Positions 1 through 64,000 of a DNA stretch of 64,000 nt are shown here, one piece after another. A model generated the notes under the pieces. That model was not told the DNA's origin and searched no databases. It saw only the letters and a list, made by a program, of their open reading frames with translations. A program made the translations under genes and the position numbers. Where the stretch lies: contig JAGYIX010000003.1 of the NCBI GenBank assembly GCA_018402205.1, forward strand, positions 496,001-560,000, read 5' to 3'. Position 1 is the first letter of the stretch. The number at the start of each line of letters is the position of its first letter. Origin of the DNA: Flavobacteriaceae bacterium. Its GTDB lineage: Bacteria > Bacteroidota > Bacteroidia > Flavobacteriales > Flavobacteriaceae.

Positions 1-1
1 T

Positions 2-226
2 CCCGACTACGATTTTTTGCATCGCATTGGAGTTGCCATAGACCAAGATGCCAATAAAACTCCGATTTGCGATGAGCATACCCTTGAATCATCCGTTTCT
101 GGACTATACCTGGCCGGAGTCGTCTTAGGCGGATTAAAAACCAACCTGTGGTACATAGAAAATTCTCGTGAACACGCAGAACGCATTTGTGATCATATCG
201 AAAAGCAGAAAGAAGCATACGCATAA
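2..226 (+). CDS. C-terminal part of a YpdA-like (putative bacillithiol-system) FAD/NAD(P) oxidoreductase, truncated by the window start
   Basis: Open frame from base 2 reads PDYDFLHRIGVAID...LESSVSGLYLAGVVLGGLKTNLWYIENSREHAERI, resembling the C-terminus of YpdA-type thioredoxin-reductase-like proteins. Confidence 0.7.
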   Translation, partial: PDYDFLHRIGVAIDQDANKTPICDEHTLESSVSGLYLAGVVLGGLKTNLWYIENSREHAERICDHIEKQKEAYA

Positions 227-258
227 ATACTACCTTTAACCTCAACATTAGATACACT

Positions 259-705
259 ATGAGTTTACAAGAACAGGTGATGGACGCCATGAAAATGGCT
301 ATGAAAGCCAAAGACACCGTTGCCCTAGAGTCTCTGAGAGCGATCAAATCGGCCCTTCTTCTTCAGCAATCGGAAGACAGATCATCAGCTATGACCAAAC
401 AAGATGAAATCAAGCTACTTCAAAAACTGGTAAAACAGCGCAAAGACAGTGCGAGCATATACACAGAACAAGGTAGGCAAGACCTCGCCGACCCAGAATT
501 AGCTCAGGTCGCCGTAATCGAAACCTTCTTGCCCGAGCCCATTAGCGAAGACGCCCTTAGCAAACTGATCGCCGATTGCATAACTGAAACAGCTGCATCG
601 GGCATGAAAGATATGGGTAAGGTAGTTGCCTTAGTAAACGATCGAGCCGCTGGCCGCGCAGAAGGAAAGCTTATCGCCCAGCTAGTAAAAGCATCCCTTT
701 CTTAG
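259..705 (+). CDS. GatB/YqeY domain protein
   Basis: 148 aa; MSLQEQVMDAMKMAMKAKDTVALESLRAIKSALL...GMKDMGKVVALVNDRAAGRAEGKLIAQLVKASL is typical YqeY. Confidence 0.9.
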   Translation: MSLQEQVMDAMKMAMKAKDTVALESLRAIKSALLLQQSEDRSSAMTKQDEIKLLQKLVKQRKDSASIYTEQGRQDLADPELAQVAVIETFLPEPISEDALSKLIADCITETAASGMKDMGKVVALVNDRAAGRAEGKLIAQLVKASLS

Positions 706-791
706 AGATTTTGGTCACTTTACACAAAGTAGCCTCGATTTTTTTCACACTTATCTCTATCGTTGGTTTAATTTTGCAGCGATAACAAAAA

Positions 792-865
792 GGCCGCGTA
801 GTTCAACTGGATAGAATATCAGATTTCGGCTCTGAGGGTTGGGGGTTCGAATCCTCCCGCGGTCA
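792..865 (+). tRNA. tRNA-Arg (anticodon TCG)
   Basis: Acceptor GGCCGCG pairs with CGCGGTC, anticodon stem TCAGA/TCTGA with loop TTTCGGC, T-arm GGGGGTTCGAATCCTCC; CCA not encoded. Confidence 0.93.
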
Positions 866-884
866 CTTAAGGATCAAAAAAATG

Positions 885-910
885 CGGGCACCAATGGGTG
901 CCCGTTTTTT
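885..910 (+). terminator. Rho-independent terminator after tRNA-Arg
   Basis: CGGGCACC-AATG-GGTGCCCG hairpin followed by TTTTTT. Confidence 0.8.
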
Positions 911-1002
911 ATGTGCGATAGCCGTCACAATCTTGCTTGTGTAAGGGCAGAGCGCAAAAAACAGTGGCTGCGTGAGCAGTCGCATTTTTTTGATTTAGAC
1001 TA

Positions 1003-1139
1003 CGGAGCGCCAGAGGATCAGGGCGACGCCTTTAGGGCGGCGCACTAATCCGAAACGTGGGAGGTTGAAAACCGGAGCGCCAGAGGATCAGGGCGACGCC
1101 ATTAGGGCGGCGCACTAATCCGAAAACGTGGGAGGTTGA
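1003..1139. repeat. Imperfect tandem direct repeat, about 70-bp unit, 2 copies (1003-1072 and 1073-1139)
   Basis: CGGAGCGCCAGAGGATCAGGGCGACGCC(T/A)TTAGGGCGGCGCACTAATCCGAAA(A)CGTGGGAGGTTGA occurs twice with one substitution and one indel; each copy has a GC-rich hairpin (GCGACGCC / GGCGGCGC). Confidence 0.9.
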
Positions 1140-1140
1140 T

Positions 1141-1148
1141 TATCTTTG
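1141..1148 (+). promoter_or_regulatory. Bacteroidota-type -7 element (TATCTTTG) for the TonB-dependent receptor
   Basis: Matches TAnnTTTG 8 nt upstream of the likely ATG; no clear -33 element. Confidence 0.5.
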
Positions 1149-1156
1149 TGACAGCT

Positions 1157-3514
1157 ATGAAATCAATACACCTAAACTCACGCCTAACCACCCTGCTCCT
1201 GCTCGTGGGCACCCTATGGCTAAATGCACAAAATTCAGGCTATCTAAGAGGTAGAGTAGTAGACGAATTAGGCTATCCGATCAGTGGGGTATCCGTATTC
1301 ATCGAAGGCTCCCAAATAGGGGCTCAAACCGATCTAGACGGCTACTACACTATAGAGCCGCTAACACCGGGGTCGTACAATCTAACCGCCTCAGCACTGG
1401 GCTACCAGGCCCAAACGCTCTTTAATGTGCTGGTAAAATCCAAAGGAACACAGAGCTATAACTTCACGCTACTCGAAAGAGTTGAGGCACTTGAAGGGGT
1501 AGTGCTTGACCTACAGAACCGTATCTCAAGGCCCAAAGAAACTCCACTTTCGACCCAAACACTTTCGGCAGTCGAACTAGCCACCTACCCCGGAGGCAAT
1601 AACGATGTGGTGCAGGTCGCCCAGACCCTACCGGGTGTATCGCCTTCAGTCGGAGGATTCAGAAACGACCTGATCATCCGCGGAGGAGGGCCGAATGAAA
1701 ACGTGTATTACCTTGACGGGGTAGAAATACCCAACATCAATCACTTTAGCACTCAAGGGAGCGCTGGAGGCCCTGTGGGTATGATCAACGTTTCGTTTAT
1801 AGAAAGCGTCACCCTCTCTGCATCGGGTTTTGGAGCGCAGTACGACAATCCGCTATCCGGAGTGCTCCAATTCAATCAGCGCAAAGGCAGCCGTACCGAA
1901 TGGAATCGCAATATCCGCGTGAGTGCTAGTGAAACAGCCTTAACCTTTGACGGGCCTATTCAAATTAATGACAAGAGCGAGACCACCTTTATTGGCTCGG
2001 TGCGCAGAAGTTATCTTCAGTTTTTATTCGAACTCATTGGCCTTCCGTTTAGGCCTAGTTATTGGGACTATCAGTACAAAATCGACCACAAGATCGATGA
2101 ACGCAACACCCTTGCCTTAATTGGCATTGGGGCCATTGACGATTTCACCGTAGAAGCTCCGCAGACATTCGATGCCGAGCGGCAGGCGCAGCTTGAGCAG
2201 GCACCCTTTATCGATCAAAACTCTCATGTGATTGGTCTGAGTTGGAAGCATTTGTTTAAAGAAAAGCCCGGTGTATTGCAACTAACGCTTAGCCATAACC
2301 GTTTAAATAACAGATTTACCCGATATCTTGATGCCGAAAACCAAGAAGGTATACTTTTCTTAAATGATGCCCTTGAGGCAGAAACCAAGTTTCGCCTGCA
2401 TCATACGCAATTCATTGGTAATTTAAGGTGGTTTAGCGGGCTAAACCTGCAGCATTCAGCTTATGAAAACAATACACAGATAACCGCCATCAATGCTGTT
2501 TACAACACCCAGCTCGACTTTCTTAAATACGGAGCATTTACCAACTTCTCTACCACCATCAACGACAAACTAGAGCTCTCTGCTGGGCTGCGCCTAGATG
2601 CCGATAGTTTTACCGGCAATGGATTGTTTAGGCAGTTTTCTCCAAGAGCATCGATAAGCTACGCCTTAAGTTCGCAGGTAAAACTAAGCAGTAGCTTGGG
2701 TAGGTATTTTAAAATTCTACCCTACACCACTCTTGGATTTCAAGAAAATGGCATTTTCATAAATGCAGAAAATGCCTACACTCAGGCCAATCACTATGTG
2801 GTAGGTATGCAGTACTACAAAACCCCTTCTACCCTATTTTCTGTGGAGGCCTTTTTAAAACAATATTCAGATTATCCTGTTTCGGTCATTGATCAAGTTT
2901 CTTTGGCCAACAAGGGGGCCGGATTTGAAGTTCTTGGCAATGAGGCCGTTTCAAGCAATGGAAGGGGTAGATCTTATGGCTTAGAATTTTTGTACCAACA
3001 AAAACTAACGAATCGATTTTACGGCATTTTCTCCTACACCTTTTTTTACAGCCAATTCTCAGGATTAAATACAGATCAATATCTAAGATCTGTTTGGGAC
3101 AGCAGACATCTTAGCTCTTTTACTGGCGGATATAAGCTAGGACGCAATTGGGAGGTAAGTTCTCGTTTTAGACTAAGCGGTCGAACCCCTTTTGCTCCGG
3201 TAAACCAAGCAGCCACTCTAGAACGCTATCCCGAAATTGTACTCGATTACCAGCAAATTGGTTCATTAGATAACGAATTAGGGGTATTCAACCAGCTCGA
3301 CTTGCGCATAGATAAAAAATGGAACTTTAAGTCAAGTAGTTTCAACCTCTTCTTTGAGATTCAAAACCTATTATCTAGCCAAATTCCAACTCCTCCAGAC
3401 TATGCATTAGCTAGAGATTCTAGCGGATCATTGCTTCAACCTTTATCTTTAACTGCTTTAGAGCAGTCACAAGGACAATTTATTCCAAGTATCGGTCTAG
3501 TTTTTGACTTTTAA
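1157..3514 (+). CDS. TonB-dependent receptor with N-terminal carboxypeptidase-regulatory-like domain
   Basis: Signal peptide, GRVVDELGYPISGVSVFIEGSQIGAQTDLDGYYTI domain, plug motif DLIIRGGGPNENVYYLDGVEIPNINHFSTQGSAGG, long beta-barrel. Confidence 0.9.
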   Translation: MKSIHLNSRLTTLLLLVGTLWLNAQNSGYLRGRVVDELGYPISGVSVFIEGSQIGAQTDLDGYYTIEPLTPGSYNLTASALGYQAQTLFNVLVKSKGTQSYNFTLLERVEALEGVVLDLQNRISRPKETPLSTQTLSAVELATYPGGNNDVVQVAQTLPGVSPSVGGFRNDLIIRGGGPNENVYYLDGVEIPNINHFSTQGSAGGPVGMINVSFIESVTLSASGFGAQYDNPLSGVLQFNQRKGSRTEWNRNIRVSASETALTFDGPIQINDKSETTFIGSVRRSYLQFLFELIGLPFRPSYWDYQYKIDHKIDERNTLALIGIGAIDDFTVEAPQTFDAERQAQLEQAPFIDQNSHVIGLSWKHLFKEKPGVLQLTLSHNRLNNRFTRYLDAENQEGILFLNDALEAETKFRLHHTQFIGNLRWFSGLNLQHSAYENNTQITAINAVYNTQLDFLKYGAFTNFSTTINDKLELSAGLRLDADSFTGNGLFRQFSPRASISYALSSQVKLSSSLGRYFKILPYTTLGFQENGIFINAENAYTQANHYVVGMQYYKTPSTLFSVEAFLKQYSDYPVSVIDQVSLANKGAGFEVLGNEAVSSNGRGRSYGLEFLYQQKLTNRFYGIFSYTFFYSQFSGLNTDQYLRSVWDSRHLSSFTGGYKLGRNWEVSSRFRLSGRTPFAPVNQAATLERYPEIVLDYQQIGSLDNELGVFNQLDLRIDKKWNFKSSSFNLFFEIQNLLSSQIPTPPDYALARDSSGSLLQPLSLTALEQSQGQFIPSIGLVFDF

Positions 3515-5574
3515 TCGACGTTGTCGTGCAAAAAAGAGTTGTTTGAGCGTATCTGCTGATTTCCGTTACCATCATCGCTTAAAGTGGTTCTTGAAACCCT
3601 AGCATCTGCAGGTATTTCATCGAAAGATACCCCCGCACGCTTATATGCCGGAACGTTTTCAAAGTCTTCTATCTTGGCCGTTTTAGCATTGAATTGGTGA
3701 TTAAACTCTTTGAACACCTTTATGCGTTGCTCTTTGCGTGCAGCCAAAATTTCTTGGGTTTCACTAAGACTCATCTCGTAAGGACTGTTCTGAGTAGCGG
3801 CGGATGATAAAGCTTTACCGGGCTCTTGTAGCTCAGAAGATGGGGTAGCCGGCGCTTCAACTTCTTTTGTTTTCAATACCATGGCCTGCTCAAAATCAGT
3901 GTCAAAGTCTAGTTCGTAAGCACTTATCGTCTTAATTTTCATGGGTTGTGAAGCTTGCTCGTCTTTTGCAGACTCCACTGTTAACTCGTTATTGGAATCG
4001 TCTAAATCGAAAACAACCGTTGTTGCCTTTTCTTCAGATTCATCGTCTTCGACACTTACTACAAGGGGCAGCTCGAAAGCTAAATCTGCATAATCGCTCG
4101 CATCGGTCGATAACACCTCTTCAGCAATTACCTCTATATTTTTAAGCAGCTCAGTGGTATCGATTATAGTGAAATCTTCATATGGGTATAAATGATCCTC
4201 TTGCCCATGTATAGTCTCAAAATGCACCTCAACATCTCTTAAAGCTTCGATATCGACATCAGGCTGTTCTTGCTCAAAAATAGATAGATCAACCTCTAAT
4301 GACGATTCATTGACCTCTTCTAAGGCGTCATTATCGTAACCACTTACTTCTTCAAGATCAAAATCTAGAGTGTGAACAACACGCTCTGAAGTTTCAGTTT
4401 CATCGGTCTCTTGCTCTGAAATATCCGGCGAATAATTAGAGGTTTCAGGCGCATTAGCCACGGCTTCTTCTTTGACCTCTATCGCCCGAATATCTACAGT
4501 GGTGTCAAATCCTAAAGACGCAAGGGCAGGCGCTGGCTCTCCGTCTAAACTGTGAATGATACGCTGGGTTTCATGACTCACAATGTAATCTTGCTGGTCG
4601 AGATTAAATCCAGTGGCAATCACGGTCACTGAAATAGTATCTCCCAGACTGTGATCTTCACCTACACCCATGATGATATCCGCATTGTATCCGGCCTCTT
4701 GCTGAATAAAGTCGTTGATCTCTCCAATTTCATCGAGGGTGATTTCTTCGGTGCCTGAAACAATCAATAGCAGTACGTTTTTGGCTCCTTTAATTTTATT
4801 GTCGTTGAGTAAAGGGCTATCAAGTGCATTCGATATAGCTTTAAAAGCTCTATTCTCTCCAGACTCTCTAGCTGCACCCATTATAGCCGTACCGCTGTTA
4901 GAGAGCACCGTTTTGGCATCTCTTAAATCGATGTTTTGAAGGTAGTGATGAGTAATAACCTCGGCGATGCCTTTGGCTGCAGTGGCAAGCACCTCATCGG
5001 CTTTTCCAAAACCTGATTTAAATCCTAGGTTACCGTATATCTCTCTGAGCTTGTTATTGTTGATCACAATCAGTGAATCCACGCAGGCCCTAAGTCGATC
5101 AATACCCTTTTGAGCCTGAGCGTGGCGGGTATTTCCTTCGAACTTAAACGGAATAGTTACAATCCCCACGGTAAGAATCCCCAAGTCTTTAGACAGTCCG
5201 GCAATCACAGGAGCTGCTCCGGTACCGGTGCCTCCGCCCATGCCTGCTGTAATGAACACCATTTTGGTGTTGGTCTCTAAAAGCCCCTTAATCTCCTCTA
5301 GCGATTCTAGTGCTGCCTGTTCGCCTATTTCAGGGTTGGCGCCAGCCCCAAGACCTTCGGTAAGGGAAACTCCTAACTGAATTTTGTTAGGCACCGGACT
5401 ATTCTCTAAGGCTTGACGATCTGTATTACAGATTACGAAGTCTACGCCATTGATCCCTTCACGGTACATATGGTTGATGGCGTTACCACCACCGCCACCG
5501 ATACCGATGACTTTAATTACGTTACTCTTGTGTTTAGGAAGATCAAATGTGATGGATTCAAAGTCTTGACTCAT
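3511..5574 (-). CDS. ftsZ: Cell division protein FtsZ with long acidic C-terminal linker
   Basis: GIGGGGGNAINHMYREGI and GGGTGTGAAPVIA tubulin/FtsZ motifs; 687 aa with Asp/Glu-rich C-terminal extension ending NNSFLHDNVD. Confidence 0.97.
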   Translation of the reverse strand: MSQDFESITFDLPKHKSNVIKVIGIGGGGGNAINHMYREGINGVDFVICNTDRQALENSPVPNKIQLGVSLTEGLGAGANPEIGEQAALESLEEIKGLLETNTKMVFITAGMGGGTGTGAAPVIAGLSKDLGILTVGIVTIPFKFEGNTRHAQAQKGIDRLRACVDSLIVINNNKLREIYGNLGFKSGFGKADEVLATAAKGIAEVITHHYLQNIDLRDAKTVLSNSGTAIMGAARESGENRAFKAISNALDSPLLNDNKIKGAKNVLLLIVSGTEEITLDEIGEINDFIQQEAGYNADIIMGVGEDHSLGDTISVTVIATGFNLDQQDYIVSHETQRIIHSLDGEPAPALASLGFDTTVDIRAIEVKEEAVANAPETSNYSPDISEQETDETETSERVVHTLDFDLEEVSGYDNDALEEVNESSLEVDLSIFEQEQPDVDIEALRDVEVHFETIHGQEDHLYPYEDFTIIDTTELLKNIEVIAEEVLSTDASDYADLAFELPLVVSVEDDESEEKATTVVFDLDDSNNELTVESAKDEQASQPMKIKTISAYELDFDTDFEQAMVLKTKEVEAPATPSSELQEPGKALSSAATQNSPYEMSLSETQEILAARKEQRIKVFKEFNHQFNAKTAKIEDFENVPAYKRAGVSFDEIPADARVSRTTLSDDGNGNQQIRSNNSFLHDNVD

Positions 5575-5595
5575 AGTTGGAGATTTGTAATTGAT

Positions 5596-6909
5596 TTATT
5601 CTGATAGGTCGTCGATAACATTTTTTATCTGATTCATGGTTTTTCCGAAAAGTCCGCCAAGGCTCTTTTTCTCAGAAGGCTGTTCAGGGGGAGTTTGTGA
5701 CAGATCTGGTTCTACCACAGGTGGAGATTCTTTGTCTTTCATTTCCTGAATCTCAATAGCCTCCATCAACAATCCTACGGCTGTAGCGTATAGCGGGCTA
5801 GCGATTTCATCGCTTGAATCTCCTGCTAAGTGCTCATTGGGGTATCCTATTCGGGTATCCATACCCGTGATATATTCCACCACCTGCTTTAAATGCTTTA
5901 ATTGGCTTCCGCCCCCGGTAATTACGATTCCGGCGATGAGCTTTTTCTTTTGCTCGTCTTGGCCGTAGCGCTTTATTTCTGCAAATACCGCTTCTATAAT
6001 TTCTACCACTCGGGCGTGAATGATCTTCGATAAGGTTTTTAACGTAACCTCTTTTGGTTCTCTTCCTCTTAGTCCAGGAATAGACACTACCTCGTTATCT
6101 TTATTTTCACCGGGCCAAGCAGATCCAAACTTTACCTTCAGCAGTTCGGCTTGTTTTTCAATAATAGAACACCCCTCTTTAACGTCTTCTGTGATTATAT
6201 TTCCGCCAAATGGAATTACCGAAGTATGGCGAATGATTCCGTCTTTGAAGATGGCTAGGTCAGTGGTACCCCCACCAATATCGATAAGGGCAACCCCCGC
6301 CTCTTTTTCTTCCTGGCTTAAAACCGCTTTTGCAGAGGCAATAGGTTCAAGGCAAACATCGTCAACTCCTATGCTAGCACTCACAATACAGCGATGGATG
6401 TTTCGAATAGAAGCTACCTGACCAACCACTACGTGAAAATTGGCCTCTAGTCGACTTCCATACATTCCAATAGGTTCCTTGATTTCGGTTTGCGTATCTA
6501 CCTTGTACTCTTGTGGAAGCACATGCACAATCTCTTCACCCGGAAGCATCTGTAGCTTCTTCACCTGCAGCTGAAGCCGCCTTAAATCAGCCTCATTAAT
6601 CACCTCTTCGGCATTTTCTCTGGTGATGTAATCAGAATGTTGCAGCGAACGGATGTGTTGACCTGCAATTCCGGCCACCACAGAGGCAATTTTCAGTCCG
6701 GATATTCCTTCAGCTTCTTCAACGGCACGCTGAATAGATTGCACGGTCTGAGTGATATTATTCACTACGCCTCTATGCACCCCAAGACTCTTGGATTTGC
6801 CCATACCAAGCACCTCAACTTTGCCATACTCATTGAGGCGTCCAATGATCGCCACAATTTTGGTTGTTCCAATGTCTAACCCTACTGAATAGGTCGATAC
6901 TTCTTGCAT
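5596..6909 (-). CDS. ftsA: Cell division protein FtsA
   Basis: STYSVGLDIGTTKIVAIIG and VALIDIGGGTTDLAIF; start trimmed to MQEVSTYS. Confidence 0.96.
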   Translation of the reverse strand: MQEVSTYSVGLDIGTTKIVAIIGRLNEYGKVEVLGMGKSKSLGVHRGVVNNITQTVQSIQRAVEEAEGISGLKIASVVAGIAGQHIRSLQHSDYITRENAEEVINEADLRRLQLQVKKLQMLPGEEIVHVLPQEYKVDTQTEIKEPIGMYGSRLEANFHVVVGQVASIRNIHRCIVSASIGVDDVCLEPIASAKAVLSQEEKEAGVALIDIGGGTTDLAIFKDGIIRHTSVIPFGGNIITEDVKEGCSIIEKQAELLKVKFGSAWPGENKDNEVVSIPGLRGREPKEVTLKTLSKIIHARVVEIIEAVFAEIKRYGQDEQKKKLIAGIVITGGGSQLKHLKQVVEYITGMDTRIGYPNEHLAGDSSDEIASPLYATAVGLLMEAIEIQEMKDKESPPVVEPDLSQTPPEQPSEKKSLGGLFGKTMNQIKNVIDDLSE

Positions 6910-6914
6910 AGCCC

Positions 6915-7634
6915 TTATATTTTTGTACAAACCACCTGACCGTCAAACGCTAAACTAATTTTGCGATAGCGTTCTAATAACACGTCTTTTTGCGCCTTTA
7001 TCATAAAGGCAGAATAATTATTCATTTTAGATTGTAGGCTCTTTAATTCTCCTAATTCGATTTCTAGTTGTTGCGAACTCAGCAGCAAATGATACCACGA
7101 ATCTCTTACCTCTACTAAGCCTATAATCTCTTCTCCGTATACCGGATGCGCCTTTAAAAATGCAACGGCATCACTCACTTCTCGAAAATGCTCTTCTCTT
7201 AAGTTTCCTCTAATGAGCGGCACCGAGGCTGTGTACGATGGTGACAGTGGCATTTTTTTTCCATTGGCATCTATATAAAACACCTCTTTACCAACCACTT
7301 TAGCCACTGGTTCTCGCTGAAAAATTTCAGCTACAAGCTTCCCTGAAATAGTGGAATACAACTGCGCATTAAAGACCATTTTATGGGCCCTTAACTGATT
7401 TTCGATCTCATTCAAAGCTATCCCATCTTTAAGGGTGGCAGTGGAGGATTTCATTTTTTGTATCAACAATTTATTAACCGTGTCGGCTGTTATAAATGGA
7501 GTTTCAGCAGGAAAAATAGCCACTACAATCTCTTGATAAGGCCTTCTACCAAAAGTGACCTGTGCCTTTATGTAACACAAAGTGCTCAAGATCAATAGAC
7601 TTACTAAAAACAATAATTTAAACCAGGCATTCAT
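6915..7634 (-). CDS. ftsQ: Cell division protein FtsQ-like
   Basis: Position between murC and ftsA, single N-terminal TM, POTRA/FtsQ-like sequence. Confidence 0.85.
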   Translation of the reverse strand: MNAWFKLLFLVSLLILSTLCYIKAQVTFGRRPYQEIVVAIFPAETPFITADTVNKLLIQKMKSSTATLKDGIALNEIENQLRAHKMVFNAQLYSTISGKLVAEIFQREPVAKVVGKEVFYIDANGKKMPLSPSYTASVPLIRGNLREEHFREVSDAVAFLKAHPVYGEEIIGLVEVRDSWYHLLLSSQQLEIELGELKSLQSKMNNYSAFMIKAQKDVLLERYRKISLAFDGQVVCTKI

Positions 7635-8952
7635 CGGTCATCCATTTTTTAATAGGTTCTACCAAATCGGCGATGTCTCCAGCTCCCGCTGTAATCAACA
7701 CTTCGCGCCCTAATTGTTTTACACGGTTTAATACCTCTTCTTTGGCACATTCCTCCGCTTTTGCCCCCAGCTCTAGAACAAGCTGTGCCGAGCTAATCAA
7801 CTCATTTGGTTGCTCCCGGGCGGCATATATGGGTAAAATGATGAGGCGATCAAACAGGCTTAAGGCCTGAATAAAGTTTTCTTTTAAGAGCAGTGTTCGA
7901 CTATACAAATGCGGCTGAAAAATCAAGGATAGTTTTTGTTTAGGGGCCACCCCTTTGGCGAAGGAATGCAAGGCTGCAAGTTCACTAGGGTGATGGGCAT
8001 AATCATCGATATAAATCCCGGCACTCGAATCCACTACTACATTAAACCTGCGTTGAATTTTTGGTAAGGTCTGAAAGGCTTCTATTAACTTGGTTTCTTC
8101 TGTGAATTGGGCTGCTACCGCAAAGGCGGCAACGGCATTAAGCGCGTTGTGAAGCCCTGTAGTATTTGTCTTAATAGCGTATACACCCTTTGGGGTCTTC
8201 AATAGATAATCCCTAAAATCGAGTGAAGCTGTTGAGGTAAGTATTTGATAATCTGACCGATCACTTAATCCGTATCTAAAACCCTTAAAAGCATCTGAAA
8301 GCGATTCATGAACCACGCACTGCTTAAGTGTTTGTGACTGAAATTGGAGAAATGCATCTTCTAGGTCGCCAAAATCGGCATAGCAATCTAAGTGATCCAC
8401 TTCTATATTCGTAATCAAAGAAATTTCGGGGGTCAAGGTCAAAAAAGAACGATCGTATTCATCGGCCTCGACCACCGCATAGTCCGTTCCATTATTGAAA
8501 TAATTCGAGCCAAATTCAGCAGAGACTCCTCCCAAGAATGCGCTGAAATTTAGACGGGCCATTTTCAAGAAGTGCGCAAGAAAACTAGAGGTGCTTGTTT
8601 TTCCGTGAGTTCCGGCCACCGCTATGGTCTTGAAGTCTTTCAAAAACTGGGCAAGAAGTTCAGCGCGCTTAATTACCGGTATTTTGCGGGTAACCGCATA
8701 TCGACAATGAAGATGTTCTAGCGAAACAGCCGATGTACGCACCACAACCGATGATGAATCTAATTGATCTATAAGCGAAACATCGTCCATTTCATAGGTG
8801 ATATTGGCACCCATAGCTTCGAGCATTGAGGTCTGATCGTTGGCGTTTCTGTCGTATCCAAAAACCTCGAAACCCGTCTGAATAGCGTGTTGCGCTAAGG
8901 CAGACATGCCAATACCACCAATACCAATGAAGTAAACTTGTTTAGTGCTCAT
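7618..8952 (-). CDS. murC: UDP-N-acetylmuramate--L-alanine ligase
   Basis: YFIGIGGIGMSALA, AVAGTHGKTSTSSFLAH, DDYAHHPSE. Confidence 0.97.
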   Translation of the reverse strand: MSTKQVYFIGIGGIGMSALAQHAIQTGFEVFGYDRNANDQTSMLEAMGANITYEMDDVSLIDQLDSSSVVVRTSAVSLEHLHCRYAVTRKIPVIKRAELLAQFLKDFKTIAVAGTHGKTSTSSFLAHFLKMARLNFSAFLGGVSAEFGSNYFNNGTDYAVVEADEYDRSFLTLTPEISLITNIEVDHLDCYADFGDLEDAFLQFQSQTLKQCVVHESLSDAFKGFRYGLSDRSDYQILTSTASLDFRDYLLKTPKGVYAIKTNTTGLHNALNAVAAFAVAAQFTEETKLIEAFQTLPKIQRRFNVVVDSSAGIYIDDYAHHPSELAALHSFAKGVAPKQKLSLIFQPHLYSRTLLLKENFIQALSLFDRLIILPIYAAREQPNELISSAQLVLELGAKAEECAKEEVLNRVKQLGREVLITAGAGDIADLVEPIKKWMTDECLV

Positions 8953-10033
8953 GAAGTATTTCTTGGATCAATTCGACAATTTCTTGAGCTGCATTCGGAC
9001 GTGCATGTTGCTTTAAACGTTCACCCATTCCCGTTGGATGATTTATCTCTTCAACCAACTGCTGTATCAACGATTCACTTTCGGTATTCATTTCGGATTC
9101 TCTAAGCAGCAAGGCAGCCGATCGCTCGGTAAGTGCCAATGCGTTTTTAGTTTGATGATCCTCGGCAACATTCGGAGAGGGTATAAACAGTACGGGTTTT
9201 CCAAGTATAGAAAGCTCTGAAACAGCCCCAGCTCCAGACCTTGAAATAATCGCATCTGAGAGGGCATAAACCAAGTCCATTCGTTCTATAAATGAAGTCA
9301 CTCTTACCGATTCGCTTTCATACACCTCATAGGTTTCGAAATAACGCGGACCACATTGCCATATCACCTGAAATCCTTTAGCAGTTAGCTCCTTTAGCTG
9401 TTCTGCCATCCAAGAGTTCATGCGCGCTGACCCAAGGCTTCCGCCAAGCAAAAGAAGCACCATTTGATCTGGATCTAATCTAAAATGTTTGGCTGCTTCG
9501 GCCCTAGAGGCAGAAACATTCATGAGCGTTGGCCGCACCGGATTTCCAGTGATTTCAATACGCGTCTTCTTAAAATATCGCTGCATATTTTCATAAGCCA
9601 CGCAAACTACTTTGGCTTTGGGCGACAGCCATTTATTTACTAATCCGGCATATGCATTTTGCTCTTGCAATAAAAAGGGTATTCCTCTTCGAGAAGCAGC
9701 ATATAAAAGAGGTGCACTAGCGAATCCTCCTGTACCAATAACTACATCAGGCTTAAACGTATCTAATAGTTCGTGCGAGCGCCCTATACTGCTCCAAAAC
9801 CTAAAGGGCAGCAATAGATTTCGCCTGCTTAATTTTCGATCTAGTCCTGTGATATTAAGACCTTCAATGGCGTATCCTGCCTGAGGCACCTTCACCATCT
9901 CCATCTTATTTTTCGCTCCTACAAATAGAATAGAGCAATCAGGAAACTCCGCTCTAAGGGCATCAGCAATAGCGATTGCCGGATAAATGTGTCCTCCGGT
10001 GCCACCTCCCGATAAGATGAAGGCATAGCTCAT
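8942..10033 (-). CDS. murG: UDP-GlcNAc--lipid I N-acetylglucosaminyltransferase MurG
   Basis: ILSGGGTGGHIYPAIAIA, SRSGAGAVSELSILGKPVLFIP. Confidence 0.97.
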   Translation of the reverse strand: MSYAFILSGGGTGGHIYPAIAIADALRAEFPDCSILFVGAKNKMEMVKVPQAGYAIEGLNITGLDRKLSRRNLLLPFRFWSSIGRSHELLDTFKPDVVIGTGGFASAPLLYAASRRGIPFLLQEQNAYAGLVNKWLSPKAKVVCVAYENMQRYFKKTRIEITGNPVRPTLMNVSASRAEAAKHFRLDPDQMVLLLLGGSLGSARMNSWMAEQLKELTAKGFQVIWQCGPRYFETYEVYESESVRVTSFIERMDLVYALSDAIISRSGAGAVSELSILGKPVLFIPSPNVAEDHQTKNALALTERSAALLLRESEMNTESESLIQQLVEEINHPTGMGERLKQHARPNAAQEIVELIQEILHEH

Positions 10034-11187
10034 GAGACCACCGTCTTTTTTTGTTTATGCTGTGCAGCACTAAGCACAATACCTATGGCAATACAGGTCA
10101 TCCAAATAGAGGTGCCTCCCATACTAATTAGCGGTAAAGGCTGCCCGGTTACCGGAACCAACTCTACCACAACAGCCATATTTAAAAGCGCCTGAAACAC
10201 TATAGGTATCCCAAGACCAACTACTAATAGTTTAGCAAATACAGCCTCAGACGAGTGCGCAATCACAACAATACGTATCAAAAAAACGATATACAAAAGC
10301 AATAGAAATAGACCGCCTACTAGACCGTATTCTTCGACGATTATTGCGTATATAAAGTCTGATGTGCTTTGAGATATTCGGTTCTTAATAACGCTCTTAC
10401 CAGCACCCTTTCCAAAAACTCCTCCTTCGGCGACAGCTATTTTTGCCAAGGTGATTTGATGTCGGCTGTCGGTAGAAGCCGTTTCGGGGTGTAGATAGGT
10501 TTCTACACGATTCTTCCAAGTCAGGGCACGGTCAGACGGAATAGACTCAGGCGATTTCATAAGCACCGTCAGAAACAAAGCCGCTCCAGCTAAAAGTGCC
10601 ATAGAAATACCTACCAAGTACTTAAGAGGATATCCGCCTATAAAACACAAAACAAAAGCCATAAGCCCAATAATGGCAGCCGTTGAAAAATTCTGACTAA
10701 AGACCAATAAGACCGTAAGCCCAATGGGAATCCAAAGCGGTAAAATACTCTCTGTAAACTTTATCGTTCGTGCTTTATTCTTAGCCAAATAACTTGCAAT
10801 ACACACCATGAGTACCAATTGGGCGAGCGTCGAGGGCTGAAAATTCATATTGAGAAGTGGCACGTTTACCCAACGATTTGCACTCACCCCTCCGATAGAA
10901 TTTCCCATAGTTAAGGTATAGGCCAGCAAAGCAACTACGGGGATGAAAAACAACCACCCTAGTATGGCTATGCGCTCGATAGATAGCTTGTGCGTGAGAT
11001 AAATCAGAAAAAACCCGGCCAAAAGCAAGAACATATGCTTAAACAAGAGCGTTCGAATCACCGAAATTCCCTCGTCTACACTAATCTGTGTGCCTGCACT
11101 ATATACTGGTAAAAACGAAAATATAGCCAAGAGCAACGTGATCGCCCATAACGTTTTATCTCCCTTAAGCAGGTTAAACAATTTCAT
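10030..11187 (-). CDS. ftsW: SEDS family protein FtsW
   Basis: Polytopic SEDS protein; TGQPLPLISMGGTSIW motif; dcw position. Confidence 0.95.
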   Translation of the reverse strand: MKLFNLLKGDKTLWAITLLLAIFSFLPVYSAGTQISVDEGISVIRTLLFKHMFLLLAGFFLIYLTHKLSIERIAILGWLFFIPVVALLAYTLTMGNSIGGVSANRWVNVPLLNMNFQPSTLAQLVLMVCIASYLAKNKARTIKFTESILPLWIPIGLTVLLVFSQNFSTAAIIGLMAFVLCFIGGYPLKYLVGISMALLAGAALFLTVLMKSPESIPSDRALTWKNRVETYLHPETASTDSRHQITLAKIAVAEGGVFGKGAGKSVIKNRISQSTSDFIYAIIVEEYGLVGGLFLLLLYIVFLIRIVVIAHSSEAVFAKLLVVGLGIPIVFQALLNMAVVVELVPVTGQPLPLISMGGTSIWMTCIAIGIVLSAAQHKQKKTVVS

Positions 11188-12540
11188 TTAATCTATGGCC
11201 TTAACCGTTTTTATAAACTCTTCCCCTCTGTGCTCGTAGTTAGTAAACAAATCAAAACTGGCACATGCCGGAGATAGCAATACAGTGTCACCGCGCTCTG
11301 TATAAAGCATAGCCTTGGCGACCGCATCGCTCATAGAATTTACCTCTACTATTTGATCTATTACGCGAGAAAAGGTGTCTATAAGCTTGGCATTATTCGC
11401 GCCCAAACAGATAATAGCTTTAACCTTCTCGCGAACTAAAGGCATGAGATCGTTGTAATCGTTTCCTTTATCAACACCACCTGCAATCCAAATAATGGGA
11501 CGCTTTACCGATTCCAAGGCGAAATAGGTAGCATTCACGTTGGTAGCCTTAGAGTCGTTGATAAAGCGAACACCAGAGAATTCTTCGACTACCTGCATTC
11601 GGTGTTTAATACCCGTAAAGCCTTCAATGCTCTGCTTAATGGCTTCTTTGTGTATAGATTTAAGCATACCAATCATGCCGGCAGCCATGGCGTTTTTAAG
11701 ATTGTGAAGCCCCTCTACAGGCACTGCAGAGGTTTCAATTTCAATACTGTTGTCTAGTACGTTCATAATCATTTTGTCTTGGTCTAAATAAGCCCCTTGG
11801 GTTAGCTTTCTCTTCACACTGAAGGGAAGCTGCGTGGCTCTAATTTCATGCACAGATGCTTCTAGATGTTTTTGAATGACTTCGCAGTCGGCATCGTAGA
11901 TGAAATAGTCTTTTTCGGTCTGATTCATGCAAATGCGAAACTTGGCGTCGATATACGAAGAGAAATCATTGCCGTATCGGTCAAGGTGATCTGGAGTAAT
12001 GTTGGTGATCACAGCGATATGTGGTCTAAAGTCTTTGATGTGATCTAACTGAAAACTACTCACCTCTAATACGTATAAAGATTGTGGCTTATCGGCTAAA
12101 AGTCGTGCAAAACTATCTCCAATATTTCCGCCTAAGGCTACGTCTAGTTGTTGATCGGCAAGTATCTTATGTGTAAGTGCGGCTGTAGTCGTCTTACCGT
12201 TAGTGCCAGTTATTGCAACTATTTCAGCCTGGGTATGCTTAAAGGCAAACTCTATCTCAGACACCACTAGAGTACCGGCTGCCTCGAACTTTCTGATGAC
12301 TTCTACATCATTAGGAATACCCGGACTTTTCACCACAAGATCTGCCTGTTTTAGACGATCCCAACTATGCCCCCCAGCCTCAAATTCAATCTCGTAATGA
12401 GCCAAAAGACCTTCATAATGAGCATTCACCTTGCCCTTATCGCTCACAAAAACGCGATCTCCGAGCTGCTTTGCAAGTATTGCCGCACCCACTCCACTCT
12501 CTTGAGCGCCTAAAACAACTATATATCTTGAACGACTCAT
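11188..12540 (-). CDS. murD: UDP-N-acetylmuramoyl-L-alanine--D-glutamate ligase
   Basis: AITGTNGKTTTAALTHKIL; dcw position. Confidence 0.96.
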   Translation of the reverse strand: MSRSRYIVVLGAQESGVGAAILAKQLGDRVFVSDKGKVNAHYEGLLAHYEIEFEAGGHSWDRLKQADLVVKSPGIPNDVEVIRKFEAAGTLVVSEIEFAFKHTQAEIVAITGTNGKTTTAALTHKILADQQLDVALGGNIGDSFARLLADKPQSLYVLEVSSFQLDHIKDFRPHIAVITNITPDHLDRYGNDFSSYIDAKFRICMNQTEKDYFIYDADCEVIQKHLEASVHEIRATQLPFSVKRKLTQGAYLDQDKMIMNVLDNSIEIETSAVPVEGLHNLKNAMAAGMIGMLKSIHKEAIKQSIEGFTGIKHRMQVVEEFSGVRFINDSKATNVNATYFALESVKRPIIWIAGGVDKGNDYNDLMPLVREKVKAIICLGANNAKLIDTFSRVIDQIVEVNSMSDAVAKAMLYTERGDTVLLSPACASFDLFTNYEHRGEEFIKTVKAID

Positions 12541-13739
12541 TATCTAATTTTTAGGGTGACAACACTTAGAACAGCGAGCAAAATGCCCACGATTAAAAAA
12601 CGGGTAACAATTTTACTCTCGTGATACCCTTTCTTTTGATAGTGATGATGCAAGGGAGCCATTAAAAATATACGCCTGCCTTCACCGAACTTCTTTTTGG
12701 TATACTTGAAGTAGCCTACCTGTCCCATCACTGATAGCGATTCGGCCAAGAAAACCCCACATAATACGGGTATAAGCAATTCTTTGCGCACAATAAGTGC
12801 AATAACCGCGATTAAGCCTCCAATAGTCAAGCTTCCGGTATCCCCCATAAACACTTGAGCCGGATAGGCGTTATACCACAAGAATCCAATCAATCCACCA
12901 ATAAAAGCTCCTGAAAACACCACTACTTCTCCTACCCGAGGCAAATAGAATATATTGAGGTAATCGGCAAACAATACATTACCTGAAACCCATGCCATAA
13001 GTAAAAGGGTGAGCACAATAATTACAGACGAGCCAGCAGCTAATCCGTCTATACCATCGGTCAAATTGGCCCCGTTAGAAACCGCCGTAATAATAAAGAT
13101 GACCACCAAAATAAAAACCACCCATGCGTATGGAGCCAAATCTTCTGAGAAGAAGGTCAGAAAGTCGGCATAGTCTAATTCATTATTTTTAAAAAACGGA
13201 AGGTTGGTCTTCACAGACTTGACCTCAACGCTCTCTCTTAACGACACTCCCGCAGACTCTTCCCTTAAGGTCACTTGCGGATGAAAGTAGAGCACCGCGC
13301 CCACCACCACACCAAGACTCACCTGGCCAGCAATTTTAAAGATTCCTTTTAATCCGTTTTTATCGTTCTTGAACTTTTTTATGTAGTCATCGATAAATCC
13401 TATACTCCCCATCCAAACGGTAGTTAGTATAAGTAATTGTATATACACATTAGTTAGGTCAGTAAACAGCAAAGCGGGTACAAGGGTAGCCCCTATGATG
13501 ATGAGCCCACCCATAGTTGGCGTACCGGCCTTCTGCGCCTGACCCTCTAAACCCAGGTCACGAATGCTTTCGCCTATTTGCTTTCTGCGCAAGAAGGCAA
13601 TGATAGACCTTCCGAAGACAGAGCCAATGATAAGCCCTGTTAAGGTAGCTAGAGCCGCCCTAAAAGATAAAAACTGAAAGAGTGAGGCTCCCGGCAGCTG
13701 GTAATTACGTTCAAGAAAATCAAACAGGTGATAGAGCAT
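12540..13739 (-). CDS. mraY: Phospho-N-acetylmuramoyl-pentapeptide-transferase
   Basis: [42 protein letters not shown]. Confidence 0.97.
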
Positions 13740-13743
13740 AGGG

Positions 13744-15198
13744 TTAAGCGTTTAAAAGTTCTTTTACGATTTTCAGATCGTCAAAATCAAACCGCTGACC
13801 ATTGATTTCTTGATACTTCTCATGACCCTTTCCAGCGATAAGCAGCAGATCGTTAGGTTGTGCAATGGTCACAGCCATCTTTATGGCCTCAAAACGATCA
13901 GGCTGCACCAATATCTTCTTGTGTAATTCTACCGAGACACCTTGGTTCATCTGTTTAATAATCTCCAAAGGGTCTTCATTTCTTGGGTTATCTGAAGTAA
14001 AAATGACTAAGTCACTTTGTTCCGACGCAATCTTTCCCATTTCTGGGCGTTTTGCCCGATCTCTATTTCCGCCGCAACCCAACACTGTTAGAAGTCTTTC
14101 ATTTTTGGTGCGCAATTGAGCTATAGCCTCAAATACATTACCAAGAGCGTCTGGAGTATGAGCAAAATCTACAATAGCGTATACCCCATTAGAACCCTTA
14201 ACTACATTAAATCGACCTTCTACCGGTTTAAGTGCACTCATGGCTACTACAACTTCGTCTCTCTCTAACCCCAAAAGAGAGCATACCGCGTAAACGGCTA
14301 AAAGATTAGAAGCGTTAAATGCCCCAAGAAGAGGAGTGTACAACTCTTTATCTTCTATGCGAATAAGCATTCCAGTAGACTGATTTTCAATGATTTGTGC
14401 TTTATAATCACTCACCGATTTAATGCCGTAGAAATGAGAAGTAGCTTTAGAGTTTTGCAGCATGTACTTCGCGTTTTTATCGTCGGCATTTGCTAGAGCA
14501 AACGAGCGAGTTTCAAGCTGATCAAAAAGGCGTTTTTTGACATCGCGATAAGCCGCAAAAGTTTTATGGTAATCTAAATGATCGTGAGAAAGGTTGGTAA
14601 ATACGGCTCCTTCAAACTCGATGCCAAGGTGGCGCTCTTGGTCGATACCATGAGAGCTAACCTCCATAAAACAATAGGTACAACCTCGATCGCGCATTTG
14701 TGCTAAATGGTACTGAACCACTAACGGATCAGGGGTAGTATGCGTAGTTTCAAAAACCTCATCGCCGTAGCAGATCTTTATGGTAGAAACTAGTCCAGCA
14801 TCATAGCCCAAACTACGAACAGTCTCAAAGAGCAGGGTAGAGACCGACGTTTTTCCATTAGTGCCGGTGACACCTACCACTTTTATAGTAGACGAAGGGT
14901 GGTCGTACCAATTAGAAGCTATCTTAGATAAGGCGGCGCGTGTATTATCTGTTTGTATATAGGTAACCCCTTCTTTTAAACTGTGGGGTAACTGCTCGCA
15001 AATTATAGCCGACACCCCTTTTTCAATAGCGGCATCTATAAATTGATGCCCATTAACGCTGACCCCATTTATAGCTACAAACAAAGCGCCTTCACTGCAA
15101 CTGCGTGAATCGGCAGTAACTAGGTTTATGGCACGATCTGTAGCCCCTGATACTGCGTGAAGCGAAACCTTATATAATAGCTCTTTAAGGATTTTCAT
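13744..15198 (-). CDS. murE: UDP-N-acetylmuramoyl-L-alanyl-D-glutamate--2,6-diaminopimelate ligase
   Basis: [25 protein letters not shown] (DNPR motif), [10 protein letters not shown]. Confidence 0.96.
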
Positions 15199-17069
15199 TT
15201 TATAGGCGTATCAACTTGGGTTACTTCAATAGGTAAAAGCGGTGTAACGCTTACAAGGGGCTTTGAAGGAAGCGGTTCTGAAGACTCGGTAACTTGTGTT
15301 TTCAAGTGCACTTCATCTACAAAGGGTGAAGTAGCATAGATCTTCTGAGCGATAGATTTAAACACAGGACCCGCGACGTCTGCCCCATAGATTTTATCGT
15401 TCTTATCTGGTCTATGAACTACCACAATGCACGAGTAACGCGGCTCATCAGCAGGAAAATACCCAACGAATGACGACACATAATCGACATTCTCTTTGCC
15501 CAATTGGTAATTCACTTGAGCGGTACCGGTTTTGCCCGCTATGGGAAAATGTTTATCGTAAAGTTTATGGGCCGTTCCGTAGGGCTTTTCGACTACGTCG
15601 GCAAGTAAGCGCTGGGCGATCTTAATGGTCTTCGCACTAGCAAGAGACGGATGAATCACCTCTGTTTCAAACCTGCGCACCACTTGATCCCCTCGTCTGA
15701 CCTCAGAAACAAATTGCGGTTTGATATAGCGTCCGTCATTAGCAATTGCATTGTAAAACGCAAGCACCTGAAGCGGTGTCATGAGCACCTCGTAGCCATG
15801 AGACATCCAGGCCAACGAAAGACCCGACCAGCCCTTATCGCCCGGATAACGTATAAGTGGTGCCTGTTCCCCTTCAATGGGCAAGCCTAAAGGCTCGTGC
15901 AGCTTCATAGAATACAAACGATTCACAAAAGCTTGAGCACTACCCTTGTACCCTTCATTAATCAGTTCTGCAAAAGCAGTATTAGAAGAAACAGCAAAAG
16001 CCGTGGCCAAATTTATAGCCCCGTAACCGCCCCTGCGAGAATCGTATATATACTTATCGTAGACCTTGTATTGACCGTATTTCGCATGAAACGTGGTAGC
16101 CGTGTCGGCCTTTTTATCTTCTAAGGCTGCAATAAGTGACATTAACTTAAAGGTCGATCCGGGCTCGAATAAATCAGCTACCGCAGCATTATAGGTCTCG
16201 CTATAGGTAGAATCTGCATTCATGTTAAGATTAGACATGGCCCTAATCGCACCAGTCTTCACATCCATAACAACCGCTAATCCGCGCTCGGCGCGATACT
16301 TACGCAGCACTTGACTTAAAGTAGAATGCGCGATATCTTGAATATTACTGTGAATGGTAGTCACCAAATCGTATCCGTCTTTAGGCTCTTTGGTATTTTC
16401 AAGATTCACTGGCTTCCAAAGCCCTTTTTGAATGCGTTGCACTTCTCTGAGACCGTCCTCTCCTTTGAGCACATGATCGTTAAATCCACCTTCTAACCCT
16501 ACCCTATAGGTTTTGGTGCCTTCATCGAGAAAGTAGCCTACTAATCGAGAGGCTAATGGGTCTAAGGGCTTTTTTCGAGTAATCTTAGAATCTACGATTA
16601 TACCTCCCTTACCTCTGCCACGCACAAAGAGCGGAAAACGCTGAAGGCGCTTAAAGTCTCCGTATTCTAAATTAGAAGCTATGCGCACGTAGCGATCTTT
16701 AGACTGACGAGCTGCTCTGAATTTTATCTCTAAACCCTTAGAATCAGTTGAGAGCAATTGAGCCAAAGAGTCGCAAAGCGCACCTATTTCTTGCTCAAAT
16801 AGATCGGCGCGCGCTACGGTAGGGTCAAAATGCACTGTATACGCAGACACCGATGTGGCGAGTAGCGCACCATCAACCGAATATATAGAGCCCCTTTTTG
16901 CCTCAATAGGCTCCAATTTGCGGTTATCAGAGAGTGCCGATAATTGTAATTCGTCTTTTTCTACCCATTGAATCTGAAACAATTTATAAGTGATAAGCGC
17001 TCCGAAGACCAGTAAAAACGCCGATACCAGCACAAGACGTCTCATCATAGTTGTTACCTTCTGATCCAT
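15195..17069 (-). CDS. ftsI: Penicillin-binding protein 3 / FtsI transpeptidase
   Basis: EPGSTFKLMSLIAALE (SxxK), SSNTAFAEL (SxN), GKTGTAQVN (KTG). Confidence 0.94.
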   Translation of the reverse strand: MDQKVTTMMRRLVLVSAFLLVFGALITYKLFQIQWVEKDELQLSALSDNRKLEPIEAKRGSIYSVDGALLATSVSAYTVHFDPTVARADLFEQEIGALCDSLAQLLSTDSKGLEIKFRAARQSKDRYVRIASNLEYGDFKRLQRFPLFVRGRGKGGIIVDSKITRKKPLDPLASRLVGYFLDEGTKTYRVGLEGGFNDHVLKGEDGLREVQRIQKGLWKPVNLENTKEPKDGYDLVTTIHSNIQDIAHSTLSQVLRKYRAERGLAVVMDVKTGAIRAMSNLNMNADSTYSETYNAAVADLFEPGSTFKLMSLIAALEDKKADTATTFHAKYGQYKVYDKYIYDSRRGGYGAINLATAFAVSSNTAFAELINEGYKGSAQAFVNRLYSMKLHEPLGLPIEGEQAPLIRYPGDKGWSGLSLAWMSHGYEVLMTPLQVLAFYNAIANDGRYIKPQFVSEVRRGDQVVRRFETEVIHPSLASAKTIKIAQRLLADVVEKPYGTAHKLYDKHFPIAGKTGTAQVNYQLGKENVDYVSSFVGYFPADEPRYSCIVVVHRPDKNDKIYGADVAGPVFKSIAQKIYATSPFVDEVHLKTQVTESSEPLPSKPLVSVTPLLPIEVTQVDTPIK

Positions 17070-17070
17070 A

Positions 17071-17379
17071 CTATTTAACTATAATTTTTACCGGCGGAAC
17101 CACTGATGGGCGCAACCCTTTACTCTCTAAACTTATTTTCATAGACGACTCAAGTCGCATTTGCTGAACCGCTCGGCGGCCTTCGATATGCTCGTTTCTA
17201 AATCCTTGAAGCTCATTATTTAGGGTGTCTATACGCACTACTTTCTGGTCGGAACTATGTGCCGCATAAATCATTAATGCGAAAAGAGAAAACACATAGA
17301 AAATGAATCGCCAATTCTTTGCGGCGTCTTCACTTACTAATGGGCTTCCTTTGAATACTTCTACAAACCAGTTTTTCAT
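17071..17379 (-). CDS. FtsL-like cell division protein
   Basis: 102 aa bitopic protein between rsmH and ftsI. Confidence 0.75.
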   Translation of the reverse strand: MKNWFVEVFKGSPLVSEDAAKNWRFIFYVFSLFALMIYAAHSSDQKVVRIDTLNNELQGFRNEHIEGRRAVQQMRLESSMKISLESKGLRPSVVPPVKIIVK

Positions 17380-18299
17380 GACTCCTTAAACGTATTTTCT
17401 ATGCGTTCTGCCACCCTAAGCACCGCACTTCTAGATCTTGGGTTTACCCCTATTTCATTGTCTGAAGCCTCCATTGGCCGTCCGACTTTCTTAAAAAACA
17501 ACCGTGGATTTCCATAGAAATCTTTTTCGATCGCCCCATCTACCCTAGAAGCACGAATAAAATTCTTAACCAAGCGGTCTTCTAAAGAATGGTAACTCAT
17601 TAAAGCAATGCGTCCGCCTTCTTCTACCACATCAATTAATTGTGGAAGCATTTGTTCTATGGCTTCTAATTCGTTGTTAACCTCAATGCGCAAGGCTTGA
17701 AAAACTTGCGCGTTTTGCTGGTTGCGCTTTGGCACATACAAAACAGCTTCAATAGCCTCTAAAAGTTCAAATGTGGTTGTAATAGGCCCCACCGACCTGC
17801 GAACCTCAATAGCTTTAGCTATAGAATAGGCGTTTTTGAGGTCTGCGTATTTACGAAACAACAGAGCGAGAGCATCGACCGAGTAAGTATTGACAATATC
17901 GGCTGCAGAAATAGGCATTTGTGCGCTCATGCGCATGTCTAGAAGTGCATCAAAACGTGTAGAGAATCCGCGATCTGCAGTATCAAATTGATGCGATGAA
18001 ACCCCAAAATCGGCTAAAACTCCGTTTACCGTGTCGCATCCATGAAAACGAAGCTGGGCTTTAAGGTGTTTAAAATTAGACGCGATAAGGGTAAATCTCG
18101 AATCATTAATTAAGTTGCGCTGCGCATCAGCATCATGATCAAAGGCAAATAACCTGCCCGAAACTCCAAGTTTTTCGAGAATAGCGCGAGAATGGCCACC
18201 GCCGCCAAAAGTCAAATCTACATAAGTGCCACTCGCACGAATCGATAGCGCCTCGACACATTCGTTAAGAAGAACCGGACTATGATAGGTTTGTGTCAT
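17376..18299 (-). CDS. rsmH: 16S rRNA (cytosine1402-N4)-methyltransferase
   Basis: YHSPVLLNECVEAL, VDLTFGGGGHSRAIL, SYHSLEDRLVKNF. Confidence 0.97.
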   Translation of the reverse strand: MTQTYHSPVLLNECVEALSIRASGTYVDLTFGGGGHSRAILEKLGVSGRLFAFDHDADAQRNLINDSRFTLIASNFKHLKAQLRFHGCDTVNGVLADFGVSSHQFDTADRGFSTRFDALLDMRMSAQMPISAADIVNTYSVDALALLFRKYADLKNAYSIAKAIEVRRSVGPITTTFELLEAIEAVLYVPKRNQQNAQVFQALRIEVNNELEAIEQMLPQLIDVVEEGGRIALMSYHSLEDRLVKNFIRASRVDGAIEKDFYGNPRLFFKKVGRPMEASDNEIGVNPRSRSAVLRVAERIENTFKES

Positions 18300-18747
18300 C
18301 TGAGAATATAGATTCAGCTAGATCAGCGTATATATCTTGACCTTCTGTCAATACTGCCTCATACTTTACTTTATCCCATATTTCAATGCGATTGATCGCT
18401 GAAGCGAGCACTACCTCTTTGCTAATAGAAGCAAAAGAGATTAGCGATTTTGGGATTTGCAGGCGCCCATGGTCTTCAAGATTAACCTGTTGAGAGCCGG
18501 CAAGAAAGTTTCTTAAGAAGGTGTCGTAATTTCTACTGAATTGATTTTTCGCTAAAATCTTGGTCATAAGCTCATCGTATGCTTGTTTAGGATAGAACTC
18601 TAAGCACTGCTGAAAGACCGAACGCTTTATCACAAAACCCTTGTCAAGAACCGGAAATAACTGCGTCATGAGCGAAGAGGGAATATTTACTCTACCCTTC
18701 ACGTCTGCCTTACACTCGTATTGTCCGATTAAATGGGTCATACTCAT
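18280..18747 (-). CDS. mraZ: Transcriptional regulator MraZ
   Basis: Two SpoVT/AbrB-like repeats (GQYECKADVKGRVNIPSSL; LEDHGRLQIPKSL); first gene of dcw cluster. Start 18747 or 18741. Confidence 0.94.
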   Translation of the reverse strand: MSMTHLIGQYECKADVKGRVNIPSSLMTQLFPVLDKGFVIKRSVFQQCLEFYPKQAYDELMTKILAKNQFSRNYDTFLRNFLAGSQQVNLEDHGRLQIPKSLISFASISKEVVLASAINRIEIWDKVKYEAVLTEGQDIYADLAESIFSDDTNLS

Positions 18748-18759
18748 TGAGATACTCTT

Positions 18760-18767
18760 CAAATATA
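18760..18767 (-). promoter_or_regulatory. Candidate -7 element of mraZ/dcw promoter (TATATTTG)
   Basis: TAnnTTTG match on minus strand just upstream of mraZ start. Confidence 0.55.
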
Positions 18768-18779
18768 GGGGTTATATAT

Positions 18780-18806
18780 CCACTTTTTTACACTTTTTTA
18801 CACTTT
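18780..18806 (-). promoter_or_regulatory. Candidate MraZ-binding boxes: three AAAGTG(T/G) repeats with 10-bp period
   Basis: Minus strand reads AAAGTGTaaaAAAGTGTaaaAAAGTGG; boxes at 18800-18806, 18790-18796, 18780-18786. Confidence 0.75.
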
Positions 18807-18814
18807 TATCCACA
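18806..18814 (+). promoter_or_regulatory. Consensus DnaA box (TTATCCACA)
   Basis: Exact match to TTATNCACA; near-match TTATCCCCA at 18827-18835, 21 bp away on the same strand. Confidence 0.55.
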
Positions 18815-18885
18815 ATTTGAATAAAGTTATCCCCAGCACCGTAGTTGCACTTATTTTCTATATTTGAACTTTGCAATCGCACAGT

Positions 18886-19656
18886 ATGCAGCAAGGTCAG
18901 AAGACTAAGAATGCCGGTAAGTTTCAGTATTTAGATCAAGGAGAGGGTACCCCTATCATCGTGCTGCACGGGCTAATGGGAGGCTTAAGTAATTTCTGTG
19001 CAGTAGCTGATCATTTTTCAAAACTAAACTACCGGGTAATTATTCCTGTGCTCCCTCTTTACGACCTCCCCATACTAAAAACAACGGTGAAGGCATTTGC
19101 TCAGTATATAAACGAATTCATAAAGCATTTAGAGCTGAAAGATGTCATCTTACTTGGCAATTCATTAGGCGGACACATTGGACTACTTCATGTAAAGTTA
19201 TTCTCTTCTAATGCCAAGGCTTTAGTCATAACAGGTAGCTCTGGACTTTATGAGAATTCTATGGGAGACAGCTATCCTAAACGCGGAGATTACGAATACA
19301 TTAAAAAGAAAGCTGAAGAAGTATTCTACGACCCTGAGGTAGCTACTAAAGCACTAATAGATGAAGTGTTCGAACTCGTAAACGATCGAGGTAAATTGGT
19401 AAAAACCTTAGCTATTGCCAAAAGTGCTATTCGCCATAATATGGCCAAAGACCTTCCTAAGCTCAATACTCCGACCTGCATTATTTGGGGCAAAAATGAT
19501 AAAGTCACCCCTCCTGAAGTTGCTGAAGAGTTTCACAAGCTCTTACCAGATTCCGAACTTTTCTGGGTCGATAAATGCGGCCACGCCCCAATGATGGAGA
19601 ATCCCGAAGAATTCAATCGCCTACTAGAATCTTGGCTTAAAAAACGCCAACTATAA
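18886..19656 (+). CDS. Alpha/beta hydrolase
   Basis: VLHGLMGGLSNF, LLGNSLGGHIGLLH nucleophile elbow, CGHAPMMENPEEF. Confidence 0.9.
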   Translation: MQQGQKTKNAGKFQYLDQGEGTPIIVLHGLMGGLSNFCAVADHFSKLNYRVIIPVLPLYDLPILKTTVKAFAQYINEFIKHLELKDVILLGNSLGGHIGLLHVKLFSSNAKALVITGSSGLYENSMGDSYPKRGDYEYIKKKAEEVFYDPEVATKALIDEVFELVNDRGKLVKTLAIAKSAIRHNMAKDLPKLNTPTCIIWGKNDKVTPPEVAEEFHKLLPDSELFWVDKCGHAPMMENPEEFNRLLESWLKKRQL

Positions 19657-19669
19657 AAACTCCCAAGGC

Positions 19670-20281
19670 ATGAAAATTCATTCGGCACAGTTCGTGATGA
19701 GCAACTCATCAGTTGAACAATGCCCTTCTCAACCACTTCCAGAATACGCTTTTATAGGTCGATCTAATGTGGGTAAATCATCGCTGATCAATGCGCTGAC
19801 TAATCACAACTCACTAGCTAAGACCTCTTCACGACCTGGAAAAACTCAGCTCATCAATCACTTTATCATCAATGAAAATTGGTTTTTAGTCGACCTTCCG
19901 GGTTATGGATATGCGCGCGTTTCGAAATCTGCTAAAAAAGAGTTTCAAAGCTATATTCGAAGTTACTTCAAAAAGCGCACCCAATTATTTTGCGCTTTTG
20001 TGCTAATAGATATTCGACATAAACCCCAGCCCATCGATCTCGAGTTTATGTCTTGGCTTACTTCGAATCAGATCGCTTTCTATATGGTATTCACTAAAGC
20101 GGATAAACTGAAACCCGGAGCTATAAAAACTAAGGTAGAGGCTTACTGCCAAGAAATGACAGCGTCTTTATGGGAAACACATCCGCCCTATTTCATTACG
20201 TCTTCTACGACTCGAGAGGGTTGCGACGAAATTCTGAATGAAATAGATCGCCTAAACGGTGAGTTAAGAGCTCATCTATAA
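19670..20281 (+). CDS. engB: Ribosome biogenesis GTPase YihA/EngB
   Basis: EYAFIGRSNVGKSSLINAL, SSRPGKTQLINHF, DLPGYGYARVSK. Confidence 0.96.
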   Translation: MKIHSAQFVMSNSSVEQCPSQPLPEYAFIGRSNVGKSSLINALTNHNSLAKTSSRPGKTQLINHFIINENWFLVDLPGYGYARVSKSAKKEFQSYIRSYFKKRTQLFCAFVLIDIRHKPQPIDLEFMSWLTSNQIAFYMVFTKADKLKPGAIKTKVEAYCQEMTASLWETHPPYFITSSTTREGCDEILNEIDRLNGELRAHL

Positions 20282-20284
20282 GGG

Positions 20285-20626
20285 CTATTGATCCGTATAC
20301 AAGTTCAACTTATCTGCAAAATAAGCAGCAAATTCTCGAATAGATCCAGACACTTCTTGCTCTTGCGTAGCCTTGTCAAAGGTTGAAGCCATGCGCACTA
20401 AAGTTTGGTGAAAAAAGAGTTTCATTTCATCCACAGGCATATCTTTTGTCCATAAATCAATACTTAGGGTTTCCTTGGCTTCAGGATCCCATATAGATAA
20501 TAACAAGGCCTTAGTGGGTGCTTGGTTTACCCCACCATCTTCAGCAGTCCATTTCAAAGTTTCCGGAATTTTATTCTCATCCAAATCGACGTGCAAGGTT
20601 ATTTCTGATTGATGTGTAGAAGCCAT
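20285..20626 (-). CDS. gldC: Gliding motility protein GldC
   Basis: MASTHQSEITLHVDLDENKIPETLKWTAEDGG...KDMPVDEMKLFFHQTLVRMASTF resembles GldC. Confidence 0.85.
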   Translation of the reverse strand: MASTHQSEITLHVDLDENKIPETLKWTAEDGGVNQAPTKALLLSIWDPEAKETLSIDLWTKDMPVDEMKLFFHQTLVRMASTFDKATQEQEVSGSIREFAAYFADKLNLYTDQ

Positions 20627-20641
20627 AATAACTAGTTTGCA

Positions 20642-20649
20642 CAAAATTA
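20642..20649 (-). promoter_or_regulatory. Candidate gldC -7 element (TAATTTTG)
   Basis: TAnnTTTG on minus strand 16 nt upstream of the gldC ATG. Confidence 0.5.
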
Positions 20650-20663
20650 CCCATTCTAAGTCT

Positions 20664-20671
20664 TAACTTTG
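20664..20671 (+). promoter_or_regulatory. Candidate nadE -7 element (TAACTTTG)
   Basis: TAnnTTTG 15 nt upstream of nadE ATG. Confidence 0.55.
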
Positions 20672-20685
20672 CACAAAAAGAGTTC

Positions 20686-21477
20686 ATGAACGCTTCAGCT
20701 ATCTCTGACCACATCGTAAGCTGGCTCACTCAATACGCAACAAAAGCAAAAGCAAATGGCTTTGTTGTAGGAGTTTCTGGGGGTATTGATTCGGCTACCA
20801 CCTCAACACTTTGCGCCCTAACTGGACTAGAGGTAACCTTGATTAACCTACCTATTTATCAAGCCAAAAATCAAGTCGATCGCGGTCTCAACCACATGAA
20901 TTGGCTGAGCAACACCTACAAAAATGTAACTACGCATACAGTGCTCCTAGATTCGGCCTTTGATGCCTTTAGAAATGCACAGGTTATTCAAGGTAATACT
21001 AACGAACTCACACAACTTGCTTTAGCCAATTCTCGGGCTCGGCTGCGTATGACCACTCTATACTACATTGCGCAATGCCAATCAGCACTTGTAACCGGAA
21101 CTGGCAATAAAATAGAAGATTTTGGTGTAGGTTTTTATACCAAATACGGAGACGGCGGAGTAGATCTTAGCCCTATTGCTGACCTTACAAAGACAGAAGT
21201 TTGGAAACTAGGAGAATATTTGGGTGTTGCCCGCGAAATCGTAGATGCTCCTCCTACAGATGGGCTTTGGGGAGACAATCGCTCTGACGAAGACCAAATA
21301 GGCGCGAGCTATCCAGAATTAGAATGGGCCATGCGCATGCACGAACAAGGAAAATTGGTAGCGGATTTTAATGGAAGAGAAAGAGAAGTTTTTCAAATTT
21401 TTACGAAATTTCATCAGGCCAACAAACATAAAATGGACCCTATTCCGGTCTGTCATGTTCCGCAAGAGCTGCGTTAG
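20686..21477 (+). CDS. nadE: NH3-dependent NAD+ synthetase
   Basis: GFVVGVSGGIDSATTSTL, VTGTGNKIEDFGVGFYTKYGDGGVD. Confidence 0.95.
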   Translation: MNASAISDHIVSWLTQYATKAKANGFVVGVSGGIDSATTSTLCALTGLEVTLINLPIYQAKNQVDRGLNHMNWLSNTYKNVTTHTVLLDSAFDAFRNAQVIQGNTNELTQLALANSRARLRMTTLYYIAQCQSALVTGTGNKIEDFGVGFYTKYGDGGVDLSPIADLTKTEVWKLGEYLGVAREIVDAPPTDGLWGDNRSDEDQIGASYPELEWAMRMHEQGKLVADFNGREREVFQIFTKFHQANKHKMDPIPVCHVPQELR

Positions 21478-21478
21478 A

Positions 21479-23482
21479 TTACACGGTCAATACACGATTG
21501 AGTCGCTTACTTAGTACCTTATTGAGCATCAAGTAATCCATCACTTCTTCCAGTATATTGGTATCTACCTCTTCTACACTTCTCTTTTGCAATTCACTTA
21601 AATGCTGCTGCACCCAATGTGATCTAAGGGAGAGTATGGTTTCAGATACCTGTTGCGCAATCTGATCTTTTCGTTCTTTTGGATAGATATTCTTTCGTTC
21701 CCATTGATGCAATGCATACTGCTCGTATTCAAAAACTATAGAAGATACGTGCTGTATAAGTTCTTCTTTTTGCTGCTTTTCTAAAAACTTTAGCAAATCG
21801 GCAATCTCTTCACCCTGCTGCTCGGTATAAAAGCGAATTACCCAATCGAACAAACTACTATAAACAGGGTCTGAAAAACGCATCTCGTCTTGCTGCAGAT
21901 CGAGATAAATTTTCTCGTACACCTTAGACTTTATTAAAGATCGCTTCGAAATCAATTCACCGCTCTGTTCGTCGGCTTCTAAAAATGCATCGTCAAACAC
22001 TTCTAGTTTAGAACCGTAAAGCAATAAAGATTCAATCAGCGAGCGTTCTAGCTCTTTTTGCCTGTCTTTGGTTTCTGTCGGCTTGCTGTTAGCAGCAATA
22101 ACCTCTAAACCTGAGATGTTGTTCTGAGAATAGCTTCGAGAACGTGCATCGCGTTTTTCTTTAGACTCTAGGTCAGCCAATGCAGCGTAAACAACAGCCT
22201 CGCTCAATTTAAACGTGTCTACACACTGTTTTATATACAATTCTCTTTTAATCGGGTCACCTATGTGCCATATACTCTTGACAATTTCTCGAATGGCCTC
22301 AGATTTGGTTATCGCATCTTTAGCTTCACCCAGTAGAATTTGAGATTTATAGGTAATGAAATCGATTTGATGCTGCTCAAAATAGGCGGTAATCTCTTCA
22401 TAATCGTGACTTCGGGCAAAGCTATCTGGGTCTTCCCCTTCAGGCAGTGAAAGAACCCTAACATTCAATCCCTCCGCTAGAATGAGATCTATGCTGCGCA
22501 TAGATGCGCGAATTCCTGCCTGATCTGCATCAAAAATCAGGGTTATCGTTGAGCATAATCGCCGAATCATTCGAATCTGTGACTCGGTTAAGGCTGTTCC
22601 GCTTGAAGAAACGACATTTTCAACGCCGCGCTGATGCAGTTGAATCACATCGGTATACCCCTCCACTAGGTAGCAGTTATTTAATTTTGCGATAGCTGAC
22701 TTCGCAAAGTGAATGCCATAAAGTGCTTTGGCTTTGTGATATATTGGGCTTTCAGGTGAATTCACATACTTAGCCACCTTTTTTTGAGTGTCTAAAATGC
22801 GGCCCCCGAAACCAAGCACGCGCCCACTAGTACTCTGAATCGGAAAAATGACCCGATCTCTAAAACGATCTCTTAATTCGGGCTGGCCACTACTACTGGC
22901 TGCAGGGGAGTCTACCTTAAAACAAACACCGCTTTCTTCGAGTAACTCCGCTTTATATCCTTGGGCTAGTGCTTCTTTGGCAAGACCCTGCCAGTCTGTT
23001 CCTCCGAAACCTAATCTAAAACGTTTAATCGTATCCTCGGTAAACCCTCGCTCTCTAAAATAAGAAAGCCCAATAATTCTACCTTGTGCATTCTCGTTTA
23101 GTTGTTTTTGAAAATACTCTTGTGCGAATTCGGTCACTAGGTATAAACTCTCTTGGTGATCTTTGGCTTCTTTTTGCTCTGAAGATTGAGCAGTTTCTTC
23201 TATTTCTATATTGTACTTCTGCGCAAGATGCTTAATAGCCTCTGGATAGGTATACTGCTCCATCTCCATAAGAAAGGCTATAGCGTTACCACCCTTTCCG
23301 CTACTGAAATCTTTCCAAATTTGTTTTACCGGAGACACCATGAAACTAGGGGTGCGCTCGCTAGTAAAGGGGCTCAACCCCTTAAAGTTGGCACCTGATT
23401 TTTTTAGCTGCACATAGTCTTGAATTACCTCCTCGACTCGAACTGCTTCATAAACCTTATCTATAGTCGCCTTCGAAATCAT
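21479..23482 (-). CDS. dnaG: DNA primase DnaG
   Basis: YVQLKKSGANFKGLSPFTSERTPSFMVSP, TOPRIM region VEGYTDVIQLHQRG. Confidence 0.96.
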   Translation of the reverse strand: MISKATIDKVYEAVRVEEVIQDYVQLKKSGANFKGLSPFTSERTPSFMVSPVKQIWKDFSSGKGGNAIAFLMEMEQYTYPEAIKHLAQKYNIEIEETAQSSEQKEAKDHQESLYLVTEFAQEYFQKQLNENAQGRIIGLSYFRERGFTEDTIKRFRLGFGGTDWQGLAKEALAQGYKAELLEESGVCFKVDSPAASSSGQPELRDRFRDRVIFPIQSTSGRVLGFGGRILDTQKKVAKYVNSPESPIYHKAKALYGIHFAKSAIAKLNNCYLVEGYTDVIQLHQRGVENVVSSSGTALTESQIRMIRRLCSTITLIFDADQAGIRASMRSIDLILAEGLNVRVLSLPEGEDPDSFARSHDYEEITAYFEQHQIDFITYKSQILLGEAKDAITKSEAIREIVKSIWHIGDPIKRELYIKQCVDTFKLSEAVVYAALADLESKEKRDARSRSYSQNNISGLEVIAANSKPTETKDRQKELERSLIESLLLYGSKLEVFDDAFLEADEQSGELISKRSLIKSKVYEKIYLDLQQDEMRFSDPVYSSLFDWVIRFYTEQQGEEIADLLKFLEKQQKEELIQHVSSIVFEYEQYALHQWERKNIYPKERKDQIAQQVSETILSLRSHWVQQHLSELQKRSVEEVDTNILEEVMDYLMLNKVLSKRLNRVLTV

Positions 23483-23526
23483 TCGTTCTTGCTGTCTACT
23501 TCGTTAATTTTGTACAAATTACTACA

Positions 23527-23733
23527 ATGTTCTTGTTTTTAGGCACCCGTGAATTAAACAGAAATGAGACTTTGCTCACAGGGTCTCAATGCACCTATTG
23601 CGACCAAGAAAATACACTTATCGAAACCCGATACGACACCTATTTTCACCTGTTTTGGATTCCCTTGTTTAAAGTAGGATCGCAAGGGCACACCCAATGC
23701 ACGCATTGCAAGCGGATTGAATTTATTGAATAG
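23527..23733 (+). CDS. Small zinc-ribbon protein
   Basis: Two CxxC pairs (CTYC, CTHC) and conserved-looking YFHLFWIPLFKVG; TAATTTTG -7 match at 23505-23512. Confidence 0.75.
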   Translation: MFLFLGTRELNRNETLLTGSQCTYCDQENTLIETRYDTYFHLFWIPLFKVGSQGHTQCTHCKRIEFIE

Positions 23734-23737
23734 CTAT

Positions 23738-24715
23738 TTATTTTTTGCGATCTACCACGTAATTCACCAGATCTACTAAAGCGCTTTTATAGCTGCTTTC
23801 AGGGTAATTCACCAGCATACCCAGTGCTGCGTCGCGATAACGGTTCATTTGAGAAGTAGCATAAGACAATCCCCCATTTTCTTTGACGTAATCTATGACC
23901 TCTTTCACGCGCTTCTTGTCTTTGTGGTGCCTTTTTACCGAATCGATAATCCAGTTTTTCTCTTTGGTTGAAGCCTTATTCAGCACATAGATGAGCGGAA
24001 GGGTCATCTTCTGCTCTTTGATATCGATTCCTGTGGGCTTACCTATAGCTTCATCAGTGTAATCAAACAAGTCGTCTTTAATCTGAAAGGCCATTCCAGC
24101 GTATTCTCCAAACGATCTAAAACGCTCAATCTCTTCATCACTTCTGCCCACAGAAGCTGCACCCATAGCGCAGCAGGCGGCAATCAGAGTTGCTGTTTTC
24201 TGTCGAATAATATCGTAATACACCGACTCATTAACATCGAGCCGTCTTGCCTTTTCTAGCTGTAACAATTCTCCTTGACTCATGTCCCTGACTGCCTCCG
24301 ATACAATCTTTAGCAAATCAAAATCATCGTTGTCTAAAGAAAGTAATAAGCCTTTAGAAAAGAAGTAATCCCCTACCAAGACAGCAATCTTATTCTTCCA
24401 CAAGGCATTAACCGAGAAAAATCCCCGACGCTTATCACTGGCATCTATAACATCGTCATGAACCAGCGAAGCGGTATGTATAAGTTCAATTATAGTAGAC
24501 CCCCTATAGGTGCGCTCTGTTACTTCACCCTCACCTAAAAGTTTGGCTACTAAGAAGACAAACATTGGTCGCATTTGCTTGCCCTTTCGACTAGCGATGT
24601 AATAGGTAATACGATTGAGTAGGGCCACCTTTGAAACCATAGCCTCTTTGAACTTGGATTCAAAAAGATCCATTTCAGCAACTATAGGTTGACGTATTTT
24701 GGCAACGGTCTGCAA
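23738..24715 (-). CDS. Polyprenyl synthetase (octaprenyl/solanesyl-diphosphate synthase-like)
   Basis: SLVHDDVIDASDKRRG (first Asp-rich motif) and FQIKDDLFDYTD. Confidence 0.93.
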   Translation of the reverse strand: MQTVAKIRQPIVAEMDLFESKFKEAMVSKVALLNRITYYIASRKGKQMRPMFVFLVAKLLGEGEVTERTYRGSTIIELIHTASLVHDDVIDASDKRRGFFSVNALWKNKIAVLVGDYFFSKGLLLSLDNDDFDLLKIVSEAVRDMSQGELLQLEKARRLDVNESVYYDIIRQKTATLIAACCAMGAASVGRSDEEIERFRSFGEYAGMAFQIKDDLFDYTDEAIGKPTGIDIKEQKMTLPLIYVLNKASTKEKNWIIDSVKRHHKDKKRVKEVIDYVKENGGLSYATSQMNRYRDAALGMLVNYPESSYKSALVDLVNYVVDRKK

Positions 24716-24734
24716 GGTCAGAAAAGGGCTATGA

Positions 24735-25793
24735 TTAGTGTTCTAAAGGTACCAATTTATTGGCCAGTTGGCCGCATGCGGCATCTATATCTTTGCCTCT
24801 TGAACGTCTTACCGTAACGGTTATTCTTGCGCGCTCCAAAGCCTGTTTATAGCGCTCAATCACCTCTTTATCGGCGGCCTTAAAATCTGCTGCATCAGTA
24901 GGGTTATATTCAATAATATTCACCTTTGAAGGTACTTTTTTTGCATAGGCAACCAACGCATCAATATCCATTTGCGTATCATTTATCCCCTTCCATATGA
25001 GGTATTCGAAAGTGACCTTAGATTGAGTTTTAAGATACCAATACTGAAGCGACTTCAATAAAATAGGCAGCTCAAACGACGTGCTAAATGGCATGATCGA
25101 ATTTCGAACTTCTTCTCTAGCCGAGTGCAGCGAAACAGCCAATTGAAACTTAGGGTTTTCATCTGCCAACTTCTCTATCATTTTGGGAATTCCTGAAGTT
25201 GAAATGGTAATTCTCTTTGGCGACATACCCAAACCCGCTGTGATTTTATCGACTGCCATGATGACATTCTTATAATTCATCAGTGGTTCACCCATTCCCA
25301 TAAACACAATATTAGAAAGAGGGCGGTCAAAGTATAAACGACTTTGGCTATCGAGAGCCATAACCTGGTCGTAAATTTCGTCAGGATTAAGATTTCGCAT
25401 GCGCTTTAGCTGTGAGGTCGCACAAAAGGTACAATCAAGACTGCATCCTACCTGACTAGATACACAAGCCGTGCTGCGGGTTTCGGTCGGAATAAGCACC
25501 GATTCAATCGTTAATCCGTCGTGCAAGCGAATGGCGTTCTTAATAGTCTTATCGGCACTGCGCTGCTGCCGATCAACCGCTATGTGATTAATGACAAATG
25601 AAGCATCTAGCAATTCACGAGTTGCTTTAGATAGGTTGGTCATGACCTCAAAGCTGTGAGCGCCTTTTTGCCATAGCCATTGATACACTTGGTCTGCTCT
25701 AAATGCTTGCTGGTTATGAGACTCAAAAAACGCCCTTAGGGCCTCTAGGTCAAGTGCTCTTATGTCGCGCTTAGAACTATTGTCTATTGGCAT
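24735..25793 (-). CDS. rlmN: 23S rRNA (adenine2503-C2)-methyltransferase
   Basis: CVSSQVGCSLDCTFCATSQLKRMRNL; VFMGMGEPLMNYKNV. Confidence 0.96.
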   Translation of the reverse strand: MPIDNSSKRDIRALDLEALRAFFESHNQQAFRADQVYQWLWQKGAHSFEVMTNLSKATRELLDASFVINHIAVDRQQRSADKTIKNAIRLHDGLTIESVLIPTETRSTACVSSQVGCSLDCTFCATSQLKRMRNLNPDEIYDQVMALDSQSRLYFDRPLSNIVFMGMGEPLMNYKNVIMAVDKITAGLGMSPKRITISTSGIPKMIEKLADENPKFQLAVSLHSAREEVRNSIMPFSTSFELPILLKSLQYWYLKTQSKVTFEYLIWKGINDTQMDIDALVAYAKKVPSKVNIIEYNPTDAADFKAADKEVIERYKQALERARITVTVRRSRGKDIDAACGQLANKLVPLEH

Positions 25794-25795
25794 TA

Positions 25796-26845
25796 CTACA
25801 GGATCATCATTGCGTCTCCGTACGAATAAAAGCGATATTTTTCTTTTATCGCTTCTTTATACGCATGAACAATCAACTCGTGATCGGCAAAAGCAGAGAT
25901 CATCATCAGTAATGTAGACTTAGGAAGGTGAAAATTAGTCACCATGCAATTGGCTATAGAAAAGTCGTGAGGCGGAAATATGAATTTGTTTGTCCACCCT
26001 TCAAACTCATTGAGCATACCATTTGAAGACACCGAACTTTCAAGCGATCGCATCACTGTTGTTCCGATGGCGCATATTTTCTTCTTTTCACGTTTTGCGT
26101 GGTTCACAATCTCGACGGCCTTAGCATCAATCACCATCTCTTCACTGTCCATTTTATGCTTAGAAAGATCTTCTACTTCTACAGGATTAAAAGTGCCTAA
26201 GCCCACATGCAAAGTGATCTCTGCAAAATTGATCCCTTTAATCTCTAAGCGCTTTAATAGGTGTCTTGAAAAGTGAAGACCTGCTGTCGGAGCAGCCACA
26301 GCCCCTTCGTATTTGGCGTAAATGGTCTGATAGCGCTCTTCGTCTTCAGGCTCAACGTTTCTTTTAATGTACTTAGGAAGAGGTGTTTCACCCAATGAGC
26401 GCAGCTTTTTTCTAAACTCGGTATACGACCCGTCATACAAAAACCGCAGAGTGCGCCCACGAGAAGTGGTATTATCAATAACTTCAGCCACCAATGAATC
26501 ATCGTCTCCGAAGTAAAGCTTGTTTCCGATACGGATTTTCCTGGCCGGATCTACAAGCACATCCCATAACCGTTGTTCTTGATTTAATTCTCTAAGTAGA
26601 AATACCTCGATGCGAGCGCCTGTCTTCTCTTTATTTCCATATAATCGAGCCGGAAACACCTTGGTGTTATTAAGTGCCATCACATCTCCTTCATCGAAAT
26701 AGTCGATGATATCCTTAAACATCTTGTGTTCGATTTTACCGCTATCGCGATGCAAAACCATTAATCGCGACTCGTCGCGATTTTCTGCTGGATACTCGGC
26801 TAATAATTCTTTAGGAAGGGTGAAATCGAATTTGGATAGTTTCAT
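25796..26845 (-). CDS. queA: tRNA preQ1(34) S-adenosylmethionine ribosyltransferase-isomerase
   Basis: [54 protein letters not shown]. Confidence 0.97.
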
Positions 26846-26868
26846 AAATACATTCAAATTAAGAGCGG

Positions 26869-26876
26869 CAAAGATA
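26869..26876 (-). promoter_or_regulatory. Candidate queA -7 element (TATCTTTG)
   Basis: TAnnTTTG on minus strand upstream of queA. Confidence 0.5.
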
Positions 26877-26911
26877 CGCTCTCGAAAAGGGCAAAGTCAA
26901 GCTATTTTCTA

Positions 26912-28150
26912 TTAATCTGCTTGTAAACTGCAGTCAAAACCCAATACGGCCAAGTCTTTCCAAAAGTCTGGATACGACTTTTCTACAACCATTGGGTCTT
27001 GAATTTCTAATGGAATCAGGGTCGCTAGGGGCGCAAAGGCCATAGCCATTCTATGATCGTTATAGGTGGCAATAGTAGCGCTGCTTAAAACCGACTTGCG
27101 CGCGAAAACCTTTAGTGAATTTGGGCTTATACCCACAGAGAGGCCACATTTCTCAAGTTCAGTCTTCATTGCGGCCAAACGATCGGTTTCTTTAATTGGC
27201 AAAGTGTGCAGTCCGATCATGGTACATTCTACCCCCAAACCTGCGGCGGTAACCGCAATGGTTTGCGCGATATCAGGCGCGTCTTTTAGATCGAAAAAGT
27301 AAGCCCTAGGCTGCGGTTGATAACTTTTGCGCAACACAACGTGCTGCTCGTTCTCAAAAGTGGTCTCGACCCCAAATTCAGTGTAAATATCGGCAAGCAC
27401 TCGGTCTCCCTGAAGCGAGTCATTCTTCAGCACACTCAGCGCCATCTCGGTTCCTACTGGCGACAAAGCAAGTATACTAAAGTAATAGCTTGCGGCGCTC
27501 CAATCCGATTCCACAGATAGCGACTGGCTTTCTATTTCAGGCATCGGAGCGATTCTAAGCCCTTTAGAATCTAAATAGGTCTCTACACCAATCGCGTCGA
27601 GAAGTTTTAAGGTCATTTTAAGGTACGGAATAGAGGTTAAGGCTCCTTCAAAGACCAATTCAAGACCTTCACTAAACCTCGGAGCCACCAAACAAAGAGC
27701 CGATAGGTATTGACTGCTAATATCCGCGCGAATATTTAACCTGCCTCCTCTGAGCTGTTTTCCGCTTATACGCAAAGGCGGAAATCCATGATGCTCTAAA
27801 TAGCTTACTTCAGCCCCTAGTTCAATCAATGCATCCACTAACACTTCAATAGGTCGCTGCTTCATGCGATCACTACCAGTTAAGGTGATTGAAGCCCCCT
27901 CTAAAGAGGCAAAATAGGCCGTTAAAAAACGCATTGCTGTGCCCGCGTGATGAATATCTACCGTTCCAGAAGTCTGTAGTAGGCCGCGCTTCATCATTTC
28001 TACATCGTGTGCATTAGAGTCGTTGATCAGCGATAAATTCGGATACAACGCCTGCAATAAAAGAACTCGATTTGTCTCACTTTTAGAACCAGTCAATCGA
28101 ATCTTGGCCGGTTTCAGATCTCCCTTCAGCTGAATACTTAGGTGATTCAT
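26912..28150 (-). CDS. aroA: 3-phosphoshikimate 1-carboxyvinyltransferase (EPSP synthase)
   Basis: GSKSETNRVLLLQAL, GTAMRFLTAYFA, IKETDRLAAMKTELEK, YNDHRMAMAFAPLA. Confidence 0.94.
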   Translation of the reverse strand: MNHLSIQLKGDLKPAKIRLTGSKSETNRVLLLQALYPNLSLINDSNAHDVEMMKRGLLQTSGTVDIHHAGTAMRFLTAYFASLEGASITLTGSDRMKQRPIEVLVDALIELGAEVSYLEHHGFPPLRISGKQLRGGRLNIRADISSQYLSALCLVAPRFSEGLELVFEGALTSIPYLKMTLKLLDAIGVETYLDSKGLRIAPMPEIESQSLSVESDWSAASYYFSILALSPVGTEMALSVLKNDSLQGDRVLADIYTEFGVETTFENEQHVVLRKSYQPQPRAYFFDLKDAPDIAQTIAVTAAGLGVECTMIGLHTLPIKETDRLAAMKTELEKCGLSVGISPNSLKVFARKSVLSSATIATYNDHRMAMAFAPLATLIPLEIQDPMVVEKSYPDFWKDLAVLGFDCSLQAD

Positions 28151-28479
28151 GACTTAAGTTTTGGGTTATTGTGATGTCGATCGCGATCGCGTTCGGTTTT
28201 CAGCTCTAGCTTTTTATCAAAGGCCTGCTGAAGATTTACACCTGTCTGATTGGCGAGACACAACAGCACAAACAATACGTCGGCTAACTCTTCTCCCAGA
28301 TCTTTCTCTTTGTCAGCGGCCTTTTCACTTTGCTCTCCATAGCGTCTAGCGATAATACGCGCTACCTCACCCACTTCTTCGGTTAATTGAGCCATATTGG
28401 TAAGCTCGTTAAAATAGCGTACCCCGTGTGTCTTGATCCATTGGTCAACGCGCTCTTGGGTTTGGGTTATGTCGTTCAT
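28147..28479 (-). CDS. MazG-like nucleotide pyrophosphohydrolase
   Basis: LTEEVGEVARIIARRYGEQ...DLGEELADVLFVLLCLANQTGV. Confidence 0.9.
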   Translation of the reverse strand: MNDITQTQERVDQWIKTHGVRYFNELTNMAQLTEEVGEVARIIARRYGEQSEKAADKEKDLGEELADVLFVLLCLANQTGVNLQQAFDKKLELKTERDRDRHHNNPKLKS

Positions 28480-28931
28480 TATTCTTTGTTTTTAGTGTCT
28501 ATAATCAGGGTTACAGGTCCGTCATTCACTAACGAGACCTTCATATCGGCTCCAAATATGCCACGCTCAACCGGCTGATTTAAGAGCTGCTCTAGTAGGT
28601 CAGAGAAATAGGTGTATAGGTCATTGGCTTTCTCAGCGCCAGCAGCTTTTATAAACGATGGTCGATTACCTTTCTTTGTCTCCGCAAAAAGTGTAAACTG
28701 AGAAATCACTAAAATTCTACCCCCTACTTGGCTAAGGTCTAGATTCATTTTACCCTCATCGTCGCTAAAAATGCGCAACTGAGTCACCTTTGATGCGAGC
28801 CAATTGGCATCTTGCTCTGTATCTTCATGTGTAACCCCAAGCAAAATAAGAAACCCAATATCTATGCTTCCAACACACTGACCATCGACGGCCACAGACG
28901 CGTTACTAACGCGTTGAATAACTGCTCTCAT
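28479..28931 (-). CDS. dtd: D-aminoacyl-tRNA deacylase
   Basis: [54 protein letters not shown]. Confidence 0.96.
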
Positions 28932-29875
28932 GCTTCGTAAATATCTGTTCTATACGGACCATCTGGATCGTCTAATAACCCCCTGTAGCTGTCGTAGCGG
29001 CTTTGAGCAATTGATTTAGATTCAACGGCTGCTTTAACCGCGCATTGGGGCTCATTATCGTGAAGGCAATTGTGAAATCTGCACTGCGACTTTAAGGCGA
29101 AAAACTCCTTAAAATAATCCCCTATTTCGTGCCGCTTTAAAGTGGCAATTCCAAAGCCTCGTATTCCGGGGGTATCTATGATTCTGGCTTCGAAACTCAA
29201 ATCAAACATCTGGGCAAAGGTTGTAGTGTGTTGCCCCTGCTGATGTTGCTCAGAGGTGCGCGCCGTCTTTAGATCTAATGAAGGTTCGATTGCATTAATC
29301 AGCGTAGACTTACCCACGCCTGAATTACCTGCAAACATACTGGTCTTACCTTTCATTAAGTGCTTGAGTTCATCACAACCCTGGCCCGTTATAGCACTGC
29401 TCGATAAGGTCTTGTAACCAACGGTTTCGTAAACAGATTTTAGGGCGATGGCTTGCTCTTTTTCTTCTTTCTCATACCTGTCCCATTTATTAAAAACAAG
29501 TACCACCTCTATGTGATAAGCCCCAGCACTTACCAAAAAGCGATCAATAAAGGCCGGATACGTAGGTGGATTTTTTAGAGTTACCACCAAAAATATTTGA
29601 TCGATATTGGCGGCAATGATATGTAATTGCTTAGACAGATTAACCGACCGCCTAACCAGGTAATTCGCTCTAGGCTCAATGGCCGAAATCACCCCCTGTT
29701 GCTCATCTGAATTGGTATCGATAGAGAAAACAACCCAGTCGCCTACGGCGACTGGGTTGGTAGACTTTATTCCCTGAATGCGAAACTTGCCCTTTATACG
29801 ACACGAATAGAAACGGCCATCTTCAGCCTTGACTTGGTACCAACTTCCGGTCGATTTATAAACAAGTCCGCGCAT
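28928..29875 (-). CDS. rsgA: Ribosome small subunit-dependent GTPase RsgA
   Basis: Circularly permuted GTPase: [35 protein letters not shown], Cys/His C-terminal cluster. Confidence 0.96.
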
Positions 29876-29880
29876 ACCCC

Positions 29881-30963
29881 TTATGGGTTCATGATCTTTT
29901 CTTGATGGCGAATAGACTCTTGGTGAATGCTCTTAAAGAGTTTTAAAATAAACTCTTCACTCAAATTACGCTGTTCTCCTTCTAGAATCATTCTGCCCAG
30001 TATTTCATTCCAGCGGTTAGACTGCAATACAGCAACATTGAGATCTTTCTTCAGCTGACCTATAGACTTTGCTACGGTCATGCGCTCGCCAAGTGTGTCT
30101 AAAATAGAAGCATCAAGCACGTCAATTTGAGCGCGCAACTGATCTAAAGAATTGTGAAAATCAGCCTGGTCAGATCCGCGTTTACGCACCTTCAGGTCTT
30201 TAAAAATTTCTTGAAGTCTTGCCGGAGTCACTTGCTGCTCTGCATCGCTCCACGCTTTATCTGGATCGCAATGCGTCTCTATCATGAGCCCGTCGAAATT
30301 CAGATCAAGGGCGGTCTGTGACACGTCAAAAATCAAATCTCTTCTTCCAGAAATATGGCTAGGATCGTTGATAATGGGCAAATCTGGATACTTAGACTGC
30401 AGATCAATGGCGATTTGCCATTCGGGCAAGTTGCGGTATTTGGTCTTCTTGTACGAAGAAAATCCCCTATGAATCACCCCGAGCTTTTCAATATTGGCAT
30501 TGTGAAGGCGTTCTACTGCTCCTATCCATAGTGAAAGATCTGGATTCACCGGGTTCTTAACCAGAATAATCTTGTCAGTTCCTTCTAAGGCGTCTGCTAT
30601 TTCTTGCACAATGAAAGGGCTTACCGTTGATCGGGCACCAATCCATAATAGGTCTACATCGTATTCTAACGCCAGTTCAACGTGTGCTCGGTTAGCGACT
30701 TCTGTAGCGGTTTTGAGACCTGTCTCTTCTTTAACGCGCTGCAACCATTTAAGCCCTATGGCTCCTACCCCCTCAAAATTTCCAGGACGGGTTCTGGGCT
30801 TCCAAATACCTGCTCGGTAGTAATTGACGTCTGTATCTTTTAAGTCGTGTGCAATTTGCAACACTTGAGACTCGGTCTCGGCACTGCAAGGCCCCGCAAT
30901 AACCAGCGGATGCGACAACTTCATTTCATCTAACCAGCTACGAAACTTTTTCGAATTTTCCAT
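29881..30963 (-). CDS. Bifunctional DAHP synthase / chorismate mutase
   Basis: DAHPS-like HPLVIAGPCSAETESQV...FKPRTRPG-type region fused to C-terminal AroQ-like domain (LDQLRAQIDVLDASILDTLGERMTVAKSIGQLKK). Confidence 0.93.
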   Translation of the reverse strand: MENSKKFRSWLDEMKLSHPLVIAGPCSAETESQVLQIAHDLKDTDVNYYRAGIWKPRTRPGNFEGVGAIGLKWLQRVKEETGLKTATEVANRAHVELALEYDVDLLWIGARSTVSPFIVQEIADALEGTDKIILVKNPVNPDLSLWIGAVERLHNANIEKLGVIHRGFSSYKKTKYRNLPEWQIAIDLQSKYPDLPIINDPSHISGRRDLIFDVSQTALDLNFDGLMIETHCDPDKAWSDAEQQVTPARLQEIFKDLKVRKRGSDQADFHNSLDQLRAQIDVLDASILDTLGERMTVAKSIGQLKKDLNVAVLQSNRWNEILGRMILEGEQRNLSEEFILKLFKSIHQESIRHQEKIMNP

Positions 30964-30972
30964 GATTGTGAT

Positions 30973-31830
30973 TTAAGGCTTTAAAGGTAAAGGGTTTAAT
31001 ATTTTTTCTATGCTATTAATATGCTTCATTTCTTCGGTAAGGGCCTCAACAGCTTCTTCTTCAATAAGGCCCTTAAAGGCCGTTAAATGTTCAATGAAGG
31101 CTTCAAGTGTCTCTAATAAGGGCTCTTTATTCTGCACAAAAATAGGAGCCCACATCTCTGGAGAACTTTTTGCTAGGCGTACTGTAGAGGCAAATCCGCT
31201 TCCGGCCAAATCAAATATGGTTCGGTCGTCTTTCTCTTTCTCCATAACGGTTTTTCCTAGCATAAAGGCGCTAATGTGAGAGAGGTGTGAAACATAAGCC
31301 ACATGTACATCGTGTTCTTTAGCCCCCATGTAACGCACTCGCATTCCCAAGGCAGAAAAGGCCTTCATAGCACGTTCTTGCAGATCGATAGCTGTCTTTT
31401 CTATCTCGCATACTATGGCAAGTTTGCCTTGGTACAAATCAGCTAGAGCTGCTTTTGGACCAGAAAATTCAGTGCCCGCAATAGGATGAGCAGCCAAAAA
31501 ATGGGCCCTTTTAGGATGCTGAGCCACCGAGTCACAAATGGCGCGTTTGGTAGAGCCCGCATCTATAACCAAAGTAGACGGTCCGACATGATCTAAAATC
31601 TTTGGCAATTCAAGTACTAGTTGATCTACAGGTATACTAACAAATACCAGATCAGCCTCGGCAAGCTGGCTATAATCTATTACACGGTCAATAATTCCAA
31701 GCGCTAAGGCCTGATCTAGGTGCTCTTCGCTTCGATCTATTCCTAGAACCTCAGATACCTGAGACTGCTCTCTGAGCGCCTTTGCCCAAGATCCGCCGAT
31801 CAATCCGACGCCAATGACTGCTAGTCTCAT
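30973..31830 (-). CDS. tyrA: Prephenate dehydrogenase
   Basis: MRLAVIGVGLIGGSWAKAL; AAHPIAGTEFSGP; operon context. Confidence 0.92.
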   Translation of the reverse strand: MRLAVIGVGLIGGSWAKALREQSQVSEVLGIDRSEEHLDQALALGIIDRVIDYSQLAEADLVFVSIPVDQLVLELPKILDHVGPSTLVIDAGSTKRAICDSVAQHPKRAHFLAAHPIAGTEFSGPKAALADLYQGKLAIVCEIEKTAIDLQERAMKAFSALGMRVRYMGAKEHDVHVAYVSHLSHISAFMLGKTVMEKEKDDRTIFDLAGSGFASTVRLAKSSPEMWAPIFVQNKEPLLETLEAFIEHLTAFKGLIEEEAVEALTEEMKHINSIEKILNPLPLKP

Positions 31831-32975
31831 AATTTTTTTGTCTTTACACGCGTTATCGCCTTTTCGATCTGATCTGCGGTAACACAAAGTGAAAAACGCA
31901 CGTGATGCTTACCCTCAGAGCCAAATATGAATCCGGGTGCACAAAACAGGGCATATTCACTGAGAAGTTTATCGGCAAAGGCTTCACTCTTCACTCCCTT
32001 GGGCAGTTTACACCACACAAACATGCCTGTTTGCCCGGGTTCAATCTCTAAATTCAGTGCCCTAACCAGTACTTCAACTAATTTTCGACGCTGCATATAG
32101 ACTTCATTGAGTTGAACAAACCAAGACTTAGGCTCAGCTAAGGCCTTAACCGCGGCGCGTTGAACACCAAAAAACATGCCTGAGTCTATGTTCGATTTAA
32201 CCTTAAGCACCGATTGAAGCAACGCCTTTGGGCCTACTACAGCCCCGACACGCCACCCAGCCATGTTGAACACTTTACTCAAAGAATTGAGTTCAAGTAT
32301 ATTTTTATAGCCCTGGGCGTGCGCGAGTATAGAGGTAGGATTATCGTTACCAATAAAACTATACGGATTGTCGTTTACTACGAGCAAATCGTGCTTTTTA
32401 GCCAGGTTGATGATGTGTTTAAATCCGTCGGGGCCTATGGTGATTCCGGTAGGCATATGCGGATAGTTCACCCACATAAGCACCGCTCTCTCTAGCAACT
32501 TCTCATCAATAGCCGAAAAATCAGGTAGCCCCTTCTCGTCTAAGGGATAAAATACAGCTCTTGCCCCCACCAATCGGGCCACCGATTCATAGGTCGGATA
32601 GCCAGGATTAGGAATGAGCACCACGTCTTTGGCGTTGAGAAAAGCCATGCTGATGTGAAAAATTCCCTCTTTAGATCCGCTGAGCGGAAGAATCTCGTTG
32701 GTAGGGTCTAAAGTCACCTCATAATGGGTCTTATAAAAACGCGCAAAGGCATCTCTTAACTCGTCTCGCCCAATATAGCTTTGGTATTGATGTACCCCTT
32801 TTTCAGAAAGAGCCTCAATGAGTCCACCAATAGCCGACGAAGGCGCTTCAAGGTCAGGGCTGCCGATACCCATATTTATTATTGGTGATCCGGCGGCGGT
32901 TAAACCCTTTATCTCTTTCAACTTTTTAGAAAAGTAATACTCACTTACATGCTTGAGTCGCTTGGCTTCTCTCAT
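31827..32975 (-). CDS. Class I/II aminotransferase (probable aromatic/prephenate aminotransferase)
   Basis: PLP-lysine region LNSLSKVFNMAGWRVGAVVG; between pheA and tyrA. Confidence 0.9.
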   Translation of the reverse strand: MREAKRLKHVSEYYFSKKLKEIKGLTAAGSPIINMGIGSPDLEAPSSAIGGLIEALSEKGVHQYQSYIGRDELRDAFARFYKTHYEVTLDPTNEILPLSGSKEGIFHISMAFLNAKDVVLIPNPGYPTYESVARLVGARAVFYPLDEKGLPDFSAIDEKLLERAVLMWVNYPHMPTGITIGPDGFKHIINLAKKHDLLVVNDNPYSFIGNDNPTSILAHAQGYKNILELNSLSKVFNMAGWRVGAVVGPKALLQSVLKVKSNIDSGMFFGVQRAAVKALAEPKSWFVQLNEVYMQRRKLVEVLVRALNLEIEPGQTGMFVWCKLPKGVKSEAFADKLLSEYALFCAPGFIFGSEGKHHVRFSLCVTADQIEKAITRVKTKKL

Positions 32976-33808
32976 AATTCGCTCGTTTTAAGTTGATTCT
33001 TATAAACCCCTAGTAAAGTGAAGCTATCTGACATGATCTCAAGTGCCGCCATGGCCTTTTGAAAATGACCTAGTTGCTCAAAGGTTACATCTACGAAAAA
33101 AGCATACTTCCACGGAGTCTCCATAATCGGAAGCGACTGAATCTTGGTGAGGTTTAGATTGCAATCACTCATCACGTTGAGCAGTGTGGCCAAACTACCC
33201 CGCTTGTGTCCAGTAACAAATCTCAATGAGGCCTTATCGGCAGAATCAGTAATTGTATCGTCTTTTTTACCCTTTGTTATGCGAACAAAACGCGTCGCAT
33301 TCGAACTAAGGGTTTGAATATCATTAGCCAAAATTTCTAATTGATAGAGTGAGGCGGCTTCTAGGGGGGCAATTGCGGCAACTCCCTTAAGCTGGCCCTC
33401 ATGAATACGCTGCGCGACAGAAGCAGTGTCGTCAGCCTCAACTAAGGTCATTGATTTGTGTTGTTCAAAAAAAGAGGCACACTGCAATAGCGCCATTGGG
33501 TGCGACTCTACGCGCGAAACGGTCTGAAGCGATTGACCCGCCAAAGCCATCAAGTTATGCGAGATGCTCAAATAGTACTCTGAAGTAATCTTGAATGCAT
33601 TGGTATAAATAAGTGTATAGTTCGGAAGTATGGCCCCCGCAATAGAATTTTCAATCGCCATTACGGCTTCTTCATACAGTCCGCGTTTTAATCCATCTGC
33701 CAATTCTGCAAAAGAATCACAATACACGCAATTCACCTGCGGCCCATAAAGCTGAATTGCCACCTTATGGTGATTAGATCCGGCTATACCTTGAATTCCT
33801 ACCTTCAT
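32972..33808 (-). CDS. pheA: Prephenate dehydratase
   Basis: MKVGIQGIAGSNHHKVAIQL, AIENSIAGAI, NATRFVRI, C-terminal ACT domain (HKRGSLATLLNVMSDCNLNLTKIQSLPI). Confidence 0.93.
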   Translation of the reverse strand: MKVGIQGIAGSNHHKVAIQLYGPQVNCVYCDSFAELADGLKRGLYEEAVMAIENSIAGAILPNYTLIYTNAFKITSEYYLSISHNLMALAGQSLQTVSRVESHPMALLQCASFFEQHKSMTLVEADDTASVAQRIHEGQLKGVAAIAPLEAASLYQLEILANDIQTLSSNATRFVRITKGKKDDTITDSADKASLRFVTGHKRGSLATLLNVMSDCNLNLTKIQSLPIMETPWKYAFFVDVTFEQLGHFQKAMAALEIMSDSFTLLGVYKNQLKTSEL

Positions 33809-33817
33809 AGTTTAATC

Positions 33818-33847
33818 AAAAAAAAAGCCCCGAAAAATCGGGACTTT
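33818..33847 (-). terminator. Attenuator terminator immediately upstream of pheA
   Basis: Minus strand AAAGTCCCGA-TTTT-TCGGGGCTTTTTTTTT hairpin; U-tract ends about 9 nt before the pheA ATG. Confidence 0.88.
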
Positions 33848-33882
33848 ATTGTTTTTTGGCACACTAAATGACAAAAGCCCCT

Positions 33883-33942
33883 TTATCGCAATCTGCGGTA
33901 AAAGGTAAAATAGGCAAATGACTTTTGTAGTGTGTTTTTCAT
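33883..33942 (-). CDS. Candidate Phe/Tyr leader peptide MKNTLQKSFAYFTFYRRLR of the aromatic operon attenuator
   Basis: Short ATG-initiated ORF with F-A-Y-F-T-F-Y run, followed by alternative antiterminator/terminator pairings upstream of pheA. Confidence 0.85.
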   Translation of the reverse strand: MKNTLQKSFAYFTFYRRLR

Positions 33943-34083
33943 ATATCGCGCTAAATACAGAAAAGCATTTATAAAAAGCAAGCCTAGTTAGATAATTTCT
34001 TTGAAAAATAGATTTTTTTTGCCGCCTTAAGTTTAGACCAAGCATCAGATTATAGCTATATTGAGGGGTCAAAAAATTGAAGT

Positions 34084-34701
34084 ATGCATATCGCGGTTGC
34101 CGGAAATATAGGTTCAGGAAAGACCACACTAACTGACCTGCTAGCTAAACATTACAAATGGGAAGCTCACTTTGAAGAGGTAATTGCTAATCCGTACCTC
34201 AACGATTTTTACAACCATATGGAGCGCTGGAGCTTCAATCTGCAGGTTTACTTTCTCAACACTAGGTTCAGGCAAGTACTCACTATTCGAGAAGGAGAAA
34301 AAACGGTTATTCAAGACCGAACCATTTACGAAGACGCCTACATCTTTGCGCCAAACCTGCACAGTATGGGGCTAATGACCAATCGCGACTTTGAAAACTA
34401 CCTCAGTTTGTTTGAGCTCATGGAGTCGTTAGTAGATCCGCCCGATATCTTGATTTACCTGAGGAGTTCTATAGAAAACTTGGTCAAACAAATACACAAA
34501 CGCGGAAGACAGTACGAAAGTGGCATATCCATTGACTACCTCAGTCGATTAAACGACCGCTACGAAGAGTTCATAAAAGGATATTCTAAGGGTACTCTTT
34601 TAGTTTTTGATGTAGACGAACTCAATTTTGTAGATAATGTCGAAGACCTAGGGTTTATTGTTAACCGCATCAACGCCGAAATTCACGGACTGTTCAAATA
34701 A
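34084..34701 (+). CDS. Deoxynucleoside kinase
   Basis: MHIAVAGNIGSGKTTLTDLLAKHY (P-loop), QDRTIYEDAYIFA, RGRQYESGISIDYL lid. Confidence 0.92.
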   Translation: MHIAVAGNIGSGKTTLTDLLAKHYKWEAHFEEVIANPYLNDFYNHMERWSFNLQVYFLNTRFRQVLTIREGEKTVIQDRTIYEDAYIFAPNLHSMGLMTNRDFENYLSLFELMESLVDPPDILIYLRSSIENLVKQIHKRGRQYESGISIDYLSRLNDRYEEFIKGYSKGTLLVFDVDELNFVDNVEDLGFIVNRINAEIHGLFK

Positions 34702-34725
34702 GATTTTTGCAGAAACCGCAAAACA

Positions 34726-34757
34726 AAAAGCCCGGGCGAATGCCCGGGCTTTTTAGT
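34726..34757. terminator. Bidirectional rho-independent terminator between dNK and hppA
   Basis: AAAAGCCCGGGC-GAAT-GCCCGGGCTTTT, 12-bp perfect stem. Confidence 0.93.
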
Positions 34758-34774
34758 TTTAACTAAATTCGTAG

Positions 34775-37168
34775 TTAAGACTGCACGTCGACCGCAATAT
34801 TTGACTTGACCACATTCAGTTCAATATCTGGGTAATTCTTTTTCACCTCAGCTATAACTTCTTCGGTCGAGTTGCCTTCATAAGTGACCTCTTCAACCTC
34901 TTGAACACCATTCAGTTCGCTTACAGTTCGAACCACTATATAGGTTTTCGAATCCTCGCCAGCGGTTGTGGCCCGAATGTCAACAGTAACTTCTTTGTGC
35001 ACTTCATCGGCAGTATAAACAGCTAAAGCGTCAGCATTAACCAAACTAGGAGCAATAACCAGTGCAACCACTGACATTAATTTTATCAGAATGTTTAATG
35101 AGGGGCCTGAAGTGTCTTTAAACGGATCTCCCACAGTATCTCCAACTACAGCAGCTTTGTGAGCGTCTGATCCTTTACGGCCTTGTTTCTCGATAGTTTT
35201 TTTGGCATTATCCCAGGCTCCACCAGCGTTTGACTGAAATATAGCCATAAGCACACCCGATGAGGTGACTCCGGCTAATAAACCTCCCAGCATCTCAGCG
35301 CCTCCAACGAATCCAACAACTACAGGAACAATAATGGCGAGTAGCCCCGGCATTACCATTTCTTTAATCGAAGCTTGTGTAGAGATTGCAACACACTTAT
35401 CGTATTCAGCAACCCCATCGGCGGCATCAAATATGGCTCTGTCTTCGGCAGTAGCCTTAGAGAGATCTGAATCGTACTTACGCATTATTTCGAGCGCGGC
35501 TTTAAGTGCAGGAATTTCTTTGAATTGACGGCGCACTTCCTCGATCATGGCCATTGCGGCACGACCCACCGCATTCATCGACATAGCCGAGAAAACAAAT
35601 GGAAGCATTGCTCCAACCAACAATCCGGCCATAATAGTAGGCTCAGAAACATCAATAGCCTTTACCTTGGCCGTTTTCATAAAGGCTGCAAAAAGTGCAA
35701 GCGCGGTAAGTGCAGCTGAGGCAATAGCAAACCCTTTTCCGATGGCCGCCGTCGTATTTCCGACTGCATCAAGTGTATCTGTGCGATCGCGAACTTCGGC
35801 AGGCAGTTCGGCCATTTCCGCAATACCACCAGCATTATCTGAGATCGGGCCATATGCATCCACAGCTAACTGAATACCCGTGTTAGCCAACATGCCCACG
35901 GCTGCGATTGCAATACCGTATAGTCCAGCAAAGTGATGAGAAACTAAAATTGCAGCGGCAATTAAAATAATCGGAATGGCTGTAGACATCATACCTACAC
36001 CCAGTCCGGCAATTATATTCGTAGCAGAACCAGTTTCAGACTGGCGTACAATAGAATTCACAGGCTTAGTGCCTGTTCCTGTATAATACTCAGTAGCCTT
36101 ACCCACTAGCAGGCCAGCGACCAATCCGGCAATGGTAGCCAAGAACACGCCAAATGAGGTAAATGTTTTTCCGTCTTCTACCCAAGACTCAGGAAGCATT
36201 TCATTAATCATAAAGTAAGAGGCCACGAGCATCAAAGCCGCCGATCCAAACTCCCCTAAATTAAGGGCTGTATGAGGATTACCCCCTTCTTTAACGCGAA
36301 CAAGAAAGGTTCCGATAATAGACATTATAATACCAACAGCTGCAAGAGCTAAAGGAAGATACACCGCCCCAAGACCGTTAAACGAGTTAGCAAATTCAGG
36401 AAGTGTGGCAAAAGCCGCTCCCAGAACCATCGTTCCAATAATAGATCCAACATACGACTCAAAAAGGTCAGCACCCATTCCCGCAACGTCTCCTACGTTG
36501 TCACCAACATTGTCAGCTATGGTAGCCGGGTTAAGCGGGTGATCTTCTGGTATACCGGCCTCAACCTTACCTACAAGGTCGGCTCCGACATCGGCTGCTT
36601 TGGTATAAATACCACCACCAACGCGGGCAAATAAAGCTATTGAAGATGCTCCTAGAGAAAATCCTGACAGTACGTTAAGCACTTCATCAATTCCCCATCC
36701 TTGAGCGCTATAGATTGCAAATAATCCACCTAAACCTAGAACGCCTAAACCTACCACGCCAAGACCCATAACAGATCCGCCGGCAAAGGCTACTTCTAGC
36801 GCTTTAGCTAAAGAAGTACGCGCGGCATTGGTGGTTCTCACGTTTGCTTTTGTGGCAACGCGCATGCCGATGAATCCGGCTAAGGCCGAGCAAATGGCTC
36901 CCACTATAAACGAAACGGCCACAAGACCATTTGATCCGGCCTCATTTTGCCCTTTGAAGAACAGTAAAATAGCCACGGCGGCAACGAATATGCTCAGGAT
37001 CTTGTATTCAGCCTTTAAAAAAGACATCGCCCCATCGGCGATATTTTTGGCAATTCTAGCCATTTTTTCGTTTCCTACTTCTTGCTTGGTAACCCAAGCA
37101 TTTTTGAAGAAAACGTAAATGAGCCCAAGAATACCAAAGGCCCACAAGAAAGGAACTACTGCCTCCAT
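34775..37168 (-). CDS. hppA: Membrane-bound sodium/proton-translocating pyrophosphatase (K+-dependent type predicted)
   Basis: [70 protein letters not shown]; start trimmed to MEAVVPFLW. Confidence 0.95.
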
Positions 37169-37207
37169 AAATATTAGTTTAGTTTCGGTTAGTTTAAATG
37201 ACGCCCG

Positions 37208-37215
37208 CAAAAGTA
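37208..37215 (-). promoter_or_regulatory. Candidate hppA -7 element (TACTTTTG)
   Basis: TAnnTTTG on minus strand; directly followed upstream by the 17-bp palindrome TAAAAGTTAAACTTTTA (37217-37233). Confidence 0.5.
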
Positions 37216-37291
37216 GTAAAAGTTAAACTTTTAGGCTTTTGAAATTCCGAGCGGTGACTCAAGGTTTAAGCTACTGCCGTTTGATATACGT

Positions 37292-38272
37292 TTAATCGCG
37301 ATAAAGAACCTTTTTGACCGCTTTAATCACATCGTCTTCATTAGGCAACCACTCCTTGAGAAGCACGGGTGAATAAGGAGCTGGAGTGTCGGCTGTGTTA
37401 AGCTTCACCACAGGTGCATCTAGGTAATCGAAAGCCTTGTCTTGAACGTGATAAATGACTTCAGTGGCTACGTTTCCAAACGGCCAAGCCTCTTCTAAAA
37501 CCACCATACGGTTGGTCTTTTTCACTGACTTGATTATGGTATCGTGATCCATTGGTCGAACTGTACGCAAGTCTATAATTTCAACTGAAATTCCTTCTTG
37601 AGCCAATCGATCGGCTGCTTTATAGGCCTCTTTGATAATTTTTCCATAAGAAACAATAGTCACATCGCTGCCTTCTCTCTTTATATCTGCCACTCCCAAA
37701 GGAATGGTATAGTCACCCTCTGGCACTTCGCCTTTATCTCCATACATCTGCTCCGATTCCATAAAAATAACCGGATCGTCATCGCGAATAGCTGATTTTA
37801 ATAAACCTTTTGCATCCGCTGGATTTGACGGAACAACCACCTTTAAACCAGGACAGTTGGCAAACCAACTATCAAATGCCTGCGAGTGCGTAGCACCTAG
37901 CTGACCTGCAGAGGCAGTTGGACCTCTAAAAACAATAGGAATATTAAACTGACCAGCAGACATCTGACGCATTTTAGCGGCGTTATTGATAATCTGATCT
38001 ATACCTACCAAAGCGAAGTTAAAGGTCATAAACTCGATAATGGGGCGATTGCCATTCATGGCCGAGCCTACACCAATGCCAGAAAAGCCTAATTCAGAAA
38101 TAGGGGTGTCGATAACTCGCCTAGGGCCAAATTCATCGAGCATGCCTTTTGATGCCTTGTAAGCACCATTGTATTCGGCTACCTCTTCTCCCATTAAATA
38201 TATAGTCTCGTCTCGGCGCATCTCTTCAGACATGGCCTCAGCAATTGCCTCTCTAAACTGAAGTGTTTTCAT
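37292..38272 (-). CDS. Pyruvate dehydrogenase E1 component subunit beta
   Basis: MKTLQFREAIAEAMSEEMRRDETIYLMGEEVAEYNGAYKASKGM; IDLRTVRPMDHDTI. Confidence 0.93.
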   Translation of the reverse strand: MKTLQFREAIAEAMSEEMRRDETIYLMGEEVAEYNGAYKASKGMLDEFGPRRVIDTPISELGFSGIGVGSAMNGNRPIIEFMTFNFALVGIDQIINNAAKMRQMSAGQFNIPIVFRGPTASAGQLGATHSQAFDSWFANCPGLKVVVPSNPADAKGLLKSAIRDDDPVIFMESEQMYGDKGEVPEGDYTIPLGVADIKREGSDVTIVSYGKIIKEAYKAADRLAQEGISVEIIDLRTVRPMDHDTIIKSVKKTNRMVVLEEAWPFGNVATEVIYHVQDKAFDYLDAPVVKLNTADTPAPYSPVLLKEWLPNEDDVIKAVKKVLYRD

Positions 38273-38295
38273 AGTATTTTTATACAGTGTGTGGG

Positions 38296-38303
38296 CAAAA
38301 ATA
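38296..38303 (-). promoter_or_regulatory. Candidate pdhB -7 element (TATTTTTG)
   Basis: TAnnTTTG on minus strand, 24 nt upstream of the ATG. Confidence 0.45.
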
Positions 38304-38344
38304 AGACATTTTAATCGTTGTCTATACCCCTGCCGCTAGGAATA

Positions 38345-38370
38345 AATTTATTATGCATGCATAATAAATT
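38345..38370. repeat. Perfect 26-bp palindrome AATTTATTATGCATGCATAATAAATT between pdhB and etfBA
   Basis: Self reverse-complementary over all 26 bases; located between the two divergent candidate promoters. Confidence 0.95.
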
Positions 38371-38382
38371 AAACGGTTTTAG

Positions 38383-38390
38383 TATATTTG
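38383..38390 (+). promoter_or_regulatory. Candidate etfBA -7 element (TATATTTG)
   Basis: TAnnTTTG match 28 nt upstream of etfB ATG. Confidence 0.55.
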
Positions 38391-38417
38391 TTTACAGACG
38401 ATTAACCCAGATTACCT

Positions 38418-39164
38418 ATGAAAATATTGGTTTGTATTAGCGCTGTTCCAGACACCACCTCAAAGATCAATTTTACCGATAATGACACCCGCTTCGATAC
38501 GCAGGGAGTTCAGTTTGTCATGAACCCCAACGACGAATTCGGGCTTACTCGGGCGATTTGGTTTCAAGAAAAGCAGCAGGCCGAAGTACACATAGCCACA
38601 GTGGGGGAATCTCAGGTAGAACCAATAATGCGCAAGGCGCTGGCTATTGGAGCTACCAAGGGTTATCGCATAGACGCAGCTCCTGTTGACGGATTCTTTG
38701 TAGCCACTCAGTTATCTGCACTTATTAAAAAAGAAGCTTACGATTTAGTCATCTGCGGTAGAGAATCCATTGATTATAACGGGGCCATGGTTCCCGGGCT
38801 TATTGCTCATGAGTGCAACTATGCCTTTATCAATACCTGTGTACACCTAGAAATTGAAGGGGGCCAAGCCAAAGCCATTCGTGAAATCGACGGAGGAAAC
38901 GAAAAATTGAGCACATCACTTCCGCTGGTTATTGGGGCTCAAAAAGGTCTAGTAGAAGAATCTGACCTTAAGATTCCTAATATGAGAGGTATTATGATGG
39001 CAAGACAGAAACCCATAGAGGCGATACCTGCAATTGAAGTTGCTCCTCGCACCTTTGATGTGCATTTTGAACGGCCTAAAGTCAAAGGTCAAGTCACTTT
39101 AGTCGACGCAAATGACTTAGACACGCTCATTGACCTATTACATAAAGAAGCTAAAGTTTTATAA
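38418..39164 (+). CDS. etfB: Electron transfer flavoprotein beta subunit
   Basis: MKILVCISAVPDTTSKINFTDND; GRESIDYNGAMVPGLIA. Confidence 0.95.
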   Translation: MKILVCISAVPDTTSKINFTDNDTRFDTQGVQFVMNPNDEFGLTRAIWFQEKQQAEVHIATVGESQVEPIMRKALAIGATKGYRIDAAPVDGFFVATQLSALIKKEAYDLVICGRESIDYNGAMVPGLIAHECNYAFINTCVHLEIEGGQAKAIREIDGGNEKLSTSLPLVIGAQKGLVEESDLKIPNMRGIMMARQKPIEAIPAIEVAPRTFDVHFERPKVKGQVTLVDANDLDTLIDLLHKEAKVL

Positions 39165-39166
39165 CC

Positions 39167-40123
39167 ATGTCTGTACTTGTATACCTAGAAACCGAGAACC
39201 AATCGCTAAAAAAATCTTCTGCAGAGCTAGCCTCTTTTGCAAAAGCGCTAGCAGGTTCTGAAAAGACTATTGGCTTATGCGTTAATGCCTCAGATGCTGC
39301 CAATTTTACCTCTTATGGGCTAGACGAGCTCATTGTTATCGATCACCCCGCACAGACCCTTAGTGCCGAAGAGGTAGCCCAATTGGTAGCTGCTATTGCC
39401 GAAGAGGTTTCCGCAATTAAGGTTATCATAGGCTCTAGCGCAGACGCTCGCTATTACGGATCTCTTATTGCTGCCCGATTAAGTGCTTCTTATATTCCAA
39501 ACGTGGCAGCAATACCAGAGCAGCGCGACGGAGAGCTACTCTATAAACGGAGTGTATTTACCAATAAAGGATACGCCTACACTGCAGCCAAAGCTTCAAG
39601 AATAGTCATTGGACTTTCCAAAAATGCTTTTGGGATTCACGAGAATAATCAACCCTTGACCCTTAGCCAAAGAAGCCTCGATTTGGATACGCCCAAAGTA
39701 CGTTCAGAAGGAGTCGAAAAAGCCAGCGGAAAAGCCACCATAGCTGACGCCGACGTGGTTGTCTCGGCCGGAAGGGGGCTCAAAGGCCCTGAAAACTGGG
39801 GAATGATCGAAGAACTAGCCGATATATTAGGTGCCGCCACTGCCTGCTCAAAACCAGTGTCTGATTTAGGTTGGAGACCGCACGGAGAGCATGTAGGACA
39901 AACAGGGAAGCCCGTATCCACGAATCTCTACATCGCCATCGGCATTTCAGGGGCAATTCAACATTTGGCAGGAGTTAACACCTCTAAAGTCAAAGTAGTG
40001 ATCAATAATGACCCTGAAGCACCTTTCTTTAAAGCTGCCGACTACGGAGTGGTTGGCGACGCCTTTGAAGTAGTGCCGCAGCTCATAGAAAAATTGAAAC
40101 ACTTTAAGGCCCAAACCGCCTAA
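39167..40123 (+). CDS. etfA: Electron transfer flavoprotein alpha subunit
   Basis: VVSAGRGLKGPENWGMIEELADILGAATACSKPVSDLGWRPHGEHVGQTGKPV. Confidence 0.96.
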   Translation: MSVLVYLETENQSLKKSSAELASFAKALAGSEKTIGLCVNASDAANFTSYGLDELIVIDHPAQTLSAEEVAQLVAAIAEEVSAIKVIIGSSADARYYGSLIAARLSASYIPNVAAIPEQRDGELLYKRSVFTNKGYAYTAAKASRIVIGLSKNAFGIHENNQPLTLSQRSLDLDTPKVRSEGVEKASGKATIADADVVVSAGRGLKGPENWGMIEELADILGAATACSKPVSDLGWRPHGEHVGQTGKPVSTNLYIAIGISGAIQHLAGVNTSKVKVVINNDPEAPFFKAADYGVVGDAFEVVPQLIEKLKHFKAQTA

Positions 40124-40144
40124 AAACGCGTATTTTGCCCCCTA

Positions 40145-40753
40145 ATGAGTACGGTACAACTAATCATAAAGGGGATTTCTTATAGCCAGGCTCAAAACGG
40201 GGCCTATGCACTCATTCTCGAAGAAGAGTCAGGTGAAAGAAAATTACCCATAGTCATTGGTGCTTTTGAAGCGCAATCTATAGCCGTTGCCTTAGAAGAA
40301 GATTTAAAACCACCTCGCCCACTTACCCACGACCTTTTTAAAAACACCCTTAACCGATTTGATATTAGCCTTGACTATGTGCTTATTCACAAATTGAAAG
40401 AAGGGGTCTTTTATGCCAGCTTGATCTGCCAAAAAGACGGAAAAGAAGAAATCATTGATGCGCGAACCAGTGACGCCGTAGCTTTAGCAGCGCGTTTTGG
40501 AGCGCCAATTCAAACCTATTCACAGATACTAGACCAAGCAGGGATTACCTTTTCATCTCTAGACATGAACGTAAAAAAAACCGCCCCGTCTGACCTAGAG
40601 TCTATGAAAAACTCTACCCAATCTACCCAATCAAACTTCGGTTCATACTCAGAAAAGCAGTTACATGCCGCCCTAAAAAAGGCGGTTACAGATGAAGATT
40701 ACGAGAAAGCTGCTGCCTTAAGAGACGAATTAGAGCGAAGAAATCTTTCATAA
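40145..40753 (+). CDS. Bifunctional nuclease family protein
   Basis: ALILEEESGERKLPIVIGAFEAQSIAVALE; DARTSDAVALAARFGAPI; C-terminal UVR-like motif. Confidence 0.92.
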   Translation: MSTVQLIIKGISYSQAQNGAYALILEEESGERKLPIVIGAFEAQSIAVALEEDLKPPRPLTHDLFKNTLNRFDISLDYVLIHKLKEGVFYASLICQKDGKEEIIDARTSDAVALAARFGAPIQTYSQILDQAGITFSSLDMNVKKTAPSDLESMKNSTQSTQSNFGSYSEKQLHAALKKAVTDEDYEKAAALRDELERRNLS

Positions 40754-40770
40754 CTTAAGTTCCTTTTAAA

Positions 40771-42063
40771 ATGGCCATACTTAGAGGACTTATCGGAATT
40801 GCCGTATTGCTGGCAATAGCTTATTTGCTAAGTTCAAAACGCACAGCCGTTAGGTGGAAAACCGTTTTCATTGGTCTTGCCCTTCAATTTACACTAGCAT
40901 TTGGGGTACTTCGCATAGAATGGGTTAAACAAGTATTTAATGTAATGGGTGGTTTTTTCACAGCCATACTTGAATTCACTGAAAGCGGCAGTCTTTTCTT
41001 GTTTGGCAATCTTATTGATGCTTCTAACCCCACCATAGGGTATGTTTTCGCCCTTCAAATTTTACCTACCATTGTATTCTTCTCTGCACTCACCTCTATT
41101 CTGTATTACTTTGGTATTATACAGCGGGTAGTCAAAGCCTTAGCCTGGCTGCTGACCAAAGCGCTCGGAATATCTGGTGCTGAAAGTCTTTCGGTAGCCG
41201 GAAACATATTCTTAGGCCAAACAGAGGCTCCTTTATTAATTAAGGCTTATTTGCCTAAAATGAATCGCTCAGAAATACTACTGGTGATGACCGGCGGCAT
41301 GGCAACAGTTGCCGGGGGAGTACTTGCCTCTTATGTAAGTTTTCTAGGCGGATCTGACCCAGAGCTAAGACTGTCTTTTGCCCGTCATTTAATTGCCGCT
41401 TCAGTAATGGCAGCACCAGGGGCTATACTTATTTCTAAACTGATGCTTCCGCAGACCAAAGTTGTAGACGAGGCCATTGAAATTTCAGACACCTCTTCGG
41501 GCTCTAATGCGCTAGATGCTTTAGCAAATGGAACTACAGAAGGATTAAAACTAGCCTTAAATGTAGGGGCAATGCTGCTCGTGTTTATTGCCTTCATAGC
41601 GCTAATTAACGGCGTGTTGAATCAGTTGGGCACCATAGGAGGTCTAAATGATTTTCTCGCTCCTTTATGGGGGTATGAAAAGGTATCTCTAGAGGCAATT
41701 TTGGGCACCCTTTTTGCACCACTAATGTATATAATTGGTGTAGCTAAAGAAGATCTTAGTCTTATGGGGCAATTATTAGGTATCAAATTGGTAGCCTCAG
41801 AATTCGTAGCCTACACTCAGCTTGCGAGTTTAAAAGACATGAACAATGCCGTTCACTTGGCCTATGACAAATCTGTTTTAATGGCCACTTATATGCTCTG
41901 CGGATTCGCCAATTTCGCCTCTATAGGTATACAAATTGGTGGAATTGGCACTTTAGCCCCTTCCCAAAAGAAAACCTTGTCAGAATTGGGCTTCAAAGCC
42001 CTTATTGCGGGCTCACTCGCCTCACTGCTATCTGCTACCATCGCCGGAATGATCTTGGGTTAA
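40771..42063 (+). CDS. NupC/CNT family nucleoside transporter
   Basis: GNIFLGQTEAPLLIKAYLPKMNRSEILLVMTGGMATVAGGV and C-terminal GFANFASIGIQIGGIG. Confidence 0.95.
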   Translation: MAILRGLIGIAVLLAIAYLLSSKRTAVRWKTVFIGLALQFTLAFGVLRIEWVKQVFNVMGGFFTAILEFTESGSLFLFGNLIDASNPTIGYVFALQILPTIVFFSALTSILYYFGIIQRVVKALAWLLTKALGISGAESLSVAGNIFLGQTEAPLLIKAYLPKMNRSEILLVMTGGMATVAGGVLASYVSFLGGSDPELRLSFARHLIAASVMAAPGAILISKLMLPQTKVVDEAIEISDTSSGSNALDALANGTTEGLKLALNVGAMLLVFIAFIALINGVLNQLGTIGGLNDFLAPLWGYEKVSLEAILGTLFAPLMYIIGVAKEDLSLMGQLLGIKLVASEFVAYTQLASLKDMNNAVHLAYDKSVLMATYMLCGFANFASIGIQIGGIGTLAPSQKKTLSELGFKALIAGSLASLLSATIAGMILG

Positions 42064-42162
42064 TTAAGCCGTTGATAACCTGAAGATAATCTGTTACTCC
42101 TATAGGCCTCAACCACGTTTGTAGTTAATATCTTTACTTCATACTTATTCTACTAAGAACGC

Positions 42163-42987
42163 ATGCAGGCATACCATCAGCTTTTACAACACATCTTAGA
42201 TCACGGACACCACAAAAGCGACCGAACAGGAACAGGAACTCTAAGTGTATTTGGTCATCAAATGCGTTTTGATTTAAGTCAAGGGTTTCCGTTGGTTACT
42301 ACAAAAAAAGTGCACCTAAAATCGATTATTTACGAATTGCTATGGTTTTTAAAGGGAGAAACCAATATTAAATACCTCACAGAAAACAATGTGCGCATTT
42401 GGAATGAATGGGCCGATTCTCACGGAGACCTTGGTCCCATTTATGGGCATCAATGGCGCAACTGGAACAGCGAAGGAATTGATCAGATTAAAACGGTGAT
42501 AGATACCTTAAAAAGTAATCCAGATAGCCGACGTATGCTGGTGAGTGCCTGGAACCCAAGTGTGCTTCCTGATACCAGCTGTTCTTTTGAAGCCAATGTA
42601 GCCAACAATAAGGCAGCACTTCCGCCTTGCCATGCCTTTTTTCAATTTTATGTTGCCGACGGCAAACTGTCTTGTCAGCTCTATCAGAGAAGTGCAGATG
42701 TATTCTTAGGGGTGCCATTTAATATCGCCTCTTATGCATTGCTCACTATGATGGTAGCGCAGGTCTGTGAATTGGAGGCCGGAGACTTTGTGCATACATT
42801 GGGAGACGTTCATATTTACAGCAACCATCTCGAGCAGGTTACTTTGCAACTGAGCCGTGAGCACAGACCTTTGCCGGTAATGAAAATCAATCCGAACATT
42901 AGAGACATTGATGGCTTTAATTACGAAGATTTTGAATTGGTGGGATACGATCCGCATCTGCCTATCAAAGCCCCTGTAGCCGTTTAA
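42163..42987 (+). CDS. thyA: Thymidylate synthase
   Basis: [41 protein letters not shown]. Confidence 0.98.
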
Positions 42988-42996
42988 TACACGTAG

Positions 42997-43488
42997 ATGA
43001 AAGAAATTATTATTGTAGCTGCCTTAGCCAAAAACAGGGCAATGGGCCTGAACAACACCCTCCCTTGGCATCTACCTAAAGACTTTGCTCATTTTAAAGC
43101 ACTTACTTCAGGGCACCCCATAATCATGGGAAGAAAAACCCTAGAGAGTCTTCCGGCCAAACTCAAAAATCGAGATCACATTGTGGTGACCAAAAACAAA
43201 GCCTATCAGCCGAAATTTGAAGTGGAGCAAATTGCACACAGCCTTGAACAGGCCATAGCGTGCTCTATCGACCAAAAGGTGTTTATTGTGGGCGGAGCGC
43301 AAATCTACTTCCAAGCACTGCCCTTAGCTACCGAAATGGTGCTTACCCATGTCGACCATTCTTTTGAGGCCGACACGTTCTTTCCTGAGTTCTCCAATCA
43401 AGAGTGGAAGCCTATAAATAGCGAGTTTCACGCCAAGGACGAAAAAAATATGTACGATTTTAACATAGTGACCTACAGGCGTATTTAG
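42997..43488 (+). CDS. folA: Dihydrofolate reductase
   Basis: ALAKNRAMGLNNTLPWHLPKDFAHFKALT; IIMGRKTLESLP. Confidence 0.97.
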   Translation: MKEIIIVAALAKNRAMGLNNTLPWHLPKDFAHFKALTSGHPIIMGRKTLESLPAKLKNRDHIVVTKNKAYQPKFEVEQIAHSLEQAIACSIDQKVFIVGGAQIYFQALPLATEMVLTHVDHSFEADTFFPEFSNQEWKPINSEFHAKDEKNMYDFNIVTYRRI

Positions 43489-43492
43489 GAGC

Positions 43493-44281
43493 TTACAGCA
43501 CAAGGTGGGTTACAGATCGCAGCTGTTTAAACGACATTTGTCTTGCGAGTTTTGCTAAGTGTTCAGACGATCCACTAGTATAAAGGCGCAGCTCGGGATC
43601 GGCATTGTAAGCGTTCAAAGTGAGCTGTTCGACCCTTCTAGCAACTGCATCAGACGCGCTAAGCACCTTCACCTCTTGTCCTAGTAATTCACTAAATAAA
43701 GGCGCCACAAGCGTATAATGCGTACAGCCCAAAACCAGCGTATCTATGTCGTAAGACTTAAAGTCGTCTACAAAAAAACTAATGCGCTCTCGCAATACAT
43801 CACTTGTCCATGAAAGTTGCTCTATAGCCTCAACCAAGCCTATTCCTGCCCGCTCTATCAGCATAACTTCAGAAGCATATTTTTGGCAGGTTGAACGGTA
43901 TCCTGCACTTTTTAAGGTACGTTCGGTAGCTAGCACCCCTATTCTTCCATTGACTGTGCTCTCTGCTGCTGGTTTTACAGGAGGCTCAATACCCACAAAA
44001 GGCACGTCGAAACGCTGACGCAATTGGCCGATAAGTTCTGTGGTAATCGTATTACAGGCAACCACTATAAGCTGAGCGCCTTGAGACAGTAAAAAAGACA
44101 CTATACGCTCACTGTAATTCAAAAGCGTTTCGGTATCTAGAGATCCATAGGGGGCGTGTAGTGAATCGGCGTAATAGGTATACTTCACCTTCAATCTCCT
44201 TGACTGTAGTGCGTTGAGCACACTCAATCCTCCAAGTCCCGAGTCAAAGACTCCTATATGAAAGGTGTTTTTTGCACTCAT
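43493..44281 (-). CDS. murI: Glutamate racemase
   Basis: IGVFDSGLGGLSVL; VVACNTITTE; LVLGCTHYTLV. Confidence 0.97.
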   Translation of the reverse strand: MSAKNTFHIGVFDSGLGGLSVLNALQSRRLKVKYTYYADSLHAPYGSLDTETLLNYSERIVSFLLSQGAQLIVVACNTITTELIGQLRQRFDVPFVGIEPPVKPAAESTVNGRIGVLATERTLKSAGYRSTCQKYASEVMLIERAGIGLVEAIEQLSWTSDVLRERISFFVDDFKSYDIDTLVLGCTHYTLVAPLFSELLGQEVKVLSASDAVARRVEQLTLNAYNADPELRLYTSGSSEHLAKLARQMSFKQLRSVTHLVL

Positions 44282-44291
44282 AAAGGCTCAT

Positions 44292-44315
44292 AAAAAAACC
44301 GCCACTTGGGCGGTT
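44292..44315 (-). terminator. Rho-independent terminator of the ompH operon
   Basis: Minus strand AACCGCCCAAGTGGCGGTTTTTTT hairpin plus U-tract between ompH and murI. Confidence 0.85.
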
Positions 44316-44337
44316 TAAATTACGGTATTGCGGGCAT

Positions 44338-44838
44338 TTAAAAACCTAATTCTTTTTTTACTTCAGCCATAAGATCCTTACCAGTAAAAACAATTAATCC
44401 TGATCCTGGGCTGGCATCCATAACGTAATCAAAGCCTTGAGCTTGGGCCACTTTTTCAATAGCCAGTTTAGCCTTTTCAGAAATAGGTGCAAAAAGGTCT
44501 TGCTGTTTGCGTTGCAATTCACCCATTGCAGCTTGCTCAGCGTTACCAATGTTGCGCTCTGCTCCTTGTAACTCATCTGCTCTAGCCTTATTTTCTTCAG
44601 CTGTTTTCGAAGCCGCTTCGTTCTGATAAGTAACCAGTTTTTTCTGAAGCTCGGCTACAGAAGATTCGATATCGGCTCTATAAGTGGCTTCAAGCTTTTT
44701 TAATTCTTCTTGTGCCGCCTTCATTTCAGGCATATCCATAAGAAGTTGCTGCACATCAATGTGCGCTACTTTAGACTGTGCATAAGTCGCTGTTGACACT
44801 GAAATCAACGCTAATAGTGCTAATAAATACTGTTTCAT
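44338..44838 (-). CDS. OmpH/Skp family periplasmic chaperone
   Basis: Signal peptide MKQYLLALLALISVSTATYAQ, coiled-coil, C-terminal FDYVMDASPGSGLIVF. Confidence 0.92.
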   Translation of the reverse strand: MKQYLLALLALISVSTATYAQSKVAHIDVQQLLMDMPEMKAAQEELKKLEATYRADIESSVAELQKKLVTYQNEAASKTAEENKARADELQGAERNIGNAEQAAMGELQRKQQDLFAPISEKAKLAIEKVAQAQGFDYVMDASPGSGLIVFTGKDLMAEVKKELGF

Positions 44839-44849
44839 GGTGATTAGAT

Positions 44850-45617
44850 TCATTTAATTGAGTCGTTGTTTTTAGTTTTCTGTGCTTCCATTTCTTTCTC
44901 TCGGGCAGCCCGAGCCTTTAAAACTTCTTCGCGCTTGCTAATATAAGCCTTTCTGCGCTGCTGTCGTTCACTTTCTAAACGATCAAGAGCCTTTTTTCGT
45001 TCTTCTTCTGCTTCGGCCGCAGAAGGTCTTTCAGGACCATACGTCTGGTCGTCTACGCTGCTTGCTATTTCGCCTTTTGCACCTGTAAGTTTTACCTCAT
45101 GCTCTCGTTCTAACAGCAATAGAACCTGATCACTTAGATCAAACTGATTGTCAGCAAAAAGCAATACAACATCTGAAGATTTATCCATTATGAGATCGAA
45201 TTTTCGCGTTTCGGCAATTTCTTGAACCACTTCAAAAATAAGATCTTGAAGCGGACGCACTACATTCATTTCTTGGGTAATAAAATCACCCTTTGGCCCA
45301 AATCTGCTTTGTTGATATTGGCGAAGTTGCTGCTCGAGCGACGCAATGTCTCGTTCGCGGTCTTCAATAACCGAAAGCGGAAGCAAAATGCGCCTATTCA
45401 TTAGTTCGCGTTTTTGACGATCAAGCTGCTGTTGCATAGAATCTATTTCTACAGACCATTGATCGGCTTGAAGCTGAATACGTGCCCTCATGTCATTGTA
45501 GCTCGCCACTTTAGAGAGAATATATTCAGTGTCTATATAACCTACCCGAGTTGCGCGCTGCGCGTTAACCGCCTGCGCCACAAAAAAACACCCCGCAAGT
45601 AAAAATAAAAGACGCAT
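44850..45617 (-). CDS. OmpH/Skp family protein (second paralogue)
   Basis: Signal peptide MRLLFLLAGCFFVAQAVNAQ, VGYIDTEYILSKVASYNDM, coiled-coil; downstream of bamA. Confidence 0.9.
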   Translation of the reverse strand: MRLLFLLAGCFFVAQAVNAQRATRVGYIDTEYILSKVASYNDMRARIQLQADQWSVEIDSMQQQLDRQKRELMNRRILLPLSVIEDRERDIASLEQQLRQYQQSRFGPKGDFITQEMNVVRPLQDLIFEVVQEIAETRKFDLIMDKSSDVVLLFADNQFDLSDQVLLLLEREHEVKLTGAKGEIASSVDDQTYGPERPSAAEAEEERKKALDRLESERQQRRKAYISKREEVLKARAAREKEMEAQKTKNNDSIK

Positions 45618-48247
45618 TAGAACTGCTGACCTATGATAAAGTGTGTCTGCCATCCGCTCGGGCCAACTGACCCCGGAATGGCATCGGTGTCAAATCCGTA
45701 ACCAAAGTCGATTCCGAGAAGTCCAAATGCGGGCATAAAAATGCGCACACCCAAACCTGCAGAACGTTTAAGCTGAAACGGGTTAAACGTCTTAAAATCT
45801 GTAAAGGCATTACCTGCCTCTAAGAATGCTAGGGTATATACAGAGGCCGCAGGCTTCAAGGTTATCGGATAACGCAATTCAAGAGAGAATTTATTGTAAA
45901 TGGCCCCTCCATCTTGTTCTTGACGACCACTAATCGGATTAATGGTATAGGGGGTTATAGAGCTGTTCTCGTAACCCCTGAGTTGAATGTTCTCGCGACC
46001 GTCTAAAGTAAAGTTACCTAGTCCGTCTCCTCCCACATAGAAGCGTTCGAAAGGAACGTTTCCGATCTCATCGTTATAGGCACCCAAAAATCCAAACTCT
46101 GCGTTTGTGCGCAATACGAGCTTATCGACTAATCGGGTGTACCAGTCACCCTTGAACTTGACCTTATAAAATTCAAGCAACTTAAAGCGCTCCTCTTCTA
46201 AAGCCTCAAGATCTCGACTGAGCTCAGAATAATTTGGTCCTTCTATACCGCCATTTAAAAGCTCTCGGGTTACATCGGCAATCTCATCTCTAATTGCTCC
46301 AAAATCTTTATTTGAAAAAGCCGAGAACGGAGGAGTTACACGTACAGTAAGTTCGAAGTTTGATCCCGTAAGCGGGAAAATACGACTAGGCCCCTGAGAG
46401 CTGCGTTGCAGTCCAAAGCTATAAGAGAACGAGTTCGAGCTTCCATTTCCGAAGTTGAAAAGCCCGAGATTGTAATTCTGAAAATTATAGTTCTGAAAAC
46501 TAAGTGCGTGTGAAACTACAAAAAAGTCGTCGGGCCACTGTACCCTCTTCGAAAGCCCGGTATTTATGCCGATGATTCCAAATCCTCTAGTCTTATCTAC
46601 GTCGAAACGGCCATTTCTAAATTGCGAAGCAAATTGTTGCGTTTGCTGCAGAGAAACGTTGAAGCGCACTGGTTTTTGTCCGCCCAGCCAAGGCTCGGCA
46701 AAGTTTAGGCTATACACTCTAAAAGTTCTACTGGCTTGAAGTCTAAGCGCAAACGTTTGACCGTCACCCATGGGAACCGGTTTGTACGATTCTTTATCGA
46801 GAATATTGCGCATAGAAAAGTTGTTGAACGAAAGCCCCAAGGTTCCTATAAATCCGCCACCTCCAACACCGCCTTGAAGTTCAATTTGACTGGATCCTGC
46901 TTCTACTAAAGAGTAATTAAGGTCTACGGTACCCGAATTTGGATCGGGGTTTACTACATCAGGAGAAATTTGCTCCGGATCAAAAAAGCCCAACTGGCCC
47001 AATTCGCGAATGGTTCGAACGATATTATCTTTGCTGTATTGCTGCCCTGGCTTTGTGCGTAATTCTCTATAGATAACGTGGTCGTTCGTTTTATCATTAC
47101 CCGTCACCGCTACGTGATTCAAAAAAGTCTCTTTACCCTCAATGATCCGGATTTCAAAATTGATCGTATCGTTCTGAGCCGAAACTTCAACCGGATTTAT
47201 ACTTGAAAATAAGTACCCGTTGTTCTGATAGAGATTAGTAATGTCTTCTCCATCTGGCTTGGAATTATCGGCTATACGCTTTTTAAGCAGCACTCCGTTG
47301 TAGGTGTCTCCTTTTTCAATACCTAAGACCGAAGCCAACACATTGTCGTCGTAAACTGTATTCCCAACAAAGTCAATTTCGCCGAAATAATACTTATCTC
47401 CTTCTTCCAAAGAGATTTTAATTCCTATACTCTCTTCATTTATGGCGTATACGGAGTCTCCTAAAACTCGGGCGTCTCGATAGCCCCTCTCGGCATAGGC
47501 ATCGACAAGAGACTCAAGGTCTTCTTCAAAATCTGAGGTGATGAATTTAGATTTTTTCCAAAAGCGGTAGACTTTCTTTCGCTTGGTATTTTTAAGCGCT
47601 TTTTCTAAAACTTGAAGCTTAAGGGCAGATGATCCCGCAAAATTAATCTCAGCAACCTTCACCTTACTGCCTTTGTTGACATTGATTACCATATCGCGGG
47701 AATTGGTGATTGTGGTATCAATCTTGGTGGCAATTGTTACATTGGAATTGAGATATCCCTTTTCTCGATACGTTTTTTCCAGGTAATTCTTCGTATTCTC
47801 AATGAGGCTTTCGGTTATTTTTTTGCCTTTTTTAAGGTCTGTGTCGTCAATTAATCCCTCGATCTTATTGTTTTTAACCCCATAAAAAGTGACGTTATTT
47901 AAGGTCGGACGCTCCACTACCGAAAGTTCTAAAAAAATGGAGTCGTTTCTAATATCTGTGTAGTAAAGCGCCACATCACTGAAAAGCTCTAGATTCCAAA
48001 GCTTTTTAATACTCGCACTAACCTCTTCGCTAGGAACAGTCATAAATTGACCCTCTTTGAATCCGGCGAAGCTCTTTACGGTTTGCTCGTTGTAACTCTC
48101 TAATCCGGTCACTCGAACCTCTCCAATAATATAAGTGGGTGGGCGTTGCACCATGTCGGCAGAATCTTGGGCATGAAGCCCAGCTACCGACCAAGCCAAG
48201 AACAAGGCAAGGCTATAAAGCCATTTATACTTCGGGATTCTTCTCAA
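45617..48247 (-). CDS. bamA: Outer membrane protein assembly factor BamA
   Basis: POTRA repeats plus Omp85 barrel; likely TTG start giving signal peptide MRRIPKYKWLYSLALFLAWSVAGLHAQ. Confidence 0.93.
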   Translation of the reverse strand: MRRIPKYKWLYSLALFLAWSVAGLHAQDSADMVQRPPTYIIGEVRVTGLESYNEQTVKSFAGFKEGQFMTVPSEEVSASIKKLWNLELFSDVALYYTDIRNDSIFLELSVVERPTLNNVTFYGVKNNKIEGLIDDTDLKKGKKITESLIENTKNYLEKTYREKGYLNSNVTIATKIDTTITNSRDMVINVNKGSKVKVAEINFAGSSALKLQVLEKALKNTKRKKVYRFWKKSKFITSDFEEDLESLVDAYAERGYRDARVLGDSVYAINEESIGIKISLEEGDKYYFGEIDFVGNTVYDDNVLASVLGIEKGDTYNGVLLKKRIADNSKPDGEDITNLYQNNGYLFSSINPVEVSAQNDTINFEIRIIEGKETFLNHVAVTGNDKTNDHVIYRELRTKPGQQYSKDNIVRTIRELGQLGFFDPEQISPDVVNPDPNSGTVDLNYSLVEAGSSQIELQGGVGGGGFIGTLGLSFNNFSMRNILDKESYKPVPMGDGQTFALRLQASRTFRVYSLNFAEPWLGGQKPVRFNVSLQQTQQFASQFRNGRFDVDKTRGFGIIGINTGLSKRVQWPDDFFVVSHALSFQNYNFQNYNLGLFNFGNGSSNSFSYSFGLQRSSQGPSRIFPLTGSNFELTVRVTPPFSAFSNKDFGAIRDEIADVTRELLNGGIEGPNYSELSRDLEALEEERFKLLEFYKVKFKGDWYTRLVDKLVLRTNAEFGFLGAYNDEIGNVPFERFYVGGDGLGNFTLDGRENIQLRGYENSSITPYTINPISGRQEQDGGAIYNKFSLELRYPITLKPAASVYTLAFLEAGNAFTDFKTFNPFQLKRSAGLGVRIFMPAFGLLGIDFGYGFDTDAIPGSVGPSGWQTHFIIGQQF

Positions 48248-48971
48248 GCTGTTCGCTGGTCTTTCCAAATCGACGTTCTCTATTTTGGTAATCCATTAGC
48301 GCCTCTTCAAGGTGCTCTTCTTTAAAGTCTGGCCAGAATCGCTCTGTAAAAAATAGCTCTGCATAAGCACTTTGCCACAACAAAAAATTACTAATACGCC
48401 GCTCTCCGCTCGTTCTAATAAGCAAATCTACATCGGGCAAATTAGCGGTGTAAAGATGCTCATTTACCACAGACGCATCGATATGGTCTGGGTGAATTAA
48501 GCCATTTTTAACTTTTTGGGCCACAATTCGCGTCATTTCTGTAATTTCTTCGCGGCCTCCGTAACTTAATGCCAAGGTGAGTACCATTCCCGTATTTTCA
48601 GCAGTTTGATCCACAGCCCGCTCTAATTCGTTTAAGATTACTTCGGGTAAAGTAGAAATGCCTCCTACGGTCTGCAATCGGATGTTATGTTTTAACATGG
48701 TATCCAATTCTGATTTAAGCGCACTTAACAAAATGCGCATTAAAATGTCTACTTCTTTTTTTGGTCTAAGCCAGTTTTCAGTAGAAAAGGCATAAAGGGT
48801 CAAATAGGGAATTTTCTTTTTAGCACAGGCCTCTACAACCTCCCGTACGGCCTTAAAACCAGCTTCATGACCAAAAACTCTCGGTTTACCTTGTTTTTGA
48901 GCCCAACGTCCGTTACCATCCATTATGATGGCGAGGTGATTAGGTAAGCTATGGTTAGGAAACTTGCTCAT
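48225..48971 (-). CDS. uppS: Isoprenyl (di-trans,poly-cis-undecaprenyl) transferase
   Basis: LAIIMDGNGRWAQKQGKPRVFGHEAG; LLIRTSGERRISNFLLWQSAYAEL. Confidence 0.97.
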   Translation of the reverse strand: MSKFPNHSLPNHLAIIMDGNGRWAQKQGKPRVFGHEAGFKAVREVVEACAKKKIPYLTLYAFSTENWLRPKKEVDILMRILLSALKSELDTMLKHNIRLQTVGGISTLPEVILNELERAVDQTAENTGMVLTLALSYGGREEITEMTRIVAQKVKNGLIHPDHIDASVVNEHLYTANLPDVDLLIRTSGERRISNFLLWQSAYAELFFTERFWPDFKEEHLEEALMDYQNRERRFGKTSEQLEKNPEV

Positions 48972-49003
48972 TCGCAGTAGGGTCATAGAGCTATAAAAGC
49001 CCT

Positions 49004-49609
49004 TCAAAAGTTGGGGCCAAAGGTATAAGTTATTGTGAAATTAGGAAACACATACCAATCATTAAGTATTGATTTCTCTCTTGTTGCTATGCGAATGCCC
49101 GAAGCTAGTTCAGTAGCCACAATAAACCGATTGCGTTTCATCTTTGCGCCAAAGCTGAAAATTGCAGACGGGTTAAAATCACGTTTATTGGACAAATCAG
49201 AATCAACAAGACCACTAATCACAGAAAATCCTAGGCCTAAATAAGGTACTACCGGGGTTCTAGTTCTGTAAATATTGTAGTCGTTGAAATGAAATTCTCC
49301 TAAAATGGAAATAAAACTATCCTCATTCACTGTTTCATCTACATTATCTATTTTTTTAAATAAATCTCTTTCTAGAGCAGAAAAAGTTGCTCTGATGGCA
49401 AATCTATAGGGCATGTTGTAGCGCATTACTAAGGCAGGTGAAAAACGCAGCGAACCAAACATCTCTTTTGGCGATGCATTCAAGTCTACATACTCAGAAA
49501 CCGCCTGAGCACTAAACCCAACGTCTACACGGTTAAATACCGATTGGGCCTTTAGAGTATTTAAAGTTAAAGTGCACGCTATAAATAGGGCTATAAATGT
49601 ACTCTTCAT
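49004..49609 (-). CDS. Outer membrane beta-barrel protein (PorG-like position)
   Basis: Signal peptide MKSTFIALFIACTLTLNTLKAQ; alternating strands; C-terminal FTITYTFGPNF; between nadK and uppS. Confidence 0.7.
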   Translation of the reverse strand: MKSTFIALFIACTLTLNTLKAQSVFNRVDVGFSAQAVSEYVDLNASPKEMFGSLRFSPALVMRYNMPYRFAIRATFSALERDLFKKIDNVDETVNEDSFISILGEFHFNDYNIYRTRTPVVPYLGLGFSVISGLVDSDLSNKRDFNPSAIFSFGAKMKRNRFIVATELASGIRIATREKSILNDWYVFPNFTITYTFGPNF

Positions 49610-49615
49610 AACCGA

Positions 49616-50503
49616 TTAGTTTCTTTTGTCTTCGCCCCATAATAATTTGGTGCGCAGAGTTTTAAAGAAGTGATCTTCTTCAAAAGCAATAGTTTTTAGC
49701 GTAAAGTCGGCTTTTTTAATATGCAGCTCTACCCCATTGGCGACTGTTTCTATGCGCGAATCCATAGAAACTAGATGAAAAGGCTCTCTAGAATCTACAA
49801 TTAAACGAATACGTGTAGCGTCATTAACTACCAATGGTCTGGCATTCAGATGATGCGGGGCTACCGGAGTTATTACCAAAGACTTGGCGTCTGGAGTAAG
49901 TACAGGCCCTCCACAACTCAACGAATAGCCTGTAGAGCCGGTGGGTGTGGCCACTAGTAATCCATCCGCCCAATAGGTAGTTAGATAGACATCGTTGAGC
50001 CATGCCTCTATAGTGATCATGCTAGTCGTGTCTTTACGACTAACAGCCACCTCATTTAACGCAAAATTATGTTCTGCAAATGCCTTAGTGTCACCCACCA
50101 GATTAAGCTGCAAAAGCTGACGTTCCTCTAATCGGTAATTATGAGACACAAAGCGATCGAGCAGTGCTTCGGCGTCTTCTTTAGAAATGAGTGATAAAAA
50201 TCCTAAACGGCCTGTATTGATACCCACTAAGGGTATATTTTTTGGGCCGATATAGGTTACCGCTCTGAGCATAGTTCCGTCTCCGCCCAAGCTGATCATT
50301 AAAGCCACTTCTGCGTGTAAATCGTCTTGCGATCCAAATGCCTTAACCGACTTTGACAGCTTACATGGGGTTAACTGTGCCAAGTAATTTACCTCTACAA
50401 GCGCTTCGAAACCAAGGGCTTCAGCTCGGTGAATAAGTTCCGCTACTAGCGTACAATTTTCAGGTTCAAATTGAAGTCCAAAAAAGGCAATAGCTTTAGG
50501 CAT
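49616..50503 (-). CDS. nadK: NAD kinase
   Basis: MISLGGDGTMLRAV; VGINTGRLGFLSLI; ATPTGSTGYSLSCGGPVL. Confidence 0.96.
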   Translation of the reverse strand: MPKAIAFFGLQFEPENCTLVAELIHRAEALGFEALVEVNYLAQLTPCKLSKSVKAFGSQDDLHAEVALMISLGGDGTMLRAVTYIGPKNIPLVGINTGRLGFLSLISKEDAEALLDRFVSHNYRLEERQLLQLNLVGDTKAFAEHNFALNEVAVSRKDTTSMITIEAWLNDVYLTTYWADGLLVATPTGSTGYSLSCGGPVLTPDAKSLVITPVAPHHLNARPLVVNDATRIRLIVDSREPFHLVSMDSRIETVANGVELHIKKADFTLKTIAFEEDHFFKTLRTKLLWGEDKRN

Positions 50504-50509
50504 AGGTAC

Positions 50510-51181
50510 TTATGGATTTAAGAATTTTTCAAAGTAGGCCGATCGCTCTTTTAATTGCTGGGCAAAAAGATCTTCATAAATGGCGCTTTCAATTCGGTAA
50601 TCGTACCGCCTTAACTCAGTAAGTAGCGCACTCATCGATTCGGTAATCACCTTAAGAGTAATTTCAATGCGCGCACCGTGATCTGCGGTCTGTATCACCC
50701 CTAAAACGCGCGCATTATTGCCTTCAACCAATTGCGTTAACTGGCTTATTGAATAAGCCTCTTTCAGCACAGAAACAACAATAACGGTTCCGCTTTCAGT
50801 GAGAAAGGGGGTGCGGGCTAAAAAAACTTCTAAATCTTCAAGCAGATAGTAGCCTAAGAAAGTGCGCTGCTCGTCTACCACTGGAATAATATCTGCCTCG
50901 GCAAGAAGCACTTTTTCTAGTGCGTCGAGCCAATAAGCGGTATCTAGAACATAAAAATTCTCTAGCTCATCGATAAGCTCTGCAATCTGCACATCTTCTT
51001 CATATGGGGTTAAAACATAGTTCGGAACGCACCCTACTAGCACCCCTTGCTGCGTAATTGCAGCATGCGAATAATTCGAATGCTCAAAAAAAGAATGGAG
51101 CTCTCCTATAGGTTGCGATAGCTCAAAGTAAGGTAAGCCGTCGTTTCTGAGTTGCGCTAAAGTGAAATCTTGATAATCCAC
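50510..51181 (-). CDS. CBS domain-containing protein
   Basis: Tandem CBS-like repeats followed by ACT-like region; upstream of nadK. Confidence 0.8.
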   Translation of the reverse strand: MDYQDFTLAQLRNDGLPYFELSQPIGELHSFFEHSNYSHAAITQQGVLVGCVPNYVLTPYEEDVQIAELIDELENFYVLDTAYWLDALEKVLLAEADIIPVVDEQRTFLGYYLLEDLEVFLARTPFLTESGTVIVVSVLKEAYSISQLTQLVEGNNARVLGVIQTADHGARIEITLKVITESMSALLTELRRYDYRIESAIYEDLFAQQLKERSAYFEKFLNP

Positions 51182-51267
51182 GCTGCAAATTACGCATATT
51201 CACAAGACTTTAATCCTTTTGAGATTCGCTATTTTTGCACTGTTTTACTCGACTCTCAATTAGAGCT

Positions 51268-51993
51268 ATGGCCACTAAACTAAGTGTAAACATCAACAAA
51301 TGGGCTACTCTTCGCAATGCGCGCGGAGGCAATAATCCCGACCTTCTAAGAACTGTTCAAAAATTGGAGCAGTATGGAGCACAGGGTATTACCGTTCATC
51401 CCAGACCTGACGAAAGACATATTAAATACCAAGATGCGCGCGATTTAAAGGGGGTAATTACTACAGAATTCAATATAGAAGGCAACCCCATATCTTCCTT
51501 CATAGATTTAGTGCTCGAGGTACGTCCCACTCAAGTGACCCTTGTTCCAGATGCTGAAGATGCGATCACCTCTGATACCGGATGGGACTGCAAAACCCAC
51601 CTCAAATTTCTCAAAGAAAGCATCGCTCTATTTAAGAATGAGGGTATTCGCACTTCTATTTTTTTAAATGCCGACCCGCAGATGGTCGCCTATGCCGCTG
51701 AAACCGGAACCGACCGCATAGAACTGTATACAGAACCCTATGCGCAGGCTTATTCGAACAGCAGAGAAGCAGCTATACAACCCTTTATTGAAACTGCACT
51801 AAAAGCACAAGAGTTTGGCCTAGGCTTAAATGCAGGTCACGACCTTTCCCTTGAAAATATCGCCTTTTTCGCCCAACACATACCTCAACTTTTAGAGGTT
51901 TCTATAGGCCATGCTCTCATTTGTGAGTCTATCGATTTCGGATTAAAAACGGTAGTAGACCGTTATCTTCATGCGTTAAAAAATTTCGCTTAA
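51268..51993 (+). CDS. pdxJ: Pyridoxine 5'-phosphate synthase
   Basis: KLSVNINKWATLRNARGGNNPDL; GITVHPRPDERHIKYQD; LNAGHDLSLENI. Confidence 0.96.
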   Translation: MATKLSVNINKWATLRNARGGNNPDLLRTVQKLEQYGAQGITVHPRPDERHIKYQDARDLKGVITTEFNIEGNPISSFIDLVLEVRPTQVTLVPDAEDAITSDTGWDCKTHLKFLKESIALFKNEGIRTSIFLNADPQMVAYAAETGTDRIELYTEPYAQAYSNSREAAIQPFIETALKAQEFGLGLNAGHDLSLENIAFFAQHIPQLLEVSIGHALICESIDFGLKTVVDRYLHALKNFA

Positions 51994-52760
51994 TGCACTT
52001 ACATTCCAATATAATTGGCAAAGGAAAGCCACTATTTGTGCTCCACGGCTTTTTAGGCAGTGGAGACAACTGGAAAACCTTTGCAAAAAAGTGGAGTCAA
52101 AGCGGAAGAAGTGTGCATCTTCTAGATGCCAGAAATCACGGAAAAAGTTTTCACGACAACCAATGGGATTATCTTACCATGGCCGCCGACGTGATTGCGC
52201 ATGCCGACAGAAAAGGGATATCTAGTTTTGAAGTTTTAGGTCATTCGATGGGCGGAAAAACCGCGATGTTTCTCGCTGCTACCTACCCTAACCGCATAGA
52301 AAAGGTAGTGGTGGCTGATATAGCCCCTAAAACCTATAACAATCAGCACAGCGAAATACTCGACGCCCTTTACGCGCTAGATCAGCAAAATTTTGAACAG
52401 CGCAAAGAGGCCGAAGATTTTCTCGAGCCCTTTTTTGAGAGCCTTCAATTGCGCTATTTTTTACTGAAAAACCTTGAGCGCGGACCAGATAAAATTTTGC
52501 GTATCCGTTGTAATATTAGCCAATTTCGCGAAGACCAAAACACAGTAACTAAAGGGCTTGAGCCCCAAATGCGCAGTGAGGTAGCTATTCTATTTATTCG
52601 CGGATTAAACTCCCCTTATATACTAGACGAAGACCGCCCTCTTATAAAACACCATTTTCCCAATTACCAACTGGTTTCGATCAAAGATGCCGGGCATTGG
52701 CTTCATGCCGAACAACCCGATGCTTTCGATGCAGCTGTAAGTCACTTTTTTGATTTGTAA
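51993..52760 (+). CDS. Alpha/beta fold hydrolase
   Basis: VLHGFLGSGDNWKTFAK; DARNHGKSF; LGHSMGGKTAM. Confidence 0.92.
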   Translation: MHLHSNIIGKGKPLFVLHGFLGSGDNWKTFAKKWSQSGRSVHLLDARNHGKSFHDNQWDYLTMAADVIAHADRKGISSFEVLGHSMGGKTAMFLAATYPNRIEKVVVADIAPKTYNNQHSEILDALYALDQQNFEQRKEAEDFLEPFFESLQLRYFLLKNLERGPDKILRIRCNISQFREDQNTVTKGLEPQMRSEVAILFIRGLNSPYILDEDRPLIKHHFPNYQLVSIKDAGHWLHAEQPDAFDAAVSHFFDL

Positions 52761-52777
52761 GCCGCAGTGAAATAACC

Positions 52778-52785
52778 TAATTTTG
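52778..52785 (+). promoter_or_regulatory. Candidate tig -7 element (TAATTTTG) with TTTG -33 at 52754-52757
   Basis: TAnnTTTG with about 20-nt spacer to a TTTG, upstream of tig. Confidence 0.6.
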
Positions 52786-52814
52786 CGGCTCGTTTTTAAC
52801 CCCTTCAAAGACTC

Positions 52815-54131
52815 ATGGAGATTAGTAAGAAAGAACTCAATGCATTACATGCAGTATTGACCGTTACCGTTTCTCAAAACGATTACCAAGAGAAGGTCGA
52901 TACCCTACTTAAAGACTACCGCAAGCGCGCAGCCATTCCCGGTTTTAGAAAAGGGCAGGTTCCTATGTCTTTAATCAAAAAGCAATACGAGCAAGGGATA
53001 AAAGCTGAAGAGGTCAATAAGCTTTTACAAAACACTATAAGTGAATATATTCAAAAAGAACAATTAGACCTTCTAGGCAATGTTCTTCCCAAAGAAATAG
53101 ACGGCTTTGACTGGAACCATGAGCTCTTAAACTTTGAATTCGAAATAGGGCTTGCTCCTGACTTTGAACCGGCCTTTCCGTCTAAAAAAACACTCACTCA
53201 ATACGAGATAACCGTTTCAGACAAAAGCCTAAAAGAGCAGGTCGAACGCTTGAGAAACCAATACGGATCGTTAGAAACCAAATCTGAAATAGCGGCAGAC
53301 ACTGAAGTAGTTACATCGGTTACTTTTGAAGAGAAAACCAATCGTGCCACCTTCAGCATAAAAGAGCTTAAGGGAAAGAAGAACCAAGCTGCTTTTATAG
53401 GTAAAAAAGTAGGCGACACCGTGGCGATCAGTACCAAGGGTTTATTTGAAGAAACTTCTGTGTTAGCTAGGGTACTGGGAATGGCAAAAGATCAGGTAGA
53501 AAAGCTTAATACCCCTTTAGAATTTACCCTAGAAGAAGTTAATGTGAGAAAAGCAGCGGCTCTAGACCAAGCGTTTTTTGACAAGTTATTCGGTCCAGAT
53601 AAGGTAAAATCTGAAGAGGAAATGAAGACCCGCATTAAAGAAGATTCAGAAGCGCAGTTCGTGCAGCAGTCTGATCAGAAATTGATGAATGATGTCACTG
53701 AAAAACTGATCGAAGAGACCAAATTCGACTTACCCAAAGCATTCTTGATCCGCTGGATGCAGCACGGAGGTGAAAAACCACTTACTGAAGAAGAAGCTAA
53801 AGAAGAATACGAGAGAACCGAAAAAGGTATTCGCTATCAACTTATAGAATCCAAGCTGATCGCCCAAAACGATATAAAAATTGCTTTCGAAGACCTCAAA
53901 GAATTTACCAAAGGATATGTGGCTAGCCAAATGGCACAATTCGGAAAGATGAACCCTACCGATGAAGAACTCGATTCGATTTCGGCTTCTATTATGCAGA
54001 ACGAAGAAGAGGTAAGGCGTCTTTCTGGGCAATTAATAAATGAGCGCATTCTTGAATTGTTTAAAGAAAAAGCCAAGCTGAAAAAGAAGAAAGTCACCTT
54101 TGAGGAATTCATGAAAGAGGCGTACGCCTAA
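52815..54131 (+). CDS. tig: Trigger factor
   Basis: RKRAAIPGFRKGQVPMSLIKKQYE ribosome-binding signature; upstream of clpP-clpX. Confidence 0.95.
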   Translation: MEISKKELNALHAVLTVTVSQNDYQEKVDTLLKDYRKRAAIPGFRKGQVPMSLIKKQYEQGIKAEEVNKLLQNTISEYIQKEQLDLLGNVLPKEIDGFDWNHELLNFEFEIGLAPDFEPAFPSKKTLTQYEITVSDKSLKEQVERLRNQYGSLETKSEIAADTEVVTSVTFEEKTNRATFSIKELKGKKNQAAFIGKKVGDTVAISTKGLFEETSVLARVLGMAKDQVEKLNTPLEFTLEEVNVRKAAALDQAFFDKLFGPDKVKSEEEMKTRIKEDSEAQFVQQSDQKLMNDVTEKLIEETKFDLPKAFLIRWMQHGGEKPLTEEEAKEEYERTEKGIRYQLIESKLIAQNDIKIAFEDLKEFTKGYVASQMAQFGKMNPTDEELDSISASIMQNEEEVRRLSGQLINERILELFKEKAKLKKKKVTFEEFMKEAYA

Positions 54132-54140
54132 TTTTTAAAG

Positions 54141-54148
54141 TATCTTTG
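54141..54148 (+). promoter_or_regulatory. Candidate clpP -7 element (TATCTTTG)
   Basis: TAnnTTTG match 32 nt upstream of clpP ATG. Confidence 0.5.
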
Positions 54149-54179
54149 ATAGACGCACTAAAAGCCCACTTTACATAAC

Positions 54180-54863
54180 ATGGATATTAATAAAGAGTTT
54201 AAAAAATTTGCCATTCAAGATCAGGGAATTAATTCGCTGTATTACGATCAAATCGTTTCGAGCATGTACCCTATGGCGATGACTCCGAACATCATTGAAG
54301 AGCGCCAAATGAATATTGCTATTTTCGATGTGTTTTCTAGACTCATGATGGATCGTATCATATTTCTAGGAACAGGAGTAAATGATCAGGTAGCTAACAT
54401 CATACAGGCGCAATTACTTTTTCTAGAAAGTACAGACTCTACCAAAGACATTCAGATTTACATCAATTCTCCAGGCGGAAGCGTCTATGCCGGTTTGGGA
54501 ATATACGATACCATGCAATTTATTCGCCCTGAGGTGGCCACCATATGTACTGGTATAGCAGCATCTATGGCCGCAGTACTTTTGTGTGCAGGTGCTGAAG
54601 GAAAGCGAAGCGGGCTTGAACACTCTAGAGTAATGATTCACCAACCTTTAGGTGGAGCCCAAGGACAAGCATCAGACATTGAGATCACCGCTAGAGAAAT
54701 TTTAAAACTCAAAGACGAACTCTACGAAATTATTGCAAAGCACAGCAAACAAACCTTCGATAAGGTATATCATGACAGCGACCGCGATTACTGGATGCGT
54801 GCAGAGGCGGCAAAAGAATACGGAATGATCGATGAGATTCTATCGCGTCAACCGAGCAGCTAA
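54180..54863 (+). CDS. clpP: ATP-dependent Clp protease proteolytic subunit
   Basis: INSPGGSVYAGLGIYDTMQF; CTGIAASMAAVLLCAGAEGKR; VMIHQPLGGAQGQ. Confidence 0.98.
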   Translation: MDINKEFKKFAIQDQGINSLYYDQIVSSMYPMAMTPNIIEERQMNIAIFDVFSRLMMDRIIFLGTGVNDQVANIIQAQLLFLESTDSTKDIQIYINSPGGSVYAGLGIYDTMQFIRPEVATICTGIAASMAAVLLCAGAEGKRSGLEHSRVMIHQPLGGAQGQASDIEITAREILKLKDELYEIIAKHSKQTFDKVYHDSDRDYWMRAEAAKEYGMIDEILSRQPSS

Positions 54864-54872
54864 AGGCTATAA

Positions 54873-56111
54873 ATGAGTGCTGAAAATCTACAATGCTCGT
54901 TCTGCGGGCGCAAGAAACAAGAGACTAATCTGCTTATCGCGGGTATAGACGCTCATATATGCGATGACTGCATCGAGCAAGCTTACCACATTGTCTCAGA
55001 AGAACAAAAAGGACGCCAAAAAGAAAGCATTGAAGAGGCTTTTGAACTTCGTAAACCCAAGGATATTAAGGCCTTTTTAGACGACTATGTCATAGGCCAA
55101 GAAAAGACCAAGCGCGTACTTTCTGTGGCGGTTTACAACCACTATAAACGATTACTCAAACCAGTTGCTAAAGACGAAGTTGAAATTCAGAAGAGTAACG
55201 TCATGATGGTGGGTCAGACAGGAACCGGAAAAACACTCGTAGCCAAGACCATCGCAAAATTATTACACGTGCCTTTAGCTATTGTAGATGCCACTGTACT
55301 TACCGAAGCTGGATATGTAGGAGAAGACGTAGAGAGTATATTAACCCGCTTACTTCAGGCAGCAGACTACGATCTAGAGAAGACACAAAGGGGCATTGTA
55401 TTCATCGATGAAATAGACAAAATTGCGCGTAAAAGTGACAATCCGTCTATTACAAGAGACGTTTCTGGAGAAGGGGTACAGCAAGGTTTGCTTAAACTTT
55501 TAGAAGGAACTATCGTGAATGTTCCACCAAAAGGAGGACGCAAACATCCCGACCAAAAATTTATCGAAGTAGACACTTCAAATATTCTCTTTATCGCCGC
55601 TGGAGCATTTGACGGAATTGAGCGACATATTTCTCAACGACTCAATCGCCAAGCGGTAGGCTACAGCAGTGCCGTTGCAAAAGATAAAATTGATGCAGAG
55701 AACCTACTGCAATATATCACCCCTAGAGATCTTAAAAGCTTTGGACTAATTCCGGAAATCATCGGACGCCTTCCTGTGTTAACACACATGGACCCTCTAG
55801 ATAGAGAAAGCCTTCTTATGATTTTGACTAAGCCAAAAAACGCACTACTCAAACAGTACGAAAGACTGTTCGAAATGGATGGAATCCAGATAGAAATCGA
55901 TGAAGAAGCAAAGGAATTTATAGTCGATAAGGCTCTTGAATACAAACTTGGCGCCAGAGGATTGAGAACGCTCTGCGAGGCAGTTTTTACAGATGCCATG
56001 TTTGAGATGCCCTCTGGTGAACTGAAACTGCTTAAGGTAGACAAAGCTTATGTTGAAGAACAGCTTGGTACGCACTCAAAGTCACTGAATACGCTCAAAG
56101 CTGCTTCATAA
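54873..56111 (+). CDS. clpX: ATP-dependent Clp protease ATP-binding subunit ClpX
   Basis: N-terminal zinc finger [49 protein letters not shown]. Confidence 0.98.
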
Positions 56112-57615
56112 AGCCCATTAATTCTTCTAGGTAATCTCTTGAATTGGAAAGCCTTGGTATTTTGTGTTGGCCACCTACCTTTTCTTTCGATTTTAACCAC
56201 TGATAGAACAAGCCCACTGGGGCCAAGCGTATGACTGGCATTTTCAAGGTAATATCTGACTGTCGTTTGGCTTCGTAATCTGAATTGAGGTGTTTTAGCG
56301 CATCGTCAAGCACAAGAGTAAATCGCTTTAAATCGTTAGGAGGAGTTCTAAACTCTATAATCCACTCGTGAGCGCCCTTTTCGTTTTCACTCATGTAAAT
56401 AGGTGCTGCCGTATAGTCGGTTAACGAAGCAGAAGTTTGCTCACAGGCTGTTCTTAAGGCCTGCTCGGCGTTCTCAACGATAAGCTCTTCTCCAAAGGCA
56501 TTAATGTAATGCTTCGTACGGCCGGTGATTTTTATGCGAAAAGGTGAGAGAGAAGTGAATCGTACGGTGTCGCCTATGATATAACGCCATAGGCCCGCAT
56601 TAGTAGTAATAACCATGGCGTAATTCACCCCCATGGTCACCTCCCACAATGGAATAGCTTTTGGCTGCTCTGAATCAAGCGTATTCGCATCGATAAACTC
56701 ATAGAAAATACCGTAGTCAAGCATAAGCAAAAGATCGTTGTGGTAGTTGCGGTCTTGAATGGCAAAAAAACCTTCAGAGGCATTGTAGATCTCGTAATAC
56801 TTGAAGTTTACTCGAGGTAGCAATTTCTCGTACTGGGCCCGGTATGGGGTGAAGCTCACTCCGCCGTGAAAGTACACCTCAAGATGCTCCCAGATCTCAA
56901 AGAGGTTTGCGGCCCCTGAATCTTCTTTGAGCTCGGTCAGCAACACAAGCATCCAAGAGGGCACTCCAGCAAGTGAGGTGACATTTTCTTTGGTGCTTTC
57001 GTCAATGATCGCTTTCAGTTTCTCTTCCCAATTAGACATGAGTGAAACCTTGTTACTCGGGGTGCTACTATATTCAGCCCACTTGGGCAGATTGTCGATG
57101 AGAATAGCCGACAAGTCTCCGTAGTAAGACCCGTTCTCTTTGTACAACTCTTTGCTGCCTCCAAGCCTCAAATTTTTTCCAGTGAAAAGCTTAGAATTCT
57201 CATTGTTATTTAAGTAGAGTGAGAGCAAATCTTTACTAGACTTGTAATGACAATCGTCTAATGCCTCTTGACTTACCGGAATAAATTTACTCTTAGCATT
57301 GGTTGTTCCGCTGCTCTTGGCAAACCACTTTATGGGGGTTGGCCAAAACAATTGCTGTTCTCCCTCTCTGCAGCGTTGTATGAGCGGAGCCAAGTCTTCG
57401 TAATAACTCAGAGGAACCTGTCGTGCAAATTGCTCATAGGTAGATATTTCTTCAAAGCGATAGCGCTTACCGATCTCAGTATTTGCGGCCATATCGACCA
57501 ATTTGAGCAACAATTCGTACTGTACATCAGCCGGATACTTTAAAAAAAGTTCAATCTGATGCAGGCGTTTCTTGAGTAACCAAGAGGCAATCGAATTAAA
57601 GAGAGGCAGGTTCAT
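56095..57615 (-). CDS. GH3 auxin-responsive promoter family protein (acyl-adenylating superfamily)
   Basis: [75 protein letters not shown]. Confidence 0.92.
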
Positions 57616-57663
57616 AAATCGTATCTTTAGGCTACTTAGTTTTCAAAGATACACACAGGGCGT

Positions 57664-58458
57664 ATGCTTTATCAAGGAGTATTAACCAAAATGGAGGCCG
57701 AACCTTCAGCCACCATTAATTACTTTCTTCATTTAGGAGAAGACTTTGTCAAGTTAAACGACTGCGTTGGAAAAACCCTTCGCTTTACCCATCTGGGCTA
57801 CAACTGCCTAAGCTGTGGAGATGATGCTCCTATTTTTAAGCAAGGCTTTTGCAAGAAATGCTTTTTTGAATCAGCCAAGGCGGGAACATGGATCATGAAA
57901 CCCGAAGAGAGTAAGGCCCACCTCGGAATAGCTGATCGCGATCTGGCTTATGAAGAGCGCATGCAGCTTCAACCCCATATTGTTTATCTATCAAACACAG
58001 GGGCTATCAAAGTTGGAGTGACACGAAAAAATCAGGTACCTACCCGTTGGATAGACCAAGGGGCACATCAGGCAATGGCTGTATTAGAGGTGCCCAATCG
58101 GTATTTAGCCGGAATAGCCGAAGTAGCCCTAAAAGAACACATTAGCGACAAAACGCAGTGGAAGACCATGTTGTCTCAAGAAGAGAAACCTAGAGACCTT
58201 TTTCAGCAGTTTCAAGCTCTTAGAAACTATTTGCCCGTCGAGGTAAAGCCCTACATCATAGAATCGCCCTCGCTAATGGCCATAAACTTTCCGTATACTC
58301 CTGAAGGAAAACTAGGAAATAGACTAACATTAAGCAGTGAAACGCCCTTAACAGCTGTCTTAAGGGGCATCAAGGGGCAGTATCTTATTTTCGAAGACTT
58401 CAGTGTATTTAATGTGCGTTCTTACGAGGGCTATGTCGTCGGGTTAGATGTCTACTAG
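57664..58458 (+). CDS. DUF2797 domain-containing protein
   Basis: CLSCGDDAPIFKQGFCKKCFFE cysteine cluster; HIVYLSNTGAIKVGVTRKNQVPTRWIDQGA. Confidence 0.88.
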   Translation: MLYQGVLTKMEAEPSATINYFLHLGEDFVKLNDCVGKTLRFTHLGYNCLSCGDDAPIFKQGFCKKCFFESAKAGTWIMKPEESKAHLGIADRDLAYEERMQLQPHIVYLSNTGAIKVGVTRKNQVPTRWIDQGAHQAMAVLEVPNRYLAGIAEVALKEHISDKTQWKTMLSQEEKPRDLFQQFQALRNYLPVEVKPYIIESPSLMAINFPYTPEGKLGNRLTLSSETPLTAVLRGIKGQYLIFEDFSVFNVRSYEGYVVGLDVY

Positions 58459-59183
58459 ACCAACTTCGCATTCGTTTCCAAAAGATCCATCTCTTCATTG
58501 GTCTTAAGGTTAAATCTTTTTTTCAGCGCATAAACTAGCACATAGAGTACAGGGGTGTCAGCCACAGCAATCATTACCTTAAAAAGAAATCCTGCAATTA
58601 CTAGCCCCCAAAAGCGTTCCCATGCAATTTCTCCGAAAGCGCTGAGTAGAAATACCACTGCGAAGGTGTCGATAAACTGAGACGAAAATGTAGAAAAGTT
58701 ATTGCGCAGCCATAGGTGCTTTCCTTGAGTCACCCGCTTCCAGTAATGGTAAATTTGTATATCCACAAACTGTGCAAGCAGATAGGCCATCATTGAGGCA
58801 AACACTGCTACAATCGTGTTTCCAAATACATTAGAGAACTGAGAATCAACCACTGGAGACCAAGCAGTAGCTGGAACAGCAGTTGCAGTATATACGATGA
58901 GTAGCGAGAACACAGAGGCAAAAATTCCAGCCACCACCACTTTGTTCGCCATCTTTTTTCCGAAAATTTCAGAAATTAAATCGGTGATCAAAAAAGTGAT
59001 TGGATACGGAAGAATGCCCACAGAAACCTCAAAAATAGGAGCGCCAAACACCTCTATCTCGCCAAAAGGTTGCCAAACAAAAAACTTCTGAAAAATCAGA
59101 TTAGAAACCACCAAAGAGGTGATAAACAAAGCCGCTAAAAATAGATATAACGTAAATGCCTGTCGCCGCATTGATGCCTCCAT
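58455..59183 (-). CDS. Queuosine precursor transporter (VUT family)
   Basis: PITFLITDLISEIFGKKMANKVV; multi-TM; FSSQFIDTFAVVFL. Confidence 0.92.
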   Translation of the reverse strand: MEASMRRQAFTLYLFLAALFITSLVVSNLIFQKFFVWQPFGEIEVFGAPIFEVSVGILPYPITFLITDLISEIFGKKMANKVVVAGIFASVFSLLIVYTATAVPATAWSPVVDSQFSNVFGNTIVAVFASMMAYLLAQFVDIQIYHYWKRVTQGKHLWLRNNFSTFSSQFIDTFAVVFLLSAFGEIAWERFWGLVIAGFLFKVMIAVADTPVLYVLVYALKKRFNLKTNEEMDLLETNAKLV

Positions 59184-60959
59184 CTAGTCGATAATCAGTT
59201 CGTAAGGCATTCGAGCTTGTACCTCATAGGCGTCGGTATCTAATGAAGAACGCTTGTCCCAGAAGAGCCTATAGCGCTGAGCCCAAGAGGGCGTGTTCTC
59301 GGCAAACCAACGCTGAACCAACGCATTGGGAAGATCGCTGAACAACCGCTCAAAATCTGACTTAAATCTGGGGTACTTGCGTACTTTATAGGTATCTATT
59401 TCGGCCAGTGCTGCTGCCTTTTCAAGGGCTATCTCTAGTCCGCCAATCTCATCAATTAACCCTATTTCTAAGGCGTCTTCTGCGCTCCATACCCTACCCT
59501 GGGCTATGGCATCTACCTCAGCAGCCGTCATAGAGCGACCCTCAGCTACGCGATCAATGAAAAGATCGTAGGTGCGTTCTACTCCGTCTTGCAATTCAGC
59601 TCTAAACGATTCACTCAACGGCTGAAGTACCGAGTAGGTTACGGAGCGCTCATGGGTGCCTACGCTATACGAATTGATGCCCCACTCTTTGGCTAAAGCC
59701 GAGGCGTTTGGCAAAGTTCCGAAAACACCTATAGAACCGGTTATGGCAGACCTATCGGCAATTATATAGGTAGCGGGGGTAGCGATGTAATACCCTCCTG
59801 AAGCTGCAATGTCAGAAATGGAAACCACCACGGGCTTCACCGATGCAGTTTTTTTAACCTCTCTCCAAATAAGATCTGAAGTCAAAGCGCTTCCGCCTGG
59901 TGAATTGATGCGTAACACTACCGCTTTAACTGTTTTGTCTTCTCGAGCAGAGATCAGAGCTCTATTCATTGTGGTTTGGCCCATAATAGTGGGTGAACCC
60001 TCTCCATAAAGGATTGTTCCTTGGGCATAAACTAAGGCGATGCGGTCTTTAGTATCGGCCGATTTCATCGTAAGCGTGCGGCTATAAGAAGCGACACTTA
60101 ATTCGTTCAGTTTAGAAGCTGCACTCACCGGATTGGCATCGGTTTTCAGGGCGCGTTTTAAGGACTCTTCATAATCGTCTTTGTAGAGAATGCCGTCAAC
60201 CACTCCTTGCTGAAGAGCTTTTTCTGGATCTCGAGCGATAGCTGTTGACACTACATTGTCTAGCTGCGTTTGATCTAGTTGCCTTGAGGTGCCTATGGCC
60301 TCTGAAACTCCTGCCCATAAAGAATTTAAAAGGCGCTTTACTTGTTCCAAATTTTCTTCGGTGGGGGCATCTTCGAGATAAGGCTCAACGGCGGCCTTGT
60401 ATTTTCCGTGACGAATCACTTCCATTTTTAGCCCCGTTTTATCTTGAAATGATTTGTAATAAGTTAGTTCTGAGGCTAATCCCCTAAGGTCAATAGCGCC
60501 TGCAGGTGGCACAAAAACACTGTCGGCCACACTCGCTAAATAATAGGCTCGCTGGGTGTAGGTGTCTGCATAGGCGTATACAAACTTACCGCTGGTCTTA
60601 AACCGCTCAATAGCATCTCGAATGAGGGTGGTTTGTGCCCATCCTCCAATGATTACAGGGCTTTCAATACTAATGCCTTTAATACGATCGTCTGTAGCTG
60701 CAGCATCTATTGCTTCTACCATCTCGTCTAGCGCAATAAACTCCTGAAAAAGAGCGCTAAAGAGATCGTTTTTAGTGGATCCTCTATAATCGATTAACGG
60801 ACGATTGAGTTTAACGCTAAGCACTGTTTTATCAGAAACCGTCGGAGCCGTGTCTAATTGACTCATTCCAACAAGCAGAAGCAGACCAACAATAAAAAAG
60901 AACCAAATGGCTGCAAGAGCTCCAAGAAAGGTGGCAAAAAATCGCTTTAAAAACGTCAT
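59184..60959 (-). CDS. sppA: Signal peptide peptidase SppA
   Basis: RINSPGGSALTSDLIWREV; SDIAASGGYYIATPA; ITGSIGVFG. Confidence 0.95.
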   Translation of the reverse strand: MTFLKRFFATFLGALAAIWFFFIVGLLLLVGMSQLDTAPTVSDKTVLSVKLNRPLIDYRGSTKNDLFSALFQEFIALDEMVEAIDAAATDDRIKGISIESPVIIGGWAQTTLIRDAIERFKTSGKFVYAYADTYTQRAYYLASVADSVFVPPAGAIDLRGLASELTYYKSFQDKTGLKMEVIRHGKYKAAVEPYLEDAPTEENLEQVKRLLNSLWAGVSEAIGTSRQLDQTQLDNVVSTAIARDPEKALQQGVVDGILYKDDYEESLKRALKTDANPVSAASKLNELSVASYSRTLTMKSADTKDRIALVYAQGTILYGEGSPTIMGQTTMNRALISAREDKTVKAVVLRINSPGGSALTSDLIWREVKKTASVKPVVVSISDIAASGGYYIATPATYIIADRSAITGSIGVFGTLPNASALAKEWGINSYSVGTHERSVTYSVLQPLSESFRAELQDGVERTYDLFIDRVAEGRSMTAAEVDAIAQGRVWSAEDALEIGLIDEIGGLEIALEKAAALAEIDTYKVRKYPRFKSDFERLFSDLPNALVQRWFAENTPSWAQRYRLFWDKRSSLDTDAYEVQARMPYELIID

Positions 60960-61021
60960 GACTCAAAGAGTTATAAGCTATAAATATACTTAAAGTTCGG
61001 CGCTTTTTGTACTTTCAATTT

Positions 61022-62161
61022 GTGAAGTTAAACAGGTATTACTTAGGTTTTGGAAGCAATGAACAAAGGCGTCTTACACATATTCAAAACGCGATTTTTG
61101 AGCTCAATGAAAATCAAATAAACGTAAGAGCCTGTTCAACGATTTACGAAAATGCAGCCCAAGGATTTTCAGGTTACCCCTTTTATAATGCTTGTGTTGC
61201 CATAGACACCAAATTAAGTGCGCAACAGCTTCTTGATCGCTGTTTACGCATTGAGAAAATACATGGAAGAGAACGTCAACGCACCTCCAAGGCTTACCGC
61301 AATCGACCTTTAGATATCGATCTTCTGCTCGGTCCTGAGCAGATGAATGACCCCCACCTCACCTTACCGCATCCTAGAATGACTCAAAGGCGATTTGTAC
61401 TCGAGCCCTTAAGAGAGGTAGCGACTGCTCTTGCCGACACCACCCACCTAATTAGAATTGAAAAATGGCTGAGCCAGTGTACCGACTATTCACCAATCTC
61501 TCCCCTAGAGTATACGTTGCTTACCTCTATATCGGCGCTTTGGAAAAACTCAGGTACGATTGTCATTGAAGGGTGTATTGGAGTAGGAAAAACTAGTTTG
61601 TGCAAACTGCTATCTGCGCGGTATTCGATAGATACGCATCTAGAAAGCTTTGAGTCTAATCCGTATCTAAGTCAATTTTACGCAGACCGAAAGGCCTATG
61701 CTTTGCCCACAGAGCTCCATTTTTTGGCGGATAGATACCAAGCCCTTAAAGAACTTGACAAGAAGAAAGGAGTAGTTGCTGATTACCACATCTCTAAGTC
61801 TGCGCTTTTCGCCAAACTAAATCTAAACACTCAAGATTTTAAGCTTTTTCATCGTTTTTATGATTGGTCTCAACAACTCACGCAGGCCAGTGCCCTATAC
61901 GTGCTGCTCGATGCCCCGGTCGAACAACTAAAAAAGCGCATTAAGCAGCGCGGAAGGTCTTACGAATCCCAAATAGATAGCGCTTACCTAGAGCGCATTC
62001 GATCAGCCTATCTCCAAGGACACGCCTCAGAAGAAGCTCACCTAGTCATTGACACCTCTGCGCTCGATTTTGTGCACCAAAGTGCTGATTTCGATACCAT
62101 TTGCGAACAAATGAGCCGAGCACTTCTAGCGCAGCGAATAAAGAATCACAAGCTAGAGTAA
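61022..62161 (+). CDS. folK: Bifunctional fusion: HPPK (FolK) domain + C-terminal deoxynucleoside kinase domain
   Basis: N-term KLNRYYLGFGSNEQRRLTHIQ...NRPLDIDLLL...LPHPRMTQRRFVLEPL; C-term VIEGCIGVGKTSLCKLLSARY...RGRSYESQIDSAYLERIR. Apparent GTG (61022) or TTG (61007) start. Confidence 0.9.
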   Translation: MKLNRYYLGFGSNEQRRLTHIQNAIFELNENQINVRACSTIYENAAQGFSGYPFYNACVAIDTKLSAQQLLDRCLRIEKIHGRERQRTSKAYRNRPLDIDLLLGPEQMNDPHLTLPHPRMTQRRFVLEPLREVATALADTTHLIRIEKWLSQCTDYSPISPLEYTLLTSISALWKNSGTIVIEGCIGVGKTSLCKLLSARYSIDTHLESFESNPYLSQFYADRKAYALPTELHFLADRYQALKELDKKKGVVADYHISKSALFAKLNLNTQDFKLFHRFYDWSQQLTQASALYVLLDAPVEQLKKRIKQRGRSYESQIDSAYLERIRSAYLQGHASEEAHLVIDTSALDFVHQSADFDTICEQMSRALLAQRIKNHKLE

Positions 62162-62172
62162 GGGTTTTTATT

Positions 62173-62715
62173 TCATTTACCTAAAAACCGGTAAAAATGC
62201 CAGAGCACGATGCCGGCGCTTACCGATACGTTTAGCGAATGCTTAGTGCCTGACTGCTTAATCTCTACTACAGCGTCGCAGTGGTCGAGCACTGCTTGAT
62301 CGACTCCGTTCACCTCGTGTCCAAAAATTAGGGCATATTGTTTTTTAGTATCCACCGCAAAAGAAGAAAGATCTATAGAATGCTCGGTTTGTTCTGCCGC
62401 CACTATAACGTATCCCTCAGATTTTAGGCGCTCTATAGCTTCTAGCGTAGTGTTGGAGTATTCCCAAGAGACGCTCTCAGTGGCTCCGAGGGCTGTTTTT
62501 CGAAGTTCTTTGTGTGGTGGAGTAGCCGTGATTCCGCACAGAACCATATGTTGAATACTAAAGGCGTCGGCCGTTCGAAAGACTGCCCCAACATTGTGCA
62601 GGCTGCGAATGTTGTCTAGCACTGCGACTATGGGTGTCTTTAGCGCTTCTTTGAAGGTCTCTACCGAAACGCGCTCTAGGGCATCCATCGACTTTTTAGG
62701 AAAGGGAGTTTTCAA
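62173..62715 (-). CDS. TrmH/SpoU family RNA methyltransferase
   Basis: VLDNIRSLHNVGAVFRTADAF; YALIFGHEVNGVDQ; LNVSVSAGIVLW. Confidence 0.94.
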   Translation of the reverse strand: MKTPFPKKSMDALERVSVETFKEALKTPIVAVLDNIRSLHNVGAVFRTADAFSIQHMVLCGITATPPHKELRKTALGATESVSWEYSNTTLEAIERLKSEGYVIVAAEQTEHSIDLSSFAVDTKKQYALIFGHEVNGVDQAVLDHCDAVVEIKQSGTKHSLNVSVSAGIVLWHFYRFLGK

Positions 62716-62749
62716 TAGCTGGGATCAAATTTCTATTTTCGATAAAATT

Positions 62750-64000
62750 ATGGCAAAAAATAGCAAAACCACGACTCCCCTGATGCAGCAGTACAATGCG
62801 ATCAAGAGTAAACATCCTGAGGCACTTTTGCTATTTAGAGTGGGCGACTTTTACGAAACCTTTGGTGCAGATGCCGAAGAAACGGCTAAGCTTCTAGGAA
62901 TCGTGCTTACCCAGCGCAATAACGGAGGAGATCAAACACCACTAGCAGGGTTTCCGCATCATGCGCTCAACACCTACCTTCCCAAATTAGTGCGTGCTGG
63001 CAAGCGCGTGGCCATTTGCGATCAGCTCGAAGACGCTAAACAGGTTAAGGGCATTGTTAAGCGTGGAGTCACCGAACTCATTACCCCGGGCTTAACGACA
63101 GCCGATGAGCTCTTAGACGCCAAGAGAAACAACTTTTTAGCAGCACTTTCTAAGGTAGACGAGCATTTTGCCCTAGCCCTGCTCGACCTCTCTACTGGAG
63201 ACTTTAAAGTGGCCGAAGGAACCGCCGACTATATCGAGAGTCTGCTCGCTCAATTTGATGCCGCCGAGGTGCTACTTCCTAAACCTCAACGCCAACATCT
63301 AACTGAGCGTTTTGAGTTGCAACATCCTTTTAACCTAGAGCCTTGGGTATTCGATAACCGCTTCGCCTATGAACTGCTTCTAGATCATTTTCAAACCTCT
63401 AGTTTAGACGGATTCGGATTGCACTCATCTGCCAAATCAATTGGGGTTGCAGGAGCACTTTTGCACTACCTCAGTGAAACACAGCACCATCAAAAGGCCC
63501 ACATTCAGTCCTTGTCGCGCATTGACCGCAATCGCCACCTCTGGATGGACGCCTTTACCATAAAAGGTTTAGAGCTTTTCTATCCGCTTCACCAAGGAGG
63601 CCACACCCTGCTATCGGTCATAGATTTAACCCAGACACCAATGGGTGCACGTGCTCTTCGGCAATGGATTGCCAGACCACTCACTCAAATTGAACCTATT
63701 ACAAAGCGGCATGACACGGTGGCTTTTTTCAAAGAGCAAAAGCTGCTACGCCAAAATGTTAACGATGCACTTAAACACATAGGCGATCTCGAAAGGATAA
63801 GCATGCGCATCGCTACCAGACGCATAGGCCCGAAAGAGCTGAAGGCTCTAGAAAAAACACTGCATCATTGCCTAAAAATTGAAGCCGAATTGGCCCAAAC
63901 ACCAACTGCTTTAGCTGTAGATGTCGCAGCAGTACATAAAATAAAAACAGGTATCTCCACTACGCTTAATGCTGAAGTGCCTGCCCTGCTGGCCAAAGGA
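62750..64000 (+). CDS. mutS: DNA mismatch repair protein MutS (N-terminal part, truncated by the window end)
   Basis: Own translation: MAKNSKTTTPLMQQYNAIKSKHPEALLLFRVGDFYETFGADAEETAKLLGIVLTQRNNGGDQTPLAGFPHHALNTYLPKLV. Confidence 0.96.
   Translation, partial: MAKNSKTTTPLMQQYNAIKSKHPEALLLFRVGDFYETFGADAEETAKLLGIVLTQRNNGGDQTPLAGFPHHALNTYLPKLVRAGKRVAICDQLEDAKQVKGIVKRGVTELITPGLTTADELLDAKRNNFLAALSKVDEHFALALLDLSTGDFKVAEGTADYIESLLAQFDAAEVLLPKPQRQHLTERFELQHPFNLEPWVFDNRFAYELLLDHFQTSSLDGFGLHSSAKSIGVAGALLHYLSETQHHQKAHIQSLSRIDRNRHLWMDAFTIKGLELFYPLHQGGHTLLSVIDLTQTPMGARALRQWIARPLTQIEPITKRHDTVAFFKEQKLLRQNVNDALKHIGDLERISMRIATRRIGPKELKALEKTLHHCLKIEAELAQTPTALAVDVAAVHKIKTGISTTLNAEVPALLAKG

Follow-up and report, generated by a model that had tools for sequence, protein, structure and literature searches.

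GTG repeats have already been described in the MraZ systems of E. coli, B. subtilis, mycoplasmas and Burkholderia (PMC7761207). In Mollicutes, MraZ sites are direct repeats of the form AAAGTG[T/G], and in M. genitalium the mraZ promoter is the only one (PMC8475190). Loss of mraZ there leads to an increase of dcw transcripts (PMC8475190), and for the M. genitalium protein a structure in complex with a '4 box promoter' is available (9sz7). Our search of the literature on MraZ in Bacteroidota returned nothing on the operator considered here and no binding or expression data.

The window, that is, the whole stretch of 64,000 nucleotides from a Flavobacteriaceae bacterium that was analysed, contains a phased array of short direct repeats in the promoter of mraZ, which heads a dcw cluster. 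The features involved are the following:

17071-17379: ftsL-like gene of the dcw cluster, behind rsmH/mraW
17376-18299: rsmH/mraW of the dcw cluster, behind mraZ
18280..18747, minus strand: mraZ coding sequence, 155 aa, ATG at 18747; Pfam MraZ PF02381, 81.6 bits
18760..18767, minus strand: -7 box TATATTTG of the mraZ promoter
18780..18786, minus strand: MraZ box 4 (promoter-proximal), AAAGTGG
18790..18796, minus strand: MraZ box 3, AAAGTGT
18800..18806, minus strand: MraZ box 2, AAAGTGT
18810..18816, minus strand: MraZ box 1 (distal), ATTGTGG, overlooked in the first-pass annotation

Read along the minus strand, the layout is ATTGTGGATA AAAGTGTAAA AAAGTGTAAA AAAGTGGATA TATAACCCC TATATTTG, followed by the ATG of mraZ at 18747. 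An operator of this kind is expected to show at least three short direct repeats with a GTG core and a 10-bp period; here there are four, spaced exactly 10 bp, and the array stops 12 bp before the -7 box. The first-pass annotation had reported three repeats, AAAGTGT-AAA-AAAGTGT-AAA-AAAGTGG, at 18806-18780 in 10-bp phase, exact in sequence and coordinates, and a -7 box at 18767-18760, which lies as given. Its three boxes are real; its total of three is not, because a fourth copy, ATTGTGG, follows in phase at 18816-18810.

The gene adjoining the array is a genuine MraZ, as judged from Pfam and structure. Its AlphaFold model (pLDDT 85) superposes on the MraZ proteins of M. pneumoniae and M. genitalium over 137-140 residues (Z 19-20, rmsd 1.7-1.8 A), the superposed structures including the M. 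genitalium complex on the '4 box promoter' (9sz7). It has the double-barrel fold and two D/E-x-x-x-R motifs (D15..R19 and E91..R95), whose R19 and R95 are invariant in the MraZ alignment; in the window's genus the second motif begins with E in place of D, a detail that we counted against the operator reading. Behind mraZ come rsmH, ftsL, a penicillin-binding protein gene and murE, and mraZ is therefore the head of the dcw cluster.

Provided that the -12 to -5 position of the -7 box in F. psychrophilum (PMC9723704) holds here too, the predicted transcription start of mraZ lies at about 18755, leaving a leader of about 8 nt. The boxes would then extend from about -61 to -25, with GTG cores at about -58, -48, -38 and -28, and thus cover the -33 region, where the first-pass annotation had placed its repeats. 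This region reads TTTG in Bacteroides, and a -33 motif was not detected in F. johnsoniae (PMC7366714). In the mechanism that we propose, a ring of MraZ protomers would contact the four GTG[G/T] boxes from one side of the double helix, each turn presenting one box. Bound MraZ would overlie the -33 region directly upstream of the -7 box and hinder RNA polymerase, so that more MraZ would mean less transcript from mraZ and its downstream genes. Binding and repression are to be expected here by analogy with the mycoplasma, E. coli and Burkholderia homologues; MraZ could in principle activate instead of repressing. A second -7 box TATATTTG at 18859-18866 on the plus strand faces an alpha/beta-hydrolase gene that runs divergently from mraZ (18871/18886-19656). 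This box is retained throughout the genus, so that the operator is flanked by promoters pointing in opposite directions and could act on the two of them.

How singular is this array? With as many as 3 mismatches allowed, the 26-mer built from three AAAGTG boxes matches this site only within the window (in two registers), where shuffles expect 0.09. In the whole 1.68 Mb genome of this bacterium, 26-mers with up to 2 mismatches occur at this site alone and the reversed-pattern control gave 0 matches. As to a second MraZ target in that genome, the sole 3-mismatch match (C2:206923) falls within coding sequence. Single AAAGTGK words show no excess over chance (24 seen, 18.7 expected), and the significance consequently rests on the phased array and not on the word.

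Upstream regions of mraZ were oriented and compared across relatives, MraZ being detected in 36 of 39 relatives and in 109 of 118 genomes of the phylum; the MraZ of the nearest named relative, a Flavobacteriaceae metagenome assembly, stands at 94%. In all counts "order" means Flavobacteriales, the named relatives being mostly Flavobacteriaceae. The order set comprises 121 distinct mraZ promoters, counted as sequences and not as independent events, and its null model consists of 30 dinucleotide shuffles of all promoters. At least three phased GTG[G/T] boxes are present in 114 of the 121 promoters and were found 0 times in the 30 shuffles. Since the box search fixes GTG by design, only the following base and the flanks are informative: the base is G in 336 of 363 order boxes and the flanks are A/T. 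GTGT accounts for the other 27 of the 363, mostly as a trait of the window's genus; that two of the window's four boxes are of this rare form was also counted against the operator reading. The first-pass annotation had taken the repeats for a 'Mollicute-type' box in a Bacteroidota promoter, a label that must be given up because the box of the order is the general GTGG and GTGT is mostly a variant of one genus.

The gap from the last box to the TAnnTTTG of the promoter is 12 nt (76 promoters) or 11 nt (33), which makes 109 of 119 order promoters. The first-pass annotation had named absence of the repeats from close relatives as decisive against its proposal; they are present in all 11 genomes of the window's genus. 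There, the 10-base unit of box 1 is identical in 11/11 genomes and each other box varies at four positions. Beyond the order, at least three boxes are retained in 13 of 15 promoters from other orders of the class, and two or three boxes in 52 of 62 from other classes of the phylum, on differing promoter types. Some of the latter (e.g. L155, L156, L160, L163) have a different operator layout, with two GTGGGG-like boxes and then an inverted TTCCCA copy (GTGGGGAATTTTCCCA).

The tandem layout and the A-rich, low-complexity spacer might raise the suspicion that the repeats are a functionless product of chance or of mutational tandem duplication in AT-rich DNA. This explanation is extremely improbable given the 114 of 121 relatives against none in shuffles, and given that spacers between boxes vary among relatives while GTG and phase persist. 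We conclude that the array is very probably the MraZ autoregulatory operator of the dcw cluster, as the first-pass annotation had proposed; the adjoining MraZ gene, a phased array in nearly all relatives, the fixed spacing to the -7 box and a single site per genome give that proposal good support. We are confident that this operator belongs to a known kind.

A second conserved element, a DnaA-type box, lies beside the array and was missed by the first-pass annotation. In the window itself it is represented by two sequences:

18806..18814, plus strand: TTATCCACA, canonical DnaA-box sequence overlapping MraZ box 1
18816..18824, minus strand: TTATTCAAA, decayed remnant (7/9) of the TTATYAACA slot, at the -11 position relative to the first GTGG that 81 order promoters also use

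Across the order, TTATYAACA or TTATCCACA stands upstream of the array in 97 of 121 promoters, and in 93 of these 97 the element starts 11 nt (81 promoters) or 12 nt (12 promoters) before the first box. This one-base shift in spacing suggests that the element serves a separate protein. When the inverted TGTGGATAA of the window's genus is added, a DnaA-type box is found in 109 of the 121 promoters, as compared with 2.2 in shuffles. TTATYAACA departs from the universal DnaA consensus TTATNCACA in having A for C at position 6, the exception being TTATCCACA in Psychroflexus. In other orders of the class, TTWTCCACA occurs in 6 of 15 mraZ promoters (0.14 expected), once at the same -11 position. An IHF site was considered for TTATCAACA and discarded, since the IHF consensus, WATCAANNNNTTR, fails at TTR.

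Outside mraZ, the exact AAACTTATYAACAA is no commoner than its reversed control, and for this reason the shorter 9-mer was looked for at chosen promoters. TTATYAACA is present in 23 of 23 hup promoters of Flavobacteriales, with 43 boxes against 0.5 expected, mostly as pairs 19-21 bp apart, and the dnaN promoters carry it in 14 of 20 genomes as minus-strand TGTTRATAA upstream of the dnaN -7 box (L286-L309); hup and dnaN had each been chosen after one chance match, so these counts are a test on further genomes and not a blind screen. The hup gene of the window genome has an inverted TTATYAACA pair (L250:4585-4612, that is G000:C2:266584-266611), other hup loci being L254-L276. On the same contig, the listed TTATNNACA matches from about 486 kb to the last one listed (762.8 kb) are all on the plus strand, with mixed strands before, which amounts to a change of strand bias.

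The element also clusters at a predicted replication origin. In G066, a complete genome, the GC skew taken at steps of 130 kb flips sign between about 0.85 and 1.25 Mb, and in the 400 kb read there the cumulative skew has its minimum near the left edge, with a noise of several kb. Within these 400 kb the sole cluster of at least three TTATYAACA per 500 bp consists of four in 461 bp at 862.8-863.3 kb (P about 5e-4 under uniform placement), in the AT-rich gap between rpiB and rnr, near the skew switch and about 12 kb from mnmG, a gene that carries the oriC label in another Flavobacteriaceae genome (PMC12843772). Between rpiB and rnr, 3-4 boxes are likewise present in G094, G125, G058 and G121; the gap lies 8-20 kb from mnmG and away from dnaA. 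We regard it as a candidate Flavobacteriaceae oriC (G066:C1:862785-863590, L330; also L352, L356, L359, L360 and L363), predicted from AT-richness, coarse GC skew and the vicinity of mnmG in G066 together with the four further genomes. An origin beside dnaA was rejected, as no box cluster was seen there in 5 of 6 genomes and G090 has a weak group of one-mismatch boxes; none was found within 1.5 kb of mnmG either, the cluster lying further out. Perfect TTATCCACA clusters are absent from G066 and G140. G090 has TTATCCACA at mraZ and three more in the rpiB-rnr gap, and the recognition helix of its DnaA reads RDHS (L212 compared with L213-L217). The helix is RDHA in five order genomes: the window genome, whose TTATYAACA is at hup, and four in which the element occurs at mraZ or at the candidate origin. 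It is RDHT in the DnaA of E. coli and B. subtilis and in the others of solved structure.

Could the same promoter be read by both MraZ and DnaA? The origin-like cluster, the covariation of box and helix and the sharing with hup and dnaN lead us to read TTATYAACA as probably the DnaA box of this lineage. Whether the dcw promoter of Flavobacteriales is a MraZ-DnaA switch, with DnaA on TTATYAACA at about -60 tying the dcw cluster to replication and, in the window's genus, on TTATCCACA over box 1 in competition with MraZ, is to our judgement evenly balanced. The DnaA-type box in 109 of 121 order promoters speaks for such a switch, as do the clusters at the candidate origin of G066, G094, G125, G058 and G121, the TTATCCACA version in G090, the hup and dnaN promoters, the TTWTCCACA of other orders and the pairing of RDHA with TTATYAACA genomes and of RDHS with the TTATCCACA genome. 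There is precedent too, in that DnaA of B. subtilis binds the ftsL promoter region and, as in E. coli, regulates dnaN (PMC8203912). However, the covariation amounts to one switch only (G090), the DnaA of the window genome has RDHA, for which a preference for TTATYAACA is predicted, but the mraZ promoter of that genome has this box in decayed form only, the exact box is absent from the oriC-like gap of the genus, and G066 itself lacks the element at mraZ.

It might be instead that TTATYAACA serves another regulator or RNA polymerase, as an UP-like element, and that the origin cluster is an AT-rich coincidence. The mismatch to the universal DnaA box, at position 6 or at 5-6, would favour this, together with a literature on the order that yielded no DnaA binding data and the lack of excess of AAACTTATYAACAA over its control. 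Nevertheless, we deem it unlikely: four boxes in 461 bp are hard to obtain by chance, the same gap recurs in five genomes, G090 changed to TTATCCACA at both mraZ and the gap, and the replication genes hup and dnaN share the element. For the switch read by MraZ and DnaA, the comparison of sequences would fit a TTATYAACA that co-evolved with the change of the DnaA helix from RDHT to RDHA and is shared by oriC, hup and dnaN, and we give this wider scheme the same even chance. The mraZ promoter of most Flavobacteriales would receive a replication-linked input from a DnaA box one turn upstream; in the window's genus this input may have decayed, or been replaced by the canonical DnaA box over box 1.

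In this respect, the TTATTCAAA slot varies within the genus, and the canonical box over box 1, where TTGTGGATAA is the complement of TTATCCACAA, is invariant in 11 of 11 genomes. TTATCCACA occurs 4 times in the window genome against 31 for the reversed control, and its other three copies lie inside open reading frames; this rarity and the invariance of box 1 would fit a second constraint on that box. The rpiB-rnr gap of the genus contains one-mismatch boxes only, and the hup promoter of the window genome uses TTATTAACA. Because its own DnaA is of the RDHA kind and hup uses TTATTAACA, a DnaA action at the window's own mraZ promoter is uncertain and rather doubtful.

As an MraZ operator, the array extends a known autoregulatory circuit to Bacteroidota with a large footprint, which comprises a box consensus, a box number and a placement with respect to the unusual -7 promoter. 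If the second element is DnaA's, it would offer a concrete, mutable site linking replication initiation to division-gene expression, and origin finders would gain the correct DnaA box for Flavobacteriales. A composite MraZ-DnaA promoter in the order, for which the odds are about even, would be novel as far as the literature examined goes.

Compared with known systems, the locus resembles the operators of M. gallisepticum and M. genitalium (promoter structures 9r4j and 9sz7) in its tandem AAAGTG[T/G], its place in the mraZ promoter and its single site per genome, and it has four boxes as in 9sz7. Unlike in Mollicutes, the promoter is of the Bacteroidota -7 and not of the sigma-70 type, the window's relatives use GTGG rather than GTGT and a DnaA-type element stands alongside. 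E. coli, with TGGGN repeats, and Burkholderia cenocepacia, with four 7-nt repeats and 3-nt spacers, have operators that share with it a GTGG-type core, the 10-bp period and an autoregulated dcw promoter. The boxes of B. cenocepacia, and by its authors' account those of E. coli, lie downstream of the -10 box (PMC7761207), whereas here they lie upstream of the -7 box. For the second element, the nearest likeness is the binding of DnaA in B. subtilis to the promoter region of ftsL (Goranov 2005, cited in PMC8203912), likewise a division gene; in contrast to that case, a fixed, lineage-specific putative box stands here at a distance of one turn from the MraZ array throughout an order.

Follow-up and report, generated by a model that had tools for sequence, protein, structure and literature searches.

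A probable ribosome-mediated attenuator with a conserved Phe/Tyr leader peptide upstream of the pheA operon in Flavobacteriaceae

Introduction

Classical translation-coupled attenuation is best studied in enterobacteria, where the leader peptide of pheL relies on Phe codons only. Candidate attenuators in Bacteroidetes/Chlorobi are said to be mentioned in a 2004 abstract of Vitreschak et al. (FEMS Microbiol Lett 234:357).

In Flavobacterium psychrophilum, structured 5' elements were reported upstream of pheA and hisG that also occur in other Flavobacteriaceae genera and are absent from Rfam, and the same report finds strong indications that amino-acid biosynthesis operons are subject to leader-peptide attenuation (PMC9723704). 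In Corynebacterium glutamicum the aroR leader, which carries Phe-Tyr-Phe, is reported to respond to Phe, not to Tyr (PMC11802643). Predicted uORFs with notable Phe and Tyr content have been found computationally near shikimate/aromatic-pathway genes (PMC6429828).

Here we analyse a 64-kb stretch of Flavobacteriaceae DNA (the window), in which a complete-looking attenuator with a mixed Phe/Tyr (F/Y) leader peptide had been predicted before the operon pheA-aminotransferase-tyrA-DAHPS/CM. We consider it highly probable (about 93%) that the element is a classical ribosome-mediated transcription attenuator of this operon. The original prediction had left undecided whether such an element was already described in this lineage. 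An element at the same position has indeed been reported in F. psychrophilum, whereas the F/Y leader and its pairings are absent from the main text of that report (PMC9723704), the only direct prior work returned by a literature search for a described Bacteroidetes pheA attenuator.

Results

The gene upstream of the leader is divergent (34084-34701, plus strand), so that the terminator can act on the pheA transcript only. The leader region contains the following features.

33981-33951, minus strand: candidate promoter, TTG (33981-33979), 21 nt, TATTTAG (33957-33951); conserved as a block in the nearest members of the genus
33942-33883, minus strand: leader peptide ORF MKNTLQKSFAYFTFYRRLR with its stop codon, 19 codons, read from the sequence
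33934-33922, minus strand: segment 1, CACACTACAAAAG, spanning codons 3-7, ahead of the control codons; from the MFE fold and the 1:2 permutation
33881-33874, minus strand: segment 2', GGGGCTTT, 5' arm of the antiterminator, starting 1 nt past the leader stop; partner 33847-33840
33877-33860, minus strand: segment 2 (CTTTTGT...AGTGTG), partner of segment 1; from the MFE fold and comparison with relatives
33847-33838, minus strand: segment 3, AAAGTCCCGA, common to antiterminator and terminator
33833-33824, minus strand: segment 4, TCGGGGCTTT, 3' arm of the terminator, in a 10-pair stem with a 4-nt loop
33826-33818, minus strand: U-tract of 9 nt, overlapping the end of segment 4, read from the sequence

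The sequence agrees with the original prediction in each of the parts that it named: the 19-codon ORF with 3 Phe and 2 Tyr among 7 codons (F9, Y11, F12, F14, Y15), segments 1, 2' and 3, and a 10-pair terminator hairpin (33847-33824, minus strand) leading into a run of nine T, which ends 9 nt before the pheA ATG (33808). Folding, which had been proposed as a check, likewise bears the prediction out. The MFE structure of 33950-33815 reaches -40.8 kcal/mol (z -5.08; equal stability in 0 of 200 shuffles) and holds both the 1:2 and the 3:4 helices, a combination that the model leads us to expect as the ground state without a ribosome. Taken singly the window ORF is borderline evidence and proves little, since 7 of 50 dinucleotide-shuffled versions of the upstream region yield at least that F/Y density. 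On both strands of the window, a leader enriched in one amino-acid group and combined with a terminator occurs once, at pheA.

Among Rfam models the top-scoring one for the region is RF01859 (Phe_leader), matched over its full length (1-125) at 28.5 bits, where the gathering score is 55; the best of 12 relatives reaches 36.1 bits, also below this threshold. RF01692 (Bacteroid-trp) is not among the matches up to E 10 in the leader region, nor is a T-box, and the 64-kb window has no T-box or riboswitch match at the gathering threshold. With no Rfam match above threshold for the pheA leader element, T-box, riboswitch and known Rfam leader are rejected as its identity.

Behind the terminator lie four genes.

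33808-32972, minus strand: pheA, prephenate dehydratase (NCBIfam NF008865, 3.9e-50, under the curated cut-off; many homologues)
32975-31827, minus strand: aminotransferase of the LL-DAP/aspartate aminotransferase class (under cut-offs), overlapping pheA by 4 nt
31830-30973, minus strand: tyrA, prephenate dehydrogenase (NCBIfam NF006307, 373.5 bits, cut-off 295)
30963-29881, minus strand: DAHP synthase/chorismate mutase (NF009239 over residues 18-260, chorismate mutase models over about 268-358, under cut-offs)

These NCBIfam matches support the gene context first proposed, as does the gene order in relatives: 75 of 80 loci have it in full, and five show the first two or three genes only; some of the 80 loci end at contig ends. 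In relatives rsgA and dtd often lie downstream of the operon. The operon of the window is closely followed, in the same orientation, by rsgA, dtd, a pyrophosphohydrolase-like gene and aroA, so that the reach of the attenuator may extend to aroA. Inside the rsgA coding sequence (29759-29731, minus strand) we observe a perfect 13-pair hairpin followed by a T-rich stretch. Its stem is kept with changed bases in four relatives of the genus and is absent from the more distant ones examined; it could be an intra-operon terminator, a processing site or a coincidence of codon use.

The named relatives of the window pheA are Flavobacteriaceae, the nearest being uncultured members, and the assembly comprises 1.68 Mb. 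We compared 99 Flavobacteriaceae pheA loci from roughly 80 genera. An F/Y-rich leader starting with ATG lies at most 330 nt from pheA in 98 of them; in the 99th (L026), translation of the sequence yields an F/Y leader, MKNNMFNTNYFWQGYFYFFFGKKSERFVM, slightly beyond this distance, and F/Y leader plus terminator are found at all 99 loci examined. Given this conservation within the family, we regard a chance origin of the leader as untenable. In a shuffle test that scanned 300 nt, the native F/Y count was reached in 74 of 4950 trials, 45 of these 74 coming from L026, whose leader lies outside the scanned region. Across 97 family loci, 865 F/Y residues fall in frame 0 versus 259 and 392 in the other frames, and both TTT/TTC and TAT/TAC codons are used; being frame-specific and drawing on both codon pairs, the enrichment is not merely a T-run.

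The common family leader approximates MTRTYFWNGFYFYFFFKRGTGLF, and the genus of the window has shorter variants (MKNTLQKSFAYFTFYRRLR, MNKTRFYNDFTYFNYYQLER, MFGKNFTYNAYYFAYFSN). On average a family leader carries 5.6 Phe versus 3.3 Tyr codons, with at least one Tyr codon in 97 of 97; a Trp codon is present in 54 of the 97 (codon 7 of the common form) and absent from the window leader. Beyond the family, pheA is preceded by F/Y leaders in no fewer than four further families of the order, in five sampled families of the class (f23 among them) and in four genomes that are more distant yet carry a pheA close to that of the window, and the element is present in most other families of the class sampled. 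We saw no F/Y leader in f13, in f7 (where pheA is remote), in the small f17 genomes or in three of the six f23 loci, nor before remote pheA genes at the loci sampled elsewhere in the phylum.

The original prediction hinged on the leader and on the 2:3 and 3:4 pairings, all of which turn out to be conserved at all or nearly all family loci. It had also pointed to covariation in the pheA upstream regions of relatives, and between lineages segments 2, 3 and 4 do change in concert: CGGGAC/GTCCCG/CGGGAC is one such set, and others are CGAGRC/GTCTCG, CAGGAC/GTCCTG, GGAGCT/AGCTCC, GAGGCTTTT/AAAAGCCTC and CCGGGACT/AGTCCCGG. With simple helix scores, a first test of 2:3 and 1:2 separated native pairs weakly from swaps, and duplex energies were used instead. 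In a between-lineage permutation in which 48 segment-3 types were represented once each, native energies beat permuted ones for 2:3 (-10.5 versus -7.7 kcal/mol) and for 1:2 (-13.0 versus -9.4 kcal/mol), with p at most 0.0005 in both cases, p-values here being guides, as phylogeny is not in the model. Over 105 distinct segment-1 sequences, the 1:2 duplex gives -13.1 versus -9.1 kcal/mol (p 0.0002, to be read in the same way). The 1:2 pairing, too, is therefore kept in relatives, and within the genus of the window its helix is re-formed with quite different sequences: ACAAAAG/CTTTTGT with CACACT/AGTGTG, ATAACGAC/GTCGTTAT, and ACAACGC/GCGTTGT.

Register points in the same direction. In 45 loci whose leader ends G-L/P/Q/R-F/L/C, and with segment 2 taken at a set distance from the stop codon, the fixed-register 2:3 pairing holds in 94% of cells versus 23-52% when slid by 1-3 nt. 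Within lineages, permutations were as good as native in 69 of 500 and in 376 of 500 trials, and within the genus of the window, where segment 3 hardly varies, native 2:3 energies do not beat swaps. Since the 2:3 core is nearly invariant there, within-lineage covariation is uninformative, and it is the contrast between lineages that carries the support. A simple scan did not find the 2:3 helix in several further families of the class (e.g. L207, L209).

The distance from the F/Y run to segment 2 is nearly constant, about 30-38 nt. Most family leaders have segment 2 (GGGACT) within their final codons; in the genus of the window its start shifts to the stop codon or to a point just past it. Given the size of a ribosome and this spacing, a ribosome at the stop codon would cover segment 2, whereas one stalled early in the F/Y run would not.

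Upstream of the leader, the conserved TTG/TATTTAG block may serve as the promoter. Of 97 family leaders, 81 have a related box, TAnnTTwG, ahead of them (7.3 expected), a pattern that the TATTTAG of the window does not exactly fit. Only 8 nt separate the end of the window box from the leader ATG, and 13 other family loci have a similar box that ends 6-10 nt from the ATG; in the window and in some lineages, the transcript from which the leader peptide is translated may thus be nearly leaderless.

The same genome was inspected individually at its his, trp, ilv and homoserine dehydrogenase loci. Upstream of trpE (L245:1339-1450) lies a Trp leader, MLKNQFISKWWSWSTFRR (KWWSW), followed by a terminator hairpin, in a region with no Rfam match at the gathering score; it is a probable Trp attenuator. 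Just before hisG (L244, minus strand, 2237-2120), a His leader, MFMIHAHHHFFYCAQAS (HAHHH), is followed by a GGCCCG...CGGGCC hairpin with a T-rich tail, a probable His attenuator. The ilv and homoserine dehydrogenase loci showed no leader paired with a terminator. We count the trpE and hisG leaders in favour of the attenuator reading of the pheA leader.

Discussion

The leader, antiterminator and terminator are conserved and segments 2, 3 and 4 change together, which supports the attenuator logic of the 1:2, 2:3 and 3:4 pairings as originally predicted. From this anatomy we infer stalling, the amino acid sensed and the effect on transcription as follows. RNA polymerase would start just upstream of the leader ORF, with a ribosome following. 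With ample charged tRNA-Phe, and possibly tRNA-Tyr, the ribosome would pass the F/Y codons, reach the stop codon and mask segment 2', whereupon 3:4 would pair and transcription would end before pheA. Under a shortage of charged tRNA, the ribosome would stall at the F/Y codons and presumably mask segment 1, leaving segment 2' free to pair with segment 3, and transcription would proceed into pheA-aminotransferase-tyrA-DAHPS/CM. If the leader went untranslated, 1:2 would form and transcription would terminate.

Joint sensing of Phe and Tyr is plausible from the codons. The attenuator might, in practice, sense Phe alone, with the Tyr codons as tolerated neighbours: the Phe-Tyr-Phe leader of C. glutamicum aroR is reported to answer to Phe limitation and not to Tyr (PMC11802643), and Phe codons exceed Tyr codons in the family leaders. 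Yet all 97 leaders hold at least one Tyr codon, with the mean of 3.3 given above, and the operon contains tyrA; we see Phe-only sensing as a real possibility, at odds somewhat worse than even. A broader proposal has an ancient leader, kept across most of the class, sensing Phe, Tyr and Trp at once and gating entry into the aromatic pathway through DAHPS/CM, with a near-leaderless transcript in some lineages. Its Trp component derives from the Trp codon seen in just over half of the family leaders, and as a whole we judge it unlikely.

Other readings dispense with the leader peptide altogether. Aromatic genes of other bacteria are controlled by other leader types, and the terminator could in principle serve a T-box, a riboswitch or an RNA-binding protein, the ORF being incidental; but the Rfam searches described above yielded neither T-box nor riboswitch, and the in-frame F/Y leader is conserved at all family loci, which makes a different sensor very improbable. 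That the hairpin is a plain constitutive terminator or a chance structure, beside a spurious ORF in AT-rich DNA, is hardly credible: an equally dense F/Y ORF does arise in 7 of 50 shuffles of the single window sequence, but against it stand the conservation and coordinated changes across family and class, and the occurrence of this leader/terminator combination nowhere else in the 64 kb. On family conservation we reject a chance ORF in AT-rich DNA.

A ribosome-mediated attenuator, then, is how we read the element, and by anatomy it appears to work like pheL and trpL. Throughout Flavobacteriaceae, and in much of the class, the Phe/Tyr operon is likely to have translation-coupled attenuation as its standing control. 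The element would merit an Rfam family of its own, and the mixed Phe/Tyr leaders offer a natural series for asking whether one leader senses two amino acids.

With enterobacterial pheL-pheA (RF01859) the element shares a leader peptide with control codons ahead of pheA, a choice among three pairings and a U-tract terminator; by the family's own threshold it nevertheless falls outside RF01859. It also differs in its mixed Phe/Tyr leader, in a monofunctional pheA that is the first gene of an operon with tyrA and DAHPS/CM, and in the Flavobacteriaceae segment 2', which sits within the final part of the leader ORF or immediately at its end. C. glutamicum aroR-aroF is alike in that a leader with Phe and Tyr codons controls the first aromatic-pathway enzyme, but it belongs to an unrelated phylum and another operon and has only Phe-Tyr-Phe (PMC11802643). 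The uORFs predicted near aromatic-pathway genes come from five other bacterial genomes, in a text without pairing detail (PMC6429828). Closest is the F. psychrophilum pheA 5' element, from the same family and at the same gene, conserved in other genera and without an Rfam match; it is likely identical with the window-type leader, although the main text on pheA does not describe an F/Y leader or its pairings (PMC9723704). The mechanism is thus ordinary rather than new, and the pheA element was partly anticipated by that report; our additions are its conservation across family and class, the coordinated changes and the leader consensus.
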